DNA of 64,000 bases from an uncultured Acetobacteraceae bacterium (GTDB lineage Bacteria; Pseudomonadota; Alphaproteobacteria; Acetobacterales; Acetobacteraceae), in the NCBI GenBank assembly GCA_903918195.1, contig CAIXDS010000157.1, forward strand, positions 1-64,000, read 5' to 3'. The position numbers and the translations under genes are program-made. Positions 1 through 64,000 of this stretch are shown piece after piece. The notes beneath the pieces were generated by a model that saw only the letters and a list, made by a program, of their open reading frames with translations, did not search any database and was not told where the DNA came from. Each line of letters opens with the position of its first letter. Position 1 is the stretch's first letter.

Positions 1-698
1 AAAGCAGAAAGTGTTGCGCCATGATGACCCCGCCGAGCGAACCAACTCGGCGTCCTTCCTGGCACAGGCAGGGGAATAGTACAACCCATTAATTTCGTTG
101 ACAAGATTAGGTGGGTGGCGGCTGCTACATAAGGCCGGAACGTACGGCCGCTTATGCCCCGGGGCCGGATCTTGGCCGGTTCGCCCAAAGGTCCAGGAAG
201 GGGCGAGTCCGGTGGCATTCAAGCGAGCCTCTTGCAAAACTCCGGTTTCGCTGGAGAGGCTTATCCCGTTGTCCCAGGAAGCACTAGATATAGCGTCTTG
301 GTCCGAACTGCCCAGAGCCGCCATCGCCAAAACGTCAGTGTTTATCGGGGACGGGTTCAAACTGACAACTGCCCTGCGCCAGGGAAGCCGCTAGATATGG
401 TCGACCCTGGGACAACGGGATAAGCCGCTCGCTGGACGCTAACACAACATATAGCGTAAAATTGCGGTTATTTATGCTAGATATGGTTAGCCAGCCTGAT
501 GAAATTGGAGTTTTGCAAGAAGCTCAAGCTGTTGGCAATAGGTCGCGCACCCGCCGTCACCGTTCTTGCTGCAAGGTGTCCGATCTTCGTCATGATTAAG
601 AAGTGCCCATAATAAATCAATGCATTAGATCGGCAAACGCGCGTGTTTTCTGACTATTCCGGCACCGCTGAGGCGGCCCACGGGCAGCCCTGAAACGC
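1..698. other. Intergenic stretch without a supportable gene
   Basis: The open frames here lack ribosome binding sites and run through inverted repeats, so none is called. The visible structure is a 20-bp imperfect inverted repeat (230-249 with 501-520) enclosing a perfect 21-bp inverted repeat (258-278 with 406-426). The word ctagata occurs at 284, 391 and 475. The end near 698 is the downstream side of the phage late terminator. It could be the phage left end or host DNA. Confidence 0.6.
230..520. repeat. MITE-like or decayed IS structure with nested inverted repeats
   Basis: The outer arms, 230-249 and 501-520, match at 18 of 20 positions and share a perfect 14-bp core, TCTTGCAAAACTCC. 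An inner pair, 258-278 and 406-426, is a perfect 21-bp inverted repeat. The element is 291 bp and noncoding, and the outer arms look like insertion-sequence ends. No clear target-site duplication flanks it. It could be a nonautonomous element, a solo IS remnant or a structured RNA. Confidence 0.45.
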
Positions 699-729
699 AA
701 AAAAAGCCTGGGGATTGCTCCCCAGGCTT
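699..729 (-). terminator. Rho-independent terminator of the phage late operon
   Basis: Read on the minus strand, a 10-bp GC-rich stem (AAGCCTGGGG, 6-nt loop, CCCCAGGCTT) is followed directly by a run of seven T. It lies 85 bp beyond the stop of the last lysis-region gene and is oriented to end the long leftward transcript. It makes the overlapping minus-strand frame at 617-1060 unlikely to be a gene. Confidence 0.9.
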
Positions 730-813
730 CTCTGGTCGCGACGCGGTTAGCGGTCTTGTTGGGAGGTGTCCGGCGGCCTGGCGGTAACGGGCGCGGCAGG
801 GTGTGGGGCAGGC

Positions 814-1263
814 TCAAGGCAGCCGTCGATAACCGGCAGGCAAGACGGTGTTCTTGCCCCGCCAGCCGTTCCGGTCGCCCGTGTAGGCCACCCGCTGAAC
901 CAGCCCATCGTCGCCGGATGTCGCCACTACGGTGCAGTCGTCGGAGTTCGGCATGGTCACGGAACCAGCCGTTGCCAGCGAGATCGGCCAGGAGATCGGG
1001 ATCAGGGCGAGGTCGGACAATGGCACAGTGATGTTGCCCGCGGCGCGCTTGGCGGACCATTCTGCGAATGACAGAGCGCCCTGGTGCGCTTCATGGTCGG
1101 GCACGCCCATGCAGCTTTCCAGGTCGGTCAGGGGCCGGCCGCGCGCCCATTCCTGGAACGCTGCCGGCGTCTCGCAGCCGGCCAGCGGTAGCAGCGCGAC
1201 GGCCAGGATCAGGCCATGTCGCTTTTTGCGCCCTCGATTGAGGAGGGAAAAACGAACAAGCAT
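814..1263 (-). CDS. Phage lipoprotein of the lysis region
   Basis: This is a 149-residue protein with a basic N-terminus, a hydrophobic stretch and a clear lipobox (PLAGC) placing the lipidated cysteine near residue 29, so it should be exported and membrane anchored. The start chosen is the ATG overlapping the upstream stop as ATGA. An in-frame GTG lies one codon earlier. The mature part has no motif I recognise. It is the last gene before the late terminator and follows the spanin pair, so a role in envelope disruption or superinfection exclusion is possible but unproven. Confidence 0.7.
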   Translation of the reverse strand: MLVRFSLLNRGRKKRHGLILAVALLPLAGCETPAAFQEWARGRPLTDLESCMGVPDHEAHQGALSFAEWSAKRAAGNITVPLSDLALIPISWPISLATAGSVTMPNSDDCTVVATSGDDGLVQRVAYTGDRNGWRGKNTVLPAGYRRLP

Positions 1264-1532
1264 CACCGCCCCCTCTCGCAGGCTTCCTGCGCCGCGCGCC
1301 CGGCGGCGCGGAGTGTGCCGTAATCCGCGATCAGGCGGGGCCAGGCGGCACTGGGCGGGGCCGCCTCGATCTCGTCCGCCACGCGGGTTTGGGTGGTTTG
1401 GCTGTAGGCTACCAGCGGCAGCCGGACGCAGGGCGGGGGCGCCTCAGAAGCGCCCGTCGCGCAACCACTCGACAGTGCCGCGGCGATCGCGAGGGGCGGC
1501 GACACCAGCCGCCTCGACAGCTTGATCGACAT
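1263..1532 (-). CDS. Outer-membrane spanin-like lipoprotein (Rz1-like)
   Basis: An 89-residue product with a signal peptide ending in LSSGC, a lipobox with cysteine near residue 24. The chosen ATG has a GGGAG ribosome binding site about 10 nt upstream. Its 5' part is embedded in another frame inside the 1444-1650 gene, the Rz/Rz1 arrangement that gives o-spanins away even when sequence is not conserved. With its partner it would bridge the periplasm and fuse inner and outer membranes at lysis. Assignment rests on architecture rather than homology. Confidence 0.65.
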   Translation of the reverse strand: MSIKLSRRLVSPPLAIAAALSSGCATGASEAPPPCVRLPLVAYSQTTQTRVADEIEAAPPSAAWPRLIADYGTLRAAGRAAQEACERGR

Positions 1533-1650
1533 CGGCAGTCTCCCTTGCGGCGGTGAGCTCCTGCGCATGCTGCGCCTCGGCGAGTCCGGCCTTTCGACCG
1601 GACTGCCAGGCGAGCAAGGACAGCAGGAGCTGCCAGAGGCGGCCGATCAC
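1444..1650 (-). CDS. Inner-membrane spanin-like protein (Rz-like)
   Basis: A 68-residue protein with one N-terminal hydrophobic segment (about residues 4-16) and then a charged, probably helical periplasmic region rich in Ala, Glu and Gln. It starts with GTG overlapping the upstream stop as GTGA. The o-spanin-like lipoprotein begins inside it in another frame, so the two are read as a spanin pair. It is short for an Rz protein, and a small holin-like role cannot be excluded. Confidence 0.6.
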   Translation of the reverse strand: MIGRLWQLLLSLLAWQSGRKAGLAEAQHAQELTAARETADVDQAVEAAGVAAPRDRRGTVEWLRDGRF

Positions 1651-2126
1651 GCGGCCGCCGGCGTGATCGCCTTTGCCGCAATCGTGGCGGCGAGCGCGGT
1701 GCCCTGCTGAATGGCCAGGCCAGCGAGCTGCTCGATCGGCGGCAGGGCGAGCACGGCGACAACCAGCGCCGTGTGGTAGGGTTCGGGAATGACCGGGATC
1801 GTGGCCGCGACGGCAACGATCACGTTCAGGCTGGTTTCGATCGCCTGCACGTAGCTGACCCCAGCCGTAAGAGTCGGCACCTGGGACAGCGCCGTCGTCG
1901 CGGTCACCAGCGCGGCCAGCGCCACGCGGACATTCGCCACGTCCTCGGCTGACAGGTGCACCGCCGCCAGCAGCGCCGGCACGGTGCTGGCCATGCTGGC
2001 TTCGATGGACTGCGCCCCGGCGATGATCTGCTGAAGCTGGGCCGCCTGCTGTTGGCTGAGCGTGCCACAGCCGGCGAGCGCAAGGCCGAGGCCGGGCGCG
2101 GCGGTGAATATGTGGCGGCGCTTCAT
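1647..2126 (-). CDS. Phage lipoprotein, mostly hydrophobic
   Basis: A 159-residue protein beginning MKRRHIFTAAPG, with a lipobox LALAGC. The mature part is Ala/Val/Leu-rich and contains two long hydrophobic stretches (roughly residues 100-150), so it may insert in a membrane. The ATG overlaps the upstream stop as ATGA, which fixes the start. No family was recognised. The position between the endolysin block and the spanins argues for a lysis-associated or envelope role. Confidence 0.65.
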   Translation of the reverse strand: MKRRHIFTAAPGLGLALAGCGTLSQQQAAQLQQIIAGAQSIEASMASTVPALLAAVHLSAEDVANVRVALAALVTATTALSQVPTLTAGVSYVQAIETSLNVIVAVAATIPVIPEPYHTALVVAVLALPPIEQLAGLAIQQGTALAATIAAKAITPAAA

Positions 2127-2356
2127 GGCTTGGTCCCCTGGATTGTGGCAGGCAGTGCGTTGCGGGCGTTGCCCCAGTTGCCCGCGATTACGTCGAGCAC
2201 GGTGCGGGCGATCCGCAGCCAGTGCGGCGACTGCGGGGGCGGTTGCGGCAGGATGGCGGCGAGCTTTGCCGCGAGGCCGATGAAGGCCAGGGCGGCGGGC
2301 ACATACGCCCCCCACCCTGCTGCGCGGAGCAAATCCGCGAGCTGGTCAGGTGTCAT
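2123..2356 (-). CDS. Small membrane protein, holin candidate
   Basis: A 77-residue protein starting MTPDQLADLLRAAGW, with one hydrophobic segment (about residues 15-33, YVPAALAFIGLAAKLAAIL) and a polar C-terminus. It lies immediately downstream of the endolysin gene in transcription order and overlaps the next gene as ATGA. Size, single membrane span and location suit a holin or antiholin, but no signature proves this. The longer frame to 2614 is the antisense-like shadow of the endolysin and was not used. Confidence 0.6.
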   Translation of the reverse strand: MTPDQLADLLRAAGWGAYVPAALAFIGLAAKLAAILPQPPPQSPHWLRIARTVLDVIAGNWGNARNALPATIQGTKP

Positions 2357-2369
2357 GTGACTCCGGTGG

Positions 2370-2945
2370 TTAGTGCTGCGGTGATCCGACGTGCGGCAGC
2401 CAGGCGGCCTGCTCGGCCGCGTCGGCATAGACGGTGGACAAGGCCACGGTGCGGAACAGCCGAGTGATCCAGCCGTGGCCATAGGTCGGCCAGTTGCCGG
2501 CCTGGCGGTATCGCTGGTCGCGCCGCCACGCGAATTCGCCGAGCGCGTCGAGCACGTCGCACACCATCGCGGCCTCGACGGTCTCCGTGCCGATGTCGCC
2601 GTCCACGTGCGCACCGAGCACCGACTGCAACACCGCCGGTGCCCAGCCCTGCCCCTGGTTCACCGCCGCATCGAAGGCCAGCAGTGCCAGCGGGGCCGGG
2701 AGATCGTCGCCTCGTACCAGATCCCAGTAGCCGGCGCGGTAGGCGAGCAACGCCTGCGCTCGAGTCAGGCCGGAGACCGTGCGCGGCAGCTGCGCGCGCA
2801 CCGCCGCCGGCACCCGGTCGAGCAGGTCGGGCCAGCTCGCCTGGTCGTGGCCGTAGACGGTCAGGCCGCCGGAGTCGCCCGGGTCGTTGCTGCGCGCGCC
2901 CTCGGCGCCGAGGATGATGGCGGCGGCGGCATCGAAGCGCGTCAC
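2370..2945 (-). CDS. Endolysin, GH108-type N-acetylmuramidase
   Basis: A 191-residue lysozyme-like muramidase that would cleave the peptidoglycan glycan chain at lysis. The N-terminus has the GH108 pattern: FDAAAAIILGAEGARSNDPGD, with the presumed catalytic Glu in GAEGA, followed by DSGGLTVYG where the family usually has GG-T-YGI. A second family block, FDAAVNQG, lies mid-protein. The GTG start overlaps the upstream stop as GTGA and gives the usual length. No signal peptide is visible, so release should depend on a holin. Confidence 0.85.
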   Translation of the reverse strand: MTRFDAAAAIILGAEGARSNDPGDSGGLTVYGHDQASWPDLLDRVPAAVRAQLPRTVSGLTRAQALLAYRAGYWDLVRGDDLPAPLALLAFDAAVNQGQGWAPAVLQSVLGAHVDGDIGTETVEAAMVCDVLDALGEFAWRRDQRYRQAGNWPTYGHGWITRLFRTVALSTVYADAAEQAAWLPHVGSPQH

Positions 2946-3283
2946 GGCTTGCACTCCCCTCGCGCGATCTGCCGGCAGGTGCGGAAATCCGCCTTCATGT
3001 CGGCAAAGCCCACGCGGATGTCATCGCGGATCGACTCTGTCGTCGCGATCAGATCGGCGTGCATCTCCTGCCGTACGCCGGTCAATCCCAAGGCCGAGTC
3101 ATGCACCGCGCGAGCAATCGCCTCGGTCGCCTCCTTGCGATCGAGCCGCTGCTGTTCATCCAGTTTGGCTATCTGGTCCGCCAGTTGCCGGTCGCGCCAC
3201 TCCGACCGGAACAGCGCTCCGACGGCCGCCGCGATAGCCCCGATGGCCACAATGACCGGGCCGGGCTCCAGGCCTTCCGCCAT
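2942..3283 (-). CDS. Membrane-anchored coiled-coil protein of the lysis cassette
   Basis: A 113-residue protein with an N-terminal hydrophobic segment (about residues 9-25) and a long charged helical region likely to form a coiled coil. It is the first gene of the lysis block, directly upstream of the endolysin with a 4-nt overlap. The architecture fits a holin-accessory or DUF1640-like membrane coiled-coil protein. I cannot assign a precise function. Confidence 0.6.
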   Translation of the reverse strand: MAEGLEPGPVIVAIGAIAAAVGALFRSEWRDRQLADQIAKLDEQQRLDRKEATEAIARAVHDSALGLTGVRQEMHADLIATTESIRDDIRVGFADMKADFRTCRQIARGECKP

Positions 3284-3482
3284 GGCTATGGGCTCCGATC
3301 GGTCATGTATTTACGACCCATTCACGATTGCGTGACAATCTCCGCCAGTCCATGCCAGCGTCCTCTTGGTATGGGTTAGAGGCACCCCGCTGGTGCACGC
3401 CGGTCGGGCGCCTTGCTTGGAATTCGTCGCTTCGCAGACAGAACCGGCTACGAAGTGATGGTGCGGCCGAAAGCGTCGATCA
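3284..3482. other. Intergenic gap between fibre and lysis genes
   Basis: About 200 bp without a supportable frame on either strand. It separates the last tail-fibre gene from the lysis cassette and could hold a promoter for the latter. No convincing -35/-10 pair or terminator was seen. Confidence 0.4.
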
Positions 3483-4538
3483 TCACAAATTCGCCTTCTG
3501 GATGCCGCCAGCGCCACCGCTAGCGCCAGTAATGGTCGCAGTCGTACCGCCTGCAATCCCCGCTACGTTGATCGCACTAGCGGTGTAAGAGGGTGGCGAT
3601 AGGACAACTACTTCAGCCAGACCCCCGTTCCCACCAGTGCCGCCGTTACCACCTAAGCCGGTTCCGTGCCCATTTCCTCCGGCGCCCCCAATGCCACCGC
3701 TGACATCAATGGCGTTGGTTATTTGCGAGCCAAGAAGCATTTCGCAAACAACCCGGGCAAACCCGCCGCCGCCACCGCCGCCACCGCCGCCACCGCCGGT
3801 GTTCCCGGCTGGGGGAGTTCCTCCTGCGCCTCCGGCAATGCCCTTTGCGGCTATGATGCCGGCGGTCGAGTTCGTTCCACGGTTGATGATTCTGGCCGCG
3901 ATGAGGATGGCACCACCGCCCGGCCCTCCCGCGCCTCCCCCGCCGCTCTGATTTGTACCATCGCCTCCCCCGGCTGCGCCGCTTGCCCCCGCGCAAGCGA
4001 CGATGGCGGGGTATCCGGTGCCGCTGTATGGGAGATAAACCGTAGGGGCCGGTCTATAGACTGGGTTTATGGACAACCGCCCGGAGGCGGAACCACCGCC
4101 CGCCGAGACCCCCGTGCCTCCGTTCCCCGATGCGCCGCCTGTCCCGCAGTTACTTGGATTTGCAGACGTTCCCCCAGAGTTTCCAGCGGTTCCTACCCCG
4201 GTCACACCCGTCACCCCACCAGGAGACCCGGCATTAAAAAACTGTGCGGAAGTATAGCTGACCCCACTTGCCGCGCCACCAGATACGCCAGGGGAGTTTC
4301 CAGCGGTATAAGTGTATTGAGACCATCCGATCGCACCAGCACCAGCAGCGGAAATATCGAGCGTGCCGGCGACCTGAATAATATTCCCGTTCGTGTTTAT
4401 TGCGCCGGTTCCGCCGATCGTAAGATTTGCGTAACACATATCCCGCGTGAGCGTTGTTGTGCCGCTTGTTATTATGACGGTTCCATCGGCACCCGTTCCA
4501 AATATCGTCGCTTCTACGGATGGATCGCGAATGGTCAT
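3483..4538 (-). CDS. Glycine-rich tail fibre tip / adhesin
   Basis: A 351-residue phage structural protein. The N-terminal third is beta-rich and Thr/Gly-rich. The rest is dominated by glycine tracts, including twelve consecutive glycines encoded by a GGN trinucleotide run near 3771-3800, separated by short hydrophobic strands such as AILIAARI and ARVVCEML. Alternating polyglycine and apolar segments resemble the polyglycine-helix packing of some phage adhesins (analogy only). It is the last fibre gene of the tail operon, 4 bp after a large fibre gene, and probably contacts the host receptor. Confidence 0.6.
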   Translation of the reverse strand: MTIRDPSVEATIFGTGADGTVIITSGTTTLTRDMCYANLTIGGTGAINTNGNIIQVAGTLDISAAGAGAIGWSQYTYTAGNSPGVSGGAASGVSYTSAQFFNAGSPGGVTGVTGVGTAGNSGGTSANPSNCGTGGASGNGGTGVSAGGGSASGRLSINPVYRPAPTVYLPYSGTGYPAIVACAGASGAAGGGDGTNQSGGGGAGGPGGGAILIAARIINRGTNSTAGIIAAKGIAGGAGGTPPAGNTGGGGGGGGGGGGFARVVCEMLLGSQITNAIDVSGGIGGAGGNGHGTGLGGNGGTGGNGGLAEVVVLSPPSYTASAINVAGIAGGTTATITGASGGAGGIQKANL

Positions 4539-4542
4539 GACG

Positions 4543-6501
4543 CTACCTCATAATCCAAGTTGCCAGCGACGCGGACCAATCGAGGGTCAGGGTCTCCTTT
4601 ATGGCTGGCGATTGCAGGATGATGGATTGACTGCTGCCGTCGATCGAAGCGGAGATGGTTACGGCGCCGGCTCCCCATCGTTTTACAGTGAGTTCGTGGC
4701 CGTCCGTCGAGCCGCTGGCGAGCGTCATCGCGGCAGTCGACGAGGCATTGACGATTGCCAGCGAGTCGGTGACAGCGACCGCGCCGCTTGCGGTATAGGT
4801 GTTCGTGACGGGCAGCAGGGGCTTCCCGGTGATGTTGCCGTTGGCGTCGATGGAAAACACCAGCGATCCGGAAACGTAATAACCGAGCGAGGTCGTGCCA
4901 GACACATAAGACAAGCAGTGCGCCGCCACAGCATCGAAGCAGATGTGTTGCCCGGCGGCGAGCAGCACGGCGGCGGCCCCCGTTTCCTCCGTCGCCAGCG
5001 ACGTGTCGAACCCAGAGATCGTAAATGGCGCGATAACGGAATAGCCGCGCTTGAAGTGGCCGCCGCCCGCGCCGTCCGCGTTGTTGCCGAGGGTCAGGCG
5101 CGTCCCCCACCCGATCTCTACGTTGTTTCCTAACCCATAGGCGCCGCCGATCAGGTCTTGGATCACGCGGATACCGGAGCCGGCCGGAATCACATTGACC
5201 GCCGCGCCGCCCGTGTCGGTGCCCTGTGCGTCCAAGTCAATTTCCTGGCCGACCTGTGCGCCAGCCGTGGCGGAGCCGAGGCCGGTCGTGTCGATAGACA
5301 GCAGATCAGCGCCCCAGATTTCCGAGCCAGCCGCCGTGCGGGTGGACGATCCGACGATGGCAACATGCTCGCCTGGGCCGGTGGCCGCAGATGTCAGCGT
5401 GGACAGGATGCCCCAGACGTATGTATTGAGGGCCGACCCCTCCGCCGGAATCGAAGTGTTGATCTGCAGCGGGGTCAGGGTGTTCCCGGCTGTCCCGCCA
5501 GTATGCGTCACCGATGCGTCGATCCGGACGACCGGGCCGGACGCCGTGGTGGTGGACCCGCGCCCGAAATACTTGCCGGAATTGCCCAGGAAGCTCTCAA
5601 TCACGTCGCCCGTGGTCTGCCACCCGACCGCCGGGGTGGCGCCGTCGTTATAGGTGTTGCCGTCCATCTGCCAGAGGACCGGCCCGGTGCCGCTGGTCGG
5701 ATTGCTGCCGAGCTGCATGTAGCCCGGAGGCACGACGATGTTGCCCCATTTCCCGGCTGCCGTCCGCGCCGCGTTGAAGGCCGCGATGTCGTTGGTCGAG
5801 CCGTTCATGGCCGCGCCATAGTCGCCGACGTTGACCCGATCGGCCGCCCGCGTCGCCAGCGTGCGCGCCGTGGTGCTGCCGGTGGCGGTGACGTTCGCGG
5901 CGTTCTCGGTCGTGCCGGCGATCGTGCCGCCCGTGATCGCGACCGCGCCGGCCGACTGCGTGGCAATGGAGCCGAGGCCGAGATTGGTGCGGGCCGTCGT
6001 CGCGCTGGCGATGTCGGACAGGTTGTTGGCCACCTGCACAGCCCCGATGATCCGGCCGTCGTTGCCCTGGGCAGCCGTGCCTGCCGCGGTGCCGTAGGAC
6101 ACCAGCAGGTTGCCGCTGCTGTTGGCGAGGCCGGTGCCTACGCCCAGCGCCGCGAGCGCACCGGTGCCCGACACGTCGCCCAGGGAGATCGTGACCGCGC
6201 CCGTTCGGCCGGCAACGCTCTGCACCGGCGCCGCCGCGGATGCGGCCGCAGCCAGCCCGGACACCTGCAACGCCGGCACCGTGCCGACGCGCACCGTCGC
6301 CGTGGTGCCGGATGTGCTGACCGTGACCGTGCCATCCCCGGCCGTGACGGATTGCAGTGCCGTCGCGGCCAGGCCGGTGGTTGTGGACAGCGGCACACCG
6401 GACGCCTTGAGGTTCGAAGCGTCGATCGTGCTCGGGGCCGGCGCATGCTGCGCGAGCGCCGCGCAGGGGATCAGCGCGACCAGCGCGGCGAGGATTTTCA
6501 T
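4543..6501 (-). CDS. Tail fibre / tail spike protein with an N-terminal signal peptide
   Basis: A 652-residue fibre-like protein. The central and C-terminal parts are repetitive beta-rich Ser/Thr/Gly sequence, with the phage-fibre motif SVAGRTGAVTIS near residue 95 and a spike-like GDYGAAMNGSTNDIAAFNAA segment typical of right-handed beta-helix spikes. The N-terminus, MKILAALVALIPCAALAQ, reads as a cleavable Sec signal, odd for a virion protein. The ATG overlaps the preceding stop as ATGA, so this start is well supported. It probably forms the receptor-binding or glycan-degrading spike. Confidence 0.75.
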   Translation of the reverse strand: MKILAALVALIPCAALAQHAPAPSTIDASNLKASGVPLSTTTGLAATALQSVTAGDGTVTVSTSGTTATVRVGTVPALQVSGLAAAASAAAPVQSVAGRTGAVTISLGDVSGTGALAALGVGTGLANSSGNLLVSYGTAAGTAAQGNDGRIIGAVQVANNLSDIASATTARTNLGLGSIATQSAGAVAITGGTIAGTTENAANVTATGSTTARTLATRAADRVNVGDYGAAMNGSTNDIAAFNAARTAAGKWGNIVVPPGYMQLGSNPTSGTGPVLWQMDGNTYNDGATPAVGWQTTGDVIESFLGNSGKYFGRGSTTTASGPVVRIDASVTHTGGTAGNTLTPLQINTSIPAEGSALNTYVWGILSTLTSAATGPGEHVAIVGSSTRTAAGSEIWGADLLSIDTTGLGSATAGAQVGQEIDLDAQGTDTGGAAVNVIPAGSGIRVIQDLIGGAYGLGNNVEIGWGTRLTLGNNADGAGGGHFKRGYSVIAPFTISGFDTSLATEETGAAAVLLAAGQHICFDAVAAHCLSYVSGTTSLGYYVSGSLVFSIDANGNITGKPLLPVTNTYTASGAVAVTDSLAIVNASSTAAMTLASGSTDGHELTVKRWGAGAVTISASIDGSSQSIILQSPAIKETLTLDWSASLATWIMR

Positions 6502-7052
6502 GGCTGCACCTGGCAGGGAATTCCGCTGTCGAGGTACCATTCGCCAACGGGCAGGCCGGTATTCGAGGGCGGCAGCTTCGCGAGTTCTGCCAGGACAAAT
6601 GCCAGCAGGGCCGGTCCATCAAGGGACAACGCGCCATTGACCAGCACGACAGGCGACGCGACCGCCGGGATGGCTGCGGTGGTCGAGATTGGAGTTAGCG
6701 CCCCTTCGGGCGACAGATACTGGCACGCGAGCCAGATCGCTCTGACCAGCGTGTTTCCCGATGCGGTCAGCACCGTGACCGTGACCGCATAATCCGTGCC
6801 CGGGTTGCCGCCGGACAACTCCACCGCGATGATGCTGCCGGACAGGCCGGGCGCGCCCTCGGCCACCATGTCGCCCGCGCCGTTGGGTGCCACCCCCACG
6901 GTCGCGGAGGTGATTGTGTCAACGCCGAGCCACGCCGTCAGATCGAAATAGTATGGCAGCGCATCGCCCGGCGCCTTGCCTTCGAGCCACCGCAGCGTCT
7001 GGGTCGCGCGAGCCGAGGTCGTCGGCATGGCGACGGTGCGCGGGGCGAGCAT
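6498..7052 (-). CDS. Phage tail / fibre-associated protein
   Basis: A 184-residue protein with a beta-rich middle (repeated V-T-V strands, about residues 35-110) and a helical C-terminus. It sits between two fibre genes and overlaps the signal-peptide fibre gene by 4 nt. The composition resembles small virion immunoglobulin-like or fibre-adaptor proteins. I recognise no family, so only a structural role is inferred from the neighbourhood. Confidence 0.6.
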   Translation of the reverse strand: MLAPRTVAMPTTSARATQTLRWLEGKAPGDALPYYFDLTAWLGVDTITSATVGVAPNGAGDMVAEGAPGLSGSIIAVELSGGNPGTDYAVTVTVLTASGNTLVRAIWLACQYLSPEGALTPISTTAAIPAVASPVVLVNGALSLDGPALLAFVLAELAKLPPSNTGLPVGEWYLDSGIPCQVQP

Positions 7053-7056
7053 CGGC

Positions 7057-7860
7057 CTACCACTCCACGACGATCAGGCCGGGCATGCCCGCGCCGCCCA
7101 GCCCGGTGCCGGGCGAGCTGCCGCCGCCGCCGCCGCCGTAGCCGCCGGCGGCGATGCCGGCCACGTTGGAGCCGGTCGCGCCACGGCCGCTGCCTGGCCC
7201 GCCGCCGTCGCCGCCGCGGTTGGAGGTGATATCGCCGTCGGTGCCGGACGAGCCGGTGGAGTTGATGGAACCGCCGGCCGCGGTGCCGCCGCCGCCCCCG
7301 GCGGGGTTGGTGCTGTTGCCCGCGCCACCCGTGCCGCCTCCGGCGACGAAAGTGGCAAAGCTGCTGGTGCCGCCGTTGTTTCCGGCGCCCGGCGAGCCGT
7401 TCGCCGTGCCGCCAGTGCCGACGGTGAACGGAATGGTGGCGCCCGGCGTCAGCCCGGAAATGATGCCGATAGCCTGGCCGCCGGCGCCGCCGCCGCCGCC
7501 GGGATCGGTGCTGCCGCCGGTGCCGCCGGCACCGCCGCCGCCGATCACGGTCACCTTCGCCTGGGTGATCCCGGCCGGCACGATAAAATTGCCGCTGGCG
7601 TTGAAGGCCTGCAGGCCGGGGGCGAACATCAGCCGCAATGCCTGCAGCACCTGTGACCAGTTGGACCCGGACGGCGTGAGGCCGGCCGCAACCTCGATAG
7701 CGCGCAGCTCCTCGCAGAGCATGTTCCAGCCATACGGCGGGAACGTCGTTGGCAGCGTGGTGCCGGGGATGCCGCTGCTCGCCTGGCCCGGCGTGCCGGT
7801 CAGCGGCGCGGTGTCGCCCAATCCAACCGCGACGGTGTTCGCGGCGATGAGACGGTCCAT
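7057..7860 (-). CDS. Glycine-rich tail fibre protein
   Basis: A 267-residue protein. Residues 1-95 carry a non-repetitive attachment-like domain including GWNMLCEELRAIEVAAGL. The rest begins FNASGNFIVPAGITQAKVTVIGGGG, the typical entry of glycine-rich phage fibre domains, and continues as glycine tracts with short hydrophobic strands, ending in LIVVEW. It resembles the 3483-4538 product in its C-terminal design. Probably a receptor-contacting fibre. It follows the YmfQ-like tail gene. Confidence 0.7.
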   Translation of the reverse strand: MDRLIAANTVAVGLGDTAPLTGTPGQASSGIPGTTLPTTFPPYGWNMLCEELRAIEVAAGLTPSGSNWSQVLQALRLMFAPGLQAFNASGNFIVPAGITQAKVTVIGGGGAGGTGGSTDPGGGGGAGGQAIGIISGLTPGATIPFTVGTGGTANGSPGAGNNGGTSSFATFVAGGGTGGAGNSTNPAGGGGGTAAGGSINSTGSSGTDGDITSNRGGDGGGPGSGRGATGSNVAGIAAGGYGGGGGGSSPGTGLGGAGMPGLIVVEW

Positions 7861-7869
7861 GGCTGTGCC

Positions 7870-8568
7870 TCAGAAATAGGAGAAGATGACGGTGGTGTGC
7901 GCGGGCGCGAGGCGCCGCAGCGTGCATTGCAGCGCGGTGTTGCCCCAGGTCTCGAACGGCTCGTTCATGCAGGCGCCGAACCGGAGCGGCGTCTGCGCGA
8001 AGGCGGGTGCCGCAACTTGCCAGACATGCGCCCACCCATCGCCGTAGAGCGGTTGCGCCATCGTGCCGCCGAAGCGAAACGGGGCGAACTCGGTGATGGT
8101 GATGGAATACCCAAGCGCCGCGGCCACGCCGGTGAAATAGGCGATCGACTGGCCGCCGCCGGCCGCGAACCGCGCCGCCAAGTTCTGCTGGCGGCGGGCG
8201 AGCGTTTCCGGGTCGCTGTCGCACAGATCGGGCAGGCCCAGCGAGGCCTCCCATTCCGGCAGCAGGTTCACCGTCGTCGCGGGAAACGCATCGGCCACAA
8301 GTGCGATGGCATCGGCGTTGTTGCGCACATAGCCCGGCATCAGCCCCGACAGCACCTGCACGAGTATAGTGCTGACGAACCGCGGCCAGGCGCGGCCCCG
8401 CGGCAAGGCGCCGAGGAAGGCCGCGAGATAGTCGGCGGCGCCATATTGCGGAATCGGCACGCTCTGCCAGGCGACGCCCGGCACCGACGCCGCCGACGCG
8501 CCGGAAACCAGCTCGTCGCCGTCTGTCCCGCCGATGACATCCCCGTCGGTTCCGAGCAGAATCGCCAC
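7870..8568 (-). CDS. Tail protein, YmfQ / Mu gp48 family (DUF2313)
   Basis: A 232-residue baseplate-associated protein. The family hallmark is visible: AADYLAAFLGALPRGRAWPR near the N-terminus, then LLPEWEASLGLPDLC and SDPETLARRQQNLAARF, a block common to YmfQ-type proteins, followed by a C-terminal beta region ending FSYF. In Mu-like tails this gene follows gp47 and attaches fibres to the baseplate. Here a short fibre fragment gene lies between the two. The N-terminal 35 residues are low-complexity and may be an extension. Confidence 0.85.
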   Translation of the reverse strand: MAILLGTDGDVIGGTDGDELVSGASAASVPGVAWQSVPIPQYGAADYLAAFLGALPRGRAWPRFVSTILVQVLSGLMPGYVRNNADAIALVADAFPATTVNLLPEWEASLGLPDLCDSDPETLARRQQNLAARFAAGGGQSIAYFTGVAAALGYSITITEFAPFRFGGTMAQPLYGDGWAHVWQVAAPAFAQTPLRFGACMNEPFETWGNTALQCTLRRLAPAHTTVIFSYF

Positions 8569-8569
8569 G

Positions 8570-8845
8570 TCAGTGCGCCTGCCACCCGCTGGTACCGGCG
8601 CAGATCACCGGCACCGCGATGCTGCCGCCGCAAATGTCGCCAACCGAGATTGTCACCGCCCCGGTGCGGCCGGCGACGCTGGTCACCGGCGCGGCCGAGA
8701 GCGGCACGAAACCGAGCGTGGTCGTGATATCCAGCGCGTCGAGCTGGCGCTGCGTTTGCGCCTGCGCGGGGGGTGTCGCGCCGGCGACGCAGAGGGCAGC
8801 CACCATGACGATGGCGCACCAGGTGCGCGCAATCCTGCGGATCAT
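8570..8845 (-). CDS. Short secreted fibre-like protein, probable truncated duplicate
   Basis: A 91-residue protein with a strong signal peptide (MIRRIARTWCAIVMVAALCV, cleavage near AQAQ) followed by SVAGRTGAVTISVGD, the same motif as in the large fibre at 4543-6501. It stops shortly after, so it looks like the N-terminal part of a fibre gene cut down by recombination. Whether it is expressed is unknown. It sits directly upstream of the YmfQ-like gene, between canonical baseplate genes. Confidence 0.6.
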   Translation of the reverse strand: MIRRIARTWCAIVMVAALCVAGATPPAQAQTQRQLDALDITTTLGFVPLSAAPVTSVAGRTGAVTISVGDICGGSIAVPVICAGTSGWQAH

Positions 8846-8888
8846 GTGACGCTCCGGAATGTGTGAGGCGGGGCGCGCCGGGCTGGCG

Positions 8889-10028
8889 CTATTCGAAAGT
8901 GACCGTGCCGAGGGTTGGCAGGGCGCCGGTGGGCGCGGTGCTGACGGCGGAGGGCGACGCCAGCGTGAACCGCACCAGCCCCGGCACGGCGGCCAGGGTG
9001 TCGGTCAGGTCGGATGGGAACAGATTGCCATTGCTGGCCCCCTCCGAGCCGACCGGCCAGGCCGTGCCGCCCACCGAGGCGACCCGCAGCAGCGCCGCCG
9101 CCAGCGCCGTGACGACCGCCGCCTGCATCGCCGTGGTGGCTGGGTACAGGTTGGCGATGGTGACGTTGACCGGGTAGACGGCCGGCGCGACCGAATAGAC
9201 CAGGGCGGTGACCGGGCGCTTCGGCCAGATGGCGTTCGCCACGGCGAGCTGGTCACCGGCGGCCGCGGTGGCGCGGGTTTCCAGCGCGGCGACGCCGTTG
9301 GTGCCCTGCGGGAACCCGCCATGCGCCGCCTCGGTCGCGTCGAACATGGTGTAGACGGTCACCGTGCCGGCGCCGGCCGCGTTCGGGGCGACCCAGGCCC
9401 GGGTGACACCGGGCACGGCGAGCGCCCATTCGAGGTAGTCGGACATCGCCCCGCCCTGCGGTGGCGCGGCATAGGCCGCCAGCATGCGCGTGCGGGTCTG
9501 GTCCTGTGTCTCGGCGTCGGCGCCGCCGGTGATGGCCGCAGCCGCCACGCCGGCCGGGCTGACACCCGCCGCACCGGCACTGAGCGTGAGCACCGTGCCA
9601 GCCGACGCATTGCCCGCGGCGCCCGCCGTGGCGGCGGTGAAGGCCACGCTGATGTTGCCGCTGCCGTTCGGCGTGCCGATCGCCGTGGTGGTGTAGACGA
9701 AGCCATCACCGCGCGTGAGGCTGGCGCCGGAAGCGACGCTGCTGCCGGTGCCGCCGGTGGTCGACCAGGTACCGGAGGCATAGGACGCCGGCAGGGCTGT
9801 GATGTTCTTCAGCGCTGCCCAGGCGAGCATCCGTTCCGCCGTCGCGCCCCAGGGCGTCGCCTCATTGGCGATCCGGTCGAGGAAGGCATAGTGCAGCGCG
9901 GCGATGCCGGCCTGCGCCCAGGCCAGGCACCACAACACCGCCACCGGCAGCAGGTTGCCGGCCTGGGTCTGCATGTCGGCCCAGATTTGATTGCGCAGCT
10001 GGGTCAGGGTCGGGCGGGGGAATGGCAT
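8889..10028 (-). CDS. Baseplate J / Mu gp47-like protein
   Basis: A 379-residue baseplate wedge protein. The start PFPRPTLTQLRNQIWADM and the AERMLAWAALKNITALPASYASG block match the Baseplate_J family, as do the repeated beta segments of small residues and the later WALAVPGVTRAWV motif. It forms the wedge around the hub in contractile tails. It follows gp46 in Mu; here a fibre-like gene and a 63-residue gene intervene, indicating modular insertion. Confidence 0.88.
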   Translation of the reverse strand: MPFPRPTLTQLRNQIWADMQTQAGNLLPVAVLWCLAWAQAGIAALHYAFLDRIANEATPWGATAERMLAWAALKNITALPASYASGTWSTTGGTGSSVASGASLTRGDGFVYTTTAIGTPNGSGNISVAFTAATAGAAGNASAGTVLTLSAGAAGVSPAGVAAAAITGGADAETQDQTRTRMLAAYAAPPQGGAMSDYLEWALAVPGVTRAWVAPNAAGAGTVTVYTMFDATEAAHGGFPQGTNGVAALETRATAAAGDQLAVANAIWPKRPVTALVYSVAPAVYPVNVTIANLYPATTAMQAAVVTALAAALLRVASVGGTAWPVGSEGASNGNLFPSDLTDTLAAVPGLVRFTLASPSAVSTAPTGALPTLGTVTFE

Positions 10029-10037
10029 TGGCAGCCG

Positions 10038-10229
10038 TCACGCGGGTTGCGCGATGGCGTCGGCCGGCACGGCACAAGCCGCCTGCGCCCGCTGTGCCGC
10101 AACCACTTGTTGCTGAAGATCGTGGATCAACGGGGCGGAGACCTTGTAGGGCAGCTCCCCGAGCCCCGCCGCAACGATGTGCCACTGAGCCAGCGTGAAC
10201 GCGGCGGGTATTTTCGGTTGTTCGTCCAT
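10038..10229 (-). CDS. Small phage protein of unknown function
   Basis: A 63-residue, mainly helical acidic protein (MDEQPKIPAAFTLAQWHIVAAG). It lies 9 bp upstream of the fibre gene's 3' end and 9 bp before the baseplate J gene, in the same direction. It has no cysteine motif or membrane segment. Perhaps a fibre chaperone, judged only by size and position. Confidence 0.55.
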   Translation of the reverse strand: MDEQPKIPAAFTLAQWHIVAAGLGELPYKVSAPLIHDLQQQVVAAQRAQAACAVPADAIAQPA

Positions 10230-10238
10230 AGGTTCACC

Positions 10239-11447
10239 TCACCAGCAAGGAATGTGTCGAACGGTCCCGTTTATTTCTACGGGAAGCCAGAACGCCGGGT
10301 TGCCGGCGGCGGGGGCGTTTGTCAGGGTGCCGGCTGACGATCCTGACCCGTTGACCGCCGCCGTGAAGTTGACCGCTCCGGTTGAGGGACTGTTGATGTT
10401 TACGATGCCACTAAATGCTGCGCTTCCGGTCACAGTCAGGCCGCCGCCTACACCAAGCGTGTTTGTAACGTAAACGATACCTGTTCCTTGAGGGGCAAGG
10501 TTCAATTGAATGTTCGCGTCGGTGCCTGCCGTCCCAAATGTCACTCCAGCGCCCGCGACACTCGGGATCAGAACAGGAAAGTTCACCGAGGCCCACACGT
10601 TGTTAACCTGCAAGGAGGCGTGCCCGGCGTTGTTCACCAGCGAGGTATTGCCGTCGAAAAACTGCAGGCTGGCGCCGTCGGACGCATAAGTGACCGACGA
10701 GGCGATGAACGGGCCGGCAGCATCCGAGGCATCATGCCACTGCAGCATGCTCCCCTTCGGCATCCGCATCGCGAAACCAAATCCGGCATAGTTCGTCAGC
10801 GCGCCGGCGGCGATCATAATACCGGTCTGGAAGTGGGCGCCGTTCGCCGCGATCCCGAGCGCGAAATTCGCGTCCGTAACGCCTGCATGTTCGCCTCCGG
10901 AGGCGAGCCACAAAGCGGAGGGGGCGCCGTACAGCAATGGAGAACCCGGCGTGGTAGCAGTCGCCGCGGCGCCGAAATTTACCGCATCGATCTCGCGACC
11001 GAATGCGATACCTCCGGCACCGGCCAGGATCTGCGCCTCATCATATCCGGCATAGACAGAAAGCCGCCGGCCCGAGGTCGCGAAGATGTCGTCGTTGAAC
11101 GCGAAACTGGCGTGGCCGATGGTGGTCTGGAGCGAACCATAGCTGCTCGAAAGGTCCGAGCCGCGTGACGCCGTTGTCAGCGCAATCTGGCCTTTTGCGG
11201 AAAGTATCGCCGAGGCCGCGCCTGTGACCGGCCAATTCAGGTTGAAGGACGCATCTCCGGTTAACCAGTCAGGGGTGGCGATTTTTGCCGCCAGCGCCGC
11301 CAGCGTGATCGACGTCAGGCTGCCGGTCGGGGTGACAACGTTGCTCGATACGTCGCCGCCGGCCGGCACGCCGGCGGCGAAAGCCGCATTGAGCGCCGCC
11401 GCGGTCAGCTTACTGAATGCTGAGAAGATCGGGAACGCCATGGGCAT
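10239..11447 (-). CDS. Tail fibre-like structural protein
   Basis: A 402-residue beta-rich protein, low in charge and rich in Ala, Gly, Thr and Asn. It has an N-terminal helical segment and a C-terminal TGTLTNAPAAGNPAFWLPVEING-like end resembling other phage fibre termini. The start is the ATG overlapping the gp46 stop as ATGA. It is inserted between gp46- and gp47-like genes, where Mu has none. Function as an additional receptor-binding protein is inferred. Confidence 0.65.
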   Translation of the reverse strand: MPMAFPIFSAFSKLTAAALNAAFAAGVPAGGDVSSNVVTPTGSLTSITLAALAAKIATPDWLTGDASFNLNWPVTGAASAILSAKGQIALTTASRGSDLSSSYGSLQTTIGHASFAFNDDIFATSGRRLSVYAGYDEAQILAGAGGIAFGREIDAVNFGAAATATTPGSPLLYGAPSALWLASGGEHAGVTDANFALGIAANGAHFQTGIMIAAGALTNYAGFGFAMRMPKGSMLQWHDASDAAGPFIASSVTYASDGASLQFFDGNTSLVNNAGHASLQVNNVWASVNFPVLIPSVAGAGVTFGTAGTDANIQLNLAPQGTGIVYVTNTLGVGGGLTVTGSAAFSGIVNINSPSTGAVNFTAAVNGSGSSAGTLTNAPAAGNPAFWLPVEINGTVRHIPCW

Positions 11448-11950
11448 CAACCTATGATGTCTTCGTCGAGGGAACTGACGTCGAGCTCGAACAACGCGCC
11501 GGTCGATCCGGCATCAGGGACAGCGGAGCCGGCGAGCACGGCGTCCCAGGCCCAACCATAATTGAACTGCTTCACGGTGCCGTCTGGTTCGGTGACCGCG
11601 ACGGCCAGCGCCAGCATGGCGCCCTGCCATTGGCCGGTGACCGTGACTGAGGCCGCGACGTTGTTGTCGATCAGCCATTGCAACGAGGCCTGCGCCGTGC
11701 CGATCGCCTGCGCGAGCGTCGCCGCGGACACCACGCCGCGTTCCAGTTGCCAGAGCTGCGAGCCGATCTCCGTGCCGCTGTAGGCGGTCGCCCACCAGCC
11801 GCGCGGGTCGCCGTCGGGCGGCACGACATCGGGCGCAGCGGCGGCGTCGGTGAACACCGACAGGATGATCGCGGTTTCGAGGTCGGTGCCGGTGGCGGAC
11901 CAGTCCGCCGTGCCGGTGGCATTGTTCCACGCGAGGAAGATGTCGGGCAT
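11447..11950 (-). CDS. Phage GP46 family baseplate protein
   Basis: A 167-residue protein of the Mu gp46 type. Recognisable features are the N-terminal DIFLAWNNATGTADW, the LETAIILSVFTDAAA block, the PRGWWATAYSGTEIGSQLWQLERG segment (W-W-x-D/T-x-Y-x-G-xx-GS-LW-L in the family) and the helical SLQWLIDNNVAASV. It is part of the contractile-tail baseplate and overlaps its downstream neighbour by 1 nt. Confidence 0.88.
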   Translation of the reverse strand: MPDIFLAWNNATGTADWSATGTDLETAIILSVFTDAAAAPDVVPPDGDPRGWWATAYSGTEIGSQLWQLERGVVSAATLAQAIGTAQASLQWLIDNNVAASVTVTGQWQGAMLALAVAVTEPDGTVKQFNYGWAWDAVLAGSAVPDAGSTGALFELDVSSLDEDIIG

Positions 11951-11953
11951 GGA

Positions 11954-12535
11954 TCACACCAAGTGGTCGGTGAGGCCGGTCGAAATCGTGGCGCCGCCGG
12001 TCTCGATGTTCACAATCGGATGCTCGTGCGCGTCGTAGGCGGTGCGCAGCGCGCCCAGGTTGCCGTGCGCTCCGGCTTGGTCGCTGATGTTGCCGTCCAC
12101 CATCAGGTCGCCGGTCATGGTCGTCATCGGCGACGTGATGGTGACACTGGTTGTCGCGGTGATGTTGACCACCGGCGCGATCACATCCACTTCGGTCACC
12201 GACAGCACCTCGATCTTGCCGCGCCGCAGCCAGACGTGGTCGCCCTGGTCGGTGTGCAGCGCCACTTCGCCTTCCGCCAGCGTGAGGTGATAGCGGCCGT
12301 CATTGGTGGCGATGGCGATGGTGACCGGCGATTGCTCGCCGCCGACCGTCGCCGTGATGGCGCGGCAGCCTGGATGCGGCCGGCTGGCGATGCCGTAATG
12401 CTGCACCAGCGGCACCGCGTCGGTCAGTTCCGGCGTGGATTGCAGCGCCTGCACGGTGCGCACCGCCGCGCCCTCCTGGGTCGCGCCGATGATGGCGAGG
12501 CGGAGGCCGAGCAGCGCGCGGCGGAAGCTCTGCAT
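11954..12535 (-). CDS. Baseplate assembly protein V / Mu gp45-like spike
   Basis: A 193-residue protein of the gpV/gp45 membrane-piercing spike family. It starts MQSFRRALLGLRLAIIG at the ATG overlapping the upstream stop. An OB-fold-like segment (QALQSTPELTDAVPLVQHYG, then beta strands) is followed by a repetitive triple-helix region VDVIAPVVNITATTSVTI, and by an AYDAHEHP segment where such spikes often bind metal. It makes the central spike that penetrates the outer membrane. Confidence 0.88.
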   Translation of the reverse strand: MQSFRRALLGLRLAIIGATQEGAAVRTVQALQSTPELTDAVPLVQHYGIASRPHPGCRAITATVGGEQSPVTIAIATNDGRYHLTLAEGEVALHTDQGDHVWLRRGKIEVLSVTEVDVIAPVVNITATTSVTITSPMTTMTGDLMVDGNISDQAGAHGNLGALRTAYDAHEHPIVNIETGGATISTGLTDHLV

Positions 12536-13710
12536 CAGGGCGCGGCCGCTGCTGGGGCGGCGGGGGCGATGGCCGTGTTCAGCGCGGCGTTCGGCAGCAC
12601 CGGCGGCGGCGCCGGCACGAAGGCGGCGGGCGGCATGAGCGTGACCTCGGCCACCTTGCCGCGGGCGAGATCGGTCACGAACGCCACGTCGGCAATCAGC
12701 CAGGTGTCCGACACGCCCAGCGCCGGCAGATCGACCCGGGCGAGCTGGTTCGGCGTCCACAGCGTGCCGGCGGAATCGCGCCAGCTATCGCAGGTGACAG
12801 TGACCATGTTGCCGCGGCCGAACCGGCGCGCCGCCTCCCAATCGACCCGGCGCTGCGCGATGGCGGGCAGGTTCTGCCCCTGCTCGCTGACGACGAGCAG
12901 CACGCGGTTGCGCAGGCTGCCATTATATTGCTTCAGCGCCAGCGCGGCGGGATCGTATTGCGTGGCGGCGATATTGTCCGGCGTCATGCCAAGACCGGTG
13001 CCCGGCGGATCGATCTGCATCAGCGGATCAACCGACAGGTTCACGCAGATATATTCGCCATAACGCATGTCCATGGCGGACATGGCCGAGGCCGCCTGGA
13101 CATTGACGCCCCGCTGAAAGCCGCTGGCGTGGTTCTGCGTGCCGACGCTGGTCAGCACGACGCGGCCGTTGGTGTCCTCGTAGCAGAGCAGGGCCGCGAA
13201 CCGGCACATCTGTTCGATGATGTTCCACGGCGTATCGCTCAGCGACACGTTGAGCTGCGGAATGACATGACCGTCCGCCGCGAAGACGGAGCCGGAGGCC
13301 GGGTTGCCCTGATCGACCTGACTGACGGAGATGCCATAGCGCGCGGTGACGAGCTGGGCGATCTGCAGAATGGAGCGGTTGAGGAACTGGGAGTTGTCGG
13401 CGATCGCCGAGCAATCCACCAGGTCGGCGCAGCGGCCCCGCCCGACGGCGCGCAGTGCGGTGCCCTGCGGCGAGAACGACGGGATCATCCGGTCAGCGTA
13501 GCCGGTGATGACCGTGGTGCCGCCGACCGACACGACCACCGGGGCACCCGCCTGCGGCGGCACCGCGGCCTCTGGCTGGTTCGGGAATTTCGTCGTCAGC
13601 ATCAGGTCGAAGGTCGGCGGGCAGGTTTCGATGCCGCGCTGGATGTGCACGCCCTGCCAGCCGCTCCATTTCTGGCCGGCAATCGTGAGGGTCACGGTAT
13701 CGTCTGTCAT
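12535..13710 (-). CDS. Baseplate hub protein, Mu gp44 / P family
   Basis: A 391-residue hub protein. Features include the N-terminal VTLTIAGQKWSGWQGVHIQRG, the PTFDLMLT strand, a GYADRMIPSF segment as in gpD/gp44 hub proteins, and GRGRCADLVDCSA. The C-terminus is an Ala/Pro-rich tail that may be disordered. It connects the tube to the spike. It is the first gene downstream of the plus-strand moron cassette and shares a 1-nt overlap with the spike gene. Confidence 0.85.
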   Translation of the reverse strand: MTDDTVTLTIAGQKWSGWQGVHIQRGIETCPPTFDLMLTTKFPNQPEAAVPPQAGAPVVVSVGGTTVITGYADRMIPSFSPQGTALRAVGRGRCADLVDCSAIADNSQFLNRSILQIAQLVTARYGISVSQVDQGNPASGSVFAADGHVIPQLNVSLSDTPWNIIEQMCRFAALLCYEDTNGRVVLTSVGTQNHASGFQRGVNVQAASAMSAMDMRYGEYICVNLSVDPLMQIDPPGTGLGMTPDNIAATQYDPAALALKQYNGSLRNRVLLVVSEQGQNLPAIAQRRVDWEAARRFGRGNMVTVTCDSWRDSAGTLWTPNQLARVDLPALGVSDTWLIADVAFVTDLARGKVAEVTLMPPAAFVPAPPPVLPNAALNTAIAPAAPAAAAP

Positions 13711-13872
13711 GATTTGACCTGCGTCCAGGCGTGACGGGACTCCGCCCTTTGCGCTAGCCGGGTTGCCGGCAAGCGTTCGGACACTTGCGTTGGCGGAAGG
13801 CGCTTCGCTTTTCCGCCCTCCGGTTCGCCGGTCACGCTATATTCGCAGGCGCGCGCCCAAGGAGACCGCCCC
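13711..13872 (+). promoter_or_regulatory. Probable promoter of moron cassette 1
   Basis: The 160-bp gap between the hub gene and the plus-strand moron contains CGCTATATTCGCAGG near 13838-13852 with a TATATT -10-like hexamer, then AAGGAG as ribosome binding site before the ATG at 13873. The second moron is preceded by a very similar TGCTATATGCTTAGG, supporting a conserved promoter element. Confidence 0.5.
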
Positions 13873-14304
13873 ATGAATGCCCTCGCGTTCGATACGCTGG
13901 CCTATGCGCGGCGGCTGGAAGTCGCCGGGTTCAGCCGCCAGCAGGCCGAGACGCTGGCCGAGGAGCAGGCCAAGCTCATCGATGAGCGGTTGGCGACGAA
14001 GGCCGATATCGAGGCGCTCCGGCTGGCGACGAAGGCCGATATCGAGGCGCTCCGGCTGGCGACGAAGACCGATATCGAGGCGCTCCGGCTGGCGACGAAG
14101 GCCGACATCGCTTCCGTCAAGGCCGACATAGAGGGCCTCAAGCTGGCGACGAATTCGAGCATTCGGGAAGCGGAACTTCGGCTTGAGGGCAAGGTCGAAG
14201 GGGTCAAGGCCGACATCCTGAAATGGATGGTGGGAACCATGGGCGTTCAGACCGTCGTCATCATCGGCGCCGTGGTCGCCCTGGTTCGCGCCGTGGCGCA
14301 CTGA
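13873..14304 (+). CDS. Moron: membrane-anchored coiled-coil protein (DUF1640-like)
   Basis: A 143-residue protein reading against the tail operon. Residues 1-37 are helical. Residues about 39-82 are four near-identical 11-residue repeats (RLATKADIEAL), encoded by 33-bp direct repeats from 13987, predicting a long coiled coil. A C-terminal membrane anchor follows (VQTVVIIGAVVALVRAV). It is probably anchored in a membrane with a rod-like domain. It has its own promoter and AAGGAG site, so it may be expressed in the lysogen. Its C-terminal LKWMVG-plus-TM design recurs in the 17516 gene. Confidence 0.7.
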   Translation: MNALAFDTLAYARRLEVAGFSRQQAETLAEEQAKLIDERLATKADIEALRLATKADIEALRLATKTDIEALRLATKADIASVKADIEGLKLATNSSIREAELRLEGKVEGVKADILKWMVGTMGVQTVVIIGAVVALVRAVAH

Positions 14305-14319
14305 CCGAAGCCGCCCTTG

Positions 14320-14529
14320 ATGCGAAGCGCCGGCCCGATGCGTGACGCTCCGACGGATTGCCGGGGGCGCCTTGACCTCGCCGAGATGGTGGCGCGGATC
14401 GAGCGGCAGCAGGAAGAAACCCGTAAGTCTATCGCCCGGCAGCGTTGGCAGGCCGGCCTTGTCACCGCCGGCGGCTTCGCCGCGCTGATTGGCGGGCTGC
14501 TGACCATCCTGGCGGCGCTGCACCCCTGA
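14320..14529 (+). CDS. Moron: small membrane protein
   Basis: A 69-residue protein with a charged helical N-terminal half (LAEMVARIERQQEETRKSIARQ) and a C-terminal membrane segment (GGFAALIGGLLTILAAL). It follows the coiled-coil moron by 15 bp in the same orientation. The start is uncertain: ATG at 14320 or 14338, neither with a good ribosome binding site. The shared helix-then-TM design suggests it functions with its neighbour. Confidence 0.55.
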   Translation: MRSAGPMRDAPTDCRGRLDLAEMVARIERQQEETRKSIARQRWQAGLVTAGGFAALIGGLLTILAALHP

Positions 14530-14540
14530 CCTGCCGGCGG

Positions 14541-15809
14541 TCACGCCGCCAGCACCGTCATCGGCGTGGGCATCATGGCCGGATGCCAGGGCTGCACCCG
14601 GCGGATCAGTTCGTCGGACCTGGTGCCGTCGCGGTACAGCTTCTGCGCCCAGGCCAGGGACGGCAGGGGCACCCAGGAGGTGACGGTGCGCAGCGGGGCC
14701 AGGGAGGCGCCGCGGGTGGTCAGGTCGGCCACCACGGCGGCGCGTAACTCGCGCAGCGGCCCCAGCACCCGGTCGTCGCCGGTGTCGCCGGCGAAGGTGA
14801 TCTCGGCGTCGATCGCCGCGGTCACCTGGGCCAGCAGCGCCATCGCATCGTCGTAGCTGGCGGGCGTCGTGGCGGCCTCGGCGGTGGCCAGGGCAGCCAG
14901 GGCGGCGCGGCGGAACAGGGCGGCGCAGGCAACGGCAACCGCCGCCTGCGCCAGGCCGATGGCATCGCCGGCGGTCACCAGCGACGGCTGCACCGCGGTC
15001 AGCGGCAGCAGCAGGCGCACCTGGTCGGCCGGGTCGGTCGCCGCCGCGGCAACCGCGCCCGGCAGGGCGGCGACGGCAGTCTGGATGGCGGTGGGGACAC
15101 CCCCCTCGGCCGCCGCGGTCGCGGTGGCGGCGCCGGCCACGACGGCGGCGCGCGCAGCCGCCGCCTGATCGCTGGTCACCACAGTGCCGGATTGGGTGGC
15201 GTAGGAGCCGAACACGCTGCCGATGCTGGTGACGCCGCCGGCGATCGCGCCCGCGTCGGCGGCGAGCGACAGCGGCAGCGTCACCAGGGCGCCGATCACC
15301 GCCGGGGCGGCGGTGACGATGCCGAGCGCCACCCCGGCCACGCCCAGCGCGGCGCCGAACGAGGTGCCGGCGGCGTTGAACACGTTCAGGCTGCCGAGAT
15401 TGACGCCGCCGATGGTGTCGGCCGAGGCGGAGGGGAAGACCGGATCGGCGCTTTCGCAGAACTCGAAGTCGAGGTCGAAGCCGTTGACGAACTCGCGCGA
15501 CTGGCGGCTGGTGAAGCCGACCACCACGCCGGTGAAGATGCCCAGGGACGGGTGGGTCAGCGTGCCGGTGCCGGCGGTGTTCACCGCCAGCACCAGGGCG
15601 GCATGCTGCACCGCGGCCAGCGGGCCGGCCAGGAAGCCGCGGAAGGCGAACTGCTTCAGGCCCGACCCCAGATCCTCGATCCAGACGGTGTCCTTGTAAG
15701 GGTATTCGTGCAGCGCGGTGCGCCGGCCGAATTTGTTGCGGACCTCATAGACGCCGAATATCTGGCCGCGCCAGGAGGCCGGCAGGATAGTGCCCAGGGT
15801 GCCGCTCAC
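14541..15809 (-). CDS. DNA circularization / Mu gp43-like tail protein
   Basis: A 422-residue protein. The N-terminus matches the DNA circulation N-terminal family: LPASWRGQIFGVYEVRNKFGRRTALHEYPYKD, then WIEDLG and FRGFLAG. The rest is an Ala/Val-rich, mainly helical region. In Mu-like phages this tail protein follows the tape measure and joins tube and hub. A GTG start overlaps the tape-measure stop as GTGA. Confidence 0.85.
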   Translation of the reverse strand: MSGTLGTILPASWRGQIFGVYEVRNKFGRRTALHEYPYKDTVWIEDLGSGLKQFAFRGFLAGPLAAVQHAALVLAVNTAGTGTLTHPSLGIFTGVVVGFTSRQSREFVNGFDLDFEFCESADPVFPSASADTIGGVNLGSLNVFNAAGTSFGAALGVAGVALGIVTAAPAVIGALVTLPLSLAADAGAIAGGVTSIGSVFGSYATQSGTVVTSDQAAAARAAVVAGAATATAAAEGGVPTAIQTAVAALPGAVAAAATDPADQVRLLLPLTAVQPSLVTAGDAIGLAQAAVAVACAALFRRAALAALATAEAATTPASYDDAMALLAQVTAAIDAEITFAGDTGDDRVLGPLRELRAAVVADLTTRGASLAPLRTVTSWVPLPSLAWAQKLYRDGTRSDELIRRVQPWHPAMMPTPMTVLAA

Positions 15810-17443
15810 CGCCCAACCCCCGCATGATCGACCCGCGGGGCGCCGACCGTGGCGGCACCGCTGGCGCTGGCCGTGGCCGTGGTGCCGGCGGGGGCGCCGG
15901 CGATGGTCACGGCGACGTCAACCTTGCCGATCCGCTCGTCCCAGCGCCCCGCCGTGCCGGCGCGGCGATTGGACTCGCCCCACACGTCGCCGGGCCGTTC
16001 ATAGAAGCGGGAAATGATGCCGGCGGCCTGCTGGGGCGTATGGGTCCAGTCGAGCAAATGGCCGGCCTCCCGGTTCTGCCGGTCCTGACCCTGGTGCAGT
16101 TCGTAGTCGATGAAGTCGAGCTGCTCCTCGCGGGTCGATTGGCGGATGTCGTGGCCAGCCCATCTGGCGAACACTGCCTGCCGGTCCGGATGCCACTGCG
16201 CGATGCCGTAAGCCTTGCCGCCGTCGTCGACCCGCGTGGGATTGAACTCGGATTCGCGGTCGAGGTTGGCGACCAGCCCGACCGCCTGTTCCCGGGTCCA
16301 GTGATGCGCGCCCACCATGCGGTTGACGATGCCGCGCGCCACGTCCTCCTGGCCGCCGGAAATGCCGCCCCACCAGTCGCCGAGCCGCTGGCCGATGGTG
16401 CGGCCGGGCGGCGCGCCGCCGCCCTGCATGCGGGCGATGGCGTCGTTGTCGTCGGAGAGTGCGCGCGCCGTCGCGTCGCCGCCGACATCGCCGAGCATGT
16501 CGGACTCGTCCATGTGCACCAGCGATTTCAGCACCCGCCAGGCGAGGTTCGGCAGGTCGGCGCCACCGAAGATGACATTGAACCAGGCGGGCGGCTGCCA
16601 CCCATCGACGAGCTTCGTCATTCCCTCGATGCCGTGCGAGACCTCATCCATCAGGCCGGTCAGGCCACCGGCGACGAATTTCGCCAGCACCGAATTGCCG
16701 AGCCCCTCGGCGGCCAGCGCCAGTTCGGTCTGCGCGCGCACATATTCGATCGCCGCCGCCGTCTTGCCCTGGTTGTCGCCGCCGGCTTCCTTCGCCTTCT
16801 TCAGGTATTCGTCGATCTTGCCCGGCCCGGCATCGATCAACTTCAGGATGTCGTCGGCGCCGCGGCCGAAGAACTGCTCGGCGATGCGGAAACGCGCGGT
16901 CGGGTCCTGCACCCGCCGCAGCCCGGCGGCCAGCTTTGGCAGCATGTTCTCGGCCGTTTCGCTGCCCTTGACGATGCCGTCGATGCCGATGCCGAAGCGA
17001 TCGAGGAAGCCCAGGACATCGCCGCCCCGGCCGCCGCGGATGTCGAATATCTTGTCCTTCAGCGCCACCATGCCGCCCGCAGCACCTTCGGCCGAGCCGC
17101 CGGCCAGTCGCACCGCCCCTTCCATCTGCGCCAGCGCCCCGGCGGTCATGCCGGCACGCCGCGCCGTGACGCCCAGTTCCTGCGTGTATTCCGCCCATTT
17201 CGATGTTGCGGACACAATGCCGGCAATGCTGGCGGCGGCCCCCAGGGCGCCCATCGCGGGCGACAGGGCGCTGAGGCCGCGCAGCGCCGCGGTCAGGCCG
17301 GAGGCCTGACCAAGCCCCTTCAGCGCCTCGGTGGTCCTGGTGATCGGCGCGCGGAGGTTGGTCAGTTCCCGGTTGACCGCACGGATCGGCGCCGTGGCAC
17401 GGTCGGTCGCCGAGATGACCAGGCTGTAGCCCGTCGCTGCCAT
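15806..17443 (-). CDS. Tape measure protein with C-terminal phage lysozyme domain
   Basis: A 545-residue protein, short for a contractile-tail tape measure. The N-terminus (YSLVISATDRATAPIRAVNREL) is typical of tape measures. Alternating hydrophobic and coiled-coil regions follow to about residue 340. The last 190 residues form a phage-tail lysozyme domain: GLVANLDRESEFNPTRV with the likely catalytic Glu, GKAYGIAQWHPDR, EEQLDFIDYEL and SRFYERPG. It would set tail length and locally open peptidoglycan during DNA entry. It precedes the circularization gene with a 4-nt overlap. Confidence 0.88.
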   Translation of the reverse strand: MAATGYSLVISATDRATAPIRAVNRELTNLRAPITRTTEALKGLGQASGLTAALRGLSALSPAMGALGAAASIAGIVSATSKWAEYTQELGVTARRAGMTAGALAQMEGAVRLAGGSAEGAAGGMVALKDKIFDIRGGRGGDVLGFLDRFGIGIDGIVKGSETAENMLPKLAAGLRRVQDPTARFRIAEQFFGRGADDILKLIDAGPGKIDEYLKKAKEAGGDNQGKTAAAIEYVRAQTELALAAEGLGNSVLAKFVAGGLTGLMDEVSHGIEGMTKLVDGWQPPAWFNVIFGGADLPNLAWRVLKSLVHMDESDMLGDVGGDATARALSDDNDAIARMQGGGAPPGRTIGQRLGDWWGGISGGQEDVARGIVNRMVGAHHWTREQAVGLVANLDRESEFNPTRVDDGGKAYGIAQWHPDRQAVFARWAGHDIRQSTREEQLDFIDYELHQGQDRQNREAGHLLDWTHTPQQAAGIISRFYERPGDVWGESNRRAGTAGRWDERIGKVDVAVTIAGAPAGTTATASASGAATVGAPRVDHAGVGR

Positions 17444-17515
17444 GGGAACCCTTTGCCGCGGGCGATGCCGCCGGGCGTGCTATATGCTTAGGCGGCGTCT
17501 GAAGGAGGCTGTGCC
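17444..17515 (+). promoter_or_regulatory. Probable promoter of moron cassette 2
   Basis: The short gap carries TGCTATATGCTTAGG near 17479-17493, closely similar to the sequence before moron 1, and a GAAGGAGG ribosome binding site near 17501-17508 ahead of the GTG start. Confidence 0.5.
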
Positions 17516-17719
17516 GTGAGCACGATGCAGAGCGAGGTTTTCGAGGCGTTCCGGGCGATCGACGTTCCGGAAGAAAAGGCGCTGAAAGCGGCCGAAGCGC
17601 TGAGCCGGCGGGATGCCGATGTCGCCTCACTCAAGACCGACACCAGCGTGCTCAAGTGGATGATGGGCTTCGTGCTGGCGTTTCAGGTGGCGATCTTCGC
17701 CAAGCTGTTCATTCACTGA
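17516..17719 (+). CDS. Moron: small coiled-coil membrane protein
   Basis: A 67-residue protein starting at GTG behind a strong GGAGG site. It has a helical acidic N-terminal half (EVFEAFRAIDVPEEKALKAAEAL) and a C-terminal LKWMMGFVLAFQVAIFAKLF membrane segment. The helix plus LKWMxG-TM end mirrors the moron at 13873, so the two look like diverged paralogues. It is opposite to the tail operon and followed by an XRE regulator gene. Confidence 0.65.
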   Translation: MSTMQSEVFEAFRAIDVPEEKALKAAEALSRRDADVASLKTDTSVLKWMMGFVLAFQVAIFAKLFIH

Positions 17720-17732
17720 GCGGGCGGGCGCT

Positions 17733-18059
17733 GTGCAGATCATCACCGCCCCGGGCGGCGAGTGGCTGGACGGCCACGATGCCGAGGCAGCGGCGCGCGA
17801 TGTGCGCGAGGGCCGCATGGAGGCACTGACCGATGCCGAGGTTGATGCCTTCCTCGCCGAACCGTCGCCGCTCGCGTTCTGGCGCAAGCGGCGGGGGTTG
17901 ACGCAGGCCGCGCTGGCCGAGGCTGCCGAGACGTCGCAAGGCTATCTCGCCCAGATCGAGGCGGGCCGACGCACCGGTACCGTCGATCTGCATGGAAGGC
18001 TGGCCCGGGCGCTGCGGGTGCGGATCGAGGATCTGGTGCCGGAGCCGCCCTCCGCTTAG
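17733..18059 (+). CDS. XRE-family HTH protein, antitoxin-like
   Basis: A 108-residue protein: an N-terminal helical segment (DAEAAARDVREGRMEALTDAEV) and a C-terminal helix-turn-helix (LTQAALAEAAETSQGYLAQIEAGRRTG) of the XRE type. The start is a GTG 13 bp after the upstream moron. The layout, a helical N-terminus with C-terminal XRE, is common among HigA-like antitoxins and repressors, but no toxin gene is visible. Its stop overlaps the convergent stop of the tail chaperone extension by 3 nt. It may control the moron cassette. Confidence 0.75.
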   Translation: MQIITAPGGEWLDGHDAEAAARDVREGRMEALTDAEVDAFLAEPSPLAFWRKRRGLTQAALAEAAETSQGYLAQIEAGRRTGTVDLHGRLARALRVRIEDLVPEPPSA

Positions 18060-18210
18060 TCATCCCCTCGCCGCTTCAGCCGTTCGGCCCGTGCGACCCA
18101 CCACATCACCAGATGCCACGGCATCTGCAGCGCATCGAGCGGCCCCCAGCCGAACCGCGCCGTCAGCGCCCCTATGATGTCTTCCCAGCCTGCGGGACGC
18201 CGATGGTAAA
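18056..18210 (-). CDS. Tail assembly chaperone -1 frame extension (E' part)
   Basis: This open frame begins inside the 3' end of the chaperone gene and lacks a start of its own. Continuous reading after the slip gives WEDIIGALTARFGWGPLDALQMPWHLVMWW and ends RRGDD, about 50 residues. The FGW-P-xxLxxM motif is typical of the small GpE-type partner in P2/Mu-like phages. It is expected only as the C-terminus of a fusion with the 18172-18753 product, binding the tape measure during assembly. Confidence 0.8.
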
Positions 18211-18753
18211 ACCCAGGGCGTAGGCCGCCGCCCGGCTGAACACGCTGACGGGCACGCGTTCGATGATGGCGCGCGGCTGGCCGGCGGCGAGCGACACCAG
18301 CAGGACCACCGACTCCATGGTTCCCCCGCCGGCGCGCTGGAATCTTACGATGTCCAGGCCGTTCGGTTCGTGCAGATCGAGCCGGTCCACCCACGTGGTG
18401 CCGATCTGGATGGTGGCCGGCAGCGGCAGGGTGAGGGTGTCGGGCAGGTCGGCGTCGGTGGCGACACCGTCGGGCAGCAGCGATGCTTCCCGGATGCGTT
18501 CGAACAGGTGCAGCGACGGTTCCATCAGGGCCAGCGCCTGGCGGAACACGCGGGCCGGGATGGCGGCGGCCAGCGCCTCGAACTGCTCTGGCACGCCGAG
18601 CACATCGGCGAGCAGCGCCGCGTCGGCATCGGCCTGGGGGCGCTTGCCGGCGCGGAGCAGCTCGCCCGCGTTCGGCTCGCGCAGCGCCAGGACCTCTAAC
18701 CGGCGGCCGGCGATCTCGACCGGTGCGGCCAGCCTGATGGTCCAGTCCGGCAT
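18172..18753 (-). CDS. Tail assembly chaperone (E / Mu gp41-like)
   Basis: A 193-residue protein with two similar halves, each with a beta-strand pattern (TIRLAAPVEIAGRRLEVLALREPNAGE and LTLPLPATIQIGTTWVDRLDLHEPNGLD), as in phage_TAC tail chaperones that precede the tape measure. The start is the ATG overlapping the tube stop as ATGA. Twelve codons before its stop lies a GGGTTTT slippery heptamer in the correct phase, giving an alternative longer product. Confidence 0.85.
   Translation of the reverse strand: MPDWTIRLAAPVEIAGRRLEVLALREPNAGELLRAGKRPQADADAALLADVLGVPEQFEALAAAIPARVFRQALALMEPSLHLFERIREASLLPDGVATDADLPDTLTLPLPATIQIGTTWVDRLDLHEPNGLDIVRFQRAGGGTMESVVLLVSLAAGQPRAIIERVPVSVFSRAAAYALGFTIGVPQAGKTS
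18208..18214 (-). promoter_or_regulatory. Programmed -1 ribosomal frameshift site (GGGTTTT)
   Basis: In the zero frame the minus strand reads CTG GGT TTT ACC, so the heptamer G GGT TTT has exact X XXY YYZ phase. A slip of -1 leads straight into the E' frame, which stays open to 18056. Position and product match the programmed frameshift known between tail chaperone genes of long-tailed phages. I did not identify the stimulating downstream structure. Confidence 0.8.
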
Positions 18754-19136
18754 CACGACGAACTCACCCCGGTCTCGGTCAGCGCCGGGCCTTCGAAGGT
18801 GATCTCGGCCCGGCCTTCGGCGGCGTTGACCTCGACCGCCTCGGTCGTCCACATGCCAGACCCGGACACGGTTTTGCCGTTGGCGGCGCCGACCACGACG
18901 GTGGAATTGGTCAGGCCGTTGAACAGCGACATCGCGAAGCCGGCGCTGTCCAGGATCGTGACCTTGATCATGCCGGGCGCCAGCGATTCCTTGTAGCCGG
19001 CGGCGCCGCTGTTCAGACTCGAGATGGTCTCGCGCTTCACCCGGCCGGTTCTGTATGTGCACTCGGCGACGTTGTAGGCGGTGCCGTCGATCGTCAGCGT
19101 GGTGACGCCGGCGAGGCGCTTGGTGGTGTTGGCCAT
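18753..19136 (-). CDS. Tail tube protein (Mu gpM-like)
   Basis: A 127-residue protein that polymerises into the inner tube. The pattern MANTTKRLAGVTTLTIDGTAYNVAE, then RETISSLNSGAAGYKE, fits the phage tail tube family PF10618, as does the ITFEGPALTE end. It follows the sheath gene by 15 bp and overlaps the chaperone gene. Confidence 0.88.
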   Translation of the reverse strand: MANTTKRLAGVTTLTIDGTAYNVAECTYRTGRVKRETISSLNSGAAGYKESLAPGMIKVTILDSAGFAMSLFNGLTNSTVVVGAANGKTVSGSGMWTTEAVEVNAAEGRAEITFEGPALTETGVSSS

Positions 19137-19151
19137 GTTCCCTGCTCCCGC

Positions 19152-20639
19152 TTACGACGAAACGAACTGGACGAGCACGGCGATGATGTCCAACTGGTTG
19201 GTCAGATCGTCCGGCGCGAGGATTTCGACCAGCCCGTTGCCGGCGTTGTTGACAACGACGTTGTTGGCGAAGGTGTCGGCGTTCTGCACCAGGCCGCGCA
19301 CGTTCTGCAGCCAGTATTGGTAGGCCACCACGGCAGCCTGGATGGTGGCGGCGTTCACCCGGGTGCTGCCCTCCGGGATCTGCACGGTGTTGGACACCAG
19401 CGCCTTGCGGCCGAACTGGGTTTGCAGGAAAGCGCGCCGCAGCCGCAGCACCTGCGCCAGCGTGAACATGCGCTCGACATTGAGGTAGCTGTTATCCGCC
19501 GCGCCGGCGGCGTTGGTCTGGTAGGTCGTGATGACCTTCAGCGGCGAGACAGAACCGTCCGGATTGACCGTGAACACCGAGCCGCCGGTGTAGAGCAGCT
19601 GGTTTTGCTGCTGCCAGGTGAACTGGTCGGCGATCGCCGGCGGGCTGACATACAGCGGCACCTGGCGGAACGGCACCACGCAGTTATCGCCCTGCAGCGC
19701 CTGCCCGGCGGCCCCGGCCAGGGCGGCGGCCCAGAGCCAGTAGGGCGTCAGGCTGGACGCCGCGAACGGCATCACCGTCAGGTTCGGGTCGTTCAGCGCC
19801 GACAGGAAGGTGATGGCGGCGCCATAGGTGCCGCGGAACCCGGCGAAGGCGTGGCCGTAGATCATGCTGGTGGGCGACCAGCGGCCGGTGGTGAAGTTCA
19901 GGAAGGCCGTCAGCGCCGCCGTCGAGACGCTGTCGATGTAGGGCATCGCGATGAAGTCGAACGGCTGGGCGCCGAGGTTGAGCAGCGGCGTGGTCAGGCT
20001 GGGGTTGGTGGCGCCGCCGGCCATGGCGGTGATGGCGACGGTGATGCCGGCCGGGATCGATTGCCCGGCGGCGGCGCCGAGCGGTGCCACCGCGAGCACG
20101 ATATCGTTCGGCGCGGCGCCCTTGTTCTTCGCGGTCACGGTCACGGTCGCCGACGCAACGGCCGCGGTCACCGGCAGATACACATTCGCGTTGATCGCGG
20201 CGGCGACCGCGGTGGCGAGCTGCGCCGCGGTCATGCCGGACGTCACGCCGACCGAGGTCAGATCATCGCCGACATAGACCGGCAGCGTGCCGGCCGCGGT
20301 TGCGGTGCCGGAAAAGACCATCGTGCCGGTCGCCGCCGACGCGCTGGGATCGTCCGCCAGCGGCAGCAGCCAGACCGGCGAATACGGGTCGTGCTTGCGG
20401 TAGCGCGCCAGCATCTTGGCCAGCATGGAGCCCTGCCCGGCCTTGCTGGCGGTGTCGTTGATGCCAAGCGACAGCACCGGAACGCCCGACACGAGAGTGC
20501 CGGTGGCGAGCTGCTGGCCGATGATCAGCGCGGTCTGCAGAATGCCGCCGGTATTCGCGTGGCTGGGATCGACCTCCTCGAACACGCCGGGGACGCGGTT
20601 GGTGACCGAATAGTTGGTGAAGTTGATAGTGCCCGACAT
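19152..20639 (-). CDS. Tail sheath protein (Mu gpL-like)
   Basis: A 495-residue contractile sheath subunit. It starts MSGTINFTNYSVTNRVPGVFEEVDPS, as in Mu-type sheaths. A central Ala/Val-rich inserted domain follows (about residues 95-210), then GRWSPTSMIYGHAFAGFRG. The C-terminal region contains AYQYWLQNVRGLVQNADTFAN and the LDIIAVLVQF end that docks neighbouring subunits. It is in the standard position before the tube gene. Confidence 0.92.
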   Translation of the reverse strand: MSGTINFTNYSVTNRVPGVFEEVDPSHANTGGILQTALIIGQQLATGTLVSGVPVLSLGINDTASKAGQGSMLAKMLARYRKHDPYSPVWLLPLADDPSASAATGTMVFSGTATAAGTLPVYVGDDLTSVGVTSGMTAAQLATAVAAAINANVYLPVTAAVASATVTVTAKNKGAAPNDIVLAVAPLGAAAGQSIPAGITVAITAMAGGATNPSLTTPLLNLGAQPFDFIAMPYIDSVSTAALTAFLNFTTGRWSPTSMIYGHAFAGFRGTYGAAITFLSALNDPNLTVMPFAASSLTPYWLWAAALAGAAGQALQGDNCVVPFRQVPLYVSPPAIADQFTWQQQNQLLYTGGSVFTVNPDGSVSPLKVITTYQTNAAGAADNSYLNVERMFTLAQVLRLRRAFLQTQFGRKALVSNTVQIPEGSTRVNAATIQAAVVAYQYWLQNVRGLVQNADTFANNVVVNNAGNGLVEILAPDDLTNQLDIIAVLVQFVSS

Positions 20640-20642
20640 GGC

Positions 20643-20816
20643 TCAGGTCCCCTGCGCCGGGTGAAGCGCTGCTTCGGCCGCGGCGACGACATCGCCGTCG
20701 CGCAGGGCGCGCTGCCAGTAGGGGTCGGCGGCGGGCACGTCGCGCCCGTCGGCGGGCAGGATATCGTGGCGCTGCGGATCAGGAATCCGCAGCCCGGGCG
20801 CGGGTTTCACGAACAT
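20643..20816 (-). CDS. DUF2635 phage protein
   Basis: A 57-residue gene too short for simple ORF calling. The product MFVKPAPGLRIPDPQRHD, then LPADGRDVP and a YWQRALRDGDVV block matches DUF2635, a small protein found immediately upstream of the tail sheath in Mu-like phages. It stops 3 bp before the sheath start. Function is unknown; a role in tail completion or sheath chaperoning is plausible. Confidence 0.85.
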   Translation of the reverse strand: MFVKPAPGLRIPDPQRHDILPADGRDVPAADPYWQRALRDGDVVAAAEAALHPAQGT

Positions 20817-20824
20817 GGGTTACC

Positions 20825-21364
20825 TCAGGACTGCGGGAGGGTGACGTCGATCTGCGCAACCGGCGTGCCGGTCGGCTGCGTGCTGGTGGCGTCGATGCCG
20901 GTGAGCGCGGTGTCTGGATATTGCCAGCCATCGGCGTCGGTAATCATCGTCTCCAGGGTGAAGTCGAACTGGTAGAATAGGCGCGCGCGGTCGAAATCCA
21001 GCATCGAGCCACCGGCATAGGCCATGCCGCGGGCGGCGTTCGCGCCGGCCGGCTTCCAGTTCAGCAGGGCGGCGAAGATTTGCGTGCGAGCGGGGCTGAG
21101 ATCGCCGGCGGGGGTCTGGCCGCGGCGGTCGATGGTGGCCCAATTGACCACCACGCCGATGCGCTCGGTGACAGTCTGGCGCAGGCCGTTCAGCGCGTCA
21201 TTGTCGCCGGCATCGTCATCGAGCGGAATCACGTAGGCTGCCGGCGTTGCCAGCCAGGCGGAGCCGGTGGCGATGCCGGTGGCGTAGTCGGCCGCACCCG
21301 CCACCCGGGGACCCAACAGCGGGCAGTTGGCGCGCAGCTGGGTGATCACATCGTCGATGTTCAC
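20825..21364 (-). CDS. Mu gp37-like tail completion protein
   Basis: A 179-residue protein beginning (GTG) NIDDVITQLRANCPLLGPRVAGAADY, as in the Mu gp37 family. A middle RIGVVVNW strand follows, then a PARTQIFAALLNWKP block. It lies between the neck gene and DUF2635, where tail terminator proteins are encoded. It probably caps the sheath and tube and allows joining to the head. Confidence 0.8.
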   Translation of the reverse strand: MNIDDVITQLRANCPLLGPRVAGAADYATGIATGSAWLATPAAYVIPLDDDAGDNDALNGLRQTVTERIGVVVNWATIDRRGQTPAGDLSPARTQIFAALLNWKPAGANAARGMAYAGGSMLDFDRARLFYQFDFTLETMITDADGWQYPDTALTGIDATSTQPTGTPVAQIDVTLPQS

Positions 21365-21882
21365 GGCTTCACCCGCACGAACTGAATACCCTCATCGACC
21401 GCCGCGCGGACCCGCTTGTCGATCGAGGCGCGGCGTTCATCCATCGCTGTGGACAGGAAGGGGCGCTTTGCCAGCACACGCTGCGAGCCCGGAGCGCCGC
21501 GCTTGCTGCGGAATTTGCGGCCGGGGCCGCCGCCGCGCGCGCCGCCTTCCAGCATCACGGCGTAGAAGGCGCTGAAGCGGATGGCGACGCCCTCGCCGGA
21601 CCTGAAGGGGCGGACCTTACCCGACCGTTTCAGCGTGCCGGTGACGCTGCCCGGCGCCTGGCCGGGTGCCGAGGCGGTAATCTTGCCGGGCCGGTAGGGG
21701 CCGCGGAACCCGCCGGCCGTGCCGCCGCCGCCGCGATAGGTGCGCCCGCCGCCGCCCTTCTTGATCTTCGCGCGGGCAACCGCGAGCACTTCGGCGCCGG
21801 CCTTTTGCAGAGTGAGCCGCAGCACCTTCTTGTTGTCAGTCAGCATCGCCGCGGCGGTGACGCGGACCGACAGGTTGATCAT
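21361..21882 (-). CDS. HK97 gp10-like neck / tail protein
   Basis: A 173-residue basic protein: MINLSVRVTAAAM, a helical segment, a Gly/Arg/Lys-rich loop (KKGGGGRTYRGGGG), then a beta core with AIRFSAFYAVMLEGG and RKFRSKRGAPGSQRVLAKRPFLSTAM, the APRPFL-like block of gp10 proteins. The start overlaps its neighbour as ATGA. It joins the connector to the tail. Confidence 0.75.
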   Translation of the reverse strand: MINLSVRVTAAAMLTDNKKVLRLTLQKAGAEVLAVARAKIKKGGGGRTYRGGGGTAGGFRGPYRPGKITASAPGQAPGSVTGTLKRSGKVRPFRSGEGVAIRFSAFYAVMLEGGARGGGPGRKFRSKRGAPGSQRVLAKRPFLSTAMDERRASIDKRVRAAVDEGIQFVRVKP

Positions 21883-22247
21883 CCCCACGACGCGCCCTCC
21901 AGCTCGGCTTCGATGACGCTGAACCGCTTGCGCCCGTCGCGATCCATCACCCGGCGCACGCGGTAGATTTCCTGGCGGGGCGGGCCGTCCGGCACCGCGG
22001 TGTTGCGGATGAGCACATGCCGGTTGTCCAGGTAATCGAGGAACCGCAGCGTGATCCGGTGGGTGATCGGCGCATCGACCTGCACCCCGGACCAGAACGT
22101 CACCGGTCCGATTGGCTGGATGTCGCAGCGCACCGTCGCGATCAGCAGCGGGGTTTCGGCGATGCCGGTGGTGGCGTCGGGCTGCTGCTCGCGGCGGCAC
22201 ACGTCCACCTGCCAGCGCAGTCGGCCGACCGGGAAATCCTCACGCAA
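21879..22247 (-). CDS. Head-tail adaptor (HK97 gp9 / joining family)
   Basis: A 122-residue protein with a mostly beta fold: RLRWQVDVCRREQ at the N-terminus, ATVRCDIQPIGP, then THRITLRFLDYL and the IYRVRRVMDRDGRKRFSVIEAE end. This order is typical of phage head-tail stopper proteins. The start codon appears to be TTG, just inside the connector gene's 3' end. Confidence 0.8.
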   Translation of the reverse strand: MREDFPVGRLRWQVDVCRREQQPDATTGIAETPLLIATVRCDIQPIGPVTFWSGVQVDAPITHRITLRFLDYLDNRHVLIRNTAVPDGPPRQEIYRVRRVMDRDGRKRFSVIEAELEGASWG

Positions 22248-22881
22248 CGAACATCATCCGGTAGGGATCGAGCAGCCATTCCGCCGCCTTCGGCAGCTCG
22301 CCGTCCGAATCTCCGCGATGCTCGTAGAGGAACCCGGTGGTCAGCAGGATGGCGTGAATGATGGGCTGGGGAACCGCCGTCGCGACGGCGCCGTAGCCGG
22401 CCACGAAGGTGATCTGCACATTCTCGAGCGCGGTGTTGCGGACCAGGGCGCCGCCGGAAAGCGGCGTGTCGGCGCCGATCGCCAGCCGGGCGGGCGCGTG
22501 CAGCAGGTCGGTCCTATAGCCCAGCAGCTCGGCCGGCGGCACGACCGGCAACGCGGCGGCCGGAACCGCGGTCGTGTTGCCCAGCACGTCCAGCACGGTG
22601 ACCGAGGCGATGGATTGCACCGGCGCCCGCGGCAGCTCCAGAACGCCGCGCAGGCGGCTGCGCTCCGGGTGGAGGCGGCCTTGCGGCGTGACGACCCAGA
22701 GCAGCGTCTGGGTTATCAGCGCGCGGCTAAGATATGCCTCCGCCATGGTCCGGGCGGCGGTGATGTAAACCTGGATCAGGCTGTCGTCGGCATTGCTGTC
22801 GATCCGGCAATGCTGGCGGGCCAGGTCGAGCGAGACCGGCTCGATCGCCGGTGGGGACACAACCTGCACCGTTGACAGCAT
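22240..22881 (-). CDS. Head-tail connector (gp6-like)
   Basis: A 213-residue protein. EPVSLDLARQHCRIDSNADDSLIQVYITAARTMAEAYL is the hallmark block of gp6-like connectors, written here only in outline: E-P-V-S-L-D-L-A, then D-D-S-L-I-x-x-Y-I-x-A-A-R. The C-terminus carries FVAGYG and AILLTTGFLYEHRGD, also family features. It binds the portal ring and completes the DNA-filled head. Confidence 0.88.
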   Translation of the reverse strand: MLSTVQVVSPPAIEPVSLDLARQHCRIDSNADDSLIQVYITAARTMAEAYLSRALITQTLLWVVTPQGRLHPERSRLRGVLELPRAPVQSIASVTVLDVLGNTTAVPAAALPVVPPAELLGYRTDLLHAPARLAIGADTPLSGGALVRNTALENVQITFVAGYGAVATAVPQPIIHAILLTTGFLYEHRGDSDGELPKAAEWLLDPYRMMFVA

Positions 22882-22944
22882 TGCCGCGCTCCTGCGCCTG
22901 CGGAATGTCGCGCCGCTCGCGCGTGAGGTAGCTGGACCGGTCCA

Positions 22945-23370
22945 TCAGAAGATTTCCGGCCGGCCGATAAGCGTGACCGTCGCCCCGGCGGTCTGCGCCA
23001 CAGGCGAGGCCGCGGTGCCGCTGCGGATTTTCACCGCATTGATGCCGCGCCATTGGTAGGACGCGTGCGTGTTGAAGATGATGAACGAACCGGCGGGCGG
23101 GCTGACGACGGTCACCTCGGCGCCGGTATCGTCGTACAGCTCGCACCAGGTGGTGCCGCCGTCCGGCGAGACCTGGAACGTCAGCGATGCCGCCGTCCAC
23201 ACCGCGGGCATCTGAATGCCGGCCAGCGTGTCGGCGCCGAGCATGACGCCGCCGGCGACCGGCGATCCGACCACGCCCGCGCCGCCGGGCGAGAACGTGT
23301 AGAACGATGACAGGCTCTGTCCGGCGGCAATGACGCCGCCGAACACATCAAGGATAAGTGGCAGCGCCAT
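22945..23370 (-). CDS. Phage virion protein of unknown type
   Basis: A 141-residue beta-rich protein (LILDVFGGVIAAGQSLSSF, later TFQVSPDGGTTWCEL and SYQWRGINAVKIRSG). The DGGTTW strand is typical of immunoglobulin- or lectin-like virion decoration proteins. It overlaps the preceding gene as ATGA and lies between capsid and connector genes. Capsid decoration is a guess from the fold-like pattern. Confidence 0.6.
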   Translation of the reverse strand: MALPLILDVFGGVIAAGQSLSSFYTFSPGGAGVVGSPVAGGVMLGADTLAGIQMPAVWTAASLTFQVSPDGGTTWCELYDDTGAEVTVVSPPAGSFIIFNTHASYQWRGINAVKIRSGTAASPVAQTAGATVTLIGRPEIF

Positions 23371-24128
23371 CAGACGCGATCCGCTGCCACAGCCATGGTA
23401 TCGAGATCGAGCGTCGCCACGCCCGTGCCCGCTGGTTTGTAAACAGACCCATAGAGCTGCAGGATCGAGTTCGGGTTGACTGCCGCGAAGGAGATCGAAT
23501 TGACCGCGTTGACCCGCACGCCATCGATGTAAAACGCCACGTCGGTCAGCGTGCGCGCGTCGATGCGGAACAGGTGGTAGGCGCCGGCGACCAGAGTCAC
23601 GCCCGAGGCGATCGAGAACGTGTTCACCCCGTCCTTGGACTGGCAGTTGATTGCACCGCTGCCGTTGGCCTGAAACCGGAGATAATAGCTGTTATTGTCT
23701 GGGCCGCTGATCCAGGTGCTTTGCAGGCCGAACACCGCCTCGACGCCGGCGGCGCTCGGCAGCACCGCAAGCGCCGTGCGGGCCTCGAAGACCAGGTTCT
23801 TCGTCACGTCATAGGTGAGCTGGTCGTTCGCATAGAGCGTCGCCTCCTCGGCCTCGGACGTTGCGGCCAGTGTCAGCGCCACGACGCCGCCAGCGCCATT
23901 CGAAACAATCGCCACGGTCGGGGGCGCCGCGCCGACGATTTTCTTGACCCAGGCATAGCCGGCCACGGGCGAGCCGGCCGCCGGGATGCCGGCGGTGTGA
24001 CCGGCGCCGACGAAGTCGTCCTCGAAAATAAGCGGCTGCATGCGCAGGATGCCCTCCTGCGTGTTGGCATCGATGATGGCGCGCAGATTGCCGTTCGCAT
24101 CCAGGATCGTGCCGGGAATGGTCGTCAT
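23370..24128 (-). CDS. LamG-like virion protein
   Basis: A 252-residue protein, beta-rich, with a concanavalin/LamG-like pattern: DQLTYDVTKNLVFEARTAL, VFGLQSTWISGPDNNSYYLRF, and HLFRIDARTLTDVAFYIDGVRV. The last (H-x-x-R-I, then V-x-F-Y-I-D-G) is a classical lectin-sandwich signature. The ATG at 24128 has a GGAGAC site; an upstream TTG is less likely. It lies in the head block, so it may decorate the capsid and bind carbohydrate. Confidence 0.65.
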   Translation of the reverse strand: MTTIPGTILDANGNLRAIIDANTQEGILRMQPLIFEDDFVGAGHTAGIPAAGSPVAGYAWVKKIVGAAPPTVAIVSNGAGGVVALTLAATSEAEEATLYANDQLTYDVTKNLVFEARTALAVLPSAAGVEAVFGLQSTWISGPDNNSYYLRFQANGSGAINCQSKDGVNTFSIASGVTLVAGAYHLFRIDARTLTDVAFYIDGVRVNAVNSISFAAVNPNSILQLYGSVYKPAGTGVATLDLDTMAVAADRV

Positions 24129-24183
24129 GACAGTCTCCAAAACTGGAACGAGCGGGACGGCTCGCGCCGCCCGCGCCGGAAGA

Positions 24184-24702
24184 TTAGACGAGCGCCGTCG
24201 GCGGGTTCAGACCCGCGTTGCGCAGCGGCGTCAGGATCAGCAGCGCGCTGGTGATGTTGGCCACGTTGCTGGCGCTGGTCTGGATCGCGAGGTGGTTGAA
24301 CGGCTGCGGGACGCTGGATGCATTCAGCGTGCCGCTGTTCAGGTCCATCGACTCGATCGGATCGATTTCGAAGATCACGACCTTGTTGTTCGTGCCGGCA
24401 TCGGTCTGGTACGACGCGGCTGCCGCGGCGATGGTCAGCAGGTCCGTCGCCGAGACGTTGGCGTTGTAGACGATCGCCGCCGCGGCGGTCAGCGCCTTGC
24501 TGTTGGTGCCGGACGTGTCCTGCGCCTGCAGCGGGGTGAGCGTGACCTGGGCCGCGTTGCCCTGGGTGATGGTGGCGACGATGAACGCCTTGTGCGCGTT
24601 GGCCAGCGACACGTACTGCGAGGTGCGCCCGGCGGCGTCGGCCGCCGGGTTCAGCAGGGAGATGACCTGGGCATTCTCCCAGAGTCGGAAATTGCGAGCC
24701 AT
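24184..24702 (-). CDS. Phage head-region structural protein
   Basis: A 172-residue protein rich in Ala, Thr and Asn (MARNFRLWENAQVISLLNPAADAAG). It lies directly after the major capsid gene. Size and place fit a decoration or minor capsid protein. No family was recognised. Confidence 0.6.
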   Translation of the reverse strand: MARNFRLWENAQVISLLNPAADAAGRTSQYVSLANAHKAFIVATITQGNAAQVTLTPLQAQDTSGTNSKALTAAAAIVYNANVSATDLLTIAAAAASYQTDAGTNNKVVIFEIDPIESMDLNSGTLNASSVPQPFNHLAIQTSASNVANITSALLILTPLRNAGLNPPTALV

Positions 24703-24713
24703 GCTCTATCTCC

Positions 24714-25976
24714 TTATCGCTGCGCCAGCACGATGAAGGGCGACTTCGTTTGCGGCGTCGCGCTGCTGGTCTGATACGGAGTCAGCGGCGCCCGCCAGAT
24801 CGACTGACCGTCCACGCGATACGTGACGCGGAAGGCCATTTCGTCCGTCAGGAAGCGCACATGCACCGACGATGCCTGCTGCACCTCGTTCTTGTCCGCG
24901 AGGACGAACTGCGACAGGTCAGCCAGCACGATGTCGCCCGGGGTGCCAAGCGGCGCCGCATATTCCACCGGGATGATCGGCCGGCCGAACAGGGTGGCGT
25001 AGGGCGCAGCCGAGATGCCGCCGGCCGGCAGGAACACCGGTACGCCGGCGGTGCCGATGGTCTGGTTCACCGCATACAACTGCGGCTCGATTTCCTGGTT
25101 GATGAACCAGACGCTGTTCAGCCGCGACCGCGCCCACATGCGCGCCCACATCTTGAGCAGGTTCTGGTACAGGATCGTCTGCGTCGCCTGGCCGGTTTCC
25201 TTCGGCACGGTGATCAACGCCGGGCTGTTGAGGAAGCCCTGCGGCTGGCCGGCGCCGCTGCCGCGGAAGATGCTGTCCTCGACCATGAACATAAGTTCCT
25301 GGGCGAACGCTTCATTTGCGATGCCGGTCAGCACGCCCGCATCGGCGAGCAGTTCGTCGGTCACATACCAGACCGCCATAATCTTTTTCAGATCGAGTTC
25401 GATCAGGCGGAACTTCGGCTTGGTCGCGTTGGCCGCGTCGCCTTCACCCACCCAATAGGCCTGCACGCCACCCCAGCGGCTGCCGGTGGCGCGGCTGGTT
25501 TCGTCGATGCCGGGGATCTTGATGCCGTTGGCGTTGGTGGTGATGCCGAGTTTGAACACGCGCTGCGCGACCTCGCCGAGCGTGTAGACCCGCTGCAGGA
25601 TCGTGCTGGCGAAGTCCACCTGCACCGGGAAGCCGCCGCCGCTCGGGTCGGTTTCCCCCAGGCCTGCCGGAGCGCGCAGCCGGGCATCGGTGACGCCGTG
25701 CGTGTAGTGCCGGGCGATGGAGCGCAACTGGTCGCCGAGGCTGGCGAACTTGTTCGGGTCTGCACCGTCGCCGCCAGTGCCGCCACCGGAACCGGCCGGC
25801 CGAGCGATCGCGGCCGCGCGCCGCTGGGCGGCTTCGAGGTCGGTGATCTTCGCCTCGATCTCTTCGACTTCCTTTTCTTTCGCCTTGAAGGCTTTCCGGT
25901 CGCCGGACAGGGCGAGCGGCTCCAATTCGTCAACCGCCGTGCCCAGGGCCTGGCGGAGCGCGAGCAGCGTGCTCAT
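24714..25976 (-). CDS. Major capsid protein, HK97 fold
   Basis: A 420-residue capsid protein. Residues 1-60 are a charged coiled coil (the delta/scaffold domain, normally removed by the protease). The HK97 domain follows: SGGGFPVQVDFASTILQRV, the E-loop region, MAVWYVTDELLAD, FRGSGAGQPQGFLN (G-x-G-x-G-Q-P-x-G) and the C-terminal FGRPIIPVEYAAPLGTPGDI with a final MAFRVTYRVDG. The order protease-capsid is canonical. Confidence 0.93.
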   Translation of the reverse strand: MSTLLALRQALGTAVDELEPLALSGDRKAFKAKEKEVEEIEAKITDLEAAQRRAAAIARPAGSGGGTGGDGADPNKFASLGDQLRSIARHYTHGVTDARLRAPAGLGETDPSGGGFPVQVDFASTILQRVYTLGEVAQRVFKLGITTNANGIKIPGIDETSRATGSRWGGVQAYWVGEGDAANATKPKFRLIELDLKKIMAVWYVTDELLADAGVLTGIANEAFAQELMFMVEDSIFRGSGAGQPQGFLNSPALITVPKETGQATQTILYQNLLKMWARMWARSRLNSVWFINQEIEPQLYAVNQTIGTAGVPVFLPAGGISAAPYATLFGRPIIPVEYAAPLGTPGDIVLADLSQFVLADKNEVQQASSVHVRFLTDEMAFRVTYRVDGQSIWRAPLTPYQTSSATPQTKSPFIVLAQR

Positions 25977-26042
25977 GGGATTGTGGCTCCGTTGAAACGC
26001 GCGGCCGAAGGGCCGGGCGGGCGCGCCTTGCGGCGCGGAGGA

Positions 26043-27275
26043 TCAGACGCCGTGACGGCGACGGATGGCGGCGGCGCGGCGCACCAGCGCGGCCTTGTCG
26101 GCGTCGGCGTCCGGGCTGGCCGGCTCGCCGTCAGGCTCGTTCGGGGTTTCGTCGATGGCGTCCTTGATGTCGTCGAGCAGGTCCATCGCCTTGTCGTGCT
26201 GCGCGTCGCCCTCGGCGTAGAAGTCTTCCGCCGCCTTCAGGTGGGCATGCGCGGCGCGGAAGGATTTCTCCTGCTCCGGGGCCAGCAGCGGCTCGGCGTC
26301 GCCGGGTTCATCGCTGGTGGGGTCACGACGTCGCGGCGTGACGCCGGCCTTGAGGGCGCGACGCACTTCAGCGCGCACTTCAGCGCGCACTTCCCGCCGG
26401 ACAGTGGCAACCATCCTCTTGTTCTCCTCTTCGTCACCGGCACCATCGCCGGTGACCGCGTGAACGCTGCATTCCGCGGGGTTTTTCAGACCGCAGTCCT
26501 GCTCGGCCGGCCGGCCGCAGGTCGCCACCAGGGCGCCCCCGGCGGCCGGATCGGTTTCGCCGAGGCCGTCCGGGGCGCGGCCGGTGCGGCGCGGCGCGGT
26601 GGCGGATTTGGGGCGGCGGGCGGCGGGCGGCTTCGCGGCTTTACGCAACTGCTCCAGCTCGGCGCGCGGGACGATGATCTTGCCGCCGCCGTCGAGCGTG
26701 CGCTCAGCCCATTCCATCAGCGGCTTGGTGTCGATGCCCTTCGAGCGCGCGGTGGCCAGCGCGTTGGCGTTGGCCGGCACCGGCACCACGCTGATTTCCA
26801 GCAGCTCCTGCAGCTTGAAATCGAGGCCCCATGGACGGTTTTCCTCATCCTCGGCCCACTCGTATTCAAGCGGCAGGAAGCCGACCGACACGGCGTTGAT
26901 GAAGCGGCCGAGCACCAGGCGGTAGATCGTGTCAGCAAAGGCGTAGGTTTCCGGCTCGGCGAACTCGATATCGCCGGCCAGGCAGCCATCCTCGACGAAC
27001 ACGTTGCTGGCGCGGCCGATCGGCGGCTGCGAGGAATCGTGCGCCCAGAGCGCCACCGGGTTCTTCAGGAACGGTCCCACATCCCAGCCGGTCGGATCGA
27101 TGGTGTCGCCCATGCGATCGACCGAGCCGTCGCTGAAGACGAAACGCACGCGGCGGCTGCCGTCGTCGTAGGCCTTCGGCTCGCCGGACAGGACGTGGAA
27201 AACGCCGCCCTCGGGCTTGCGCTTGGCGCGCACGGCCGCGCGGAAGGCGTCGATGCCGATCAGACCATCAGGCAT
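26043..27275 (-). CDS. Prohead protease fused to a scaffold-like C-terminus
   Basis: A 410-residue protein. Residues 1-180 form the U35/HK97-type serine protease: FVFSDGSVDRMGDTIDPTGW, NPVALWAHDSSQPPIGRA with the catalytic His, and LEISVVPVPANANALA with the catalytic Ser in the ISVVPVPAN block. The C-terminal 200 residues are charged, Arg/Glu-rich and low-complexity, including direct REVRAEVRAEVR repeats, as expected of a scaffold. It cuts capsid delta domains during maturation. The longer upstream frame is rejected for lack of coding features. Confidence 0.88.
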   Translation of the reverse strand: MPDGLIGIDAFRAAVRAKRKPEGGVFHVLSGEPKAYDDGSRRVRFVFSDGSVDRMGDTIDPTGWDVGPFLKNPVALWAHDSSQPPIGRASNVFVEDGCLAGDIEFAEPETYAFADTIYRLVLGRFINAVSVGFLPLEYEWAEDEENRPWGLDFKLQELLEISVVPVPANANALATARSKGIDTKPLMEWAERTLDGGGKIIVPRAELEQLRKAAKPPAARRPKSATAPRRTGRAPDGLGETDPAAGGALVATCGRPAEQDCGLKNPAECSVHAVTGDGAGDEEENKRMVATVRREVRAEVRAEVRRALKAGVTPRRRDPTSDEPGDAEPLLAPEQEKSFRAAHAHLKAAEDFYAEGDAQHDKAMDLLDDIKDAIDETPNEPDGEPASPDADADKAALVRRAAAIRRRHGV

Positions 27276-27379
27276 GGGAAGGCCTCTTTTCGGCGCGCTG
27301 CGGCAAGACGTGTGCCAGCGCGATGTTTCGTCGGACGGGAAGGCCGGAATTAGTCGTAATTTGATTTCCGGCCTGCGGG

Positions 27380-28708
27380 CTACACGCCCGGCGCGGGATC
27401 GTCGCCGGGAAGGCGTTCGGCGTCGCCGTCGCCGCCGGCGCCCGGAACGCCGGTGGCATCGCTGCCGCCGCCGCCCTGGCTGCGCTCGGGCGGCTCCCAG
27501 CCGAGCGGGGCCATGTTGGTGGCCTGCAGCACGGCATCGCCGTTGGGGGCGCTGGGCAGCCCCTCGCCGCGGCGGGCCTCGTTCGGGCTCATCCAGGGAC
27601 CGCCGACCGCCATGCGATAGGCGGTGAACCGCGTCTGGATGTCGGCTTTCAGGAAGTGGCTGTAATCCCAATCAACGAACAACTCGTCGCCGTCGATCTG
27701 GAAGAACTTTTCGAGCTTCGCTTTCCAGCGCTCGCAATAGGAGGAGATGACGCTGTTCAGATAGTCCTGGTCCTGCTGGACCATGGACGGGCCGTTGCCG
27801 GCGTCCTCGACCCCCAACTTGTAGGGCGGCACGCGGAAGATTCGGGCGATGTCGCGCAGCTGGAACGCCCGGCTGGCCATGAATTCGGCGTCCACCATGG
27901 ACATGCCGAGAGGCTGCCATTTTACGCCGTCGTCGAGCACGGCGGCGGCGCCCGCATTGCGCGGGCCGCCTTTCAGCTTCGCCCATTCGGCGACGAGCGC
28001 TTCCTTGGCTTCCTTCGTTAGCTTCTTCTCCATGCTCAGTATGCCGCTGGGCCGCGCGCCCGCGCCGGCGAATCGCGCCTGGTGCTGCTCGAGTCCCATC
28101 GCCAGGCCGACCGACTCGCGGGCGAGCGTGATGCGCGAGGAACCCAGCAGCGAGTTATATTGACTGAGCCAGCGCAGGTGCAGCACGTCTTCCTGCGGCA
28201 CCAGGATCGGCTGCGAGGCCAGCACGGCCATGTCGTGCAGGCCGTTGCGGGTGACGCTGTAGAACCATTCGCCGCCGGGCGATTCGTAGAGGCAGACGCG
28301 GTCGGGGTGCACCGGCACCAGGTATTGCGGCTGGCCGCGGCCATCGCGCACCGCGACCGCATAGGCATTGCCGCGCAGCACCAGCGCGGACTGCATCATT
28401 TCCTTGAACTCGAAGCCGGTCTGCCAGTCGTTCGGGTTGCGCAGCAGCCCGTGCAGATAGTGATCGCGCGCCGGGGCCTTGCCGCCCGTGGCGGTCGGCC
28501 GGTACAGGCCGAGCGGAATTTTCGCCAGATCCTCCGACAGGATCGCCACGCACGCCATGACGGCACCGTGCTGCATGGCCGTGAAGGCGTTGACCGGGAT
28601 GCCGGCGTCGGACTCCCCGTATTCGCTCCAGGCGCCCCAGAGTTCCGAGCCGACGGCATTGTCCGACTTGCCGCGGAAGAAGCCGGCGACGCGGCTCAGG
28701 ATACCCAT
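27380..28708 (-). CDS. Portal protein (HK97 gp3 family)
   Basis: A 442-residue portal, the dodecameric DNA gate of the head. It starts MGILSRVAGFFRG. Typical blocks are NAFTAMQHGAVMACVAILSED, LLRNPNDWQTGFEFKEMM, LRGNAYAV, and VPPYKLGVEDAGN followed by SMVQQDQDYLN. The C-terminus is Gly/Pro-rich and probably disordered. It follows the HNH gene, overlapping nearly to the stop. Confidence 0.92.
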   Translation of the reverse strand: MGILSRVAGFFRGKSDNAVGSELWGAWSEYGESDAGIPVNAFTAMQHGAVMACVAILSEDLAKIPLGLYRPTATGGKAPARDHYLHGLLRNPNDWQTGFEFKEMMQSALVLRGNAYAVAVRDGRGQPQYLVPVHPDRVCLYESPGGEWFYSVTRNGLHDMAVLASQPILVPQEDVLHLRWLSQYNSLLGSSRITLARESVGLAMGLEQHQARFAGAGARPSGILSMEKKLTKEAKEALVAEWAKLKGGPRNAGAAAVLDDGVKWQPLGMSMVDAEFMASRAFQLRDIARIFRVPPYKLGVEDAGNGPSMVQQDQDYLNSVISSYCERWKAKLEKFFQIDGDELFVDWDYSHFLKADIQTRFTAYRMAVGGPWMSPNEARRGEGLPSAPNGDAVLQATNMAPLGWEPPERSQGGGGSDATGVPGAGGDGDAERLPGDDPAPGV

Positions 28709-28710
28709 CG

Positions 28711-29019
28711 TTATTCGCCCCTCGCCGTGCGGGCATCGTGGCAGCTGCTGCACAGCGCCATGACGTTGTCGGGATCAAGCCGGAGGTCGGGCCGGTCGCG
28801 CAGCTTGCGCACATGGTGCACGTCGGTGGCGGCGATGACCCGGTCGGAGGCCGCGCAGTCCTGGCAGAGCGGACGCTCGGCGAGGATGCCCCGGCGGAAG
28901 CGCTGCCATTGCCGGTCATACCCGCGGACCGCGGCGCTGTCCCGGGACGCGTCGTACACGCACCGGCCGGCCGGAGCATCCACATAGCGCGGCCGATGTT
29001 TCGGCGGACGGATGGGCAC
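28711..29019 (-). CDS. HNH endonuclease
   Basis: A 102-residue nuclease. Its core reads CQDCAAS, then ATDVHHVRKL, DNVMALCSSCHDA, giving C-x-x-C, H-H and C-x-x-C-H motifs of the metal-binding HNH fold. A GTG start overlaps the upstream gene. HNH genes next to terminase are known to be needed for cos cleavage in several phages, so this supports cos packaging here. Confidence 0.88.
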   Translation of the reverse strand: MPIRPPKHRPRYVDAPAGRCVYDASRDSAAVRGYDRQWQRFRRGILAERPLCQDCAASDRVIAATDVHHVRKLRDRPDLRLDPDNVMALCSSCHDARTARGE

Positions 29020-29276
29020 TACGCGTTGGTCATATCGACGAGCTTGACGGCGGCGCCGAGGGCGATGTGTTCGTAGGGGCTGTCGAGCAGCGCCACCAGC
29101 CTGCCGATAGCGCGTTGGCGCGGCGACGGTGCGGCCGGGGCCGGCGGGTCCGCGTCGAGCAGCTGCAGCAGCGGCGCGTCGGGCCCGGCCCCGGCCGGAT
29201 CACCGCTGGCTGCCTCTTGGGCATCGGACAGGGCGCGGGGCCTCTTGCGGCCCGCGGTGGTGTCGCCGTCAGACAT
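29019..29276 (-). CDS. Small phage protein of unknown function
   Basis: An 85-residue protein rich in Ala, Asp and Pro. Its C-terminal half is helical (RQRAIGRLVALLDSPYEHIALGAAVKLVDM). It lies between the large terminase and HNH genes. A terminase accessory role is possible but unsupported by any motif. Confidence 0.6.
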   Translation of the reverse strand: MSDGDTTAGRKRPRALSDAQEAASGDPAGAGPDAPLLQLLDADPPAPAAPSPRQRAIGRLVALLDSPYEHIALGAAVKLVDMTNA

Positions 29277-29289
29277 GCGAAGTCTCCTG

Positions 29290-30981
29290 CTAAGTCAGCC
29301 AGAATATGGACGGCGCTGGCGCCGGCGGCGCGACCAGGGCGCGCCCGACCGCCATGCACAGCGCAACGATCGGATCGATGCGCTCAATCGAGCGCTCTTT
29401 GTCGGGCTTCATGTTGCCCGCTGGGTCCGTGCGCACGGTGACATTCGACGCGCACCAGGTCGCCACCGGATCGTCCCCATGTTGCAGTTCCCGCCCGAGC
29501 AGCTTGCGCATCAGCTCGGCCGCCGCCGGTCCCATGGTCAGGAACCCCTGCGCGAACTCGACCATTTCGACGCCTTCATCCATCATGTTGCGGACGATTT
29601 CGCCGGCAAAGGTCCGGTCGAACGCGAGTGAGTTGATCTGATACCGCCGGGACAGGTCCAGGATTTCCGCTTCAATGAACTTGAAATCGGTCGTGTTGCC
29701 CTCGGTCGCGATCAGCTGACCCGCGTTCCGCCACAAATCATAGGGCGCCCGGTCGCGCCGCGCCCGCTCCAGGATGTCGTCTTCCGGGCACCAGTGCCGC
29801 CAGATCACCTTCCAGCGCTCGCCCTCGTCACGCGGCGGGAACAGCAGCGCGAGCGACGACAGATCGTTCACCCGCGCCAGGTCCAGCCCGCCATAGCACT
29901 CCCGCCCTTCGAGCTCCTGCGCGTCGAATGTCTCGCTGCCGGCCGCCCAGACATCCATGTCGATCCAGCGGACCAGCTGCTGCGTCCACTGATTGAGCCG
30001 CAGTCGCCGGATCGCGTTCTGCCGCGACGGCATCTGCTGTGCGAGCGCGACCTCGGCCCGCAGGTCCTCGATCTTGAGCAACGATCCGATCGAGGGGTTT
30101 GCTTTCCGCCAAGCCAGTTCGTCCTGCCAGTCGTCATCCTCGTCCACGGTCGAGATGTAGGCGAACCAGCGATCCGCGATCGCGGCCGGCACCGATCCTT
30201 CGAGCACCTTGGTGCTGAAATCCCAGTGCTGAAAGCAGACGGAATTCCGGTTCCAGCCCGCCGTCGTCGTCTCATAGACCAGCGGCTGCAGCCGTGCCCC
30301 GGTGCCGGTCTCCAGTTTCTCGATCACCTCGGCGTTCGGGTGTTCGTGCACCTCGTCGACCAGCGCGCAGAACACATTCAGCCCGTCCATCTTCGAGGCG
30401 TCGGCCGAGAGCGGCCGGAACCAGCTCGCCGTCGGGATCACGGCCAGGTTGTTGGTCGTCGAGCTGATCCGGCGGGCCAGGGCCGGCGACGCGGCGCGCA
30501 TGCGCTCGGCCTCGGAGAAGACAATCCTAGCCTGGTCCCGCGTCGTCGCGGCGGAATAGACCTCCGCGCCGATTTCGCCTTCGTCGACCAGCATCTTCAG
30601 GCCGATCCCGGCTTCCAGTGTGCTCTTGCCGTTCTTGCGCGCCGTCGAGACGAACGCGTTGCGAAACCGTCGGATGTCCCCGGACAGCCAGCCGAACAGT
30701 GAGCCGATGACGAAGGCCTGCCAGCTCATCAGTTCGAAGGGCTGCCCCGCCATCGCGCCCTTGGAATGGCGCAGCACGGCCGGGAAAAACTCAATCGCCC
30801 GCGCGGCCAGCGCCAGGTCAAATCGCAGCCCGCGTTCGGCGCCGCTCTCCAGGTCCCGCAGATGCCGCTCGCAGGCCAGCCGCACCAGCCGGCCGGTGAT
30901 CATCTCATTGCCGACCACCGCGCGGGCATACGCCGTGACCGGATCCTGCCGCGCTTTCGCCTTTCGCCTACGCGCGGCCAC
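29290..30981 (-). CDS. Terminase large subunit
   Basis: A 563-residue packaging motor and nuclease. Walker A is STARKNGKSTLEAG near residues 112-125, Walker B is NVFCALVDEVHEH near 203-213, and the RNase H-like nuclease domain shows YGGLDLARVNDLSSLALL with its metal-binding Asp. The GTG start sits inside the small-subunit gene's 3' end. Longer upstream readings were not used. Confidence 0.93.
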   Translation of the reverse strand: MAARRRKAKARQDPVTAYARAVVGNEMITGRLVRLACERHLRDLESGAERGLRFDLALAARAIEFFPAVLRHSKGAMAGQPFELMSWQAFVIGSLFGWLSGDIRRFRNAFVSTARKNGKSTLEAGIGLKMLVDEGEIGAEVYSAATTRDQARIVFSEAERMRAASPALARRISSTTNNLAVIPTASWFRPLSADASKMDGLNVFCALVDEVHEHPNAEVIEKLETGTGARLQPLVYETTTAGWNRNSVCFQHWDFSTKVLEGSVPAAIADRWFAYISTVDEDDDWQDELAWRKANPSIGSLLKIEDLRAEVALAQQMPSRQNAIRRLRLNQWTQQLVRWIDMDVWAAGSETFDAQELEGRECYGGLDLARVNDLSSLALLFPPRDEGERWKVIWRHWCPEDDILERARRDRAPYDLWRNAGQLIATEGNTTDFKFIEAEILDLSRRYQINSLAFDRTFAGEIVRNMMDEGVEMVEFAQGFLTMGPAAAELMRKLLGRELQHGDDPVATWCASNVTVRTDPAGNMKPDKERSIERIDPIVALCMAVGRALVAPPAPAPSIFWLT

Positions 30982-31432
30982 GCAGGAACTCCTCGCCGAA
31001 ATCGAGCTGCCCCGGCGGAGCCTCCACGCGGATGCGCGACCGCGCTGCCGGCGACAGGCCGATCTGCTCAGACAGCTGCCGCATCTGCTCCAACGACCGG
31101 TTCGCAATCGTGAGGTAAGGGCTTTGCATCGGGTAATCGTTCGGCGTCTTGACCAGCCAGCCGGTCTGCTTGAGTTTTTCCTCCGCCTCGAACCAGCGCG
31201 CCCACAACTGGCAATAGGCGGTCACCAGCGCCCGATCGAGTTCCGAAATCAAACCCAGTTCCGCCATAACCGGCGTGAGGCGGTGCCACTCTCGCAGCGC
31301 CTCCCCCTCCAGGAGTTTCGGCGGCTCGGGAATCGCGATCGCCGGTTGCGGCTCCCCTTTGTTCAAAGGACGGCGGCCGGGATTCCCGGTGATCAGCTTC
31401 AGGACCGTCGGTTTCGGCTTGGCCCCCCTCAT
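30968..31432 (-). CDS. Terminase small subunit, P27 family
   Basis: A 154-residue DNA-recognition subunit. The P27 hallmark is intact: MRGAKPKPTVLKLITGNPGRRP at the N-terminus, then EALREWHRLTPVMAELGLISELDRALVTAYC and the C-terminal LGLSPAARSRI. Its ATG overlaps the ParB-like gene's stop as ATGA, coupling packaging to the modification module. Confidence 0.93.
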   Translation of the reverse strand: MRGAKPKPTVLKLITGNPGRRPLNKGEPQPAIAIPEPPKLLEGEALREWHRLTPVMAELGLISELDRALVTAYCQLWARWFEAEEKLKQTGWLVKTPNDYPMQSPYLTIANRSLEQMRQLSEQIGLSPAARSRIRVEAPPGQLDFGEEFLRGRA

Positions 31433-32181
31433 GCGGTTCCTGGCGGCTCGGCCTTGGTCAGGGCCTCACCCGCCAGCTCCGCCATCAGCCGCAGTGCAAC
31501 CGCGGTGTTGCGCACGCCTTTCGCGGCCTTCACCGCCAGCAGCCCGGCAAAGAAGATATCGAAATCCGCATAGCATCCCACCATCCGGCGTTTCTCCGCC
31601 TTCTTTGAACCCGCGATCTTGTCGAGCCAGCCGGCAACCATTTCGGCGTCGCCTGGCAGGAATGAGAAGGTCAGTTCCTGATAGAAGGGCTTGTCGACTC
31701 GCAGCACGGACGTGTCGAGTTCGTCGATGTCGAAGGCGTCGTCCGTCAGGCCGCTATATTCTTTCCAGGCGAAATCGAGCTCATCATATAGTGACCGCAG
31801 AATGGCCGGATCATCCTGGCCGGTGACGGCGTTGTGACTGAGCTGCAGCCCGACGAACTGCTCGCGCGTCAGCGGCGAGATGACCTCGATGACATCGGCC
31901 TCCGCGATGCCTGCCTTGATCGCCGCCGAGACGCGGTGATTGCCCGAGATCACTTCGAGTTGCTCGCCCACCCGATGCACCAGCGGCGCGCTGGTGAGGC
32001 ACCCATCCCGCCGGAGGTTCTCGACCAGCCGGGCGAACTGATCGCCCCGCATATAGCGGGCGTTCTTTTCAAGCAGCCTCAGTTCGCTCAGCTTCACCCG
32101 GATGACGCGTGTTTGCAGCGAAGCGCCGCCACCACTCGGCATAGATTTCGTCTGGGGTTTGTCGGCGGACTTTGCTGGCAT
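31429..32181 (-). CDS. ParB/sulfiredoxin-fold protein beside a modification gene
   Basis: A 250-residue protein. Residues about 27-120 form a ParB-like domain: VIRVKLSELRLLEKNARYM, then LEVISGNHRVSAAIKAGI with the GNHR nucleotide-binding motif. No DNA-binding HTH is recognisable. The C-terminal 130 residues are of unknown type (AWKEYSGLTDD, LTFSFLPGDAEMV). The start is uncertain because the frame overlaps the upstream gene by 113 nt; GTG at 32097 would shorten the overlap to 29 nt. Such ParB-fold proteins occur near phage terminases and DNA-modification genes. Confidence 0.7.
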   Translation of the reverse strand: MPAKSADKPQTKSMPSGGGASLQTRVIRVKLSELRLLEKNARYMRGDQFARLVENLRRDGCLTSAPLVHRVGEQLEVISGNHRVSAAIKAGIAEADVIEVISPLTREQFVGLQLSHNAVTGQDDPAILRSLYDELDFAWKEYSGLTDDAFDIDELDTSVLRVDKPFYQELTFSFLPGDAEMVAGWLDKIAGSKKAEKRRMVGCYADFDIFFAGLLAVKAAKGVRNTAVALRLMAELAGEALTKAEPPGTA

Positions 32182-33397
32182 AGTTGAGCATTCCAGGTTT
32201 GCGGCCGGTAAGGTCGTAGATGCCGCGATACTTCATGCTGACCGGCCGGTCGGTGAAGGCTGTCGTGTGGATGCAGTCGATCCGATGCACGAGGCGGATT
32301 TCGAGTTGCCTGATGACCAGTTCGCAGCTGGCCAGCATCGCGATCAACTTGGAGACGCGGCTTTTCGCCGAGAGGGTGAAATCCGACAGCAGGTAGACGG
32401 AATCGCCGCCGAACTTGTCGTTGCTCAGGATGAACCCGCCGGCGAGCTTCCCGTCCAGCATCACCAGGAAGTTGGCGATGCCGCTGACATGCGCGATCCC
32501 CTTGGCGAGATAGGCGTCCTTGAGGAAATTCATCTGCGCCGATGTGGCCTTGAGCAGCTCCACCTTGGCCGTCGGCCCCAGCTCGGCCGGATTGACCGGC
32601 TTGTACCCGAACGGCTCCACACGATGCATTGCCCGCCGCACCGAACTGCGGGACCGGTCGGCAAAGGTGAACACCGGCTTGTTGCTCTGGCCGCGATACA
32701 CGGTGACCGGCTCGTGATGGTCGAGCGCGCGATCCGTCAGCACGCAATAATGCACACCCATCCGGTCGAGCTCGTCGAGCCAATCCTCGATCTTTGCCGG
32801 ATCCCAGATCGCGTAACCCGGGCGCTCCCAGGTGGTGTTCTCGTCGAGGAACCGATAGAGGCGCTCATACCCGCCCTTATAGGTGGGCGGGAACGCCGCG
32901 ACGCCGCCGCCGACCGCAGCCGCCCGCCTGGCCTGCTCGCGAAAGTCTCCGGCGAAGAAGCTGGCGATATCGAGTCCCTGCAGGAACTCGGCGAGCCGTT
33001 TGCGCGCCGACCCCAGGAACGTCGGGAATGCATCGCGGTAATGAGCGAAATGCTCCTGCGCATACTGATTGTCGGCCCGGTACTTCGCCATTTCCAGCGC
33101 GAGTTGCACAGCCGCAACGCGGGCGGCAAACGGCTCGCCGGCGAGTGCCTCCTCCATGAACGCCAGGCGTCCGGTGAAGGCGAGCGGAAACTCCGCCCCC
33201 GTGGCCAGCGTGCCGAGCGCGCAGCTCAGCAGCGACACATCATTCGAGTGCACCCGCACCGTGGGATGCACCGACTTCGCGGCCCGGTCAAACCGGAACG
33301 ACCCCGAGCACCCGACGAAGACCTCCCCCCATTCCGTGAACGGCACCACCCGCGTGATCTGTTCAACCGCCGGCCGCGGCACCGCCCCAGTAAACAT
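32069..33397 (-). CDS. Putative DNA-modification protein: Dam-like plus GNAT/Mom-like domains
   Basis: A 442-residue protein and first gene of the late operon. Residues 1-190 resemble a D12-class adenine methyltransferase: EVFVGCSGSFRFDRAA as a motif I-like loop, HSNDVSLLSCALG, and AFPPTYKGGYERLY in the place of the DPPY catalytic motif, with FPPT instead. Residues about 270-420 resemble a GNAT fold (LVMLDGKLAGGFILSND, then YLLSDFTLSAKSRVSKLIAML and TTAFTDRPVSMKYRGIYDL), recalling Mom-type adenine carbamoylmethylation proteins. A role in protecting phage DNA from restriction is inferred. Confidence 0.6.
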   Translation of the reverse strand: MFTGAVPRPAVEQITRVVPFTEWGEVFVGCSGSFRFDRAAKSVHPTVRVHSNDVSLLSCALGTLATGAEFPLAFTGRLAFMEEALAGEPFAARVAAVQLALEMAKYRADNQYAQEHFAHYRDAFPTFLGSARKRLAEFLQGLDIASFFAGDFREQARRAAAVGGGVAAFPPTYKGGYERLYRFLDENTTWERPGYAIWDPAKIEDWLDELDRMGVHYCVLTDRALDHHEPVTVYRGQSNKPVFTFADRSRSSVRRAMHRVEPFGYKPVNPAELGPTAKVELLKATSAQMNFLKDAYLAKGIAHVSGIANFLVMLDGKLAGGFILSNDKFGGDSVYLLSDFTLSAKSRVSKLIAMLASCELVIRQLEIRLVHRIDCIHTTAFTDRPVSMKYRGIYDLTGRKPGMLNYASKVRRQTPDEIYAEWWRRFAANTRHPGEAERTEAA

Positions 33398-33507
33398 GGT
33401 ATCCCCATAAGCTGGCCGTTATTTCTTCTGTTGCAGACGCGTTACGTGTGTTACCTTTTATAGTTGAGCAGTCAGTGCATGACTGCTCGAACAGATAGGA
33501 CCTGCAC
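33398..33507. promoter_or_regulatory. Divergent promoter region with a palindromic operator-like site
   Basis: This 110-bp gap separates the minus-strand late operon from the plus-strand early operon. A 23-nt palindrome, GAGCAGTCA-N5-TGACTGCTC, spans 33466-33488 with perfect 9-bp arms. A possible rightward promoter has TTGCAG at 33431 and TTTTAT at 33456, with a long 19-bp spacer. It could bind a late activator or repressor, or be part of a cos region, since the HNH-type terminase genes lie nearby. Confidence 0.5.
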
Positions 33508-34092
33508 ATGATTAAGACCGCGTCATGGTTCACCCAATTGCCGGCCGATCATCAGCGGATCGGTATTTCGCGATCCGCACCGAGGCGGATGGAAGCTGGC
33601 TATCGGATGTTCAAAGCGCTCTGCCCGGGCGACTGGTTCGCTTCGGTGCCGCCCGAAGAATACTATCGCCGCTACCAGGCCGAAATCCTCGCCCGGCTCG
33701 ATCCGAAAGCCGTTGCGGCCGAGCTGCACCGGCTGTCCGGCGCATTGACCCCCACCCTGCTGTGCTACGAGAAGCCGGGCGGTGGCGACTGGTGCCATCG
33801 CGCCATGGTCGCCGAATGGCTGAGCGAAGCGCTCGGCGAGGCGGTGCCGGAATTCGGTCACGAGGCGCTGCCGCAGGACCGGCATCCGCTCATGCCGGCC
33901 GGGCTGGCCAGGAAGCCCGCCGGCCTGCCGGCCATCGACCTCACCCCTTTCATCGGTCGCAGCGTGATGCTGGCGGGCGAGGAACACCGCGTCGTCGGCC
34001 CCGACCCCGCCAAGCCAGGCCGGGCGCTGGTGACCGTGGGTGAGCGCACCTTCTCGACCTGCGCGGACACGCTGGTGCGGCACTTCGCCTGA
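33508..34092 (+). CDS. DUF488 family protein
   Basis: A 194-residue protein. It has the DUF488 sequence RIGISRSAPRRMEAGYRM, DWFASVPPEEYYRRYQAEILARLDP, and LLCYEKPGGGDWCHRAMVAEWL, where the CYE and WCHR segments are the family's conserved core. Function is unknown for the family. It is the first gene of the early operon, directly rightward from the palindromic promoter region, with AGGA ahead of the ATG. Confidence 0.8.
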   Translation: MIKTASWFTQLPADHQRIGISRSAPRRMEAGYRMFKALCPGDWFASVPPEEYYRRYQAEILARLDPKAVAAELHRLSGALTPTLLCYEKPGGGDWCHRAMVAEWLSEALGEAVPEFGHEALPQDRHPLMPAGLARKPAGLPAIDLTPFIGRSVMLAGEEHRVVGPDPAKPGRALVTVGERTFSTCADTLVRHFA

Positions 34093-34094
34093 AC

Positions 34095-34158
34095 TGGAGC
34101 GGCTACGGGAATCGAACCCGCCCGGCGTTGGGAACGCCAGTCCTCCAAAGGTCGCCGC
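34095..34158 (-). tRNA. tRNA-Gly(CCC)-like gene with a minimal D-arm
   Basis: A 64-nt cloverleaf can be drawn on the minus strand. The acceptor stem GCGGCGA/TAGCCGC has one mismatch. A 3-bp D-stem CCT/AGG has a 4-nt loop. The anticodon stem TGGCG/CGCCG encloses TTCCCAA, giving CCC. A T-arm has TTCGATT, and the end is U73 plus encoded CCA. U73 is usual for bacterial tRNA-Gly. The D-arm is about 10 nt short, so it may be a degenerate or specialised phage tRNA. Confidence 0.65.
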
Positions 34159-34177
34159 AAATGTGAAGTAAATATGG

Positions 34178-34240
34178 GCGCGATTACTTCCGGTATTCGC
34201 GCCTTTTCTATGTTATCTGTCCGGTCATTATGTTCTAATG
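34178..34240 (+). promoter_or_regulatory. Bipartite upstream element, copy 1
   Basis: GCGCGATTACTTC (34178-34190) and TATGTTCTAATG (34229-34240) recur, with one mismatch each and nearly the same spacing (51 versus 52 bp), before the gene at 35055. The second half lies about 30 bp before the ATG at 34271. It probably forms a shared promoter/operator for early genes. Confidence 0.5.
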
Positions 34241-34270
34241 CCGCATCAAGTAAGAACAGGACCAGATGCG

Positions 34271-34543
34271 ATGACGAAGTTCTTCGGCAACTCAGAAGCG
34301 GCCACTTTCCACGGCCTTGGCTGGGACGTGTGCGGCGACAGCGCTTACTTCCACTCCGAGGCGCTGCAGCTCGGCATCAACATTTGCGCCAATGGCGAGC
34401 TGTCCATTCAGTCCGCGGCCGACAGCGGCCGTTGGAAGTGGGTCCATCAATCGGCCCACGAGACCGCGCTCCTCGCGATCTGCGCGGCTTCCGACTGGTT
34501 CTACGCCAAGACGGGCTGGGAACTGCTCTCCCGGCGTCCGTGA
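34271..34543 (+). CDS. Small early phage protein
   Basis: A 90-residue protein, MTKFFGNSEAATFHGLGWDV, with alternating beta and helical pattern and many aromatic residues (WKWVHQSAHETALLAICAASDWF). The downstream ATG was chosen because the upstream one lies within the regulatory element. No family was recognised. Confidence 0.65.
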   Translation: MTKFFGNSEAATFHGLGWDVCGDSAYFHSEALQLGINICANGELSIQSAADSGRWKWVHQSAHETALLAICAASDWFYAKTGWELLSRRP

Positions 34544-34607
34544 CCTCGGCGGCGCAGCCTCCGGGCTGCGCCCCTCCGCCTGGCACAATCCACACAGGAG
34601 CAGCGCA

Positions 34608-34913
34608 ATGCGCGCAGCAAATTCGAACCTACCCCCCGCCGCGCCTGGCAGCTCGTTCTATCCGGTGATGGGCGAATGGCACGATGGCACGGCGCTGTTC
34701 GTCATCCGCGTTAGCTATGGCGGATATTACGTGTGCTGGAAGCCGGAGCGCCATCAAGACGCGCTCGCCGCCTTCAAGCGGCTGCGCATCCGTCCCCGGC
34801 ACATGGAGCTCAGCAGCATCACCGACGGCGGTCAGAAATGGTCTGCCTCCGTCACATGGAAGGCCGGCGAGAAGCTCTATCCGCTGGCCGTCATTGAAGC
34901 GCTGCTCGACTGA
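34608..34913 (+). CDS. Small early phage protein
   Basis: A 101-residue protein beginning MRAANSNLPPAAPG, with a beta-strand-rich middle (ALFVIRVSYGGYYVCW) and C-terminal helix (LAVIEALLD). An AGGAG ribosome binding site precedes the ATG by about 8 nt, which fixes the start. The overlapping longer frame has no support. Function unknown. Confidence 0.7.
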   Translation: MRAANSNLPPAAPGSSFYPVMGEWHDGTALFVIRVSYGGYYVCWKPERHQDALAAFKRLRIRPRHMELSSITDGGQKWSASVTWKAGEKLYPLAVIEALLD

Positions 34914-35054
34914 CTCCAGCGACGCCAGTTATCTAAAGATGCGCGATAGAACAAAAAGCGCGAATACTTCAATTATTAAGATTATTCATATTGCTATACT
35001 ATAGCCAATATGTTCTTATGTTGTATCGAAATCATCTAGTTCGGAACAGCGGCA
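34914..35054 (+). promoter_or_regulatory. AT-rich intergenic region with bipartite element, copy 2
   Basis: The region is far more AT-rich than its surroundings. It contains GCGCGAATACTTC (34958-34970) and TATGTTCTTATG (35010-35021), the second copy of the bipartite element, plus a TATACT hexamer near 34995 that could be a -10 box. It drives the gene at 35055 and perhaps the operon through 39679. Confidence 0.5.
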
Positions 35055-35477
35055 ATGACCAAGTCCTCGAAGTCCCCCCGGCGCGCCCGTAAGTCCTACG
35101 AAGATCGCACCGGCATGAACGCGCGGGCCGCCAACATTCTGGTCAAGGCCATGTATGGCAAGCAGGCCGAATTCACCGTCGACGACGACGGCAACCATAT
35201 TCGGGTCTGGCAGCCGTCCGAGAGCAGCTCCTATTCCAATGCCCAGCTGCGCAGCTGCCTGCAGAACCGGGTCGCGGTCGAAGCGGCCGAGCTGCTCGGC
35301 ACGGTGCCCCCCTCCGCCATCAAGTATTGCGTGACCAAGGGCTGGCTGATTTCCCGCGGGACCCTCTACTTCGTCACCAGGAAGGCCTGCCTGGAGCTCG
35401 ATCTTCCGGTTCGCTTCAAGGGCCTGCATGACGGCCGCAAGATTCCCTTCCTCGACGCCCCGGCGCGCAAGGCCTGA
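35055..35477 (+). CDS. Early phage protein of unknown function
   Basis: A 140-residue basic protein. A charged N-terminus (KSSKSPRRARKSYEDRTG) is followed by mixed helices and strands, ending KIPFLDAPARKA. The central region (CLQNRVAVEAAELLGTVPPSAIKYCVTKGWLI) could be a winged-helix-like fold, which would fit a DNA-binding role, but no family is recognised. Confidence 0.65.
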   Translation: MTKSSKSPRRARKSYEDRTGMNARAANILVKAMYGKQAEFTVDDDGNHIRVWQPSESSSYSNAQLRSCLQNRVAVEAAELLGTVPPSAIKYCVTKGWLISRGTLYFVTRKACLELDLPVRFKGLHDGRKIPFLDAPARKA

Positions 35478-35480
35478 GCC

Positions 35481-35729
35481 ATGGCCGCGCCCCGCCTTAC
35501 CAAGACCCAGCAACTGCTCGGCCACATGCGCACCGGCCGTTGGGACCGTGCGCTGAGCCTGGCCAAGACCTTCCGCCGGCTCGGCCACCACCGCGACACC
35601 ATCCGCCTCGCGCATGAGTGCCGCGTCTGGCCCGAGTTCTACCGGTCCCTTGGCAGGGACCCGGAAGCCGCCGTCGCCGCCGGCATCGCGGCGCTCATCC
35701 AACTCTATCCGAAGGAGACTCAGCTGTGA
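35481..35729 (+). CDS. Small helical early protein
   Basis: An 82-residue, mainly helical basic protein (TKTQQLLGHMRTGRWDRALSLAKTFRRLGHHRDTI). It overlaps the next start as GTGA, showing translational coupling within the operon. Unknown family. Confidence 0.65.
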   Translation: MAAPRLTKTQQLLGHMRTGRWDRALSLAKTFRRLGHHRDTIRLAHECRVWPEFYRSLGRDPEAAVAAGIAALIQLYPKETQL

Positions 35730-36085
35730 GTATCACCGCCGAATACGGGCCGGAGATCGGCCATTTCCTGACCGAACGCGGGGCTCTGTACAGCATCCGC
35801 GCGACCGGCGTGACGCTGATGAAGACCATCACCACGTCCGACTGGGTCGTGGCTCTGCGCAAAAAGCCGGAGGTTCCGCTGGCGACCTGGCTCAGCAACA
35901 AACGCAAGGCCATCGCCGCCCTGCCGGCCTGGCAGCTCGCCTGCGACCAGCTGCCGTCGATGGAGGAGCTGCAGGAGTGGGCCGCCGACGGCATCTGCGA
36001 GACGCCCACCGGCGACCGCGTCGAACCCGACGGCCACGGCCCGGACGGCGCGCCGTCCTGGCTGCTGCTCCTCGGTTTCATCTGA
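35726..36085 (+). CDS. Early phage protein of unknown function
   Basis: A 119-residue protein with a GTG start overlapping the previous stop. The sequence SITAEYGPEIGHFLTERGALYSI continues into a helical half and ends WLLLLGFI. No motif was recognised. Confidence 0.6.
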   Translation: MSITAEYGPEIGHFLTERGALYSIRATGVTLMKTITTSDWVVALRKKPEVPLATWLSNKRKAIAALPAWQLACDQLPSMEELQEWAADGICETPTGDRVEPDGHGPDGAPSWLLLLGFI

Positions 36086-36096
36086 GGCGCGCGGCA

Positions 36097-36417
36097 ATGG
36101 CAAACGTGCGCAAGTTTCTCGACCTGTCCGTTGCCCACCTGAACCGGGCAATGCGCGACTACCTCAATGCCTGCGCCGAACCGTTCAGCACCTTCGGTCT
36201 TTCGACGACCAGGCGGCCGACCGGCTGGTTCATGTACGCAACCGATGACCCGGCCTGCTACGACGACGAGCAGTTGCCGCCGCACATTCGGGCCATCTGC
36301 GCCTACGCGCGCGCGAACGGCTGCGAATACGTCCTGTTCGACTGCGATGCCGAATTGGACCCGAACCTGCCCGTGTTCGAAGACGAGGGCGAGGACGAAG
36401 ACGAGGACGCGGAATGA
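36097..36417 (+). CDS. DUF5983-like early protein
   Basis: A 106-residue acidic protein: FLDLSVAHLNRAMRDYLNACAE, then RPTGWFMYATDD, resembling the DUF5983 family found in plasmids and phages. The C-terminal end is a run of Asp/Glu. It overlaps the following gene as ATGA. Function is unknown; acidic small proteins of this kind sometimes mimic DNA. Confidence 0.65.
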   Translation: MANVRKFLDLSVAHLNRAMRDYLNACAEPFSTFGLSTTRRPTGWFMYATDDPACYDDEQLPPHIRAICAYARANGCEYVLFDCDAELDPNLPVFEDEGEDEDEDAE

Positions 36418-36638
36418 TGGGAACCGCGCCCAGCCCCGCCTACGGCACCGGCCTGGCACCCTTCGCAAGTGAAGCCGAGGCCCGCGCTTTCCTGCTTTCG
36501 CAAGCCTTCGTGCAGATCACCCCGCCCTGCGGGCGGGTGTTCATGCCCGCCTTCCGCGCCGGCCGGGTGCAAATCGAGCCCGGCGCAGAAGGCGGGTGGC
36601 TGATCCTCCAAACCCTACATCAGGAGACGCAACCATGA
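36414..36638 (+). CDS. Small early protein
   Basis: A 74-residue protein with a helical segment EAEARAFLLSQAFVQI and beta strands. Its start overlaps the previous gene and its stop overlaps the next ATG. No family was recognised. Confidence 0.6.
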   Translation: MMGTAPSPAYGTGLAPFASEAEARAFLLSQAFVQITPPCGRVFMPAFRAGRVQIEPGAEGGWLILQTLHQETQP

Positions 36639-37048
36639 GTGCGTTTATCATATCAACAGAGACGATGCACCGGGTCGTATGGGCCTTGTCCCACGAAGCC
36701 CCCGACCTCTTTCCCGGCATCCTGCCTGCCGCCAGCTGCACCGAGATGGACCGCTTCGGCGTCGAACTCTATGCCCTGAACGCCGCGGCGATGAGCCAGC
36801 GCTACCACGAGCCCGTCGAAACCCCCGACTATCACTTCCGCCCCCTCGCTCGCCCGACGCTGCTTGAGCAATACAAAGCGCTCAGCTGCTACCTCTACCA
36901 ATGCGCCGAAGGTGACGTGCCCAAGCGCCCCGCCTTCGAGCGCATGGTCGATGTGGCCGGCCGCCTCGCCCGTCAGATCGTCGGTGCGCTCCCGGAGTAC
37001 CAGCGCGCCCCCTGGGACTGGCCCGAGCGCGCGGAGGCGGTGTCGTGA
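36635..37048 (+). CDS. Early phage protein of unknown function
   Basis: A 137-residue helical protein: MSAFIISTETMHRVVWALSHEAPDLFPG, later LEQYKALSCYLYQCAEGDVP. The start overlaps the previous stop as ATGA. It resembles small phage/plasmid proteins of unknown role near DUF3560 and ParB genes. No catalytic motif was seen. Confidence 0.65.
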   Translation: MSAFIISTETMHRVVWALSHEAPDLFPGILPAASCTEMDRFGVELYALNAAAMSQRYHEPVETPDYHFRPLARPTLLEQYKALSCYLYQCAEGDVPKRPAFERMVDVAGRLARQIVGALPEYQRAPWDWPERAEAVS

Positions 37049-37836
37049 ACAGCTACGAAGCCAGGCAAGCCGCCCGCAAGGCCCGCCTCGAGTCGCGCGC
37101 GGAACGCCTGCGCGCGGAAGCCCAGGCGAAGCTCGACGCCGGCAAACAGATGTTCAGCGTCATTCCCTTCGGTCAGCCGATCCTGGTCGGCCATCACAGC
37201 GAGCGCGCCGATCGCAACTACCGCAACCGCGCGCACAACAAGCTGGGCGCCGGCTATGCCGCGCTGAAAGCCGCCGAAGCGGTCGAGCGCCAGGCCGACG
37301 CGGTCGGCAGCGGCGGCATCTCGTCCGACGACCCCGACGCCACCGCCAAGCTGCGCCAGCAGCTGGCCAAGGCCGAGGCGTTCCAGGCCCGCATGGTCGC
37401 CGGCAACGCAGTGGTGCGGCGTCACAAGGCCGACCACGCCGCCGGCATCGTCGCGCTTACCAAGATCGGCTTCAGCGCCGACCAGGCGGCCAAGCTGTTC
37501 ACTCCCGACTTCGCCGGCCGGCTCGGCTTCCCGTCCTACGCGACCACGAACAACGCAGCGAACATCCGCCGCCTCAAGACGCGCATCGCCGCGCTTGAGA
37601 CGGCCGCCCAGCGCACCACGCAGGAACGCACCCACCTGGGCGTGCGCATCGTCGAGAACGCCGAGGAGAACCGCCTGCAGCTGTTCTTCCCCGGCAAACC
37701 GTCCGAGCCCGTCCGGCGCGAACTCAAGTCCTTTGGGTTCCGCTGGTCTCCGCTGGCCGGCGCTTGGCAGCGCCAGCTCAGCAACGGCGCCGCCTGGGCG
37801 GCGGAGTGTGTGCTCAAGAAGCTGGAGGCCGCGTGA
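37045..37836 (+). CDS. DUF3560-like protein
   Basis: A 263-residue protein. It has a highly charged N-terminal coiled coil (YEARQAARKARLESRAERLRAEA), then the DUF3560 block MFSVIPFGQPILVGHHSERADRNYR (F-G-Q-P-I-L-V-G-H-H-S-E), and a C-terminal domain (LKSFGFRWSPLAGAWQRQLSNGAAWAAE) found in many plasmid and phage proteins. The GTG start overlaps the previous stop. Function unproven; often beside ParB and antirestriction genes. Confidence 0.8.
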   Translation: MNSYEARQAARKARLESRAERLRAEAQAKLDAGKQMFSVIPFGQPILVGHHSERADRNYRNRAHNKLGAGYAALKAAEAVERQADAVGSGGISSDDPDATAKLRQQLAKAEAFQARMVAGNAVVRRHKADHAAGIVALTKIGFSADQAAKLFTPDFAGRLGFPSYATTNNAANIRRLKTRIAALETAAQRTTQERTHLGVRIVENAEENRLQLFFPGKPSEPVRRELKSFGFRWSPLAGAWQRQLSNGAAWAAECVLKKLEAA

Positions 37837-38117
37837 TGGCCGACATCACCACCACGGGGGCGGCGCATGCCGCCCCCGGCACCGTTCTGAAGGAACCGTT
37901 GACGCAGGAGCTGCTGATGTTCGCCCTTGTCGGCGCGCTCGAATCCGGCCTCACCTGGGGGCGTCACGATGGGCCGCTGCGGGGCACCCCTGATTTCCTC
38001 GGCGCGTTCCCGCGGGCCCAGGCAATCGGCCTGACCGATCGGCGGCTGATCTCGATGTTCTCCCATGGCTATCTCGACGCGCTGGAAGCAGCGGCGCGCA
38101 CGGGAGGGCCGGCGTGA
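37836..38117 (+). CDS. Small early protein
   Basis: A 93-residue helical protein (PLTQELLMFALVGALESGLTWGRHDGPL) whose ATG overlaps the previous stop as TGATG and whose stop overlaps the next start. No family is recognised. Confidence 0.6.
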   Translation: MADITTTGAAHAAPGTVLKEPLTQELLMFALVGALESGLTWGRHDGPLRGTPDFLGAFPRAQAIGLTDRRLISMFSHGYLDALEAAARTGGPA

Positions 38118-38542
38118 TGGGCTGGACAATCTGTCGCGATCGCCTCGACTGCCCGGTGCCGGAATTCCTGCGCCGCAGCTTCACCTTCGAACGGCCTGGC
38201 AAGGTGCAGGACGTGATCGACCTCGCGCTGGTTGGTTCGGTCTGGTACGCCGCCATCCGGGTCCGCTCCGCCGATCCCGCCGAAGGCCGCCTCTACATCA
38301 CCCCGACGAATTTCACCGCCGGCGTCGTGATTCTCACCCGCGGCAGCCGCCGCGCCGGCTTCGGCTGGAAGGCCATAGGCGAGGACGAAGGACCCTGCGA
38401 AGGCAACTGCCCGGCGCCAATCCTCCGCCTGCTATCGCCGCTGGCCGCGAGTGGCAGTCAGCGGCGGGCCTGGGCGACGGCCTGGCGTGACCGCTGCGAG
38501 GCGTCCCTCGGCGCGACAGCCCTTTCGCCCACCCTTCTCTGA
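38117..38542 (+). CDS. Early phage protein of unknown function
   Basis: A 141-residue protein: GWTICRDRLDCPVPEFLRRSF, a beta-strand core (SVWYAAIRVRSADPAEGRLYITPT) and a Cys-containing C-terminus (GPCEGNCPAP). The start is the ATG inside the TGATG overlap. It resembles DUF6927-type small proteins in outline, but I am not sure. Confidence 0.6.
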   Translation: MGWTICRDRLDCPVPEFLRRSFTFERPGKVQDVIDLALVGSVWYAAIRVRSADPAEGRLYITPTNFTAGVVILTRGSRRAGFGWKAIGEDEGPCEGNCPAPILRLLSPLAASGSQRRAWATAWRDRCEASLGATALSPTLL

Positions 38543-38598
38543 CAACGGCCCGGGCGCGGGGCTTGCCGCCGCGCCCGGGCCAACCGCCGGAGCTTCCC

Positions 38599-39483
38599 AT
38601 GTCCGAGCCCTCCCACGCGATCGTGCGTGAGCTGCCGCTTGCGTGCATCACCCCTGACCCCGACCAGCCGCGCAAGAGTTTCGATCCCGCGACGCTGCAT
38701 GAGCTGGCCGCCTCGATCCGCGAAAACGGCCTGCTGCAGCCGATCACCGTCCGCCAGGCCGGCCCGGATCGCTACGTCGTGGTCGCCGGCGAGCGCCGCT
38801 TCCGCGCCCACCAGCTGCTTGCCGCTCCCAGCATCCGCGCTCTCGTGACCGCGCCCGCCACTGTCGCCGAGGTGCGGGTCCAGCAGATCATCGAGAACGA
38901 CCAGCGCGAGAACGTCTCGCCGCTGGAGCAAGCCCGCTCCTACCAGGAGCTCATGGACGCCGCAGGATGGAGCGTCGAGGACCTGGCCCGCCGCATCGGC
39001 AAACCGTCCCACCGCATCCGCGAACGCACCGTCCTGCTCTGCCTGCGGCCGGACTATCAGGCGCTGCTGGCCAGCGGCAACCTCAAGCCCAGCGAGGCAA
39101 CCGAACTCTCCCGGCTGAGCGAACGCGGCCAGGACACCCTGTTCCGGGCGATCCGCCGCGGCCAGTGCGCGACCTACAACGACCTCCGCGCCGCCGCCAA
39201 CGCCCTGGTCGCCGCCGAGGCGCAGAGCTCGCTGGTGGCGGAGCCACCGCCCATCAGCGCCTCTGACCACCGTGCCGCCCGCGCTTTCGAAACCCGGGTG
39301 GAACAGCTCGCCGCCCTGCTCTGCGAGTCCATCCGCGACAACCAGATGGTCTGTGTCCGCAAGGCGAACCCGCATCGCGCCGGCCCACTCGCCGACCTGC
39401 TGGCGGCGATGCAGAAGGACCTGCGCCGGATCGAGGTATCCCTGCGTGAAACCGCCATCCAGGCCGAACTGCTGTCCGCCTGA
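38599..39483 (+). CDS. ParB/RepB/Spo0J-family protein
   Basis: A 294-residue ParB. The N-terminal domain has the nucleotide-binding boxes LAASIRENGLLQPITVR and VVVAGERRFRAHQLL (GERRFRA). A helix-turn-helix region follows (LARRIGKPSHRIRERTVLL). The C-terminal domain is helical and variable. No ParA is visible nearby, so plasmid-type segregation is not implied. It may act as a DNA-binding regulator or spread on an origin. The start at 38599 follows GGAGC. Confidence 0.88.
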   Translation: MSEPSHAIVRELPLACITPDPDQPRKSFDPATLHELAASIRENGLLQPITVRQAGPDRYVVVAGERRFRAHQLLAAPSIRALVTAPATVAEVRVQQIIENDQRENVSPLEQARSYQELMDAAGWSVEDLARRIGKPSHRIRERTVLLCLRPDYQALLASGNLKPSEATELSRLSERGQDTLFRAIRRGQCATYNDLRAAANALVAAEAQSSLVAEPPPISASDHRAARAFETRVEQLAALLCESIRDNQMVCVRKANPHRAGPLADLLAAMQKDLRRIEVSLRETAIQAELLSA

Positions 39484-39499
39484 GCGAAGGATAAATCCA

Positions 39500-39679
39500 A
39501 TGACCACCACCGAGACAAATCTCCGCGCCCTCTGGACATCCCGCGGCATATCCCCGGCAGAACAGGATCGCTTGATTGCTGAAATCACCGCAAAGACCCA
39601 GCCCGGCACCACCATCGGTCCTTTCAAACTTGGGGGCATTCCCCAGACTCCCCCCCTCCCCAATTCTGCGCCGTCGTAA
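39500..39679 (+). CDS. Small protein after parB
   Basis: A 59-residue protein: MTTTETNLRALWTSRGISPAEQDRLIAEI, with a short helical start and a Pro-rich end. It follows the ParB gene by 16 bp with AAGGA ahead of the ATG. Unknown function. Confidence 0.6.
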   Translation: MTTTETNLRALWTSRGISPAEQDRLIAEITAKTQPGTTIGPFKLGGIPQTPPLPNSAPS

Positions 39680-39815
39680 ACTTCACTTGCATACGGTCTA
39701 CAGGGATCGTTTTTGCCATCTTTACACCCCCATACCCTCCGCGGCGTTGCCTGGCTCCCGCTTCGCCGCGGGAGAGGCGACCCTTGGTCGCGCTGCTGGC
39801 GCCGTGCCAGCTTCA
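39680..39815. terminator. Convergent intergenic region with a GC hairpin
   Basis: The early operon and the NusG-like gene end facing each other here. A CTCCCGC/GCGGGAG hairpin (39755-39761 with 39768-39774) could slow or stop polymerase, but no U-tract follows. A weak bidirectional terminator is plausible. Confidence 0.3.
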
Positions 39816-40358
39816 TCAGGCCGTTCGCACATCGTCGCTCGACAGCGTCACCCGCGTCGGACGTCCGAACAACCCGAGCAACACCTCGACGCGCCCCGGC
39901 GCCGGCAACGCCATCACCTCACCAGCGAATGACATCAGCGGGCCGCTCGTGATCACCACCCGCTCGCCGGGTCTCAAGGTGCCGCCAGGCGCGTTCGCAG
40001 GCTTGATCTCGCACAGCCTGATGAACGCCTCGACTATGTCGGTGGCCAGCGGGATCGGCCGATACGCCGGCGTCGAGATCAGCCGCACCACCGCATCGAC
40101 GAAATACAGCGGCGCCCACTGGTCCGGCACCGCGTTGAACTGCACGAGCACATAGCCGGGAAACAGCAGCTCACGGACAATCTCGTGCCGCGTGTTCCGC
40201 ACCGTCCGGCGCCCGATCCAGACGCGGTATCCGCCCGGCAGCGTACGGCCTGACGCGGTCCTGCCGGCTGCGATCTGGCGCCCGACGAAATCGTCACGCC
40301 CAGGTTTGACATGGAGAACGTGCCAGCGGAGCGCCGTACTAGCCTCCGCACTCGGCAT
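39816..40358 (-). CDS. NusG-family transcription factor (phage antiterminator candidate)
   Basis: A 180-residue NusG paralogue. The NGN domain is clear: LRWHVLHVKPGRDDFVGRQI, then HEIVRELLFPGYVLVQFNAV and LYFVDAVVRLISTPAYRPIPLA. A KOW-like domain follows (PGERVVITSGPLMSFAGEVMALPAPGRVEVLLGLFG). The downstream ATG at 40358 was chosen, although longer readings exist. In phage and operon-specific relatives such proteins promote readthrough, so it may antiterminate the 33-kb late operon. It lies between parB and the replication block. Confidence 0.82.
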   Translation of the reverse strand: MPSAEASTALRWHVLHVKPGRDDFVGRQIAAGRTASGRTLPGGYRVWIGRRTVRNTRHEIVRELLFPGYVLVQFNAVPDQWAPLYFVDAVVRLISTPAYRPIPLATDIVEAFIRLCEIKPANAPGGTLRPGERVVITSGPLMSFAGEVMALPAPGRVEVLLGLFGRPTRVTLSSDDVRTA

Positions 40359-40488
40359 GGTTTCATCACCATGGCCAGAGCGCGTCGTCGGCCTAACCGC
40401 TAGGCGAGTTGTTACCGAGTCGTCAATAGCCATTGCGACAGACATCACACGGCTTCACGACACAAGTCGGGCAGCGGGGCTTTGCAAC

Positions 40489-40708
40489 TCTCGCAGGTTC
40501 TCGCAGCTTTTCTCACAGCTTAACCCCTTATTCCTATTCCTATATTCCCAAAGCCGTGAGCTTGTGAGACCTGTGAGAGAGGTTTCCCCTATGGGCGGAA
40601 TCGCTCCATAGGGGAAATCGCCGTTTTGGTCTCGCAGGTCTCACAAGCAGCAATTCCGCCACTTTGCGGTCTCGCAGCTCGTCTCGCAGGTTCTCGCAGC
40701 TCTCGCGG
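40489..40708. other. Probable replication origin: iterons around a large hairpin
   Basis: The motif TCTCGCAG occurs at 40489, 40499, 40630, 40670, 40682 and 40692, with variants TCTCACAG at 40511, TCTCACAA at 40639 and TCTCGCGG at 40701. Reverse copies CTGTGAGA and TTGTGAGA lie at 40571 and 40562. Spacing is often 9-12 bp, near one helical turn. The cluster abuts the 3' end of the helicase gene and surrounds the hairpin at 40583-40617. This is what a theta-type phage or plasmid origin bound by an initiator looks like. Confidence 0.7.
40583..40617. repeat. Perfect 12-bp inverted repeat at the iteron cluster centre
   Basis: TTTCCCCTATGG (40583-40594) pairs with CCATAGGGGAAA (40606-40617). The 11-nt loop can add three more pairs, so the stem is very stable. 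It lies centrally in the iteron cluster between forward and reversed motif copies, as expected of an origin unwinding or primase site. Confidence 0.75.
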
Positions 40709-40709
40709 C

Positions 40710-42626
40710 TCACGGCTTATCCGGCGGTCTCCAGTCGGGGTCCCAGGCCGTGCGCGGCAACCAAATCGCCGTCGAGGCCGGCACGCCGGTCTGGACGCGC
40801 ACGCCACCGGCCGAGGCTACCGCGCCGGGCAATCGCTTGAGCTCCTGCACCCATCTGCCATCCTGAAGGCCGCGCTGGGACGCAAACAGGGTGGCCAGGA
40901 AGCGATGGGTGCGGCTCAACCAAAGCCCATCCCCGAACGAACCACGGGGCGCGGGGCGTTTGTTCCACTTGTCGGGCGGTTCGTCGGCGCGGATGACGCG
41001 GATGCCGATGCGCTCAAGCCAACGCGCCGCGGCGCCGCGGTCTTCGGCATAGTCGCCGCCCTCGCCACGGTCCCACGCGCGCTCGACCAGAGCGCCGATG
41101 GTTTCCACATCGGTGCTACGATCTTTCTGCACCATGGAACTGGCAAGGAACTGCACCGCCCGGCGCGGCCCGCCATCGGCCTCGACCTCATCGGCGCGGC
41201 GCACATAGGCGTCGAGCGCCACCACGCCCTCCAGCGCGCTCCGTTCGTCCGGCAAGCCATCCTCCGTGAGCACCCACCAGCCGGCCAGCAGAGCGCCATA
41301 CTGGTCCATCTCGCGCGCCGCACAGCCCGACCGACCGAGCGCGGCCCGGAACGCCGCCAGCGCCGCCTGATAGCGCGGCCAGGACAGCAGCACGCGCAAC
41401 CAGATCGCCGGCGCCGCATCCCGCGCCCGCGCGATCGCCGCCTCCATCTGGGCGCGGTGATCGATGCCCGCCTCGGGGGTGCACAATTCGACGATGGAGA
41501 AGCGCGCCTGGTGCTGCGGCTGCAGCTCGGGCGCGTTGATCGCCGCCATCGCCACCGCGGTCACCACGTTGATGGCGCGCGCCCGCCCGTCCGCCGTGCC
41601 GCGCAGCCCCATCGTGCCGGCGCCGGAACTGGCCGACAGAACCACGTCCACCAGGTTCTGCGCCGCCCGCCCGTCGCCGCGATCGGCGGATTCGTCCAGC
41701 ACCGCCGGCATCGATGTGTTGTTCAGGGCGGATTCGATGCCCGCCTTCGTGGTGTCGGTGGACAGGATGTGCATCGGGCAGCACGCCGCCAGCAGCGTGG
41801 TCAGCTGGCTTTTGCCGCTGCCCGCGCCGCCGGTGAAGAACACGTTCGGCCGCCAGTTGGTCGCCGCGCCGTACATCGCGGTGCCGAGCCAGCCGAGCGC
41901 CACGAATTCACCGCCCGGCTTTTCCAACCGCCACAACTCACGAATATCGGCCTGCAGGCGGCGTGCGATCTCGACGCCGGCCATGCTGGCCTCGGTCACC
42001 GCCCGTGGCTCGCCATCAGGCCCCCTGCCGCAGGGCGCAGGGTGGCGATCGACCGTGCCGGCCCAGATCACGCCGGTGACGGGATCGCGAAAGCCGGCCC
42101 GGCGCCATATGTCCCCTATCAGCACGTAATCGCCGACATGCACCACTGGCGCGCCATCACGGCCGCGCCAGATACCAGGGCGGCGAATCGGCTTGCTCGG
42201 GTCGTAGCCGCCGGCCTTGAAGCACAGTTTCATCAGATGTTCGCCGGCCGGCGCGGGGCGGTAATCGACCGTCACTTCCTCCGACGATTCGCCGCCGCTT
42301 TCATCGGTCGTCTTGCGGGTGAATTTCTTCGGAAAATGCTCCTTGAGCCAGGCGACATCGCCACCGAACAGGCCGGAGATGCCACCGCGGCTGACCAGTT
42401 CGCGCGCGTTCAATGCGCGCCGGAATCCGGCTGGGTTGAGAAAGAAGAACACGCCTTCCTCGTCGTGGCCGAGAGGTAGCACCGGCGGCGTGTCGGCGGC
42501 CCCGGCGCTGCGGCCACGGTTGCCGCCGCCCCCGCCGCCACGTTTCGGCTGATCGCCGGCACCGCCCTCGATCACGCGCAACGGCACTGCGCCAAGAATA
42601 CCCTCCCGCACGCGATCTTTGCTCAT
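40710..42626 (-). CDS. D5-like helicase / phage replicative ATPase
   Basis: A 638-residue protein. Walker A is NVFFTGGAGSGKSQLTTLL near residues 262-279, followed by an ASTDT-like region and AVLDESADRGDGRAAQNL as the acidic Walker B-like segment. A DUF927/D5-type helicase core is likely. The N-terminus carries a Gly-rich low-complexity stretch. It is translationally coupled to the zinc-finger gene (ATGA) and followed by the iteron-rich origin region, so it is the probable replicative helicase. Confidence 0.82.
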   Translation of the reverse strand: MSKDRVREGILGAVPLRVIEGGAGDQPKRGGGGGGNRGRSAGAADTPPVLPLGHDEEGVFFFLNPAGFRRALNARELVSRGGISGLFGGDVAWLKEHFPKKFTRKTTDESGGESSEEVTVDYRPAPAGEHLMKLCFKAGGYDPSKPIRRPGIWRGRDGAPVVHVGDYVLIGDIWRRAGFRDPVTGVIWAGTVDRHPAPCGRGPDGEPRAVTEASMAGVEIARRLQADIRELWRLEKPGGEFVALGWLGTAMYGAATNWRPNVFFTGGAGSGKSQLTTLLAACCPMHILSTDTTKAGIESALNNTSMPAVLDESADRGDGRAAQNLVDVVLSASSGAGTMGLRGTADGRARAINVVTAVAMAAINAPELQPQHQARFSIVELCTPEAGIDHRAQMEAAIARARDAAPAIWLRVLLSWPRYQAALAAFRAALGRSGCAAREMDQYGALLAGWWVLTEDGLPDERSALEGVVALDAYVRRADEVEADGGPRRAVQFLASSMVQKDRSTDVETIGALVERAWDRGEGGDYAEDRGAAARWLERIGIRVIRADEPPDKWNKRPAPRGSFGDGLWLSRTHRFLATLFASQRGLQDGRWVQELKRLPGAVASAGGVRVQTGVPASTAIWLPRTAWDPDWRPPDKP

Positions 42627-42919
42627 CGCGCATATCCAGTTCCGAGCGGGCGCATGCAGTCGGGGCCGGGGTAACAGGTGTTGCAGAGGAAGGACGCCTC
42701 GGTGCGCCGGTAATCGTTGCGCCGACAGCAACCGCACACCGCGCCCTTCGCGGGCGTTCCCGCAAATGCTGGCCAGGACGGTGGCAGCAGGGTCAATGTC
42801 GGCAAATAGCGCTGCCAGACAGCCACCACGCGCTGCCGTTCGGCCTCATTCTCGGCGCGCGTCCGGGCTTCTTCCTCGGCGGCTCTGGATCGCAGCTTGG
42901 CGCGGGCTGATTTCGCCAT
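42623..42919 (-). CDS. Zinc-ribbon protein of the replication cluster
   Basis: A 98-residue protein. The N-terminal half is a charged coiled coil (MAKSARAKLRSRAAEEEARTRAENEAE). The C-terminal part has CGCC and CNTC separated by about 15 residues, a zinc ribbon. It is sandwiched between the primase and helicase genes with a 4-nt overlap to the latter. It probably binds DNA or the helicase. Confidence 0.7.
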   Translation of the reverse strand: MAKSARAKLRSRAAEEEARTRAENEAERQRVVAVWQRYLPTLTLLPPSWPAFAGTPAKGAVCGCCRRNDYRRTEASFLCNTCYPGPDCMRPLGTGYAR

Positions 42920-42920
42920 T

Positions 42921-44024
42921 TCAGCCTTCCACACCTTGCAGGATGTCGTTCCAGTCCGCACCCGGCACCGTCGGCATGACGCCGCAAACAGCCCTTCCCT
43001 CATCCGCATAGCGGGCAAGCGCGGCATCGCGCGCCGCCTGCTTCTTTCGGTAATCATCCCACCGGCGATCCTCGACCGGCGTATCCGGGGGCGGCGGCGG
43101 ATCGTTGTCGAAGGCCAGCCTGACCGAGTCGATGGCGGGCGGCAGCGCGAGCCGGCGCAGGCCGCCCAGCGACACCGCCGAGACCACGCGCAGTTCCGGG
43201 CAGGCAATCGCGACCGACAGGCCAGTTTCGATGCCCTCGGCGATGACGATGTGATCGCCCGCCGGCGCCAGCCGCAGCGGCTTGCCGGATGCGCCGCGCC
43301 ACAGCGGAATGAAGCCGTCGCCGATGGCGCCCAGGACTTTCTTCGGCTGCCGCAGCGGCGCCTTCTTCCAGCGGTCACCCACGCGTGCCAGCCAGGTGCG
43401 GTGCGTCGCCACATGCCGCCCCTCGGCATCGTTCACCGCGGCGACCATGGCGGGCAGCTTCGCGCCCACTTCCTCGGCCCATAGCGCCCGATGAAAGCGC
43501 AACGCCCCCGGTTGGCGGCCGAACTCGGCCAGGTTGATGCCGCGCCCAAGCAGGTAGGCGGCCACCGGCGTGCCGGCCAGGCCGGGCTTGGCTTCCAACC
43601 AGATCGCCTGCGCCCGCCGGCGCTTTTTCTCGGCCGCCTCGGCCACCGAGGCATCATCCTGCGGCGGCGGCGCTGGGCGTGTTGGCGCGGGGACGGCGGT
43701 GTCCGACCAGCCCAGCCAGGACAGCGCCCATTCGATGGCCGGCTTGATGTCGCCGCCGTAGCGGCATTGCGCCACCAGGTCGAGCGCATCGCCGCCATCG
43801 ACTCCACCATTATGGTCGATCCACAGCCCGGCGTTGCCGCCGCGTATTTCCACCGCCAGCGAGCTGCCGTCTTCGCCGGCCAGCGACCCGCAGCGCCACT
43901 GGTGCCCGTCGCGGTGGCCATACGGCAGCAGCTCGGCGCATAGCAGCTCGGCGCGCCTCGCCAGCTCGCGGGCGATGTCGCTGGCGCTGGGCCCCTGGCG
44001 GCGGGCGGCCAGCGCCCGCCTCAC
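42921..44024 (-). CDS. Toprim-domain primase
   Basis: A 367-residue protein. Its N-terminal region resembles the zinc-less primase-like lobe of DUF7146 proteins (LLPYGHRDGHQWRCGSLAG, GNAGLWIDHNGG). A Toprim domain follows: HIVIAEGIETGLSVAIACPELRVVSA with the conserved Glu (EGIETG) and later RLAFDNDPPPPP, the D-x-D acidic pair. The C-terminus ends GADWNDILQG. With the D5-like helicase it would form the phage primase-helicase. The GTG start overlaps the cro stop. Confidence 0.88.
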   Translation of the reverse strand: MRRALAARRQGPSASDIARELARRAELLCAELLPYGHRDGHQWRCGSLAGEDGSSLAVEIRGGNAGLWIDHNGGVDGGDALDLVAQCRYGGDIKPAIEWALSWLGWSDTAVPAPTRPAPPPQDDASVAEAAEKKRRRAQAIWLEAKPGLAGTPVAAYLLGRGINLAEFGRQPGALRFHRALWAEEVGAKLPAMVAAVNDAEGRHVATHRTWLARVGDRWKKAPLRQPKKVLGAIGDGFIPLWRGASGKPLRLAPAGDHIVIAEGIETGLSVAIACPELRVVSAVSLGGLRRLALPPAIDSVRLAFDNDPPPPPDTPVEDRRWDDYRKKQAARDAALARYADEGRAVCGVMPTVPGADWNDILQGVEG

Positions 44025-44317
44025 GCCGCCTCGCGCGCCGGTGCGTCGGCTGCGGGCGGAAAAGGTTGTTCACCATTTGGTGTGACTGTTGACGCAGATG
44101 TGACTTGCGTTTGAATGGAGGCGGCTAAGTTGGTCGGCGGCTCCCACAGGTCGGGGCGGAGGATGTAACGGGGGATGCCAGTGACTCGCTCAACTTCAGG
44201 CGCGCGCTCAGCCGGAACCACGCGCCAATGCGCGACCGCTCCAGTCGTGATGCCGAGTTCGCGGGCGATTTGTGCTGACAGCCCGCGGCGCGCGCGGATG
44301 GCTTCCATTCCGGTCAT
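44021..44317 (-). CDS. Cro/YdaS-like regulator
   Basis: A 98-residue protein: MEAIRARRGLSAQIARELGITTGAVAHWRVVPAERAPEVERVTG, a Cro/YdaS-type helix-turn-helix, then IPRYILRPDLWEPP, the IPRxxLRPDxW signature of this family. The start is placed at ATG 44317, leaving the operator at 44326-44338 upstream. It diverges from the CI-like repressor and begins the replication operon, so it acts as the lytic-side repressor of the switch. Confidence 0.85.
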   Translation of the reverse strand: MTGMEAIRARRGLSAQIARELGITTGAVAHWRVVPAERAPEVERVTGIPRYILRPDLWEPPTNLAASIQTQVTSASTVTPNGEQPFPPAADAPAREAA

Positions 44318-44325
44318 ATCTGCGC

Positions 44326-44374
44326 TTACCACAGGTAACGGAATGAGTGCAACCCAATTGCTTACCCCGGGTCA
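44326..44374. promoter_or_regulatory. Cro/CI operators O1 and O2
   Basis: O1 (44326-44338) is TTACC-ACA-GGTAA with perfect 5-bp arms. O2 (44362-44374) is TTACC-CCG-GGTCA with one mismatch in the right arm. They lie 36 bp apart between the divergent cro and repressor genes, the expected place for a lysis-lysogeny switch. A third perfect copy is at 44842-44854. Confidence 0.7.
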
Positions 44375-44399
44375 GTCTGTGCGCGTCCATGTTGGCGCC

Positions 44400-44789
44400 A
44401 TGGAAATCGCGGACCGCATTAGAGATGCGCGGCTTCGGCTGAAATGGACACAGGAGCAACTGGCTGACGCCATCGGCGTCAGCCGGGGTGCTGTCGGACA
44501 ATGGGAAGGCGGGGGCGCGCGCACCAAGAAACCTGGACGGGAAAACCTGATTAAAGCTGCCCGGGTTCTGCAGATTCGCGTATCTGATCTACTTGGCGAG
44601 GGCGCGCCATCTGTCATTCAAGTCAGTGATCCGGCAGAGATTGCTTTGCTGGAGGTCCACCGGCGCCTCGCGCCTCACCTGCGAGAAATCCACCTTCGTC
44701 TCGCCTACGACCTCGCCGGCCTGGGACCGAGCGAGGCGGCGGAGCAGGATGCCCACCCAGTGGATCGTAAGCGCGTCGGCACCCGCTGA
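44400..44789 (+). CDS. CI-like XRE repressor
   Basis: A 129-residue protein with an N-terminal XRE helix-turn-helix: DRIRDARLRLKWTQEQLADAIGVSRGAVGQWEGG. The C-terminal half is helical, with no LexA-type protease motif, so RecA-mediated self-cleavage is not expected. Its ATG lies 26 bp beyond O2. It diverges from cro and precedes a third operator, and is thus the probable lysogeny repressor. Confidence 0.85.
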   Translation: MEIADRIRDARLRLKWTQEQLADAIGVSRGAVGQWEGGGARTKKPGRENLIKAARVLQIRVSDLLGEGAPSVIQVSDPAEIALLEVHRRLAPHLREIHLRLAYDLAGLGPSEAAEQDAHPVDRKRVGTR

Positions 44790-44792
44790 TCC

Positions 44793-44882
44793 GGTAAGCA
44801 GCTTACTTACCCCGCGTATGCTTTTTGCTTGCGCGTTTGCGTTACCTGGGGTAAGTCCACCTCCGCCACCCCGGAGGCAATC
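44793..44882. promoter_or_regulatory. Operator O3-like palindromes downstream of the repressor gene
   Basis: TTACC-TGG-GGTAA at 44842-44854 is a perfect copy of the O1 pattern, and GTAAG-CAG-CTTAC at 44794-44806 is a related palindrome. They stand before the small plus-strand genes from 44883, so the repressor probably also controls that operon. Confidence 0.55.
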
Positions 44883-45017
44883 ATGCGCCCGTCGTCCCAT
44901 CCAACACCGCCATCCTGGCCTGTTTCACACGAAATCGCGCACTTTCTGCGCGTGGGGAAGGGACGGTTGCAACCCGTAATTGTGCCCGACCTTAAACAAA
45001 ACTTAACGCACCGTTAA
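44883..45017 (+). CDS. Small phage protein
   Basis: A 44-residue protein (MRPSSHPTPPSWPVSHEIAHF) behind a good GGAGG site and just after the O3-like operator. It is short and Pro-rich, so it is called with caution. No family was recognised. Confidence 0.45.
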   Translation: MRPSSHPTPPSWPVSHEIAHFLRVGKGRLQPVIVPDLKQNLTHR

Positions 45018-45092
45018 CGCGTGCTAATTCTGCACCAGTCCGCACACAGACGGAGCCAGCCCCGCGACCAAGTCCGGGGGTCAGGAGGGACT

Positions 45093-45293
45093 ATGGCCGG
45101 CCGTAATTCCGCCACCAAAACATCCGCCATTATGCCGCACGATTACGACCCCGCCGGCCGTGACTGGAACAGCCGCGCACACGCGGTTTCCGAGCCTCGC
45201 CGTGACACATGCATCATGCCGGTCATATTGATTTCGCTCGGCATCTGGGGGCTGCTGGCCATCATCGGCCTGCTGCTCGGCGGCCGGATATGA
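45093..45293 (+). CDS. Small single-span membrane protein
   Basis: A 66-residue protein whose last 25 residues form a membrane segment (ILISLGIWGLLAIIGLLLGG). CAGGAGGG precedes the ATG at the right distance, so the shorter start is chosen. It overlaps the next gene as ATGA. Position next to the switch suggests a role in superinfection exclusion, not demonstrated. Confidence 0.65.
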   Translation: MAGRNSATKTSAIMPHDYDPAGRDWNSRAHAVSEPRRDTCIMPVILISLGIWGLLAIIGLLLGGRI

Positions 45294-45592
45294 GCACCAC
45301 CGCCGCGGCCGCGCACCGGCCGGACCCCTGCCCGCCAATTCCGAACCATCTGCGTACCCAGACCATGCTGGCCCGCTGCCTGATTGCCGAGGCCGGCGCC
45401 GCTCCGGCCGGCATCCGGTCCCTGGTGCTGCTCGCCGCCACCGATACCGGCGTGCCGTGGGAATATGCGCACTGGCTCGCTGGGCTGATCGCGCTGCATG
45501 CCGACGACCTGGCGGTCGCCGGCCAGGTGGACTGCGCCGCCGCGACCAACGCCGCCAGCATGCTGCTGCGCCGCCACACGGTGGGCGGCTGA
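45290..45592 (+). CDS. Small helical phage protein
   Basis: A 100-residue, Ala-rich protein (LIAEAGAAPAGIRSLVLLAATDTGVPWEYAHWLAGLIALHADDL), with overlapping starts and stops on both sides. No family was recognised. Confidence 0.6.
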   Translation: MSTTAAAAHRPDPCPPIPNHLRTQTMLARCLIAEAGAAPAGIRSLVLLAATDTGVPWEYAHWLAGLIALHADDLAVAGQVDCAAATNAASMLLRRHTVGG

Positions 45593-45960
45593 TGGCGCCG
45601 CCGCTTTCCGAGCGCCTGCGCACCGCCGCGCAGCAGTTGCAGACGATGCTGTCGGCCGGCCAGTTCGATCCGCTCACCCGCCAACAACGCGCCGAGCTGG
45701 TTGTGCTGGGCGCGGCGCTGCAGCGCTGGTCGGAGGAATCGCGCCCCGCCAAAGCCCAGCCCGGCGCCAATCCTTTTGACCCGGAAGCGAAGCTGGGCAC
45801 CCTCGCCGTGCTGCCGTTCCTCGATGAGAACCTGCTCGCCGAAACGATCCGGGTGCCGGGGGGCTGGATTCTGCGTTCTCTGGTCGGGGGCACCGAAGAC
45901 GGTTGGGATGCCGTCGCCCAGACATTCATCCCGCTGCCGCCCCCGACGACGCGCGACTGA
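45592..45960 (+). CDS. Phage protein of unknown function
   Basis: A 122-residue protein, helical at the start (LSERLRTAAQQLQTML), then beta-rich (AETIRVPGGWILRSLVGGTEDGWDAVAQTFIPLP). It is coupled to both neighbours by 1-nt stop/start overlaps. No motif was recognised. Confidence 0.6.
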   Translation: MAPPLSERLRTAAQQLQTMLSAGQFDPLTRQQRAELVVLGAALQRWSEESRPAKAQPGANPFDPEAKLGTLAVLPFLDENLLAETIRVPGGWILRSLVGGTEDGWDAVAQTFIPLPPPTTRD

Positions 45961-46316
45961 TGCGCCGGCAGGCGCCGCCCCTGCCTGACCTGTTCGGCGC
46001 GGCGGCGGCGCCTGCGCAGGTCCGCGTGCCGGCACGATCCCCGGTGGTTTGCGCCCCGCCGCCGGTCTCCGATCCGCTGGCCGTACAGCTCGCTGCCTGC
46101 CTCGCCGCCCACCAGGTGCTCGACTTCGTGCACCGCACCGCCCGCGAGTTGGAGGAGCGGATGCGCCGCGCCCCCGTCTCGCCGAACGAACACGCCGCCA
46201 ACCGCGCCAATCATGCCGCCGTCCTGCTGGGCGGCGCGGTGATGGCACTGGCCGATGCGCTGCTGCTGAACGGTGGCACCGCCCACGACTCGTTCCCGCC
46301 AACAGAGGAGGACTGA
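45960..46316 (+). CDS. Helical phage protein
   Basis: A 118-residue protein, with a Pro/Ala-rich N-terminus and a helical C-terminus (LAACLAAHQVLDFVHRTARELEERM, then AVLLGGAVMALADALLLNGG). Possible weak membrane association. Coupled to the preceding gene by TGATG. Confidence 0.55.
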   Translation: MRRQAPPLPDLFGAAAAPAQVRVPARSPVVCAPPPVSDPLAVQLAACLAAHQVLDFVHRTARELEERMRRAPVSPNEHAANRANHAAVLLGGAVMALADALLLNGGTAHDSFPPTEED

Positions 46317-46319
46317 CAG

Positions 46320-46595
46320 ATGCGCGTGACCGCCCCCGCAACCCTGGCCGCCCGGCAGGAACTGACCGCCCTGGCGGCCAACCTGCACCGCCGGCCGGGC
46401 ATGTCGCCAGACGTGCGCTTCGCCTTGCGCGAGGCGATGATGAGACTTTCCTGCCTGATCGAGGTGGCCGAACACGCGCCGGCGCACGATGGCGCCGCGC
46501 AGGCGCTGGCCGCGGTGCGCGGCGCCGCAGCGAACGATGCGCGCGACCTGATCTTGAACGTGATGCGACAACACGCCGGAAGCGTCGCGGCATGA
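46320..46595 (+). CDS. Helical phage protein
   Basis: A 91-residue basic/Ala-rich helical protein (LAARQELTALAANLHRRPGMSPDVRFALREAMMRL), between similar small genes. No family was recognised. Confidence 0.55.
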   Translation: MRVTAPATLAARQELTALAANLHRRPGMSPDVRFALREAMMRLSCLIEVAEHAPAHDGAAQALAAVRGAAANDARDLILNVMRQHAGSVAA

Positions 46596-46813
46596 GCGGC
46601 GCTGGTTTCGGCATGCGCCTGCCTGGCCGGCGCTGCGTCTGCGGCAACGAGGACCTCGTTGCCATCCGGTCCGGCGCCGATGCCGAGACCAGCGGTCCGA
46701 TCGTCGTGCGGCCGGCGTGCCCCGATGCCTGCTGGTGCCGCACGTGCTGGCCGGCGCTTCGCCGCATCGTTCCGTTTCCCGTGTCAGTAGAGTCCAAGGC
46801 CCAGACATGTTGA
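46592..46813 (+). CDS. Cysteine-rich small protein
   Basis: A 73-residue protein with CVCGNED near the N-terminus and CPDACWCRTCWPALRR near the C-terminus, so seven or more cysteines are arranged like a zinc finger. It starts in an ATGA overlap. A DNA- or protein-binding role is likely. Confidence 0.65.
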   Translation: MSGAGFGMRLPGRRCVCGNEDLVAIRSGADAETSGPIVVRPACPDACWCRTCWPALRRIVPFPVSVESKAQTC

Positions 46814-47103
46814 TTCCGCTTTCCGCCATCGACCCGCCGGCCGAAAACGTGCGCCGCCTGCCGGCCAACCGCGACGGCGATGAGGCACTGGCGCGCTCGA
46901 TCGCCTCGCTCGGGGTGTTGCAGCCGGTGCTGGTGATCGACGGCGAGCGCCGTGCGCGCCTCGCCCAGGATGCGGGGCTACCCCTCAATGGCGACATGGC
47001 CCCCTGGGACGACCTGCTGGCCGGCGGCAAGTTGGAGGAACGGCTTGGGGAGCTGGACGATCTGAAAACTACCCTCGGCGCCCAGAAGGATGCCACCAAG
47101 TGA
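46807..47103 (+). CDS. Short ParB-like domain protein
   Basis: A 98-residue protein with only the N-terminal part of a ParB fold: LIPLSAIDPPAENVRRL, LARSIASLGVLQPVLVIDGERRARL. The GERR box is intact but no HTH follows. The C-terminal half is acidic. It overlaps the excisionase gene as GTGA. A remnant or a small regulator of integrase/excisionase functions is possible. Confidence 0.7.
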   Translation: MLIPLSAIDPPAENVRRLPANRDGDEALARSIASLGVLQPVLVIDGERRARLAQDAGLPLNGDMAPWDDLLAGGKLEERLGELDDLKTTLGAQKDATK

Positions 47104-47351
47104 GCGACGCAGCCTCGCCGCCGGCGGATGAAGCATACCTGCGCATCCCCGAGGTCGAGCGCCGCACGGGCCTCGACCACTCGACCATTTACGCCAGGAT
47201 CAAGAAGGGCACCTTCCCCCTGCCGCGCATGATCGGGGAACGCGCGGTTGCCTGGCTGCAATCCGAGGTCGTCGCCTGGATGCACGCTCAGCCGGTCGCG
47301 GAAGGGCGGCCCGGGCCGAGGAGTAGGCCGCGTGGACAGAAGGCAGCGTGA
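47100..47351 (+). CDS. AlpA-family excisionase / regulator
   Basis: An 83-residue protein: YLRIPEVERRTGLDHSTIYARIKKGTFPLPRMIGERAVAWLQSEVVAWM, which is the AlpA helix-turn-helix with its W-x-x-x-E-V-x-x-W end. A GTG start overlaps the previous stop. AlpA-like proteins act as excisionases for P4-type integrases, and one is encoded nearby (51920-53161). It is the last gene of this operon. Confidence 0.88.
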   Translation: MSDAASPPADEAYLRIPEVERRTGLDHSTIYARIKKGTFPLPRMIGERAVAWLQSEVVAWMHAQPVAEGRPGPRSRPRGQKAA

Positions 47352-47783
47352 GCAGCCCGTTGCTTTCCACCAAAGCCGCGTGGTTCTGGACGAGGGCGCC
47401 GTGTCGGCGCGCAAGCCCGGCACCACCGAGCCGGCCGGTCCATGCGACCTACAATGTGATCCGGGAGGTCGACAAACTCTATCGCCGCCGCGAACCTCGC
47501 AGGCCACCTGGCCACGCTCGGCAATCGCATCTTTGCTCACAAGAAAGTGATGGTGCGCTTGTGCCGCCTTGCCTCTGGCCGCCGGCATGATGTCCTGTCT
47601 GGTTCAGCCGCTTTCGACCCATTGCAGATGGGGTGGACCTTCGGGTCCAACCCTCCGAGTTACGGTCCTCGGGGAAGAAGCGGTAGTACGCTCCGAGACG
47701 GCATGACCTGCTGCCTTGCACCCAAGGCGGTCGTTGCGATCGTTATCCGCACCTCTCAAAAACGTACGTTCGCGGTGAGGGTG
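47352..47783. other. Intergenic stretch before the cargo genes
   Basis: About 430 bp without a convincing gene: the frames overlap on both strands with poor starts. It holds a stable UUCG tetraloop hairpin (TGGACC at 47634-47639 with GGTCCA at 47644-47649). It may be decayed sequence or part of a joining segment from cargo insertion. Confidence 0.45.
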
Positions 47784-47894
47784 CTAGTGCCTCGCGTCTC
47801 TCAAACTGCGGTGGTTTGAAGAGCTGCTTCCGATCCCGCCTGAGGCTGCGGATGGACGACGGACCACCGCAGTTTGAGAGACGCGAGGCACTAG
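47784..47894. repeat. Perfect 32-bp inverted repeat at the cargo 3' boundary
   Basis: The 32 bases at 47784-47815 are the exact reverse complement of 47863-47894, with a 47-bp loop. The right arm includes the stop codon of the TPR gene. Without a U-tract it is not a standard terminator, though such a hairpin could stabilise the mRNA 3' end. It may also be the scar of an inverted duplication when the cargo arrived. Confidence 0.85.
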
Positions 47895-50341
47895 ACGGCT
47901 TCGGCCAAAAGGATATTTCGTTCGGCTGTCTCAATCCAACCTTCCGGACGTGTCGGCGCCTCTTCGATCAACTGATGACGACGTGCGATCTCGTTGGCCA
48001 GATTGATGACATCGGCGGGTCCCGCGTTGGCGTGGATCCGAGCAAGGTACTGCCGGGCTTTGCCTGTACGATGGGTCGCTGCCAGGACGTGAAGCGAGAT
48101 CAAATTACTAACCTCGTCCGGGTTCGCCTCCACCAACCGGCGAGCTTCTTTCCAACAGCTCCGGCGAAGCTCGATGGTGGCAAGAAGGTCGCGCATCCGA
48201 CGGCGTTCAAACGCGAACGGACAAAGCGGAATGAAATGGGCGAGCATCTTAGCTGCCGCGTGATACCCGTCTCTATCCACGATCAGAAAGGCTCTGAGTG
48301 CAAGCATTCTCCAATCGCTGCGCGCCCTCGGGTGCTGGATAGGCAACAGCGCTGCCGCCTCATCATTCCTGCGAAGCCTGATCAGAAGCGCTGCTTTCCC
48401 TAGTGTGGCACCGAACTGATGAGGCCTCTCTGCCAAGATGGCATCATAAGCCTGCATGGCTTCATCCTCGACGCCGAGACGACTCAATATGCCTGCTCGC
48501 ACGACACGGCCATACATGTCGAATGGAAACTCAGCAATAAACCTGTCCAGGGCCACAAGGGCGTCACTAAACCGCCCTTGAGATCGATAGATAGCAACAA
48601 GGGCAGAAGCAAACCGTCGATCGGAACGAAAGCGATTTCGACCTTCCTCGACTATAGCAAGCGCTTCGTCGAAGCGACTAAGATGTCGAAGAACACTTAT
48701 CTTTCCGATGATCGGCTCGGCGCGATAAGGTGACCGCTCTATGGCCTGCTCGTAAGCGGCAAGGGCCAAGTCGAGTTTCCCCTGGTCCTTAAGGACGTCT
48801 CCACGACCGCATAAGGCGAAAGAGTTATTGGAATAATCGGCCAGGATTTCATCATAGATTGTCAGCGCTTCGGAGAGATTGCCGATGACTCTGTAGGCAC
48901 GGGCTCTCCCCGTGCGCGCGATCAAGGAGTCATGCGTCGCCGCTTTCGAATAGGTTTGGAACGCCTCATCGATTTGTCCCAAGTCTACAAGGGTGGATGC
49001 CAAGCCGGCCCAAACGCTGGGCTCCGTCGATGAAAAGATTGCTAGTCTTCGGTATTCGGCTAGCGCACCATGGACGTCGCCGAGCTCTCGAAGAGCTTCC
49101 GCGGCACCTAACTGGGCGTACACAACTGACCGAGCCCCTTCGAAATTGCGCGCTGCCGCGATGAAGGCATCCCGTGCTTCACGCACACGGCCCTGGGCGC
49201 GCAAAATTCTAGCCCGTCCGGTCGCCGCAAACAGAGGATCGCCGTGCTTCTCGACAGCCCTCAGCGCTTCCTCCGCTTCCGGATAGGAACCAATATCGAT
49301 TAGCACATTGGCAAGATGGCCGAACGCAATCGGATCTACCGGGTTTGCTTCAATCGCTTCACGTGACCATTCAAGCGCAAGATCTGGCATATCATGCCGC
49401 CTGGCTTGTTGAGCCATATTGCTAAATGACTTCGCGACCTGATCAGGTGTGGAGTTAATTCTCTGCGCAGCAACTAGGTCGGACATCAACTGACGCGCTC
49501 GATCAATATCGCGCTCTTGGATTTTTGCGATGATTGCTCGCTGTTGCGCCATTACGCTACTGAACGCCGCATAGCTTGGCTGCCTCGAATAAGCCTCGAA
49601 ACTCTCGTCTTCTTCGACGGACTCTGCTTCCTGACTGCGGATTTCGGCTTTCGGCAGCCGCTTCAGGCCTCCTTGCAAACCTTCGAACCACTGCGAAACC
49701 GCACCCACAAATGCTCGGTGTTGGCTTGCGATCTTCAGTCGAAGAAACGTGAGATCCTTGTTCGCCGATAACTCGGTCACGGCATCAAGAAACCTTCCTT
49801 CCTCCATGAGCTGTGAGCGCATTTTGCTCTTCTCTTCGTGACCACCGAAGCTTGTTGTAGGGACAGCCTCGAAAGCTTCCCGAACGCGGACGACAAACCC
49901 CTGAACGCTGAGCAGCCATTGGAATAGTTCGCGGACTTGGTCGAGGGCTGCGCACGCTTTTTCAACACGAGTAGCCTCGATCAATGTCGTCAACGGAGAC
50001 GCTGCTAAGCGATGCTTTAGAAGGACAAGAATCGGATGACCGCTGAGAAGCTCGGCGACGCATTGAGCATACTCTCCGAGCTCGTCCTCAGGCTCGGTCG
50101 GATCCATAAGAAATAAAAACAGTCGGAGGGCACGGTCCGCCGCCCAGGCCAATTCGACCCGACGATCGAGCTCGTCAAGGCCCTGGACATCCACGATCCG
50201 AACGTCCAAGCAGCCATCGAAAACTCGCAAGGCGTCAGACGAGTGCCATGGCGCGGACACGGCCCCGCTCGCGGTTCGAAGCTGCGGTCTGGGGCCCAGA
50301 ATAACCGACACCCCAGCCTCCCCGGAGAAGAAGGCTTTCAC
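47891..50341 (-). CDS. TPR-repeat protein with an unidentified N-terminal domain (cargo)
   Basis: An 816-residue protein. Residues 1-130 look like an alpha/beta domain: VKAFFSGEAGVSVILGP, DVRIVDVQGLDELDRRVELAW, LFLFLMDP and HPILVLLKHRL, somewhat like GTPase G3/G4 elements but with no P-loop. From about residue 290 to 790 there are many TPR-like helical pairs (A-x-x-G-x-L-x-x-A pattern, e.g. ALAAYEQAIERSPYRAEPI), making a protein-binding superhelix. GTG starts inside the upstream stop as GTGA. It is AT-richer than the phage genes, suggesting separate origin. Confidence 0.8.
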   Translation of the reverse strand: MKAFFSGEAGVSVILGPRPQLRTASGAVSAPWHSSDALRVFDGCLDVRIVDVQGLDELDRRVELAWAADRALRLFLFLMDPTEPEDELGEYAQCVAELLSGHPILVLLKHRLAASPLTTLIEATRVEKACAALDQVRELFQWLLSVQGFVVRVREAFEAVPTTSFGGHEEKSKMRSQLMEEGRFLDAVTELSANKDLTFLRLKIASQHRAFVGAVSQWFEGLQGGLKRLPKAEIRSQEAESVEEDESFEAYSRQPSYAAFSSVMAQQRAIIAKIQERDIDRARQLMSDLVAAQRINSTPDQVAKSFSNMAQQARRHDMPDLALEWSREAIEANPVDPIAFGHLANVLIDIGSYPEAEEALRAVEKHGDPLFAATGRARILRAQGRVREARDAFIAAARNFEGARSVVYAQLGAAEALRELGDVHGALAEYRRLAIFSSTEPSVWAGLASTLVDLGQIDEAFQTYSKAATHDSLIARTGRARAYRVIGNLSEALTIYDEILADYSNNSFALCGRGDVLKDQGKLDLALAAYEQAIERSPYRAEPIIGKISVLRHLSRFDEALAIVEEGRNRFRSDRRFASALVAIYRSQGRFSDALVALDRFIAEFPFDMYGRVVRAGILSRLGVEDEAMQAYDAILAERPHQFGATLGKAALLIRLRRNDEAAALLPIQHPRARSDWRMLALRAFLIVDRDGYHAAAKMLAHFIPLCPFAFERRRMRDLLATIELRRSCWKEARRLVEANPDEVSNLISLHVLAATHRTGKARQYLARIHANAGPADVINLANEIARRHQLIEEAPTRPEGWIETAERNILLAEAV

Positions 50342-51192
50342 GTTGTCACCTCTACGACAGCGCCGTACTCCTTGGCCTTGCGGACTGCCTGCTTCCAAAC
50401 CTGACGGTCAGCACGTGTGGTAGGCTCCGGACCGACGATACGTTCAATCCCTAGGCGGTTGATAGGCCCAAAGATATGCACCTCTACGAAATCACAATCC
50501 GATGCGTTGTGCCTAGGCTCCATCAAAATTCCGGCAAAGCCATCGGCGCCGCAGCCTGGCGCTATGGTGGGCTGCAATTTGGCGACTGCGAGCCGGCCGC
50601 GGTCGCCCCACGTTGCTCGATAGCCGGGCGGTGGAGCTTGGCCGGCTAGCACGTGATGTGTCTTGCAAAAATAGAACGAATTTTGTTCAAAAACACTGGC
50701 TCGTTCATCAATGATAAGCGATCTCACCGTGACGGCGTAGGGCCCATAATAGTCCATTCCTCTGCCGTCAAGGGTAAGCGCTGCATAGTTAAGTTCTTGA
50801 TAATAAATTGGATTAATTGCAGCTTCGGCAGCGCCACGCTGCTGATCCCAATCGGTCTCGGCAGGCGTCCGCCCTAAATAGTTAACCTGATGGTAGAACG
50901 AGTAGAACATAGGACTATCGCCGTTAAGCCAATTGCTCAGCGCGCCGAGTGATCGGTTCATCACCGCCTTTGATGATGTAGCAACTGCAGACTCGAACGC
51001 ATGCACCTCTGCGATGACGTTGCGCGCTTTGGCTGATGCCAGCGCGTCGTTGTAGCGGATCGACAGCGCCGCAGCCTCCTTGGAGGAGCCGGCGACTTTG
51101 ACGTTCGGGAAACCAGATTCCCTGTGGCAAACAGGACATTCCCGCAATGTCAGAGGGACGGCCGCGCCGCATTTTTGGCAAATGTCTGACAT
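50338..51192 (-). CDS. Zinc-ribbon protein with an unidentified C-terminal domain (cargo)
   Basis: A 284-residue protein. CQKC and CPVC near the N-terminus form a zinc ribbon. A helical part follows, then beta-rich sequence: LDGRGMDYYGPYAVTV, DERASVFEQNSFYF and a final DFVEVHIFGPINRLGIERI. The last strands faintly recall ADP-ribosyltransferase-like folds, a low-confidence guess. It is translationally coupled to the TPR gene, so the two probably act together. The ATG at 51192 is preferred to an upstream TTG. Confidence 0.75.
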   Translation of the reverse strand: MSDICQKCGAAVPLTLRECPVCHRESGFPNVKVAGSSKEAAALSIRYNDALASAKARNVIAEVHAFESAVATSSKAVMNRSLGALSNWLNGDSPMFYSFYHQVNYLGRTPAETDWDQQRGAAEAAINPIYYQELNYAALTLDGRGMDYYGPYAVTVRSLIIDERASVFEQNSFYFCKTHHVLAGQAPPPGYRATWGDRGRLAVAKLQPTIAPGCGADGFAGILMEPRHNASDCDFVEVHIFGPINRLGIERIVGPEPTTRADRQVWKQAVRKAKEYGAVVEVTT

Positions 51193-51919
51193 CGGCAAGA
51201 GAGGATCGTTCCGTCAGTGGGCCGAGATTGCCCCGACCGCCGAGTAGTAACCTAGCCGTGAGCGGTCTGGAAGGCAAACCACCCATTGCGGCAATTCCGC
51301 TTCACGCTGTAAGCTAAATAGGCTTCACAACGGTTCGTGAAGGGTCAGGCCGTTCAAGCCTGGACGGCCGAAATGGCCGCCACCTGCCGTGCCTGTCGCG
51401 CAATTACGGATCGGAACGAAGTTGCGCAACATATTGCGGTTATCGCTGTGAAGTGGACACAATATGTTGTGTCGCGTTGAACTAAAAACGAATTCGCCAC
51501 AGGCTCCTGCCGTCGACGAGTTCAAAGTTCGAACGTTCGAACCTCTGCTTGTCGTCGTTGGACACTGCAAAGCAGCCGGTCCGGATTCGGCCAGGCTCAG
51601 CCATCGGTCCCGACCGGACAGCCAGCCCCTGTATGTCGGCTTTGGACGAGGAAGCTGCCGTCACTCCGCCGTGGGTGAGTGATAGCTTCACACGCTAAGC
51701 GGTCCATCCAAGGCAGACCGATCCTCGTCGAAACCAGATGGCCGGTTTTGGGAAGCCAGGATAATCGCCCTGGCCACCCGTCAAAATCGCCGTGCCGAGG
51801 TGGCGGCGGCTTCGGGTGTGGTCGCCCTGCGTGCGGGCGGGTTGCCGGCCGAATGCGGCGACAGCGCAGTACCCCGCGTAAATCGGGATTGTCACGCGCG
51901 CCACCGGGCGGCATGGTCC
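51193..51919. other. Intergenic region between cargo and integrase
   Basis: About 725 bp without a supportable gene. It holds palindromes CTTCAC-N8-GTGAAG (51323-51342) and ACACAA-TATG-TTGTGT near 51450. The word ATATGTTGTGT also appears in reverse near 443-455 at the left of the window. These may be integrase or regulator binding sites. The cargo promoter should be here, but I see no strong -35/-10 pair. Confidence 0.5.
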
Positions 51920-53161
51920 TCATTTCCGCGGCAGGATCAGCAGATCAGCCGCTGGCGGCATCCCTTCCATCAGCAGCCGAGCCCACTCCTCGGCGATCTC
52001 CCGGCGCAGCGGGGCGTGGCGGGCGCGATTGTAGACGCGCTCGACCTCGTCCTTCGCCACATGCGCCAGCATGAGGTCGATAACCAACCTGTCACCTGGC
52101 CTTCGGTCGTTCATCACCGTGCTGAACGTCGCGCGCCAGCCGTGCGGCACATGCCGCCCATGCAGGCCCGCCCTGTTGAGCAAGTACCCGATGGCGTTCT
52201 CGCTCATGGGAGTGTGCGCGGATCGCCAGGATGGAAAGGGTATAGGCCCCCTGCCCGTCAGCGTCCTGACCGCGATCAGGGTTTCCACGGCCGCGGGAGC
52301 CAGCGGGACGAGATGGTCGGGGGTGTCGGCCTGGCGCTCCCGAGTCGTCTTCATCCGCAAGGCCGGGATGATCCACACGGGGTCCGGTCCATCCAGCCCT
52401 TGAAACTCCTCCCACCGTGCCCCCCGGAGTTCTCCCGGGCGGACAGCGGTCAGGGCCAGGAGACGAAGGGCCATGCGGGTGACGGGATGGGCAGGGATTG
52501 CTTCGGCGGCCCGCAGGATCGCCCTCGCCTCTTCCAGCGTTCCGGCGGCGGGCCGGCGGCCGGTGCGGATGACGGGGGCGAGCACCCGGCGCAGGCTGGT
52601 GACCGGGTTCGCAGGTGCATGACCGAGCGCGACGGCGTGGTCCATGACGGCCTGGATGCGCTGCCGCAGCCGATGCGCCTTCTCGGTCGCACCACGGGCC
52701 TCGACCACGCGAAGCACTTCCAGCACGGCCGGCGCCGTGATGCCGGCGACCGGCGTGGCGCCGATCAGCGGGAACACCTCACGTTCAAGAGAGGCGATGA
52801 CATCGCCGGCGTGGTGGGGTGCCCACATGCGGCGGTTGGCATCATGCCAAGCCCTCGCCTCGGCCTCGAAGGTGCGAACGGTTGGCGCTGCCTGCGGCGG
52901 ACGGATGGCAATGGCGGGGTCCCGTCCATCGCGCAGGGCGGCCAGTGCTGTGTCGCGTCGCTGCCGGGCCAGGGCGAGTCCCACCTCCGGGTAGGCGCCG
53001 AGGGTTAGGACGTGGTCTTTGCCGGCACGGATATAGCGGTACCGCCAGGACCGGGCGCCAGCGGGCGACACCAGCAAGATCAACCCATTGCCGTCGGCCA
53101 CCTTCTGCGGCTTCGGGCCGGGCTTGATCGTCCGCAGCTTGGCGTCTGTGAGGCGTGCCAC
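51920..53161 (-). CDS. Tyrosine integrase (P4-like, DUF4102 N-terminus)
   Basis: A 413-residue site-specific recombinase. Residues 1-80 form the DUF4102 arm-binding domain (LTDAKLRTIKPGPKPQKVADGNGL, YRYIRAGKDHVLTLGAYPEVGLALAR). The catalytic domain has TAVRPGELRGARW with the first Arg, HVPHGWRATFSTVMND with the H-x-x-R pair, and LAHVAKDEVERVYNRA with the His and nucleophilic Tyr. A GTG start is likely. It is adjacent to the tRNA-Arg 3' end, as in classical tRNA-targeting elements. Confidence 0.95.
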   Translation of the reverse strand: MARLTDAKLRTIKPGPKPQKVADGNGLILLVSPAGARSWRYRYIRAGKDHVLTLGAYPEVGLALARQRRDTALAALRDGRDPAIAIRPPQAAPTVRTFEAEARAWHDANRRMWAPHHAGDVIASLEREVFPLIGATPVAGITAPAVLEVLRVVEARGATEKAHRLRQRIQAVMDHAVALGHAPANPVTSLRRVLAPVIRTGRRPAAGTLEEARAILRAAEAIPAHPVTRMALRLLALTAVRPGELRGARWEEFQGLDGPDPVWIIPALRMKTTRERQADTPDHLVPLAPAAVETLIAVRTLTGRGPIPFPSWRSAHTPMSENAIGYLLNRAGLHGRHVPHGWRATFSTVMNDRRPGDRLVIDLMLAHVAKDEVERVYNRARHAPLRREIAEEWARLLMEGMPPAADLLILPRK

Positions 53162-53330
53162 CTTGGTCCTCGCTAGATGGGACTCGTCATCGGCCGAGTC
53201 CCGTCTGGAGTCCCACCTTGCACCGCGATGCCCCGCGACGCAATGCGATGACCGCCGATGTTACAGCGCTGATCAGAAAGGGGTTTTGGTAGCCTGGGCG
53301 ATGTCGGAAGATGGCCCGCGAGCGGTAAAT
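53162..53330. promoter_or_regulatory. Integrase upstream / attachment-proximal region
   Basis: An 8-bp perfect stem GGGACTCG / CGAGTCCC occurs at 53179-53186 with 53195-53202. This is the segment between the integrase start and the tRNA 3' end. It should hold the integrase promoter and arm-type sites. I could not define an attachment core because the partner site is not in view. Confidence 0.5.
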
Positions 53331-53640
53331 GGCGACCCCAGCAGGACTCGAACCTGCGACCTACCGCTTAGCATCCCACTTCGGCTTCCGCCGCCGCCCC
53401 CGCGGACGAACCGGGGGGCGTTCGTGGTCTGGACCATCCCTTCGCCATGGGCCGAAGCGCGGCCGACAGGCGCCTGCCGTCTGGTCTCTACACCTTCCCG
53501 GCATGCGCCGGGCTTGGCTCGGGATTGCCAGGCCCTGGTCGGGCTCAGGGTTCCCCGAATTTGACAGGTTCTGCGTCCGCTGTTTCCGGCGGCGCACTCC
53601 TACCGAAGGCGGTTGCTCTATCCAACTGAGCTATGGGGCC
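53331..53640 (-). tRNA. tRNA-Arg(UCU) interrupted by a group I intron
   Basis: The 5' exon (53640 to 53606) and the 3' exon (53372 to 53331) join to give a normal cloverleaf. The acceptor is GGCCCCA/TGGGGTC with one G-U pair, the D-arm contains GTTGG, the anticodon stem is ACCGC/GCGGT, and CCA is encoded. The loop CTT plus CTAA reads CTTCTAA, giving UCU for AGA/AGG codons. The intron falls between anticodon bases 34 and 35. The phage integrase lies at its 3' end. Confidence 0.88.
53373..53605 (-). ncRNA. Group I intron (IC3-like) in tRNA-Arg
   Basis: A 233-nt intron. Core blocks on the minus strand, in order: GTCAAATTC (53565-53557), GTGTAGAGACCAGACGGCA (53493-53475) and GGGATGGTCCAGACCAC (53440-53424). 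These match my memory of the Azoarcus tRNA-Ile intron core, including the P7 and J8/7 region. The last base is G. A hand-drawn P1 pairs exon CGCCTT with GAG-T-GCG and leaves a terminal U-G at the splice site. No ORF is present. Splice junctions are uncertain by a base or two. Confidence 0.88.
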
Positions 53641-53688
53641 GACTGATCCATGATCGTGCGCGCGAGATAATACGAATCCGGTCGCATC

Positions 53689-54000
53689 TCAATGCGTCCA
53701 GTTCTCGGCCCGGCCGAAGCGGAAATTATCGGCATAGGCTTTGGGACGGATGCGGCGCCGCGGGGGCAGTTCGACGTCGTAGGCAAAGCCGTTTTTCTCG
53801 GCAAAGGCCACGGCTTCCTCGCGGGTGTCGAAGCGCAGGCGCACCTGGGTCTGGGTGTCGGCGCTGCCGGTCCAGCCCATCAGCGGGTCGGCCACCCGCG
53901 GCTCGGCGGGCTCGAAGTCGAGCACCCATTCGTGCGTGCCTGCCCTGCCCGACTGCATGGCTGTCTTCGGCTGCTGGTAGATGCGGGCACGGTTTCTCAT
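53689..54000 (-). CDS. ETC complex I accessory subunit (NDUFS4-like)
   Basis: A 103-residue protein of the NDUFS4 family: ARIYQQPKTAMQSGRAGTHEWVLDFEP, then DPLMGWTGSADTQTQVRLRF and RPKAYADNF. This 18-kDa-type subunit stabilises alphaproteobacterial and mitochondrial complex I. The short start at 54000 begins MRNRARIYQQ, as usual for the family. It is host chromosomal and unrelated to the phage. Confidence 0.9.
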   Translation of the reverse strand: MRNRARIYQQPKTAMQSGRAGTHEWVLDFEPAEPRVADPLMGWTGSADTQTQVRLRFDTREEAVAFAEKNGFAYDVELPPRRRIRPKAYADNFRFGRAENWTH

Positions 54001-54062
54001 GGCGGTCTGCAGCTCCCTCCCCGATCCTGGATCGTTCCTGTAATCGGCCGCGGTGGGTGGCG

Positions 54063-55016
54063 TCAAACCCGCCGTCCGGGCAGGCGCACTTCGGGCAGAT
54101 ATTCCGCCCCGTGCGCCACCATGTGGTCCCACAACGCCTGCGCCGCCGGCAGCAGGCGCTTGTCGCGGCTGCGCACCACGAACCACTGGCGCACCACCGG
54201 CAGCCCGACCACGTCCAGCGCCGCCAGCCGCCCCTCGGCCAGTTCCGCCGCGACCGTATGGGCGGACAGCAGGGCGATGCCCATGCCGGCCATCACCGCC
54301 TGCTTGATGGTCTCGTTGCTGCCCATTTCCATGCCCAGCCCGGGGTCCATCCCGGCCGCATGCAACAGGCTGCGCAGCAGTTCGCGGGTGCCCGAGCCGG
54401 CCTCGCGCAGCAGAAAATTCTCGTCGGTCAGCGCCGCCAGCCCGATGTTGCGCGCACCGGCCAGCTTATGCCCGGGAGGCGCAATGATCACATGCGGGTG
54501 CGGGCCGATCACCGCGCAATCGACCGGAAAATCCTCCGGCGCGCGCCCCATCACCGCGATGTCGATGTGCAGGTCACGCAGCGCCGCCACGATGTCGCTG
54601 CGGTTGCCGACGCTGAGCCGGATCTCCACCCCCGGCTCGCGGCGCATGAAGGCGGCGAGCGCGCGCGGGGCGAAATACTTGGCGGTGCTGATCACCCCCA
54701 CCGCCACCCGCCCACCCTGCACGCCGCGCAGCGCGGCGATCGCCGCGCCGCAATCGGACAGCGCCGCCTCGATGCGGGCATAGGCGGCCAGCACCTCCCG
54801 CCCCGCATCGGTTGCCCGCACGCCCGCCGGGGTGCGCTCGGCCAGCGGCACGGCCAGCGCATCCTCCAGCAGGCGGAGTTGCTGGCTGACCGCGGGCGGC
54901 GTCACCGCCAGCGCATCGGCCGCAGCCGACACCGTGCCGGTGCGCACCACCGCCGCCAGCGCGCGCAACTGACGCAGGGTGACGCCGCGGAGCGAGGGGT
55001 TAAGTTTTTCTTTCAC
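54063..55016 (-). CDS. cbbR: CbbR, LysR-type regulator of the Calvin operon
   Basis: A 317-residue LysR-type regulator. The N-terminal helix-turn-helix reads LRQLRALAAVVRTGTVSAAADALAVTPPAVSQQLRLLEDAL, followed by a substrate-binding domain with AVGVISTAKYFAPRALAAF and the C-terminal LSAHTVAAELAEGRL. It diverges from cbbF, as is typical of cbbR, and should activate the operon in response to Calvin metabolites. The GTG at 55016 was chosen for family length; upstream frames give an unlikely N-terminus. Confidence 0.9.
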   Translation of the reverse strand: MKEKLNPSLRGVTLRQLRALAAVVRTGTVSAAADALAVTPPAVSQQLRLLEDALAVPLAERTPAGVRATDAGREVLAAYARIEAALSDCGAAIAALRGVQGGRVAVGVISTAKYFAPRALAAFMRREPGVEIRLSVGNRSDIVAALRDLHIDIAVMGRAPEDFPVDCAVIGPHPHVIIAPPGHKLAGARNIGLAALTDENFLLREAGSGTRELLRSLLHAAGMDPGLGMEMGSNETIKQAVMAGMGIALLSAHTVAAELAEGRLAALDVVGLPVVRQWFVVRSRDKRLLPAAQALWDHMVAHGAEYLPEVRLPGRRV

Positions 55017-55173
55017 AGCCGCCAACAATAAACGAATTCTCTTTCTTTCCAAACCCCACCACTCTGCCCCTCGACCGGGCCGCAAGATTGCCTATCAAGG
55101 ACGGCACGGCAGCGGGGCAGCGCGATCGGGCGCGGCCCCGAACAGGGAGAGGTTGCGCCATGAGACGAGCGGC
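55017..55173. promoter_or_regulatory. Divergent cbbR-cbbF control region
   Basis: This gap should hold the CbbR binding sites and the operon promoter. A palindromic GAATTC and T-N11-A-like spacing occur near 55030-55055, but no convincing site can be named. The mini-ORF MRRAA (55160-55177) has a GGGAGAGG site ahead of it and its stop overlaps the cbbF ATG. Confidence 0.5.
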
Positions 55174-56184
55174 ATGAGCAGCTTGGCCGAGTATCTGCAC
55201 GCCTGGGCCGGGGAGGTCGAGGGGCGCGTGCAGATCGCCGCGACCGTGGCCGCACTGGCCGAGGGCGCGGCGCGGGTCTCCGCCATGCTGGCCCTGGGTC
55301 ATCAGCAAGGCGACGAGGAGGATTGCTCGCGCGACGCGGCCCGCCGTGCCGGCGAGCTGATGACCGAGGCGCTGCGCGGCGCGCCGGTGGCGTGGCTGGC
55401 GGCCGAGGGCACCGAAGCACCGGTGGCGATCGAGCCCGGCGCCCTGCTGGCAGTGGCGGTGAACCCGCTTGAAGGCGCGTTGAATGCCGCCGTCGCCGCC
55501 CCGACCGGCACCATCTTTTCGGTGCTGCCGGTGCCCTCCATGGCCGGCAGCCACGGCAGCCTGGCCTTCCTGCAGCAGGGCGACCGCCAGCTCGCGGCCG
55601 GCTGCGTGCTGCATGGCTGCTACACCGCGCTGGTGCTGACCCTGCGCGAAGGCACCGACCTGTTCGTGCTGGACCGCAACACCGGCAGCTTCCGCCTGTC
55701 GCAGCGCGGGTTGCAGGTGCCGGCCGGCCGGCATGTCTATGCCATCAACGCCGCCAATTATCGCTACTGGACCGAATCGGTGCGCGCCTTTGTGGACGAT
55801 TGCATCGCCGGCGAGGACGGCCCGCGCGGTGCGGACTTCAACATGCGCTGGCTGGGCTGCGTCAGCGCGGAGGCCCTGCGCATCCTGCTGCGCGGCGGCA
55901 TCTACCTTTATCCTGGCGATTCGCGCCCGGATCACCGCCGCGGGCGACGGCTTCTGGTGTTCGACGCGCATCCGCTGGCGCTGCTGTTCGAGCAGGCCGG
56001 AGGCGCGGCAACGGACGGCATGGAACCCATCCTGCAGACCGCCGCGCGCCGCCTGAACGAGCGCAGCCCCCTGGTGTTCGGCTCGCGCGAGAAGGTCGAG
56101 CGGATCGCCGGCTATGAAACCATGCGCCTGCCACTCGGCGAGCGCTCGCCATTGTTCGGCCGACGCGGCCTGTTCCGGGTCTGA
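55174..56184 (+). CDS. cbbF: Fructose-1,6-bisphosphatase, CbbF-like
   Basis: A 336-residue class I FBPase, giving fructose 6-phosphate in the Calvin cycle. The GTIFSVLP motif (G-T-x-F-S) is present, as are GGIYLYPGDSRP and EQAGGAATDG. Metal-ligand motifs differ from the classical form: NPLEG in place of DPLDG, and FDAHP where YE-x-x-P is usual. It may be a diverged, perhaps less active enzyme. It starts the operon, diverging from cbbR. Confidence 0.85.
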   Translation: MSSLAEYLHAWAGEVEGRVQIAATVAALAEGAARVSAMLALGHQQGDEEDCSRDAARRAGELMTEALRGAPVAWLAAEGTEAPVAIEPGALLAVAVNPLEGALNAAVAAPTGTIFSVLPVPSMAGSHGSLAFLQQGDRQLAAGCVLHGCYTALVLTLREGTDLFVLDRNTGSFRLSQRGLQVPAGRHVYAINAANYRYWTESVRAFVDDCIAGEDGPRGADFNMRWLGCVSAEALRILLRGGIYLYPGDSRPDHRRGRRLLVFDAHPLALLFEQAGGAATDGMEPILQTAARRLNERSPLVFGSREKVERIAGYETMRLPLGERSPLFGRRGLFRV

Positions 56185-56191
56185 GGAAAAT

Positions 56192-57067
56192 ATGTCGATC
56201 CGTCATCCCATCATCTCGATCACCGGCTCCTCCGGCGCCGGCACGAGCACGGTCAAGCACACCTTCGAGCAGATTTTCCGCCGCGAAGGGATCACCGCCG
56301 CCTTCATTGAGGGCGACGCCTTCCACCGCTATGACCGCGTCGCCATGCGCACCGCCATCGCCGAAGCGACCGCCCAGGGCAACAACCACCTCAGCCATTT
56401 CGGCCCCGAGGCAAACCTGCTGGCGGAGCTGGAGGCGACTTTCGAGAGCTACGGCCGCACCGGCACCGGGCGCACCCGCTATTACGTGCATGACCAGGGC
56501 GAGGCCGACAAACTCGGCTGCCCGCCGGGAACCTTCACGCCCTGGACGCAACTGCCCTCGGACACCGACATGCTGTTCTACGAAGGGCTGCACGGCGCCG
56601 TGGTGACCGACACGATCGACATCGCCAAGCATGCCGACCTCAAGATCGGCGTGGTGCCGGTGATCAACCTGGAATGGACCCAGAAGATTCACCGCGACCG
56701 CGCCAGCCGCGGCTACACGGTGGAGGCGGTGACCGACACCATCCTGCGCCGCATGCCGGACTACGTGAACTATATCTGCCCGCAGTTCGGCAAGACCGAC
56801 ATCAACTTCCAGCGTGTGCCGACGGTGGACACCTCCAACCCCTTCAGCGCTCGCTGGATTCCGACGCCCGATGAATCGATGGTGGTGATCCGCTTCGCCA
56901 ACCCGCGCGGCCTCGACTTCTCGTATCTGGTCTCGATGATCCGCGACAGCTTCATGTCGCGCGCCAACTCCATCGTCATCCCGGGCAACAAGCTCGACCT
57001 GGCGATGCAGCTCATCCTCACGCCGATGATCCTCAAACTGGTCGAGCGCCGGCGGCGCGCGGCCTGA
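56192..57067 (+). CDS. cbbP: Phosphoribulokinase
   Basis: A 291-residue bacterial-type PRK, converting ribulose 5-phosphate to ribulose 1,5-bisphosphate with ATP. The P-loop is GSSGAGTST near residues 12-20. The [10 protein letters not shown] and FGPEANLL blocks follow, with YEGLHG (Walker B-like) and [13 protein letters not shown]. Length and order suit the proteobacterial octameric form. It follows cbbF by 7 bp. Confidence 0.95.
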
Positions 57068-57075
57068 AGAACCGG

Positions 57076-59097
57076 ATGGAATCGCACACGATGACCCTCG
57101 TTTCGACCGAAGGCGTGTCCACCCGCGACATGGCAAATGCCGTACGCGCTCTGGCGATGGACGCGGTGGAACTGGCCAATTCCGGCCATCCCGGCATGCC
57201 GATGGGCATGGCGGATGCCGCAACCGTGCTGTGGACCCGCTTCCTGCGCTTCGACCCGGAACGCCCGGACTGGCCGGACCGCGACCGGTTTGTGCTGTCC
57301 GCCGGGCATGGCTCGATGCTGCTCTATGCGCTGCTGCATCTGACCGGATATCCGGGCCTGGACATCGCGGAACTGAAACGTTTCCGTCAGCTCGACGCCA
57401 AGACCGCGGGGCACCCGGAATACGGCCATGCCGCCGGCATCGAGACCACCACCGGCCCGCTCGGCCAGGGCATCGCCACCGCCGTCGGCATGGCGCTGGC
57501 CGAACGCATGCAGGCGGCGCGCTTCGGCGCGGAGCTGGTCGATCATGACACCTATGTCATCGCCGGCGATGGCTGCCTGATGGAAGGCATCTCGCACGAG
57601 GCCGCCTCGCTCGCCGGCCATCTCGGCCTCGGCCGGCTGATCGTGCTGTGGGACGATAACGGCATCTCGATCGACGGGCCGACCAGCCTGACGGTGTCGG
57701 AGAACACGCAGGCCCGGTTCGAAGCCTATAACTGGCACGTGCAGTCCGTCGACGGCCACGATGCCGCCGCGGTGGCGGACGCGCTGACGGCGGCGCGCGC
57801 GGATGCGCGGCCGTCATTGATCGCCTGCAAGACCATCATCGGTTATGGCGCGCCGACCAAGGCCGGCCGCGAGAGCGCGCATGGCGCGGCGCTGGGGGAA
57901 GCGGAAATCCTCGGCGCGCGTGACCGGCTGGGCTGGCCGCACCGCCCGTTCGAGATCCCCGCCGCTATCCGCACCGCTTGGCAGGCGGCCGGTGACCGCG
58001 GGCGGGCCGCGCGGGAGAACTGGCAACGCCGCCTGGCCGACGCGCCGGAAGCGCGGCGCGATGCCTTCCTGCACGGCCAGGCCGGTGCCTTGTCCGCCAC
58101 CGCCACCGACGCGCTGGCCGCCTTCGTGACGAAGCTGGTCGAGACAAAACCCTCCTGGGCGACCCGGAAGTCGAGCGAAGAGACGCTCAAGGTGCTGACC
58201 GCGGTGGCGCCCGAGCTGATCGGCGGCTCGGCGGACCTGACCCATTCCAACAACACCATCACCGCCTCCACCAAGCGCATCACCCCGGGCGATTTCGCCG
58301 GCAGCTACATCCACTGGGGCGTGCGCGAACATGCCATGGCGGCGGGCATGAACGGCATTGCCCTGCATGGCGGGTTCATTCCCTATGGCGGCACCTTCCT
58401 GGTGTTCTCCGACTATGCCCGCGGCGCCATCCGGCTGTCCGCCCTCATGGGGATACGCGTGATCTACGTCTTCACCCATGACAGCATCGGGCTCGGCGAG
58501 GACGGGCCGACGCACCAGCCGGTCGAGCATCTGGTCTCGTTGCGCGCCATCCCCAACCTGCTGGTGTTCCGGCCGGGCGACGCGGTCGAAACGGCGGAGT
58601 GCTGGGCGGCGGCGCTGGCCGAGGCACACGCCCCTTCGGTGCTGGCGCTGACGCGGCAGGCCCTGCCGGCACAGCGCACCACCGCTTCGGCCGAGAACCT
58701 GTCGGCCCGCGGCGGCTATGTGCTGCAGGAAGCCAGCGGTCCGCGCGCGGTGACGCTGCTGGCGACCGGCTCGGAAGTGCAGATCGCGGTGGCCGCCCGC
58801 GCCACGCTGGAAGCCGAGGGCGTCCCCACCGCCGTCGTCTCCCTGCCGTGCTGGGAACTGTTCGACCGGCAGGATGCGGCGTATCGCGCCCAGGTGCTCG
58901 GCACGGCGCCGCGGCTGGCGGTGGAAGCGGCCTCGACGCTGGGCTGGACCCGCTATGCCGACAGCGAGGAGGACGTGCTCGGCATGCACGGCTTCGGCGC
59001 CTCGGCACCGATCGACGCGCTGTATAAAAAGTTCGGCATCACCGCCGAACATCTGGTGGCCATGGCCCACGCCAGGCTGGCACGGCGCTCGGCATAA
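57076..59097 (+). CDS. cbbT: Transketolase
   Basis: A 673-residue TPP enzyme that moves two-carbon units in the regenerative phase. Motifs: [12 protein letters not shown] near the N-terminus, [25 protein letters not shown] (TPP-binding, GDG-x30-N), [13 protein letters not shown], and the C-terminal ALTRQALP. Two possible ATGs (57076, 57091) are both close to the PRK stop. Confidence 0.95.
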
Positions 59098-59127
59098 ACA
59101 CGCGAAAGACGTTCGGGAGAACGATAG

Positions 59128-61699
<2,572 letters not shown>

Positions 61700-61717
61700 A
61701 GCAAAGGAGCCGTTATC

Positions 61718-62137
61718 ATGCGTCTGACCCAGGGCACCTTCAGCTTCCTGCCCGATCTCACCGACGACCAGATCCGCTCCCAGATTGCCTACGCCCAGGC
61801 GCAGGGCTGGGCGGTGAACGTGGAGTACACCGACGACCCGCATCCAAGGAACACCTACTGGGAGCTGTGGGGCCTGCCGATGTTCGACCTCAAGGACCCG
61901 GCCGGCGTGCTGCACGAAATCAACGAGTGCCGCAAAGTGTTCGGCAACTCCTACATCCGTGTCTCCGCCTTCGATGCGTCGCACACCTGGGAGACGGTGC
62001 GGCTGTCGTTCATCGTCAACCGTCCGCCCGAGGAGCCCGGCTTCTACCTTGAGCGCAACGAGGTGAATGGCCGCAGCATCAACTACACCGTGCGGTCCTA
62101 CGCGGCCGCGGCCAAGCCGGCCGGCGAGCGCTACTGA
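61718..62137 (+). CDS. cbbS: RuBisCO small subunit, red-type
   Basis: A 139-residue small chain: [56 protein letters not shown], written here in outline as L-P-D-L-T, then W-E-x-W-G. The C-terminus has the red-type beta-hairpin extension ([15 protein letters not shown]). Its stop overlaps the cbbX start by one base. Confidence 0.95.
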
Positions 62138-63039
62138 TGGCTGACGCGCCGCAGACCGTGGATCTCGCCCGCGCCTTCGCCGACTCCGGCGTCGGCGAGG
62201 TGCTGGCGCAACTCGACCGCGAGCTGGTCGGCCTGCGTCCGGTAAAGACGCGCATCCGCGAGATTGCGGCGCTGCTGCTGGTGGACAAGCTGCGCCGTGA
62301 GCACGGGCTCACGGCGCAGCCGCCGACCCTGCACATGTCGTTCACCGGCAATCCTGGCACCGGCAAGACCACGGTGGCATTGCGCATGGCCGACATCCTG
62401 CACCGGCTGGGCTATATCCGCGGCGGCCATCTCGTGTCGGTGACGCGCGACGATCTGGTGGGTCAGTACATCGGCCATACCGCACCGAAGACCAAGGAAG
62501 TGCTGAAAAAAGCGATGGGCGGCGTGCTGTTCATCGACGAGGCCTATTACCTGTACCGGCCGGAGAACGAGCGTGACTACGGCATGGAGGCGATCGAGAT
62601 CCTGCTGCAGGTGATGGAGAACAAGCGCGACGACCTGGTGGTGATCCTGGCCGGCTATGCCGACCGGATGGACAAGTTCTTCACCTCCAACCCCGGCTTC
62701 CGCTCGCGCATCGCCCACCACATCGACTTCCCCGACTACGAGGCAGATGAGCTGGCGCAGATCGGCGAGAAGATGCTGTCCGCCCAGGGCTACCGGTTCA
62801 GCCCGGATGCGCAGGCGGCCTTCCTGCACTATATCAATGCGCGTATGCGCCAGCCGCATTTCGCCAATGCCCGCTCGATCCGCAATGCGCTTGACCGGGC
62901 GCGCCTGCGTCAGGCGGTGCGGCTCTTCGAGCGGCGGGACCAGGCGCTGTCCATCGATGACCTGATGACGATCGAGGCGGAGGAGATTCTCGCCAGCCGC
63001 GTGCTGGACGCTCCCGCCGCGGCAAAGGAGCCGGCATGA
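62137..63039 (+). CDS. cbbX: CbbX, red-type RuBisCO activase (AAA+)
   Basis: A 300-residue AAA+ protein. Walker A is GNPGTGKTT at residues 71-79, the pore loop is GQYIGHT near 109-115, Walker B is [10 protein letters not shown] near 130-139, and an arginine-rich SRIAHH follows. It pulls the large-subunit C-terminus to release inhibitors from RuBisCO, activated by RuBP. The order cbbS-cbbX is typical of red-type operons. Confidence 0.95.
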
Positions 63040-63689
63040 ACCACGATGTTGTGATCGCCCCGTCCATCCTCTCGGCCGATTTCTCCCGCATCGGCGAGGA
63101 AGTCCGCGCGGTGGACGAGGCCGGTGCGGACTGGATTCACCTGGATGTGATGGACGGGCATTTTGTTCCCAACATCACCTTCGGCCCCGACATCGTCCGG
63201 GCGATTCGCAAATACAGCGCCAAGTGTTTCGATGCGCATCTGATGATCTCGCCGGTCGATCCGTTCCTGGAAGGCTTCGCCAAGGCCGGTGCCGATCGCA
63301 TCACGGTGCATGCGGAAGCGACGACACATCTTGACCGCACGTTGCAGGCGATTCGCGCGCTGGGCGTGAAGGCGGGGGTATCGCTCAACCCGGCGACGTC
63401 CGAGCACGACATTGCGTATGTGCTCGACTATGTCGATCTCGTGCTGGTGATGACGGTGAACCCTGGCTTTGGCGGGCAGAAATTCATCCACGCCGGGGTG
63501 GAAAAGATCCGGCGCATCAAGGCGATGATCGGTGACCGCGACATCCGCATTCAGGTGGATGGCGGCATCACGCCGGAGACGGCGCCGTTGGTGATCGAGG
63601 CGGGGGCGTCGTCTCTGGTGGCCGGCTCGGCCGTATTCGGCCGCCCGCCATACGCGGAAGCGATCGCAGCCCTGCGCCCAACGCGTTAA
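63036..63689 (+). CDS. cbbE: Ribulose-phosphate 3-epimerase
   Basis: A 217-residue TIM-barrel epimerase. Motifs: [61 protein letters not shown] and [11 protein letters not shown]. It interconverts xylulose and ribulose 5-phosphate to resupply PRK. The start overlaps the cbbX stop as ATGA. Confidence 0.95.
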
Positions 63690-63701
63690 ACGGAATGGGG
63701 T

Positions 63702-63745
63702 CCAGGGGTCCACCGACCCCTGGCGGGTCCAGGGCAGAGCCCTGG
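63702..63745. terminator. Paired hairpins after cbbE
   Basis: Two stem-loops follow cbbE: CCAGGGGT-N6-ACCCCTGG (63702-63723) and CCAGGGC-N3-GCCCTGG (63729-63745), then a pyrimidine-rich run. This paired structure lies between convergent genes and likely acts as a bidirectional terminator. I associate similar elements with Acetobacteraceae. Confidence 0.65.
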
Positions 63746-63761
63746 CCTTGCCTTTCTGTCC

Positions 63762-64000
63762 TCACTTCTTTCTCCGTGTCGTCTTCTTGGCCTCCCCCAA
63801 TGTCTCGAGCGCCTGCGCCAGATCGGCAATCAGATCGTCGGCATGTTCGATGCCGATCGACAGCCGGATCGTGCCATCGGTGATCCCTTCCTGTGCCCGC
63901 ACTGCCGCCGGCACGCCGGAATGGGTCGTGGTTGCCGGATGGCTCGCCAGCGACTCCGTCCCGCCCAGGCTCACCGCGAGGCGGAAAATGCGCAGCGCGT
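63762..64000 (-). CDS. PLP-dependent cystathionine synthase/lyase family enzyme (partial)
   Basis: Only the last 79 codons are inside the window; the gene continues beyond 64000. The residues [24 protein letters not shown], then [23 protein letters not shown], match the C-terminus of cystathionine gamma-synthase, gamma-lyase or methionine gamma-lyase. The family cannot be narrowed without the N-terminal part. A lysine-rich tail ends it. Confidence 0.85.

What the first reader, a model, noticed from the sequence alone, without database searches (positions are those of the whole stretch)
47891..51192. Undescribed cargo pair: zinc-ribbon protein coupled to a TPR protein beside the integrase
Two genes with AT-richer sequence than the surrounding phage lie between an AlpA-like excisionase and the integrase, a position where anti-phage and other accessory systems often sit. 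They overlap by four bases (GTGA), so a joint function is likely. The first has a CxxC-CxxC zinc ribbon and an unrecognised beta-rich C-terminus whose final strands faintly recall ADP-ribosyltransferases. The second has an unrecognised alpha/beta N-terminus and a long TPR superhelix. I know no defence system of this exact pair.
Basis: partly seen in the sequence, partly recalled or inferred. Interest (0 to 1): 0.75.

Follow-up and report, generated by a model that had tools for sequence, protein, structure and literature searches.

The report
ADP-ribosyltransferase-fold protein with modular TPR partner
Next to a prophage's integrase sit two coupled genes of an undescribed bacterial pair, a predicted ADP-ribosyltransferase-type enzyme and a partner whose tail is exchangeable and in two relatives is a copy of the host's own ribosomal protein S2, which suggests a phage-defence or toxin module that watches or targets a host machine.

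Summary
Two genes (284 and 816 codons, minus strand, overlapping by GTGA) sit between an AlpA-like excisionase and a tyrosine integrase in a prophage, in its most AT-rich 3 kb.

The first protein has a zinc ribbon followed by an ADP-ribosyltransferase (ART) fold. AlphaFold2 gives pLDDT 95; the best PDB matches are SopF (Z 14), OspC3/CopC ADP-riboxanases (Z 10-11) and DarT (Z 9-10). Glu237 is invariant in 43 homologues, in an ExH motif like the one essential in OspC/CopC.

The second protein has a conserved N-terminal domain with no known fold, plus a TPR tail. I found 48 further loci in several phyla, about 1% of sampled genomes. Wherever enough sequence follows, the partner domain is directly downstream.

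The partner's tail varies: TPR arrays (30 loci, many with near-identical 102-nt units), none recognised, a receiver domain, or ribosomal protein S2 (two loci). The two partners with S2 tails are sisters in the enzyme tree, yet each S2 groups with its own host lineage (AU p about 1e-77), so the S2 part was replaced by local host S2.

Best reading: an ART-type toxin controlled or aimed by a modular sensor/adaptor. Defence function is inferred. No curated library names the pair; I rate it a new variant of a known kind.

The parts
50338..51192 (-). Effector gene: zinc ribbon + ADP-ribosyltransferase-fold protein, 284 aa
   Evidence: ORF; AF2 model pLDDT 95; fold matches SopF/OspC3/CopC/DarT
51127..51180 (-). 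Zinc ribbon C5-x2-C8-x10-C19-x2-C22
   Evidence: sequence; Cys at least 90% conserved in 43 homologues
50341..51018 (-). ART-fold domain (residues about 59-284)
   Evidence: model range spanned by the structural matches
50476..50484 (-). E237-V238-H239 motif: predicted catalytic Glu, invariant in 43 homologues, with near-invariant His
   Evidence: alignment A7; same ExH spacing as essential residues of OspC3/CopC (PMC9239266)
47891..50341 (-). Partner gene: conserved N-terminal domain + TPR array, 816 aa, GTG start, overlaps the effector gene by GTGA
49667..50341 (-). Conserved partner domain (residues 1-225), no known fold
   Evidence: profile A5 found in every testable homologous locus; AF2 pLDDT 88; no convincing PDB or BFVD match
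47894..49534 (-). TPR array, the exchangeable tail in homologues
   Evidence: Pfam TPR hits; other tails in relatives
47100..47351 (+). AlpA-like excisionase of the prophage (boundary of the cargo slot)
   Evidence: phrog_66 E 2e-11
51920..53161 (-). Tyrosine integrase of the prophage (other boundary)
   Evidence: phrog_1 E 4e-49; NF007246 E 9e-52

Best explanation
A two-gene conflict module. The first protein is an NAD-dependent ART-type toxin, with its zinc ribbon helping to bind substrate or partner. The second protein's conserved N-terminal domain docks on it and holds it inactive. The exchangeable tail (TPR array, S2 copy, receiver or other) is the input: it recognises an invader's protein, or a host machine attacked by the invader, and then releases or aims the toxin so that the infected cell stops supporting the invader. 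Status of the steps: the pairing, the modular tail, the ART fold, the invariant Glu and the host-tracking S2 are shown by computation. NAD use, toxicity, inhibition by the partner, the trigger and the anti-phage outcome are inferred.
For: ART fold: AF2 pLDDT 95; Foldseek E 5e-6 to SopF and 3e-4 to DarT; VIA Z 14.2 over 223 residues to SopF, 10-11 to OspC3/CopC, 9-10 to DarT, while the remaining ART effectors score 5-6 and everything else lower. E237 is invariant in 43 sequences; the ExH His is at least 90% conserved, lost for example in L071; CopC E325/H327 and OspC3 E326/H328 are essential. Partner domain adjacent in all testable loci, including about 17 not used to build the profile. In 17 genomes the partner domain occurs only beside the enzyme (18 copies). 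Minimal partners consist of the N-terminal domain alone, so that domain is the core and tails are add-ons. Near-identical 102-nt TPR units (77-100% match, 2-9 copies) point to recent repeat turnover. The S2 tail keeps 102-103 of 106 positions invariant in host S2s and is exchanged for local host S2. Patchy distribution of about 1%. Prophage or integrase contexts: window, L046, L012, L038, L008. BREX neighbours at L042.
Against: No experiment. No sequence-level match to a solved ART. The catalytic triad beyond the Glu could not be mapped because no residue-level structural alignment is given. Nothing shows that the partner inhibits rather than activates or aims the enzyme. Most loci have no recognised defence gene or integrase among their nearest neighbours. 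A TPR array is a generic binding module.
Confidence: 0.55

Rival explanations
1. Adaptor model: the partner does not sense invaders but carries the ART enzyme to its substrate, as the ankyrin repeats of OspC/CopC do within one chain. In the S2 versions the tail enters the 30S subunit, so the substrate would be on or near the ribosome (S1, mRNA).
For: OspC/CopC join an ART domain to a solenoid that recruits the substrate (PMC9239266). The S2 tail is nearly intact and could still bind the ribosome. CmdT shows that an ART can defend by blocking translation (PMC11618068).
Against: Partners without any tail exist (L016, L024, L095), so a substrate-aiming tail is not always needed. Receiver and TPR tails share no obvious target with S2.
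Confidence: 0.2
2. Plain toxin-antitoxin or addiction pair of mobile elements: the ART-type enzyme is a toxin, the partner its antitoxin, with no specific sensing role.
For: Strict pairing, overlapping genes, patchy distribution, presence on prophages and a plasmid; DarT is a related fold and belongs to the DarTG pair.
Against: An 816-residue antitoxin with an exchangeable, repeat-expanding tail and captured host S2 is far more than neutralisation needs.
Confidence: 0.15
3. Enzymatically dead ART-fold or nucleic-acid-binding scaffold with a regulatory rather than toxic role.
For: Only a Glu and its His neighbour are tied to known catalytic residues. The zinc ribbon suggests nucleic-acid or protein binding.
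Against: E237 is invariant in 43 sequences down to about 20% identity, in the motif essential in OspC/CopC.
Confidence: 0.1

Closest known systems
SopF (Salmonella ART effector)
   Same: Best structural match: Z 14.2, 3.4 A over 223 residues; ART fold with catalytic Glu (I-Y-E triad per PMC10333799)
   Different: About 10% identity; a single secreted protein activated by host ARF; no zinc ribbon, no paired partner gene
OspC3/CopC ADP-riboxanases
   Same: ART-like fold (Z 10-11), ExH motif with essential Glu and His, and a helical-repeat module linked to the enzyme
   Different: Ankyrin repeats in the same chain, calmodulin-activated, injected into animal cells; here TPRs are on a second protein and no secretion is implied
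DarT of DarTG
   Same: Related ART fold (Z 9-10); bacterial two-gene arrangement
   Different: DarG is a macrodomain antitoxin that removes the mark; the partner here shows no macrodomain and no known fold
CmdTAC anti-phage system
   Same: ART effector held by partner proteins; sensing released by phage (PMC11618068)
   Different: Three genes with a small antitoxin and a SecB-like chaperone; diphtheria-type H-Y-E enzyme; no zinc ribbon, TPR or S2

Membership tests
ADP-ribosyltransferase fold superfamily | ART fold of the domain | tested here: met
   AF2 pLDDT 95; SopF, OspC3/CopC and DarT are the top rows, well above the rest
ADP-ribosyltransferase fold superfamily | Conserved catalytic Glu | tested here: met
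   E237 invariant in 43 homologues; its equivalence to the catalytic Glu rests on the ExH motif, not on a residue-level superposition
ADP-ribosyltransferase fold superfamily | NAD-dependent transferase activity | not testable with these tools
   needs an enzyme assay
OspC-type ADP-riboxanase | ExH motif with essential Glu and His | tested here: met
   E237-V-H239; Glu invariant, His at least 90% conserved in 43 sequences, F in L071; essentiality in CopC/OspC3 from PMC9239266
OspC-type ADP-riboxanase | Detectable sequence homology to OspC/CopC | tested here: not met
   profile search of PDB sequences finds only zinc-ribbon matches and one unrelated weak hit
OspC-type ADP-riboxanase | C-terminal ankyrin repeats in the same chain | tested here: not met
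   the protein ends with the ART domain; the repeats are TPRs on the partner
DarTG toxin-antitoxin | Macrodomain antitoxin | tested here: not met
   no macrodomain in Pfam scans of 21 partners
CmdTAC | SecB-like chaperone and small antitoxin genes | tested here: not met
   no SecB hit in the partner; only two genes in the cargo slot between excisionase and integrase
Known anti-phage systems listed in PADLOC 2.0 | Match to a component model | tested here: not met
   enzyme: none; partner: only weak TPR-type hits
Mobile-element cargo | Carried on mobile elements | tested here: met
   window prophage, phage contig L046, and integrase near L012, L038, L008; not shown for most other loci

The most novel reading that the evidence does not exclude
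The partner is a bacterial counterpart of an integrated-decoy immune receptor: a fixed docking domain with interchangeable bait tails. One bait is a copy of the cell's own ribosomal protein S2, kept matched to the resident S2, so that an invader tampering with the ribosome trips an ART-type killer.
Probability: 0.22. Interest if true: 0.9.

Novelty: new variant of a known kind. Interest (0 to 1): 0.72.

Why it matters
If right, it adds a widespread but rare family of ART-type effectors, linked in fold to SopF and OspC, to the bacterial conflict arsenal. It also gives a modular sensor or adaptor whose tail can be read as a list of what is guarded or targeted. A host ribosomal protein maintained as a tail and replaced by the local host version would be a direct handle on whether bacteria use decoys of their own essential machines, as plant immune receptors do.

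Tried and rejected
Family libraries (Pfam, NCBIfam, PHROGs, PADLOC) give no identity for the enzyme or the partner's N-terminal domain. The N-terminal partner domain has no convincing fold match: best Z 5.1, residues 1-63, to a small Tas1 immunity protein; nothing in BFVD; no macrodomain row appeared in those lists. The full-length partner and the complex were not modelled (quota). No relatives in the annotated phage collection; a single relative among plasmids. Zinc-ribbon-only hits in three alphaproteobacterial genomes and one Acidobacteria genome, and the viral-contig pattern matches without tblastn support, were set aside. Independent S2 captures were considered; the sister position of the two S2-tailed enzymes makes one fusion followed by S2 replacement the simpler story, though L004 has a long branch. 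A second copy of the prophage attachment site was sought in the window without success.

Full report
Observation. They lie in a prophage (terminase, primase, antiterminator), between an AlpA-like excisionase (47100-47351, +) and a tyrosine integrase (51920-53161, -). The three 1-kb bins over the pair are the most AT-rich of the window. The genome holds one copy of the enzyme gene.

The enzyme. No library identifies it. With 34 homologues AlphaFold2 gives a model of mean pLDDT 95. Foldseek places it with ADP-ribosyltransferases: SopF E 5e-6, DarT E 3e-4. VIA gives SopF Z 14.2 (223 residues, 3.4 A), OspC3/CopC Z 10-11 and DarT Z 9-10; remaining ART effectors score 5-6 and other rows lower. In 43 homologues N30, R119, G150, W195, F235 and E237 are invariant; the four zinc Cys, Y149, N171, R198, K205 and H239 are at least 90% conserved. 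E237-V-H239 has the spacing of the Glu and His shown to be essential in CopC (E325/H327) and OspC3 (E326/H328) (PMC9239266). I read it as an active ART-type enzyme; activity is inferred, and sequence profiles do not reach any solved ART.

The partner. The N-terminal domain (about 225 residues) is predicted with good confidence as a small beta part plus helices, without a known fold. It is followed by TPRs. A profile of this domain finds it directly downstream of the enzyme gene in all 48 loci (window included) that have enough sequence; L029 ends at its contig edge. About 17 of these loci were not used to build the profile. In 17 whole genomes the domain occurs 18 times, always beside the enzyme. 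Genes usually overlap by 1 or 4 bases or abut.

Exchangeable tail. By my count of 49 loci: TPR arrays in 30; no recognised tail in 12 (some partners are just the N-terminal domain); ribosomal protein S2 in two (Pfam E 1e-96 and 3e-87); a response-regulator receiver in one (L015); a weak TIR/DUF4062 hit in one (L041); one ambiguous, two cut by contig ends. In many TPR versions the repeats are near-identical 102-nt units, 2-9 copies with 77-100% match, so repeat number is still changing.

The S2 tail. In Novosphingobium SG707 the fused S2 is an extra copy next to a normal rpsB elsewhere in the genome and is 84% identical to it. In a Rhizobium plasmid the annotation calls the distal part of the same ORF 30S ribosomal protein S2; the whole ORF is 510 aa with the partner domain in front. 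The two fused S2s are 62% identical to each other but 84% and about 81% to S2 of their own lineages. In the tree each groups with its own lineage, and holding the two fused copies together is rejected (p-AU 2.5e-77). In the enzyme tree the two S2-tailed systems are sisters (97/94). So one fusion, with the S2 later replaced by the resident version, is the simplest account. The fused copies keep nearly all invariant S2 residues (4 and 3 changes of 106). Only two cases are known, and L004 is a long branch.

Context and distribution. Homologues occur in Alphaproteobacteria, Gammaproteobacteria, Acidobacteriota, Planctomycetota, Nitrospirota and others, in roughly 1% of sampled genomes, up to about 2% in one group. 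Mobile contexts: a phage contig with integrase and tail genes (L046), an AlpA gene and an integrase flanking the pair in Sphingomonas L012, both also in Gallionella L038, and an integrase near L008. Defence neighbours: BREX BrxHI and BrxD beside L042, a HEC-05-like protein beside L022 and a MADS-like protein beside L037. Most loci have neither; this limits the defence claim.

How it most likely works. The strict pairing, the tail-less minimal partners and the constant N-terminal domain suggest that this domain binds and controls the enzyme. The tails vary the way recognition modules do. I therefore favour an ART-type toxin released or aimed by a modular sensor. The main rival is an adaptor that brings the enzyme to its substrate, as the ankyrin repeats of OspC/CopC do. 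The S2 tail could serve either: a decoy for factors that attack the ribosome, or an address label for the 30S subunit.

Known or new. The ART fold and two-gene ART modules are known kinds (DarTG, CmdTAC), but defining features of both were tested and not met. No curated library names this pair, and my paper searches found no description of it; that is not proof of absence. I therefore call it a new variant of a known kind, with the S2 tail as its novel element.

Noticed in passing
It is a likely attachment site of the prophage.
   Followed up: partly
window 53418-53641: The intron-bearing tRNA region matches an unannotated stretch of Gordonia phage Daredevil at 70% over about 230 nt, perhaps an intron-bearing tRNA in a phage.
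   Followed up: no
window 51427-51469 and 51524-51537: Perfect inverted repeat CAACATATTG...CAATATGTTG and a palindrome around GTTCGAACGTTCGAAC in the 0.7-kb gap between integrase and the pair: possible operator or recombination sites.
   Followed up: no
L004 15821-17353 (Rhizobium plasmid NZ_CP050098.1): Public annotation gives rpsB with a late start; the whole ORF is a partner protein with an S2 tail.
   Followed up: yes
L041 and L098/L071 (one Thiotrichaceae genome): One genome carries two divergent copies of the pair; the second enzyme copy has E-V-F instead of E-V-H.
   Followed up: partly
L015 8813-10138: A partner whose tail is a receiver domain with the usual acidic residues, which would tie the module to phosphorelay signalling.
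   Followed up: no
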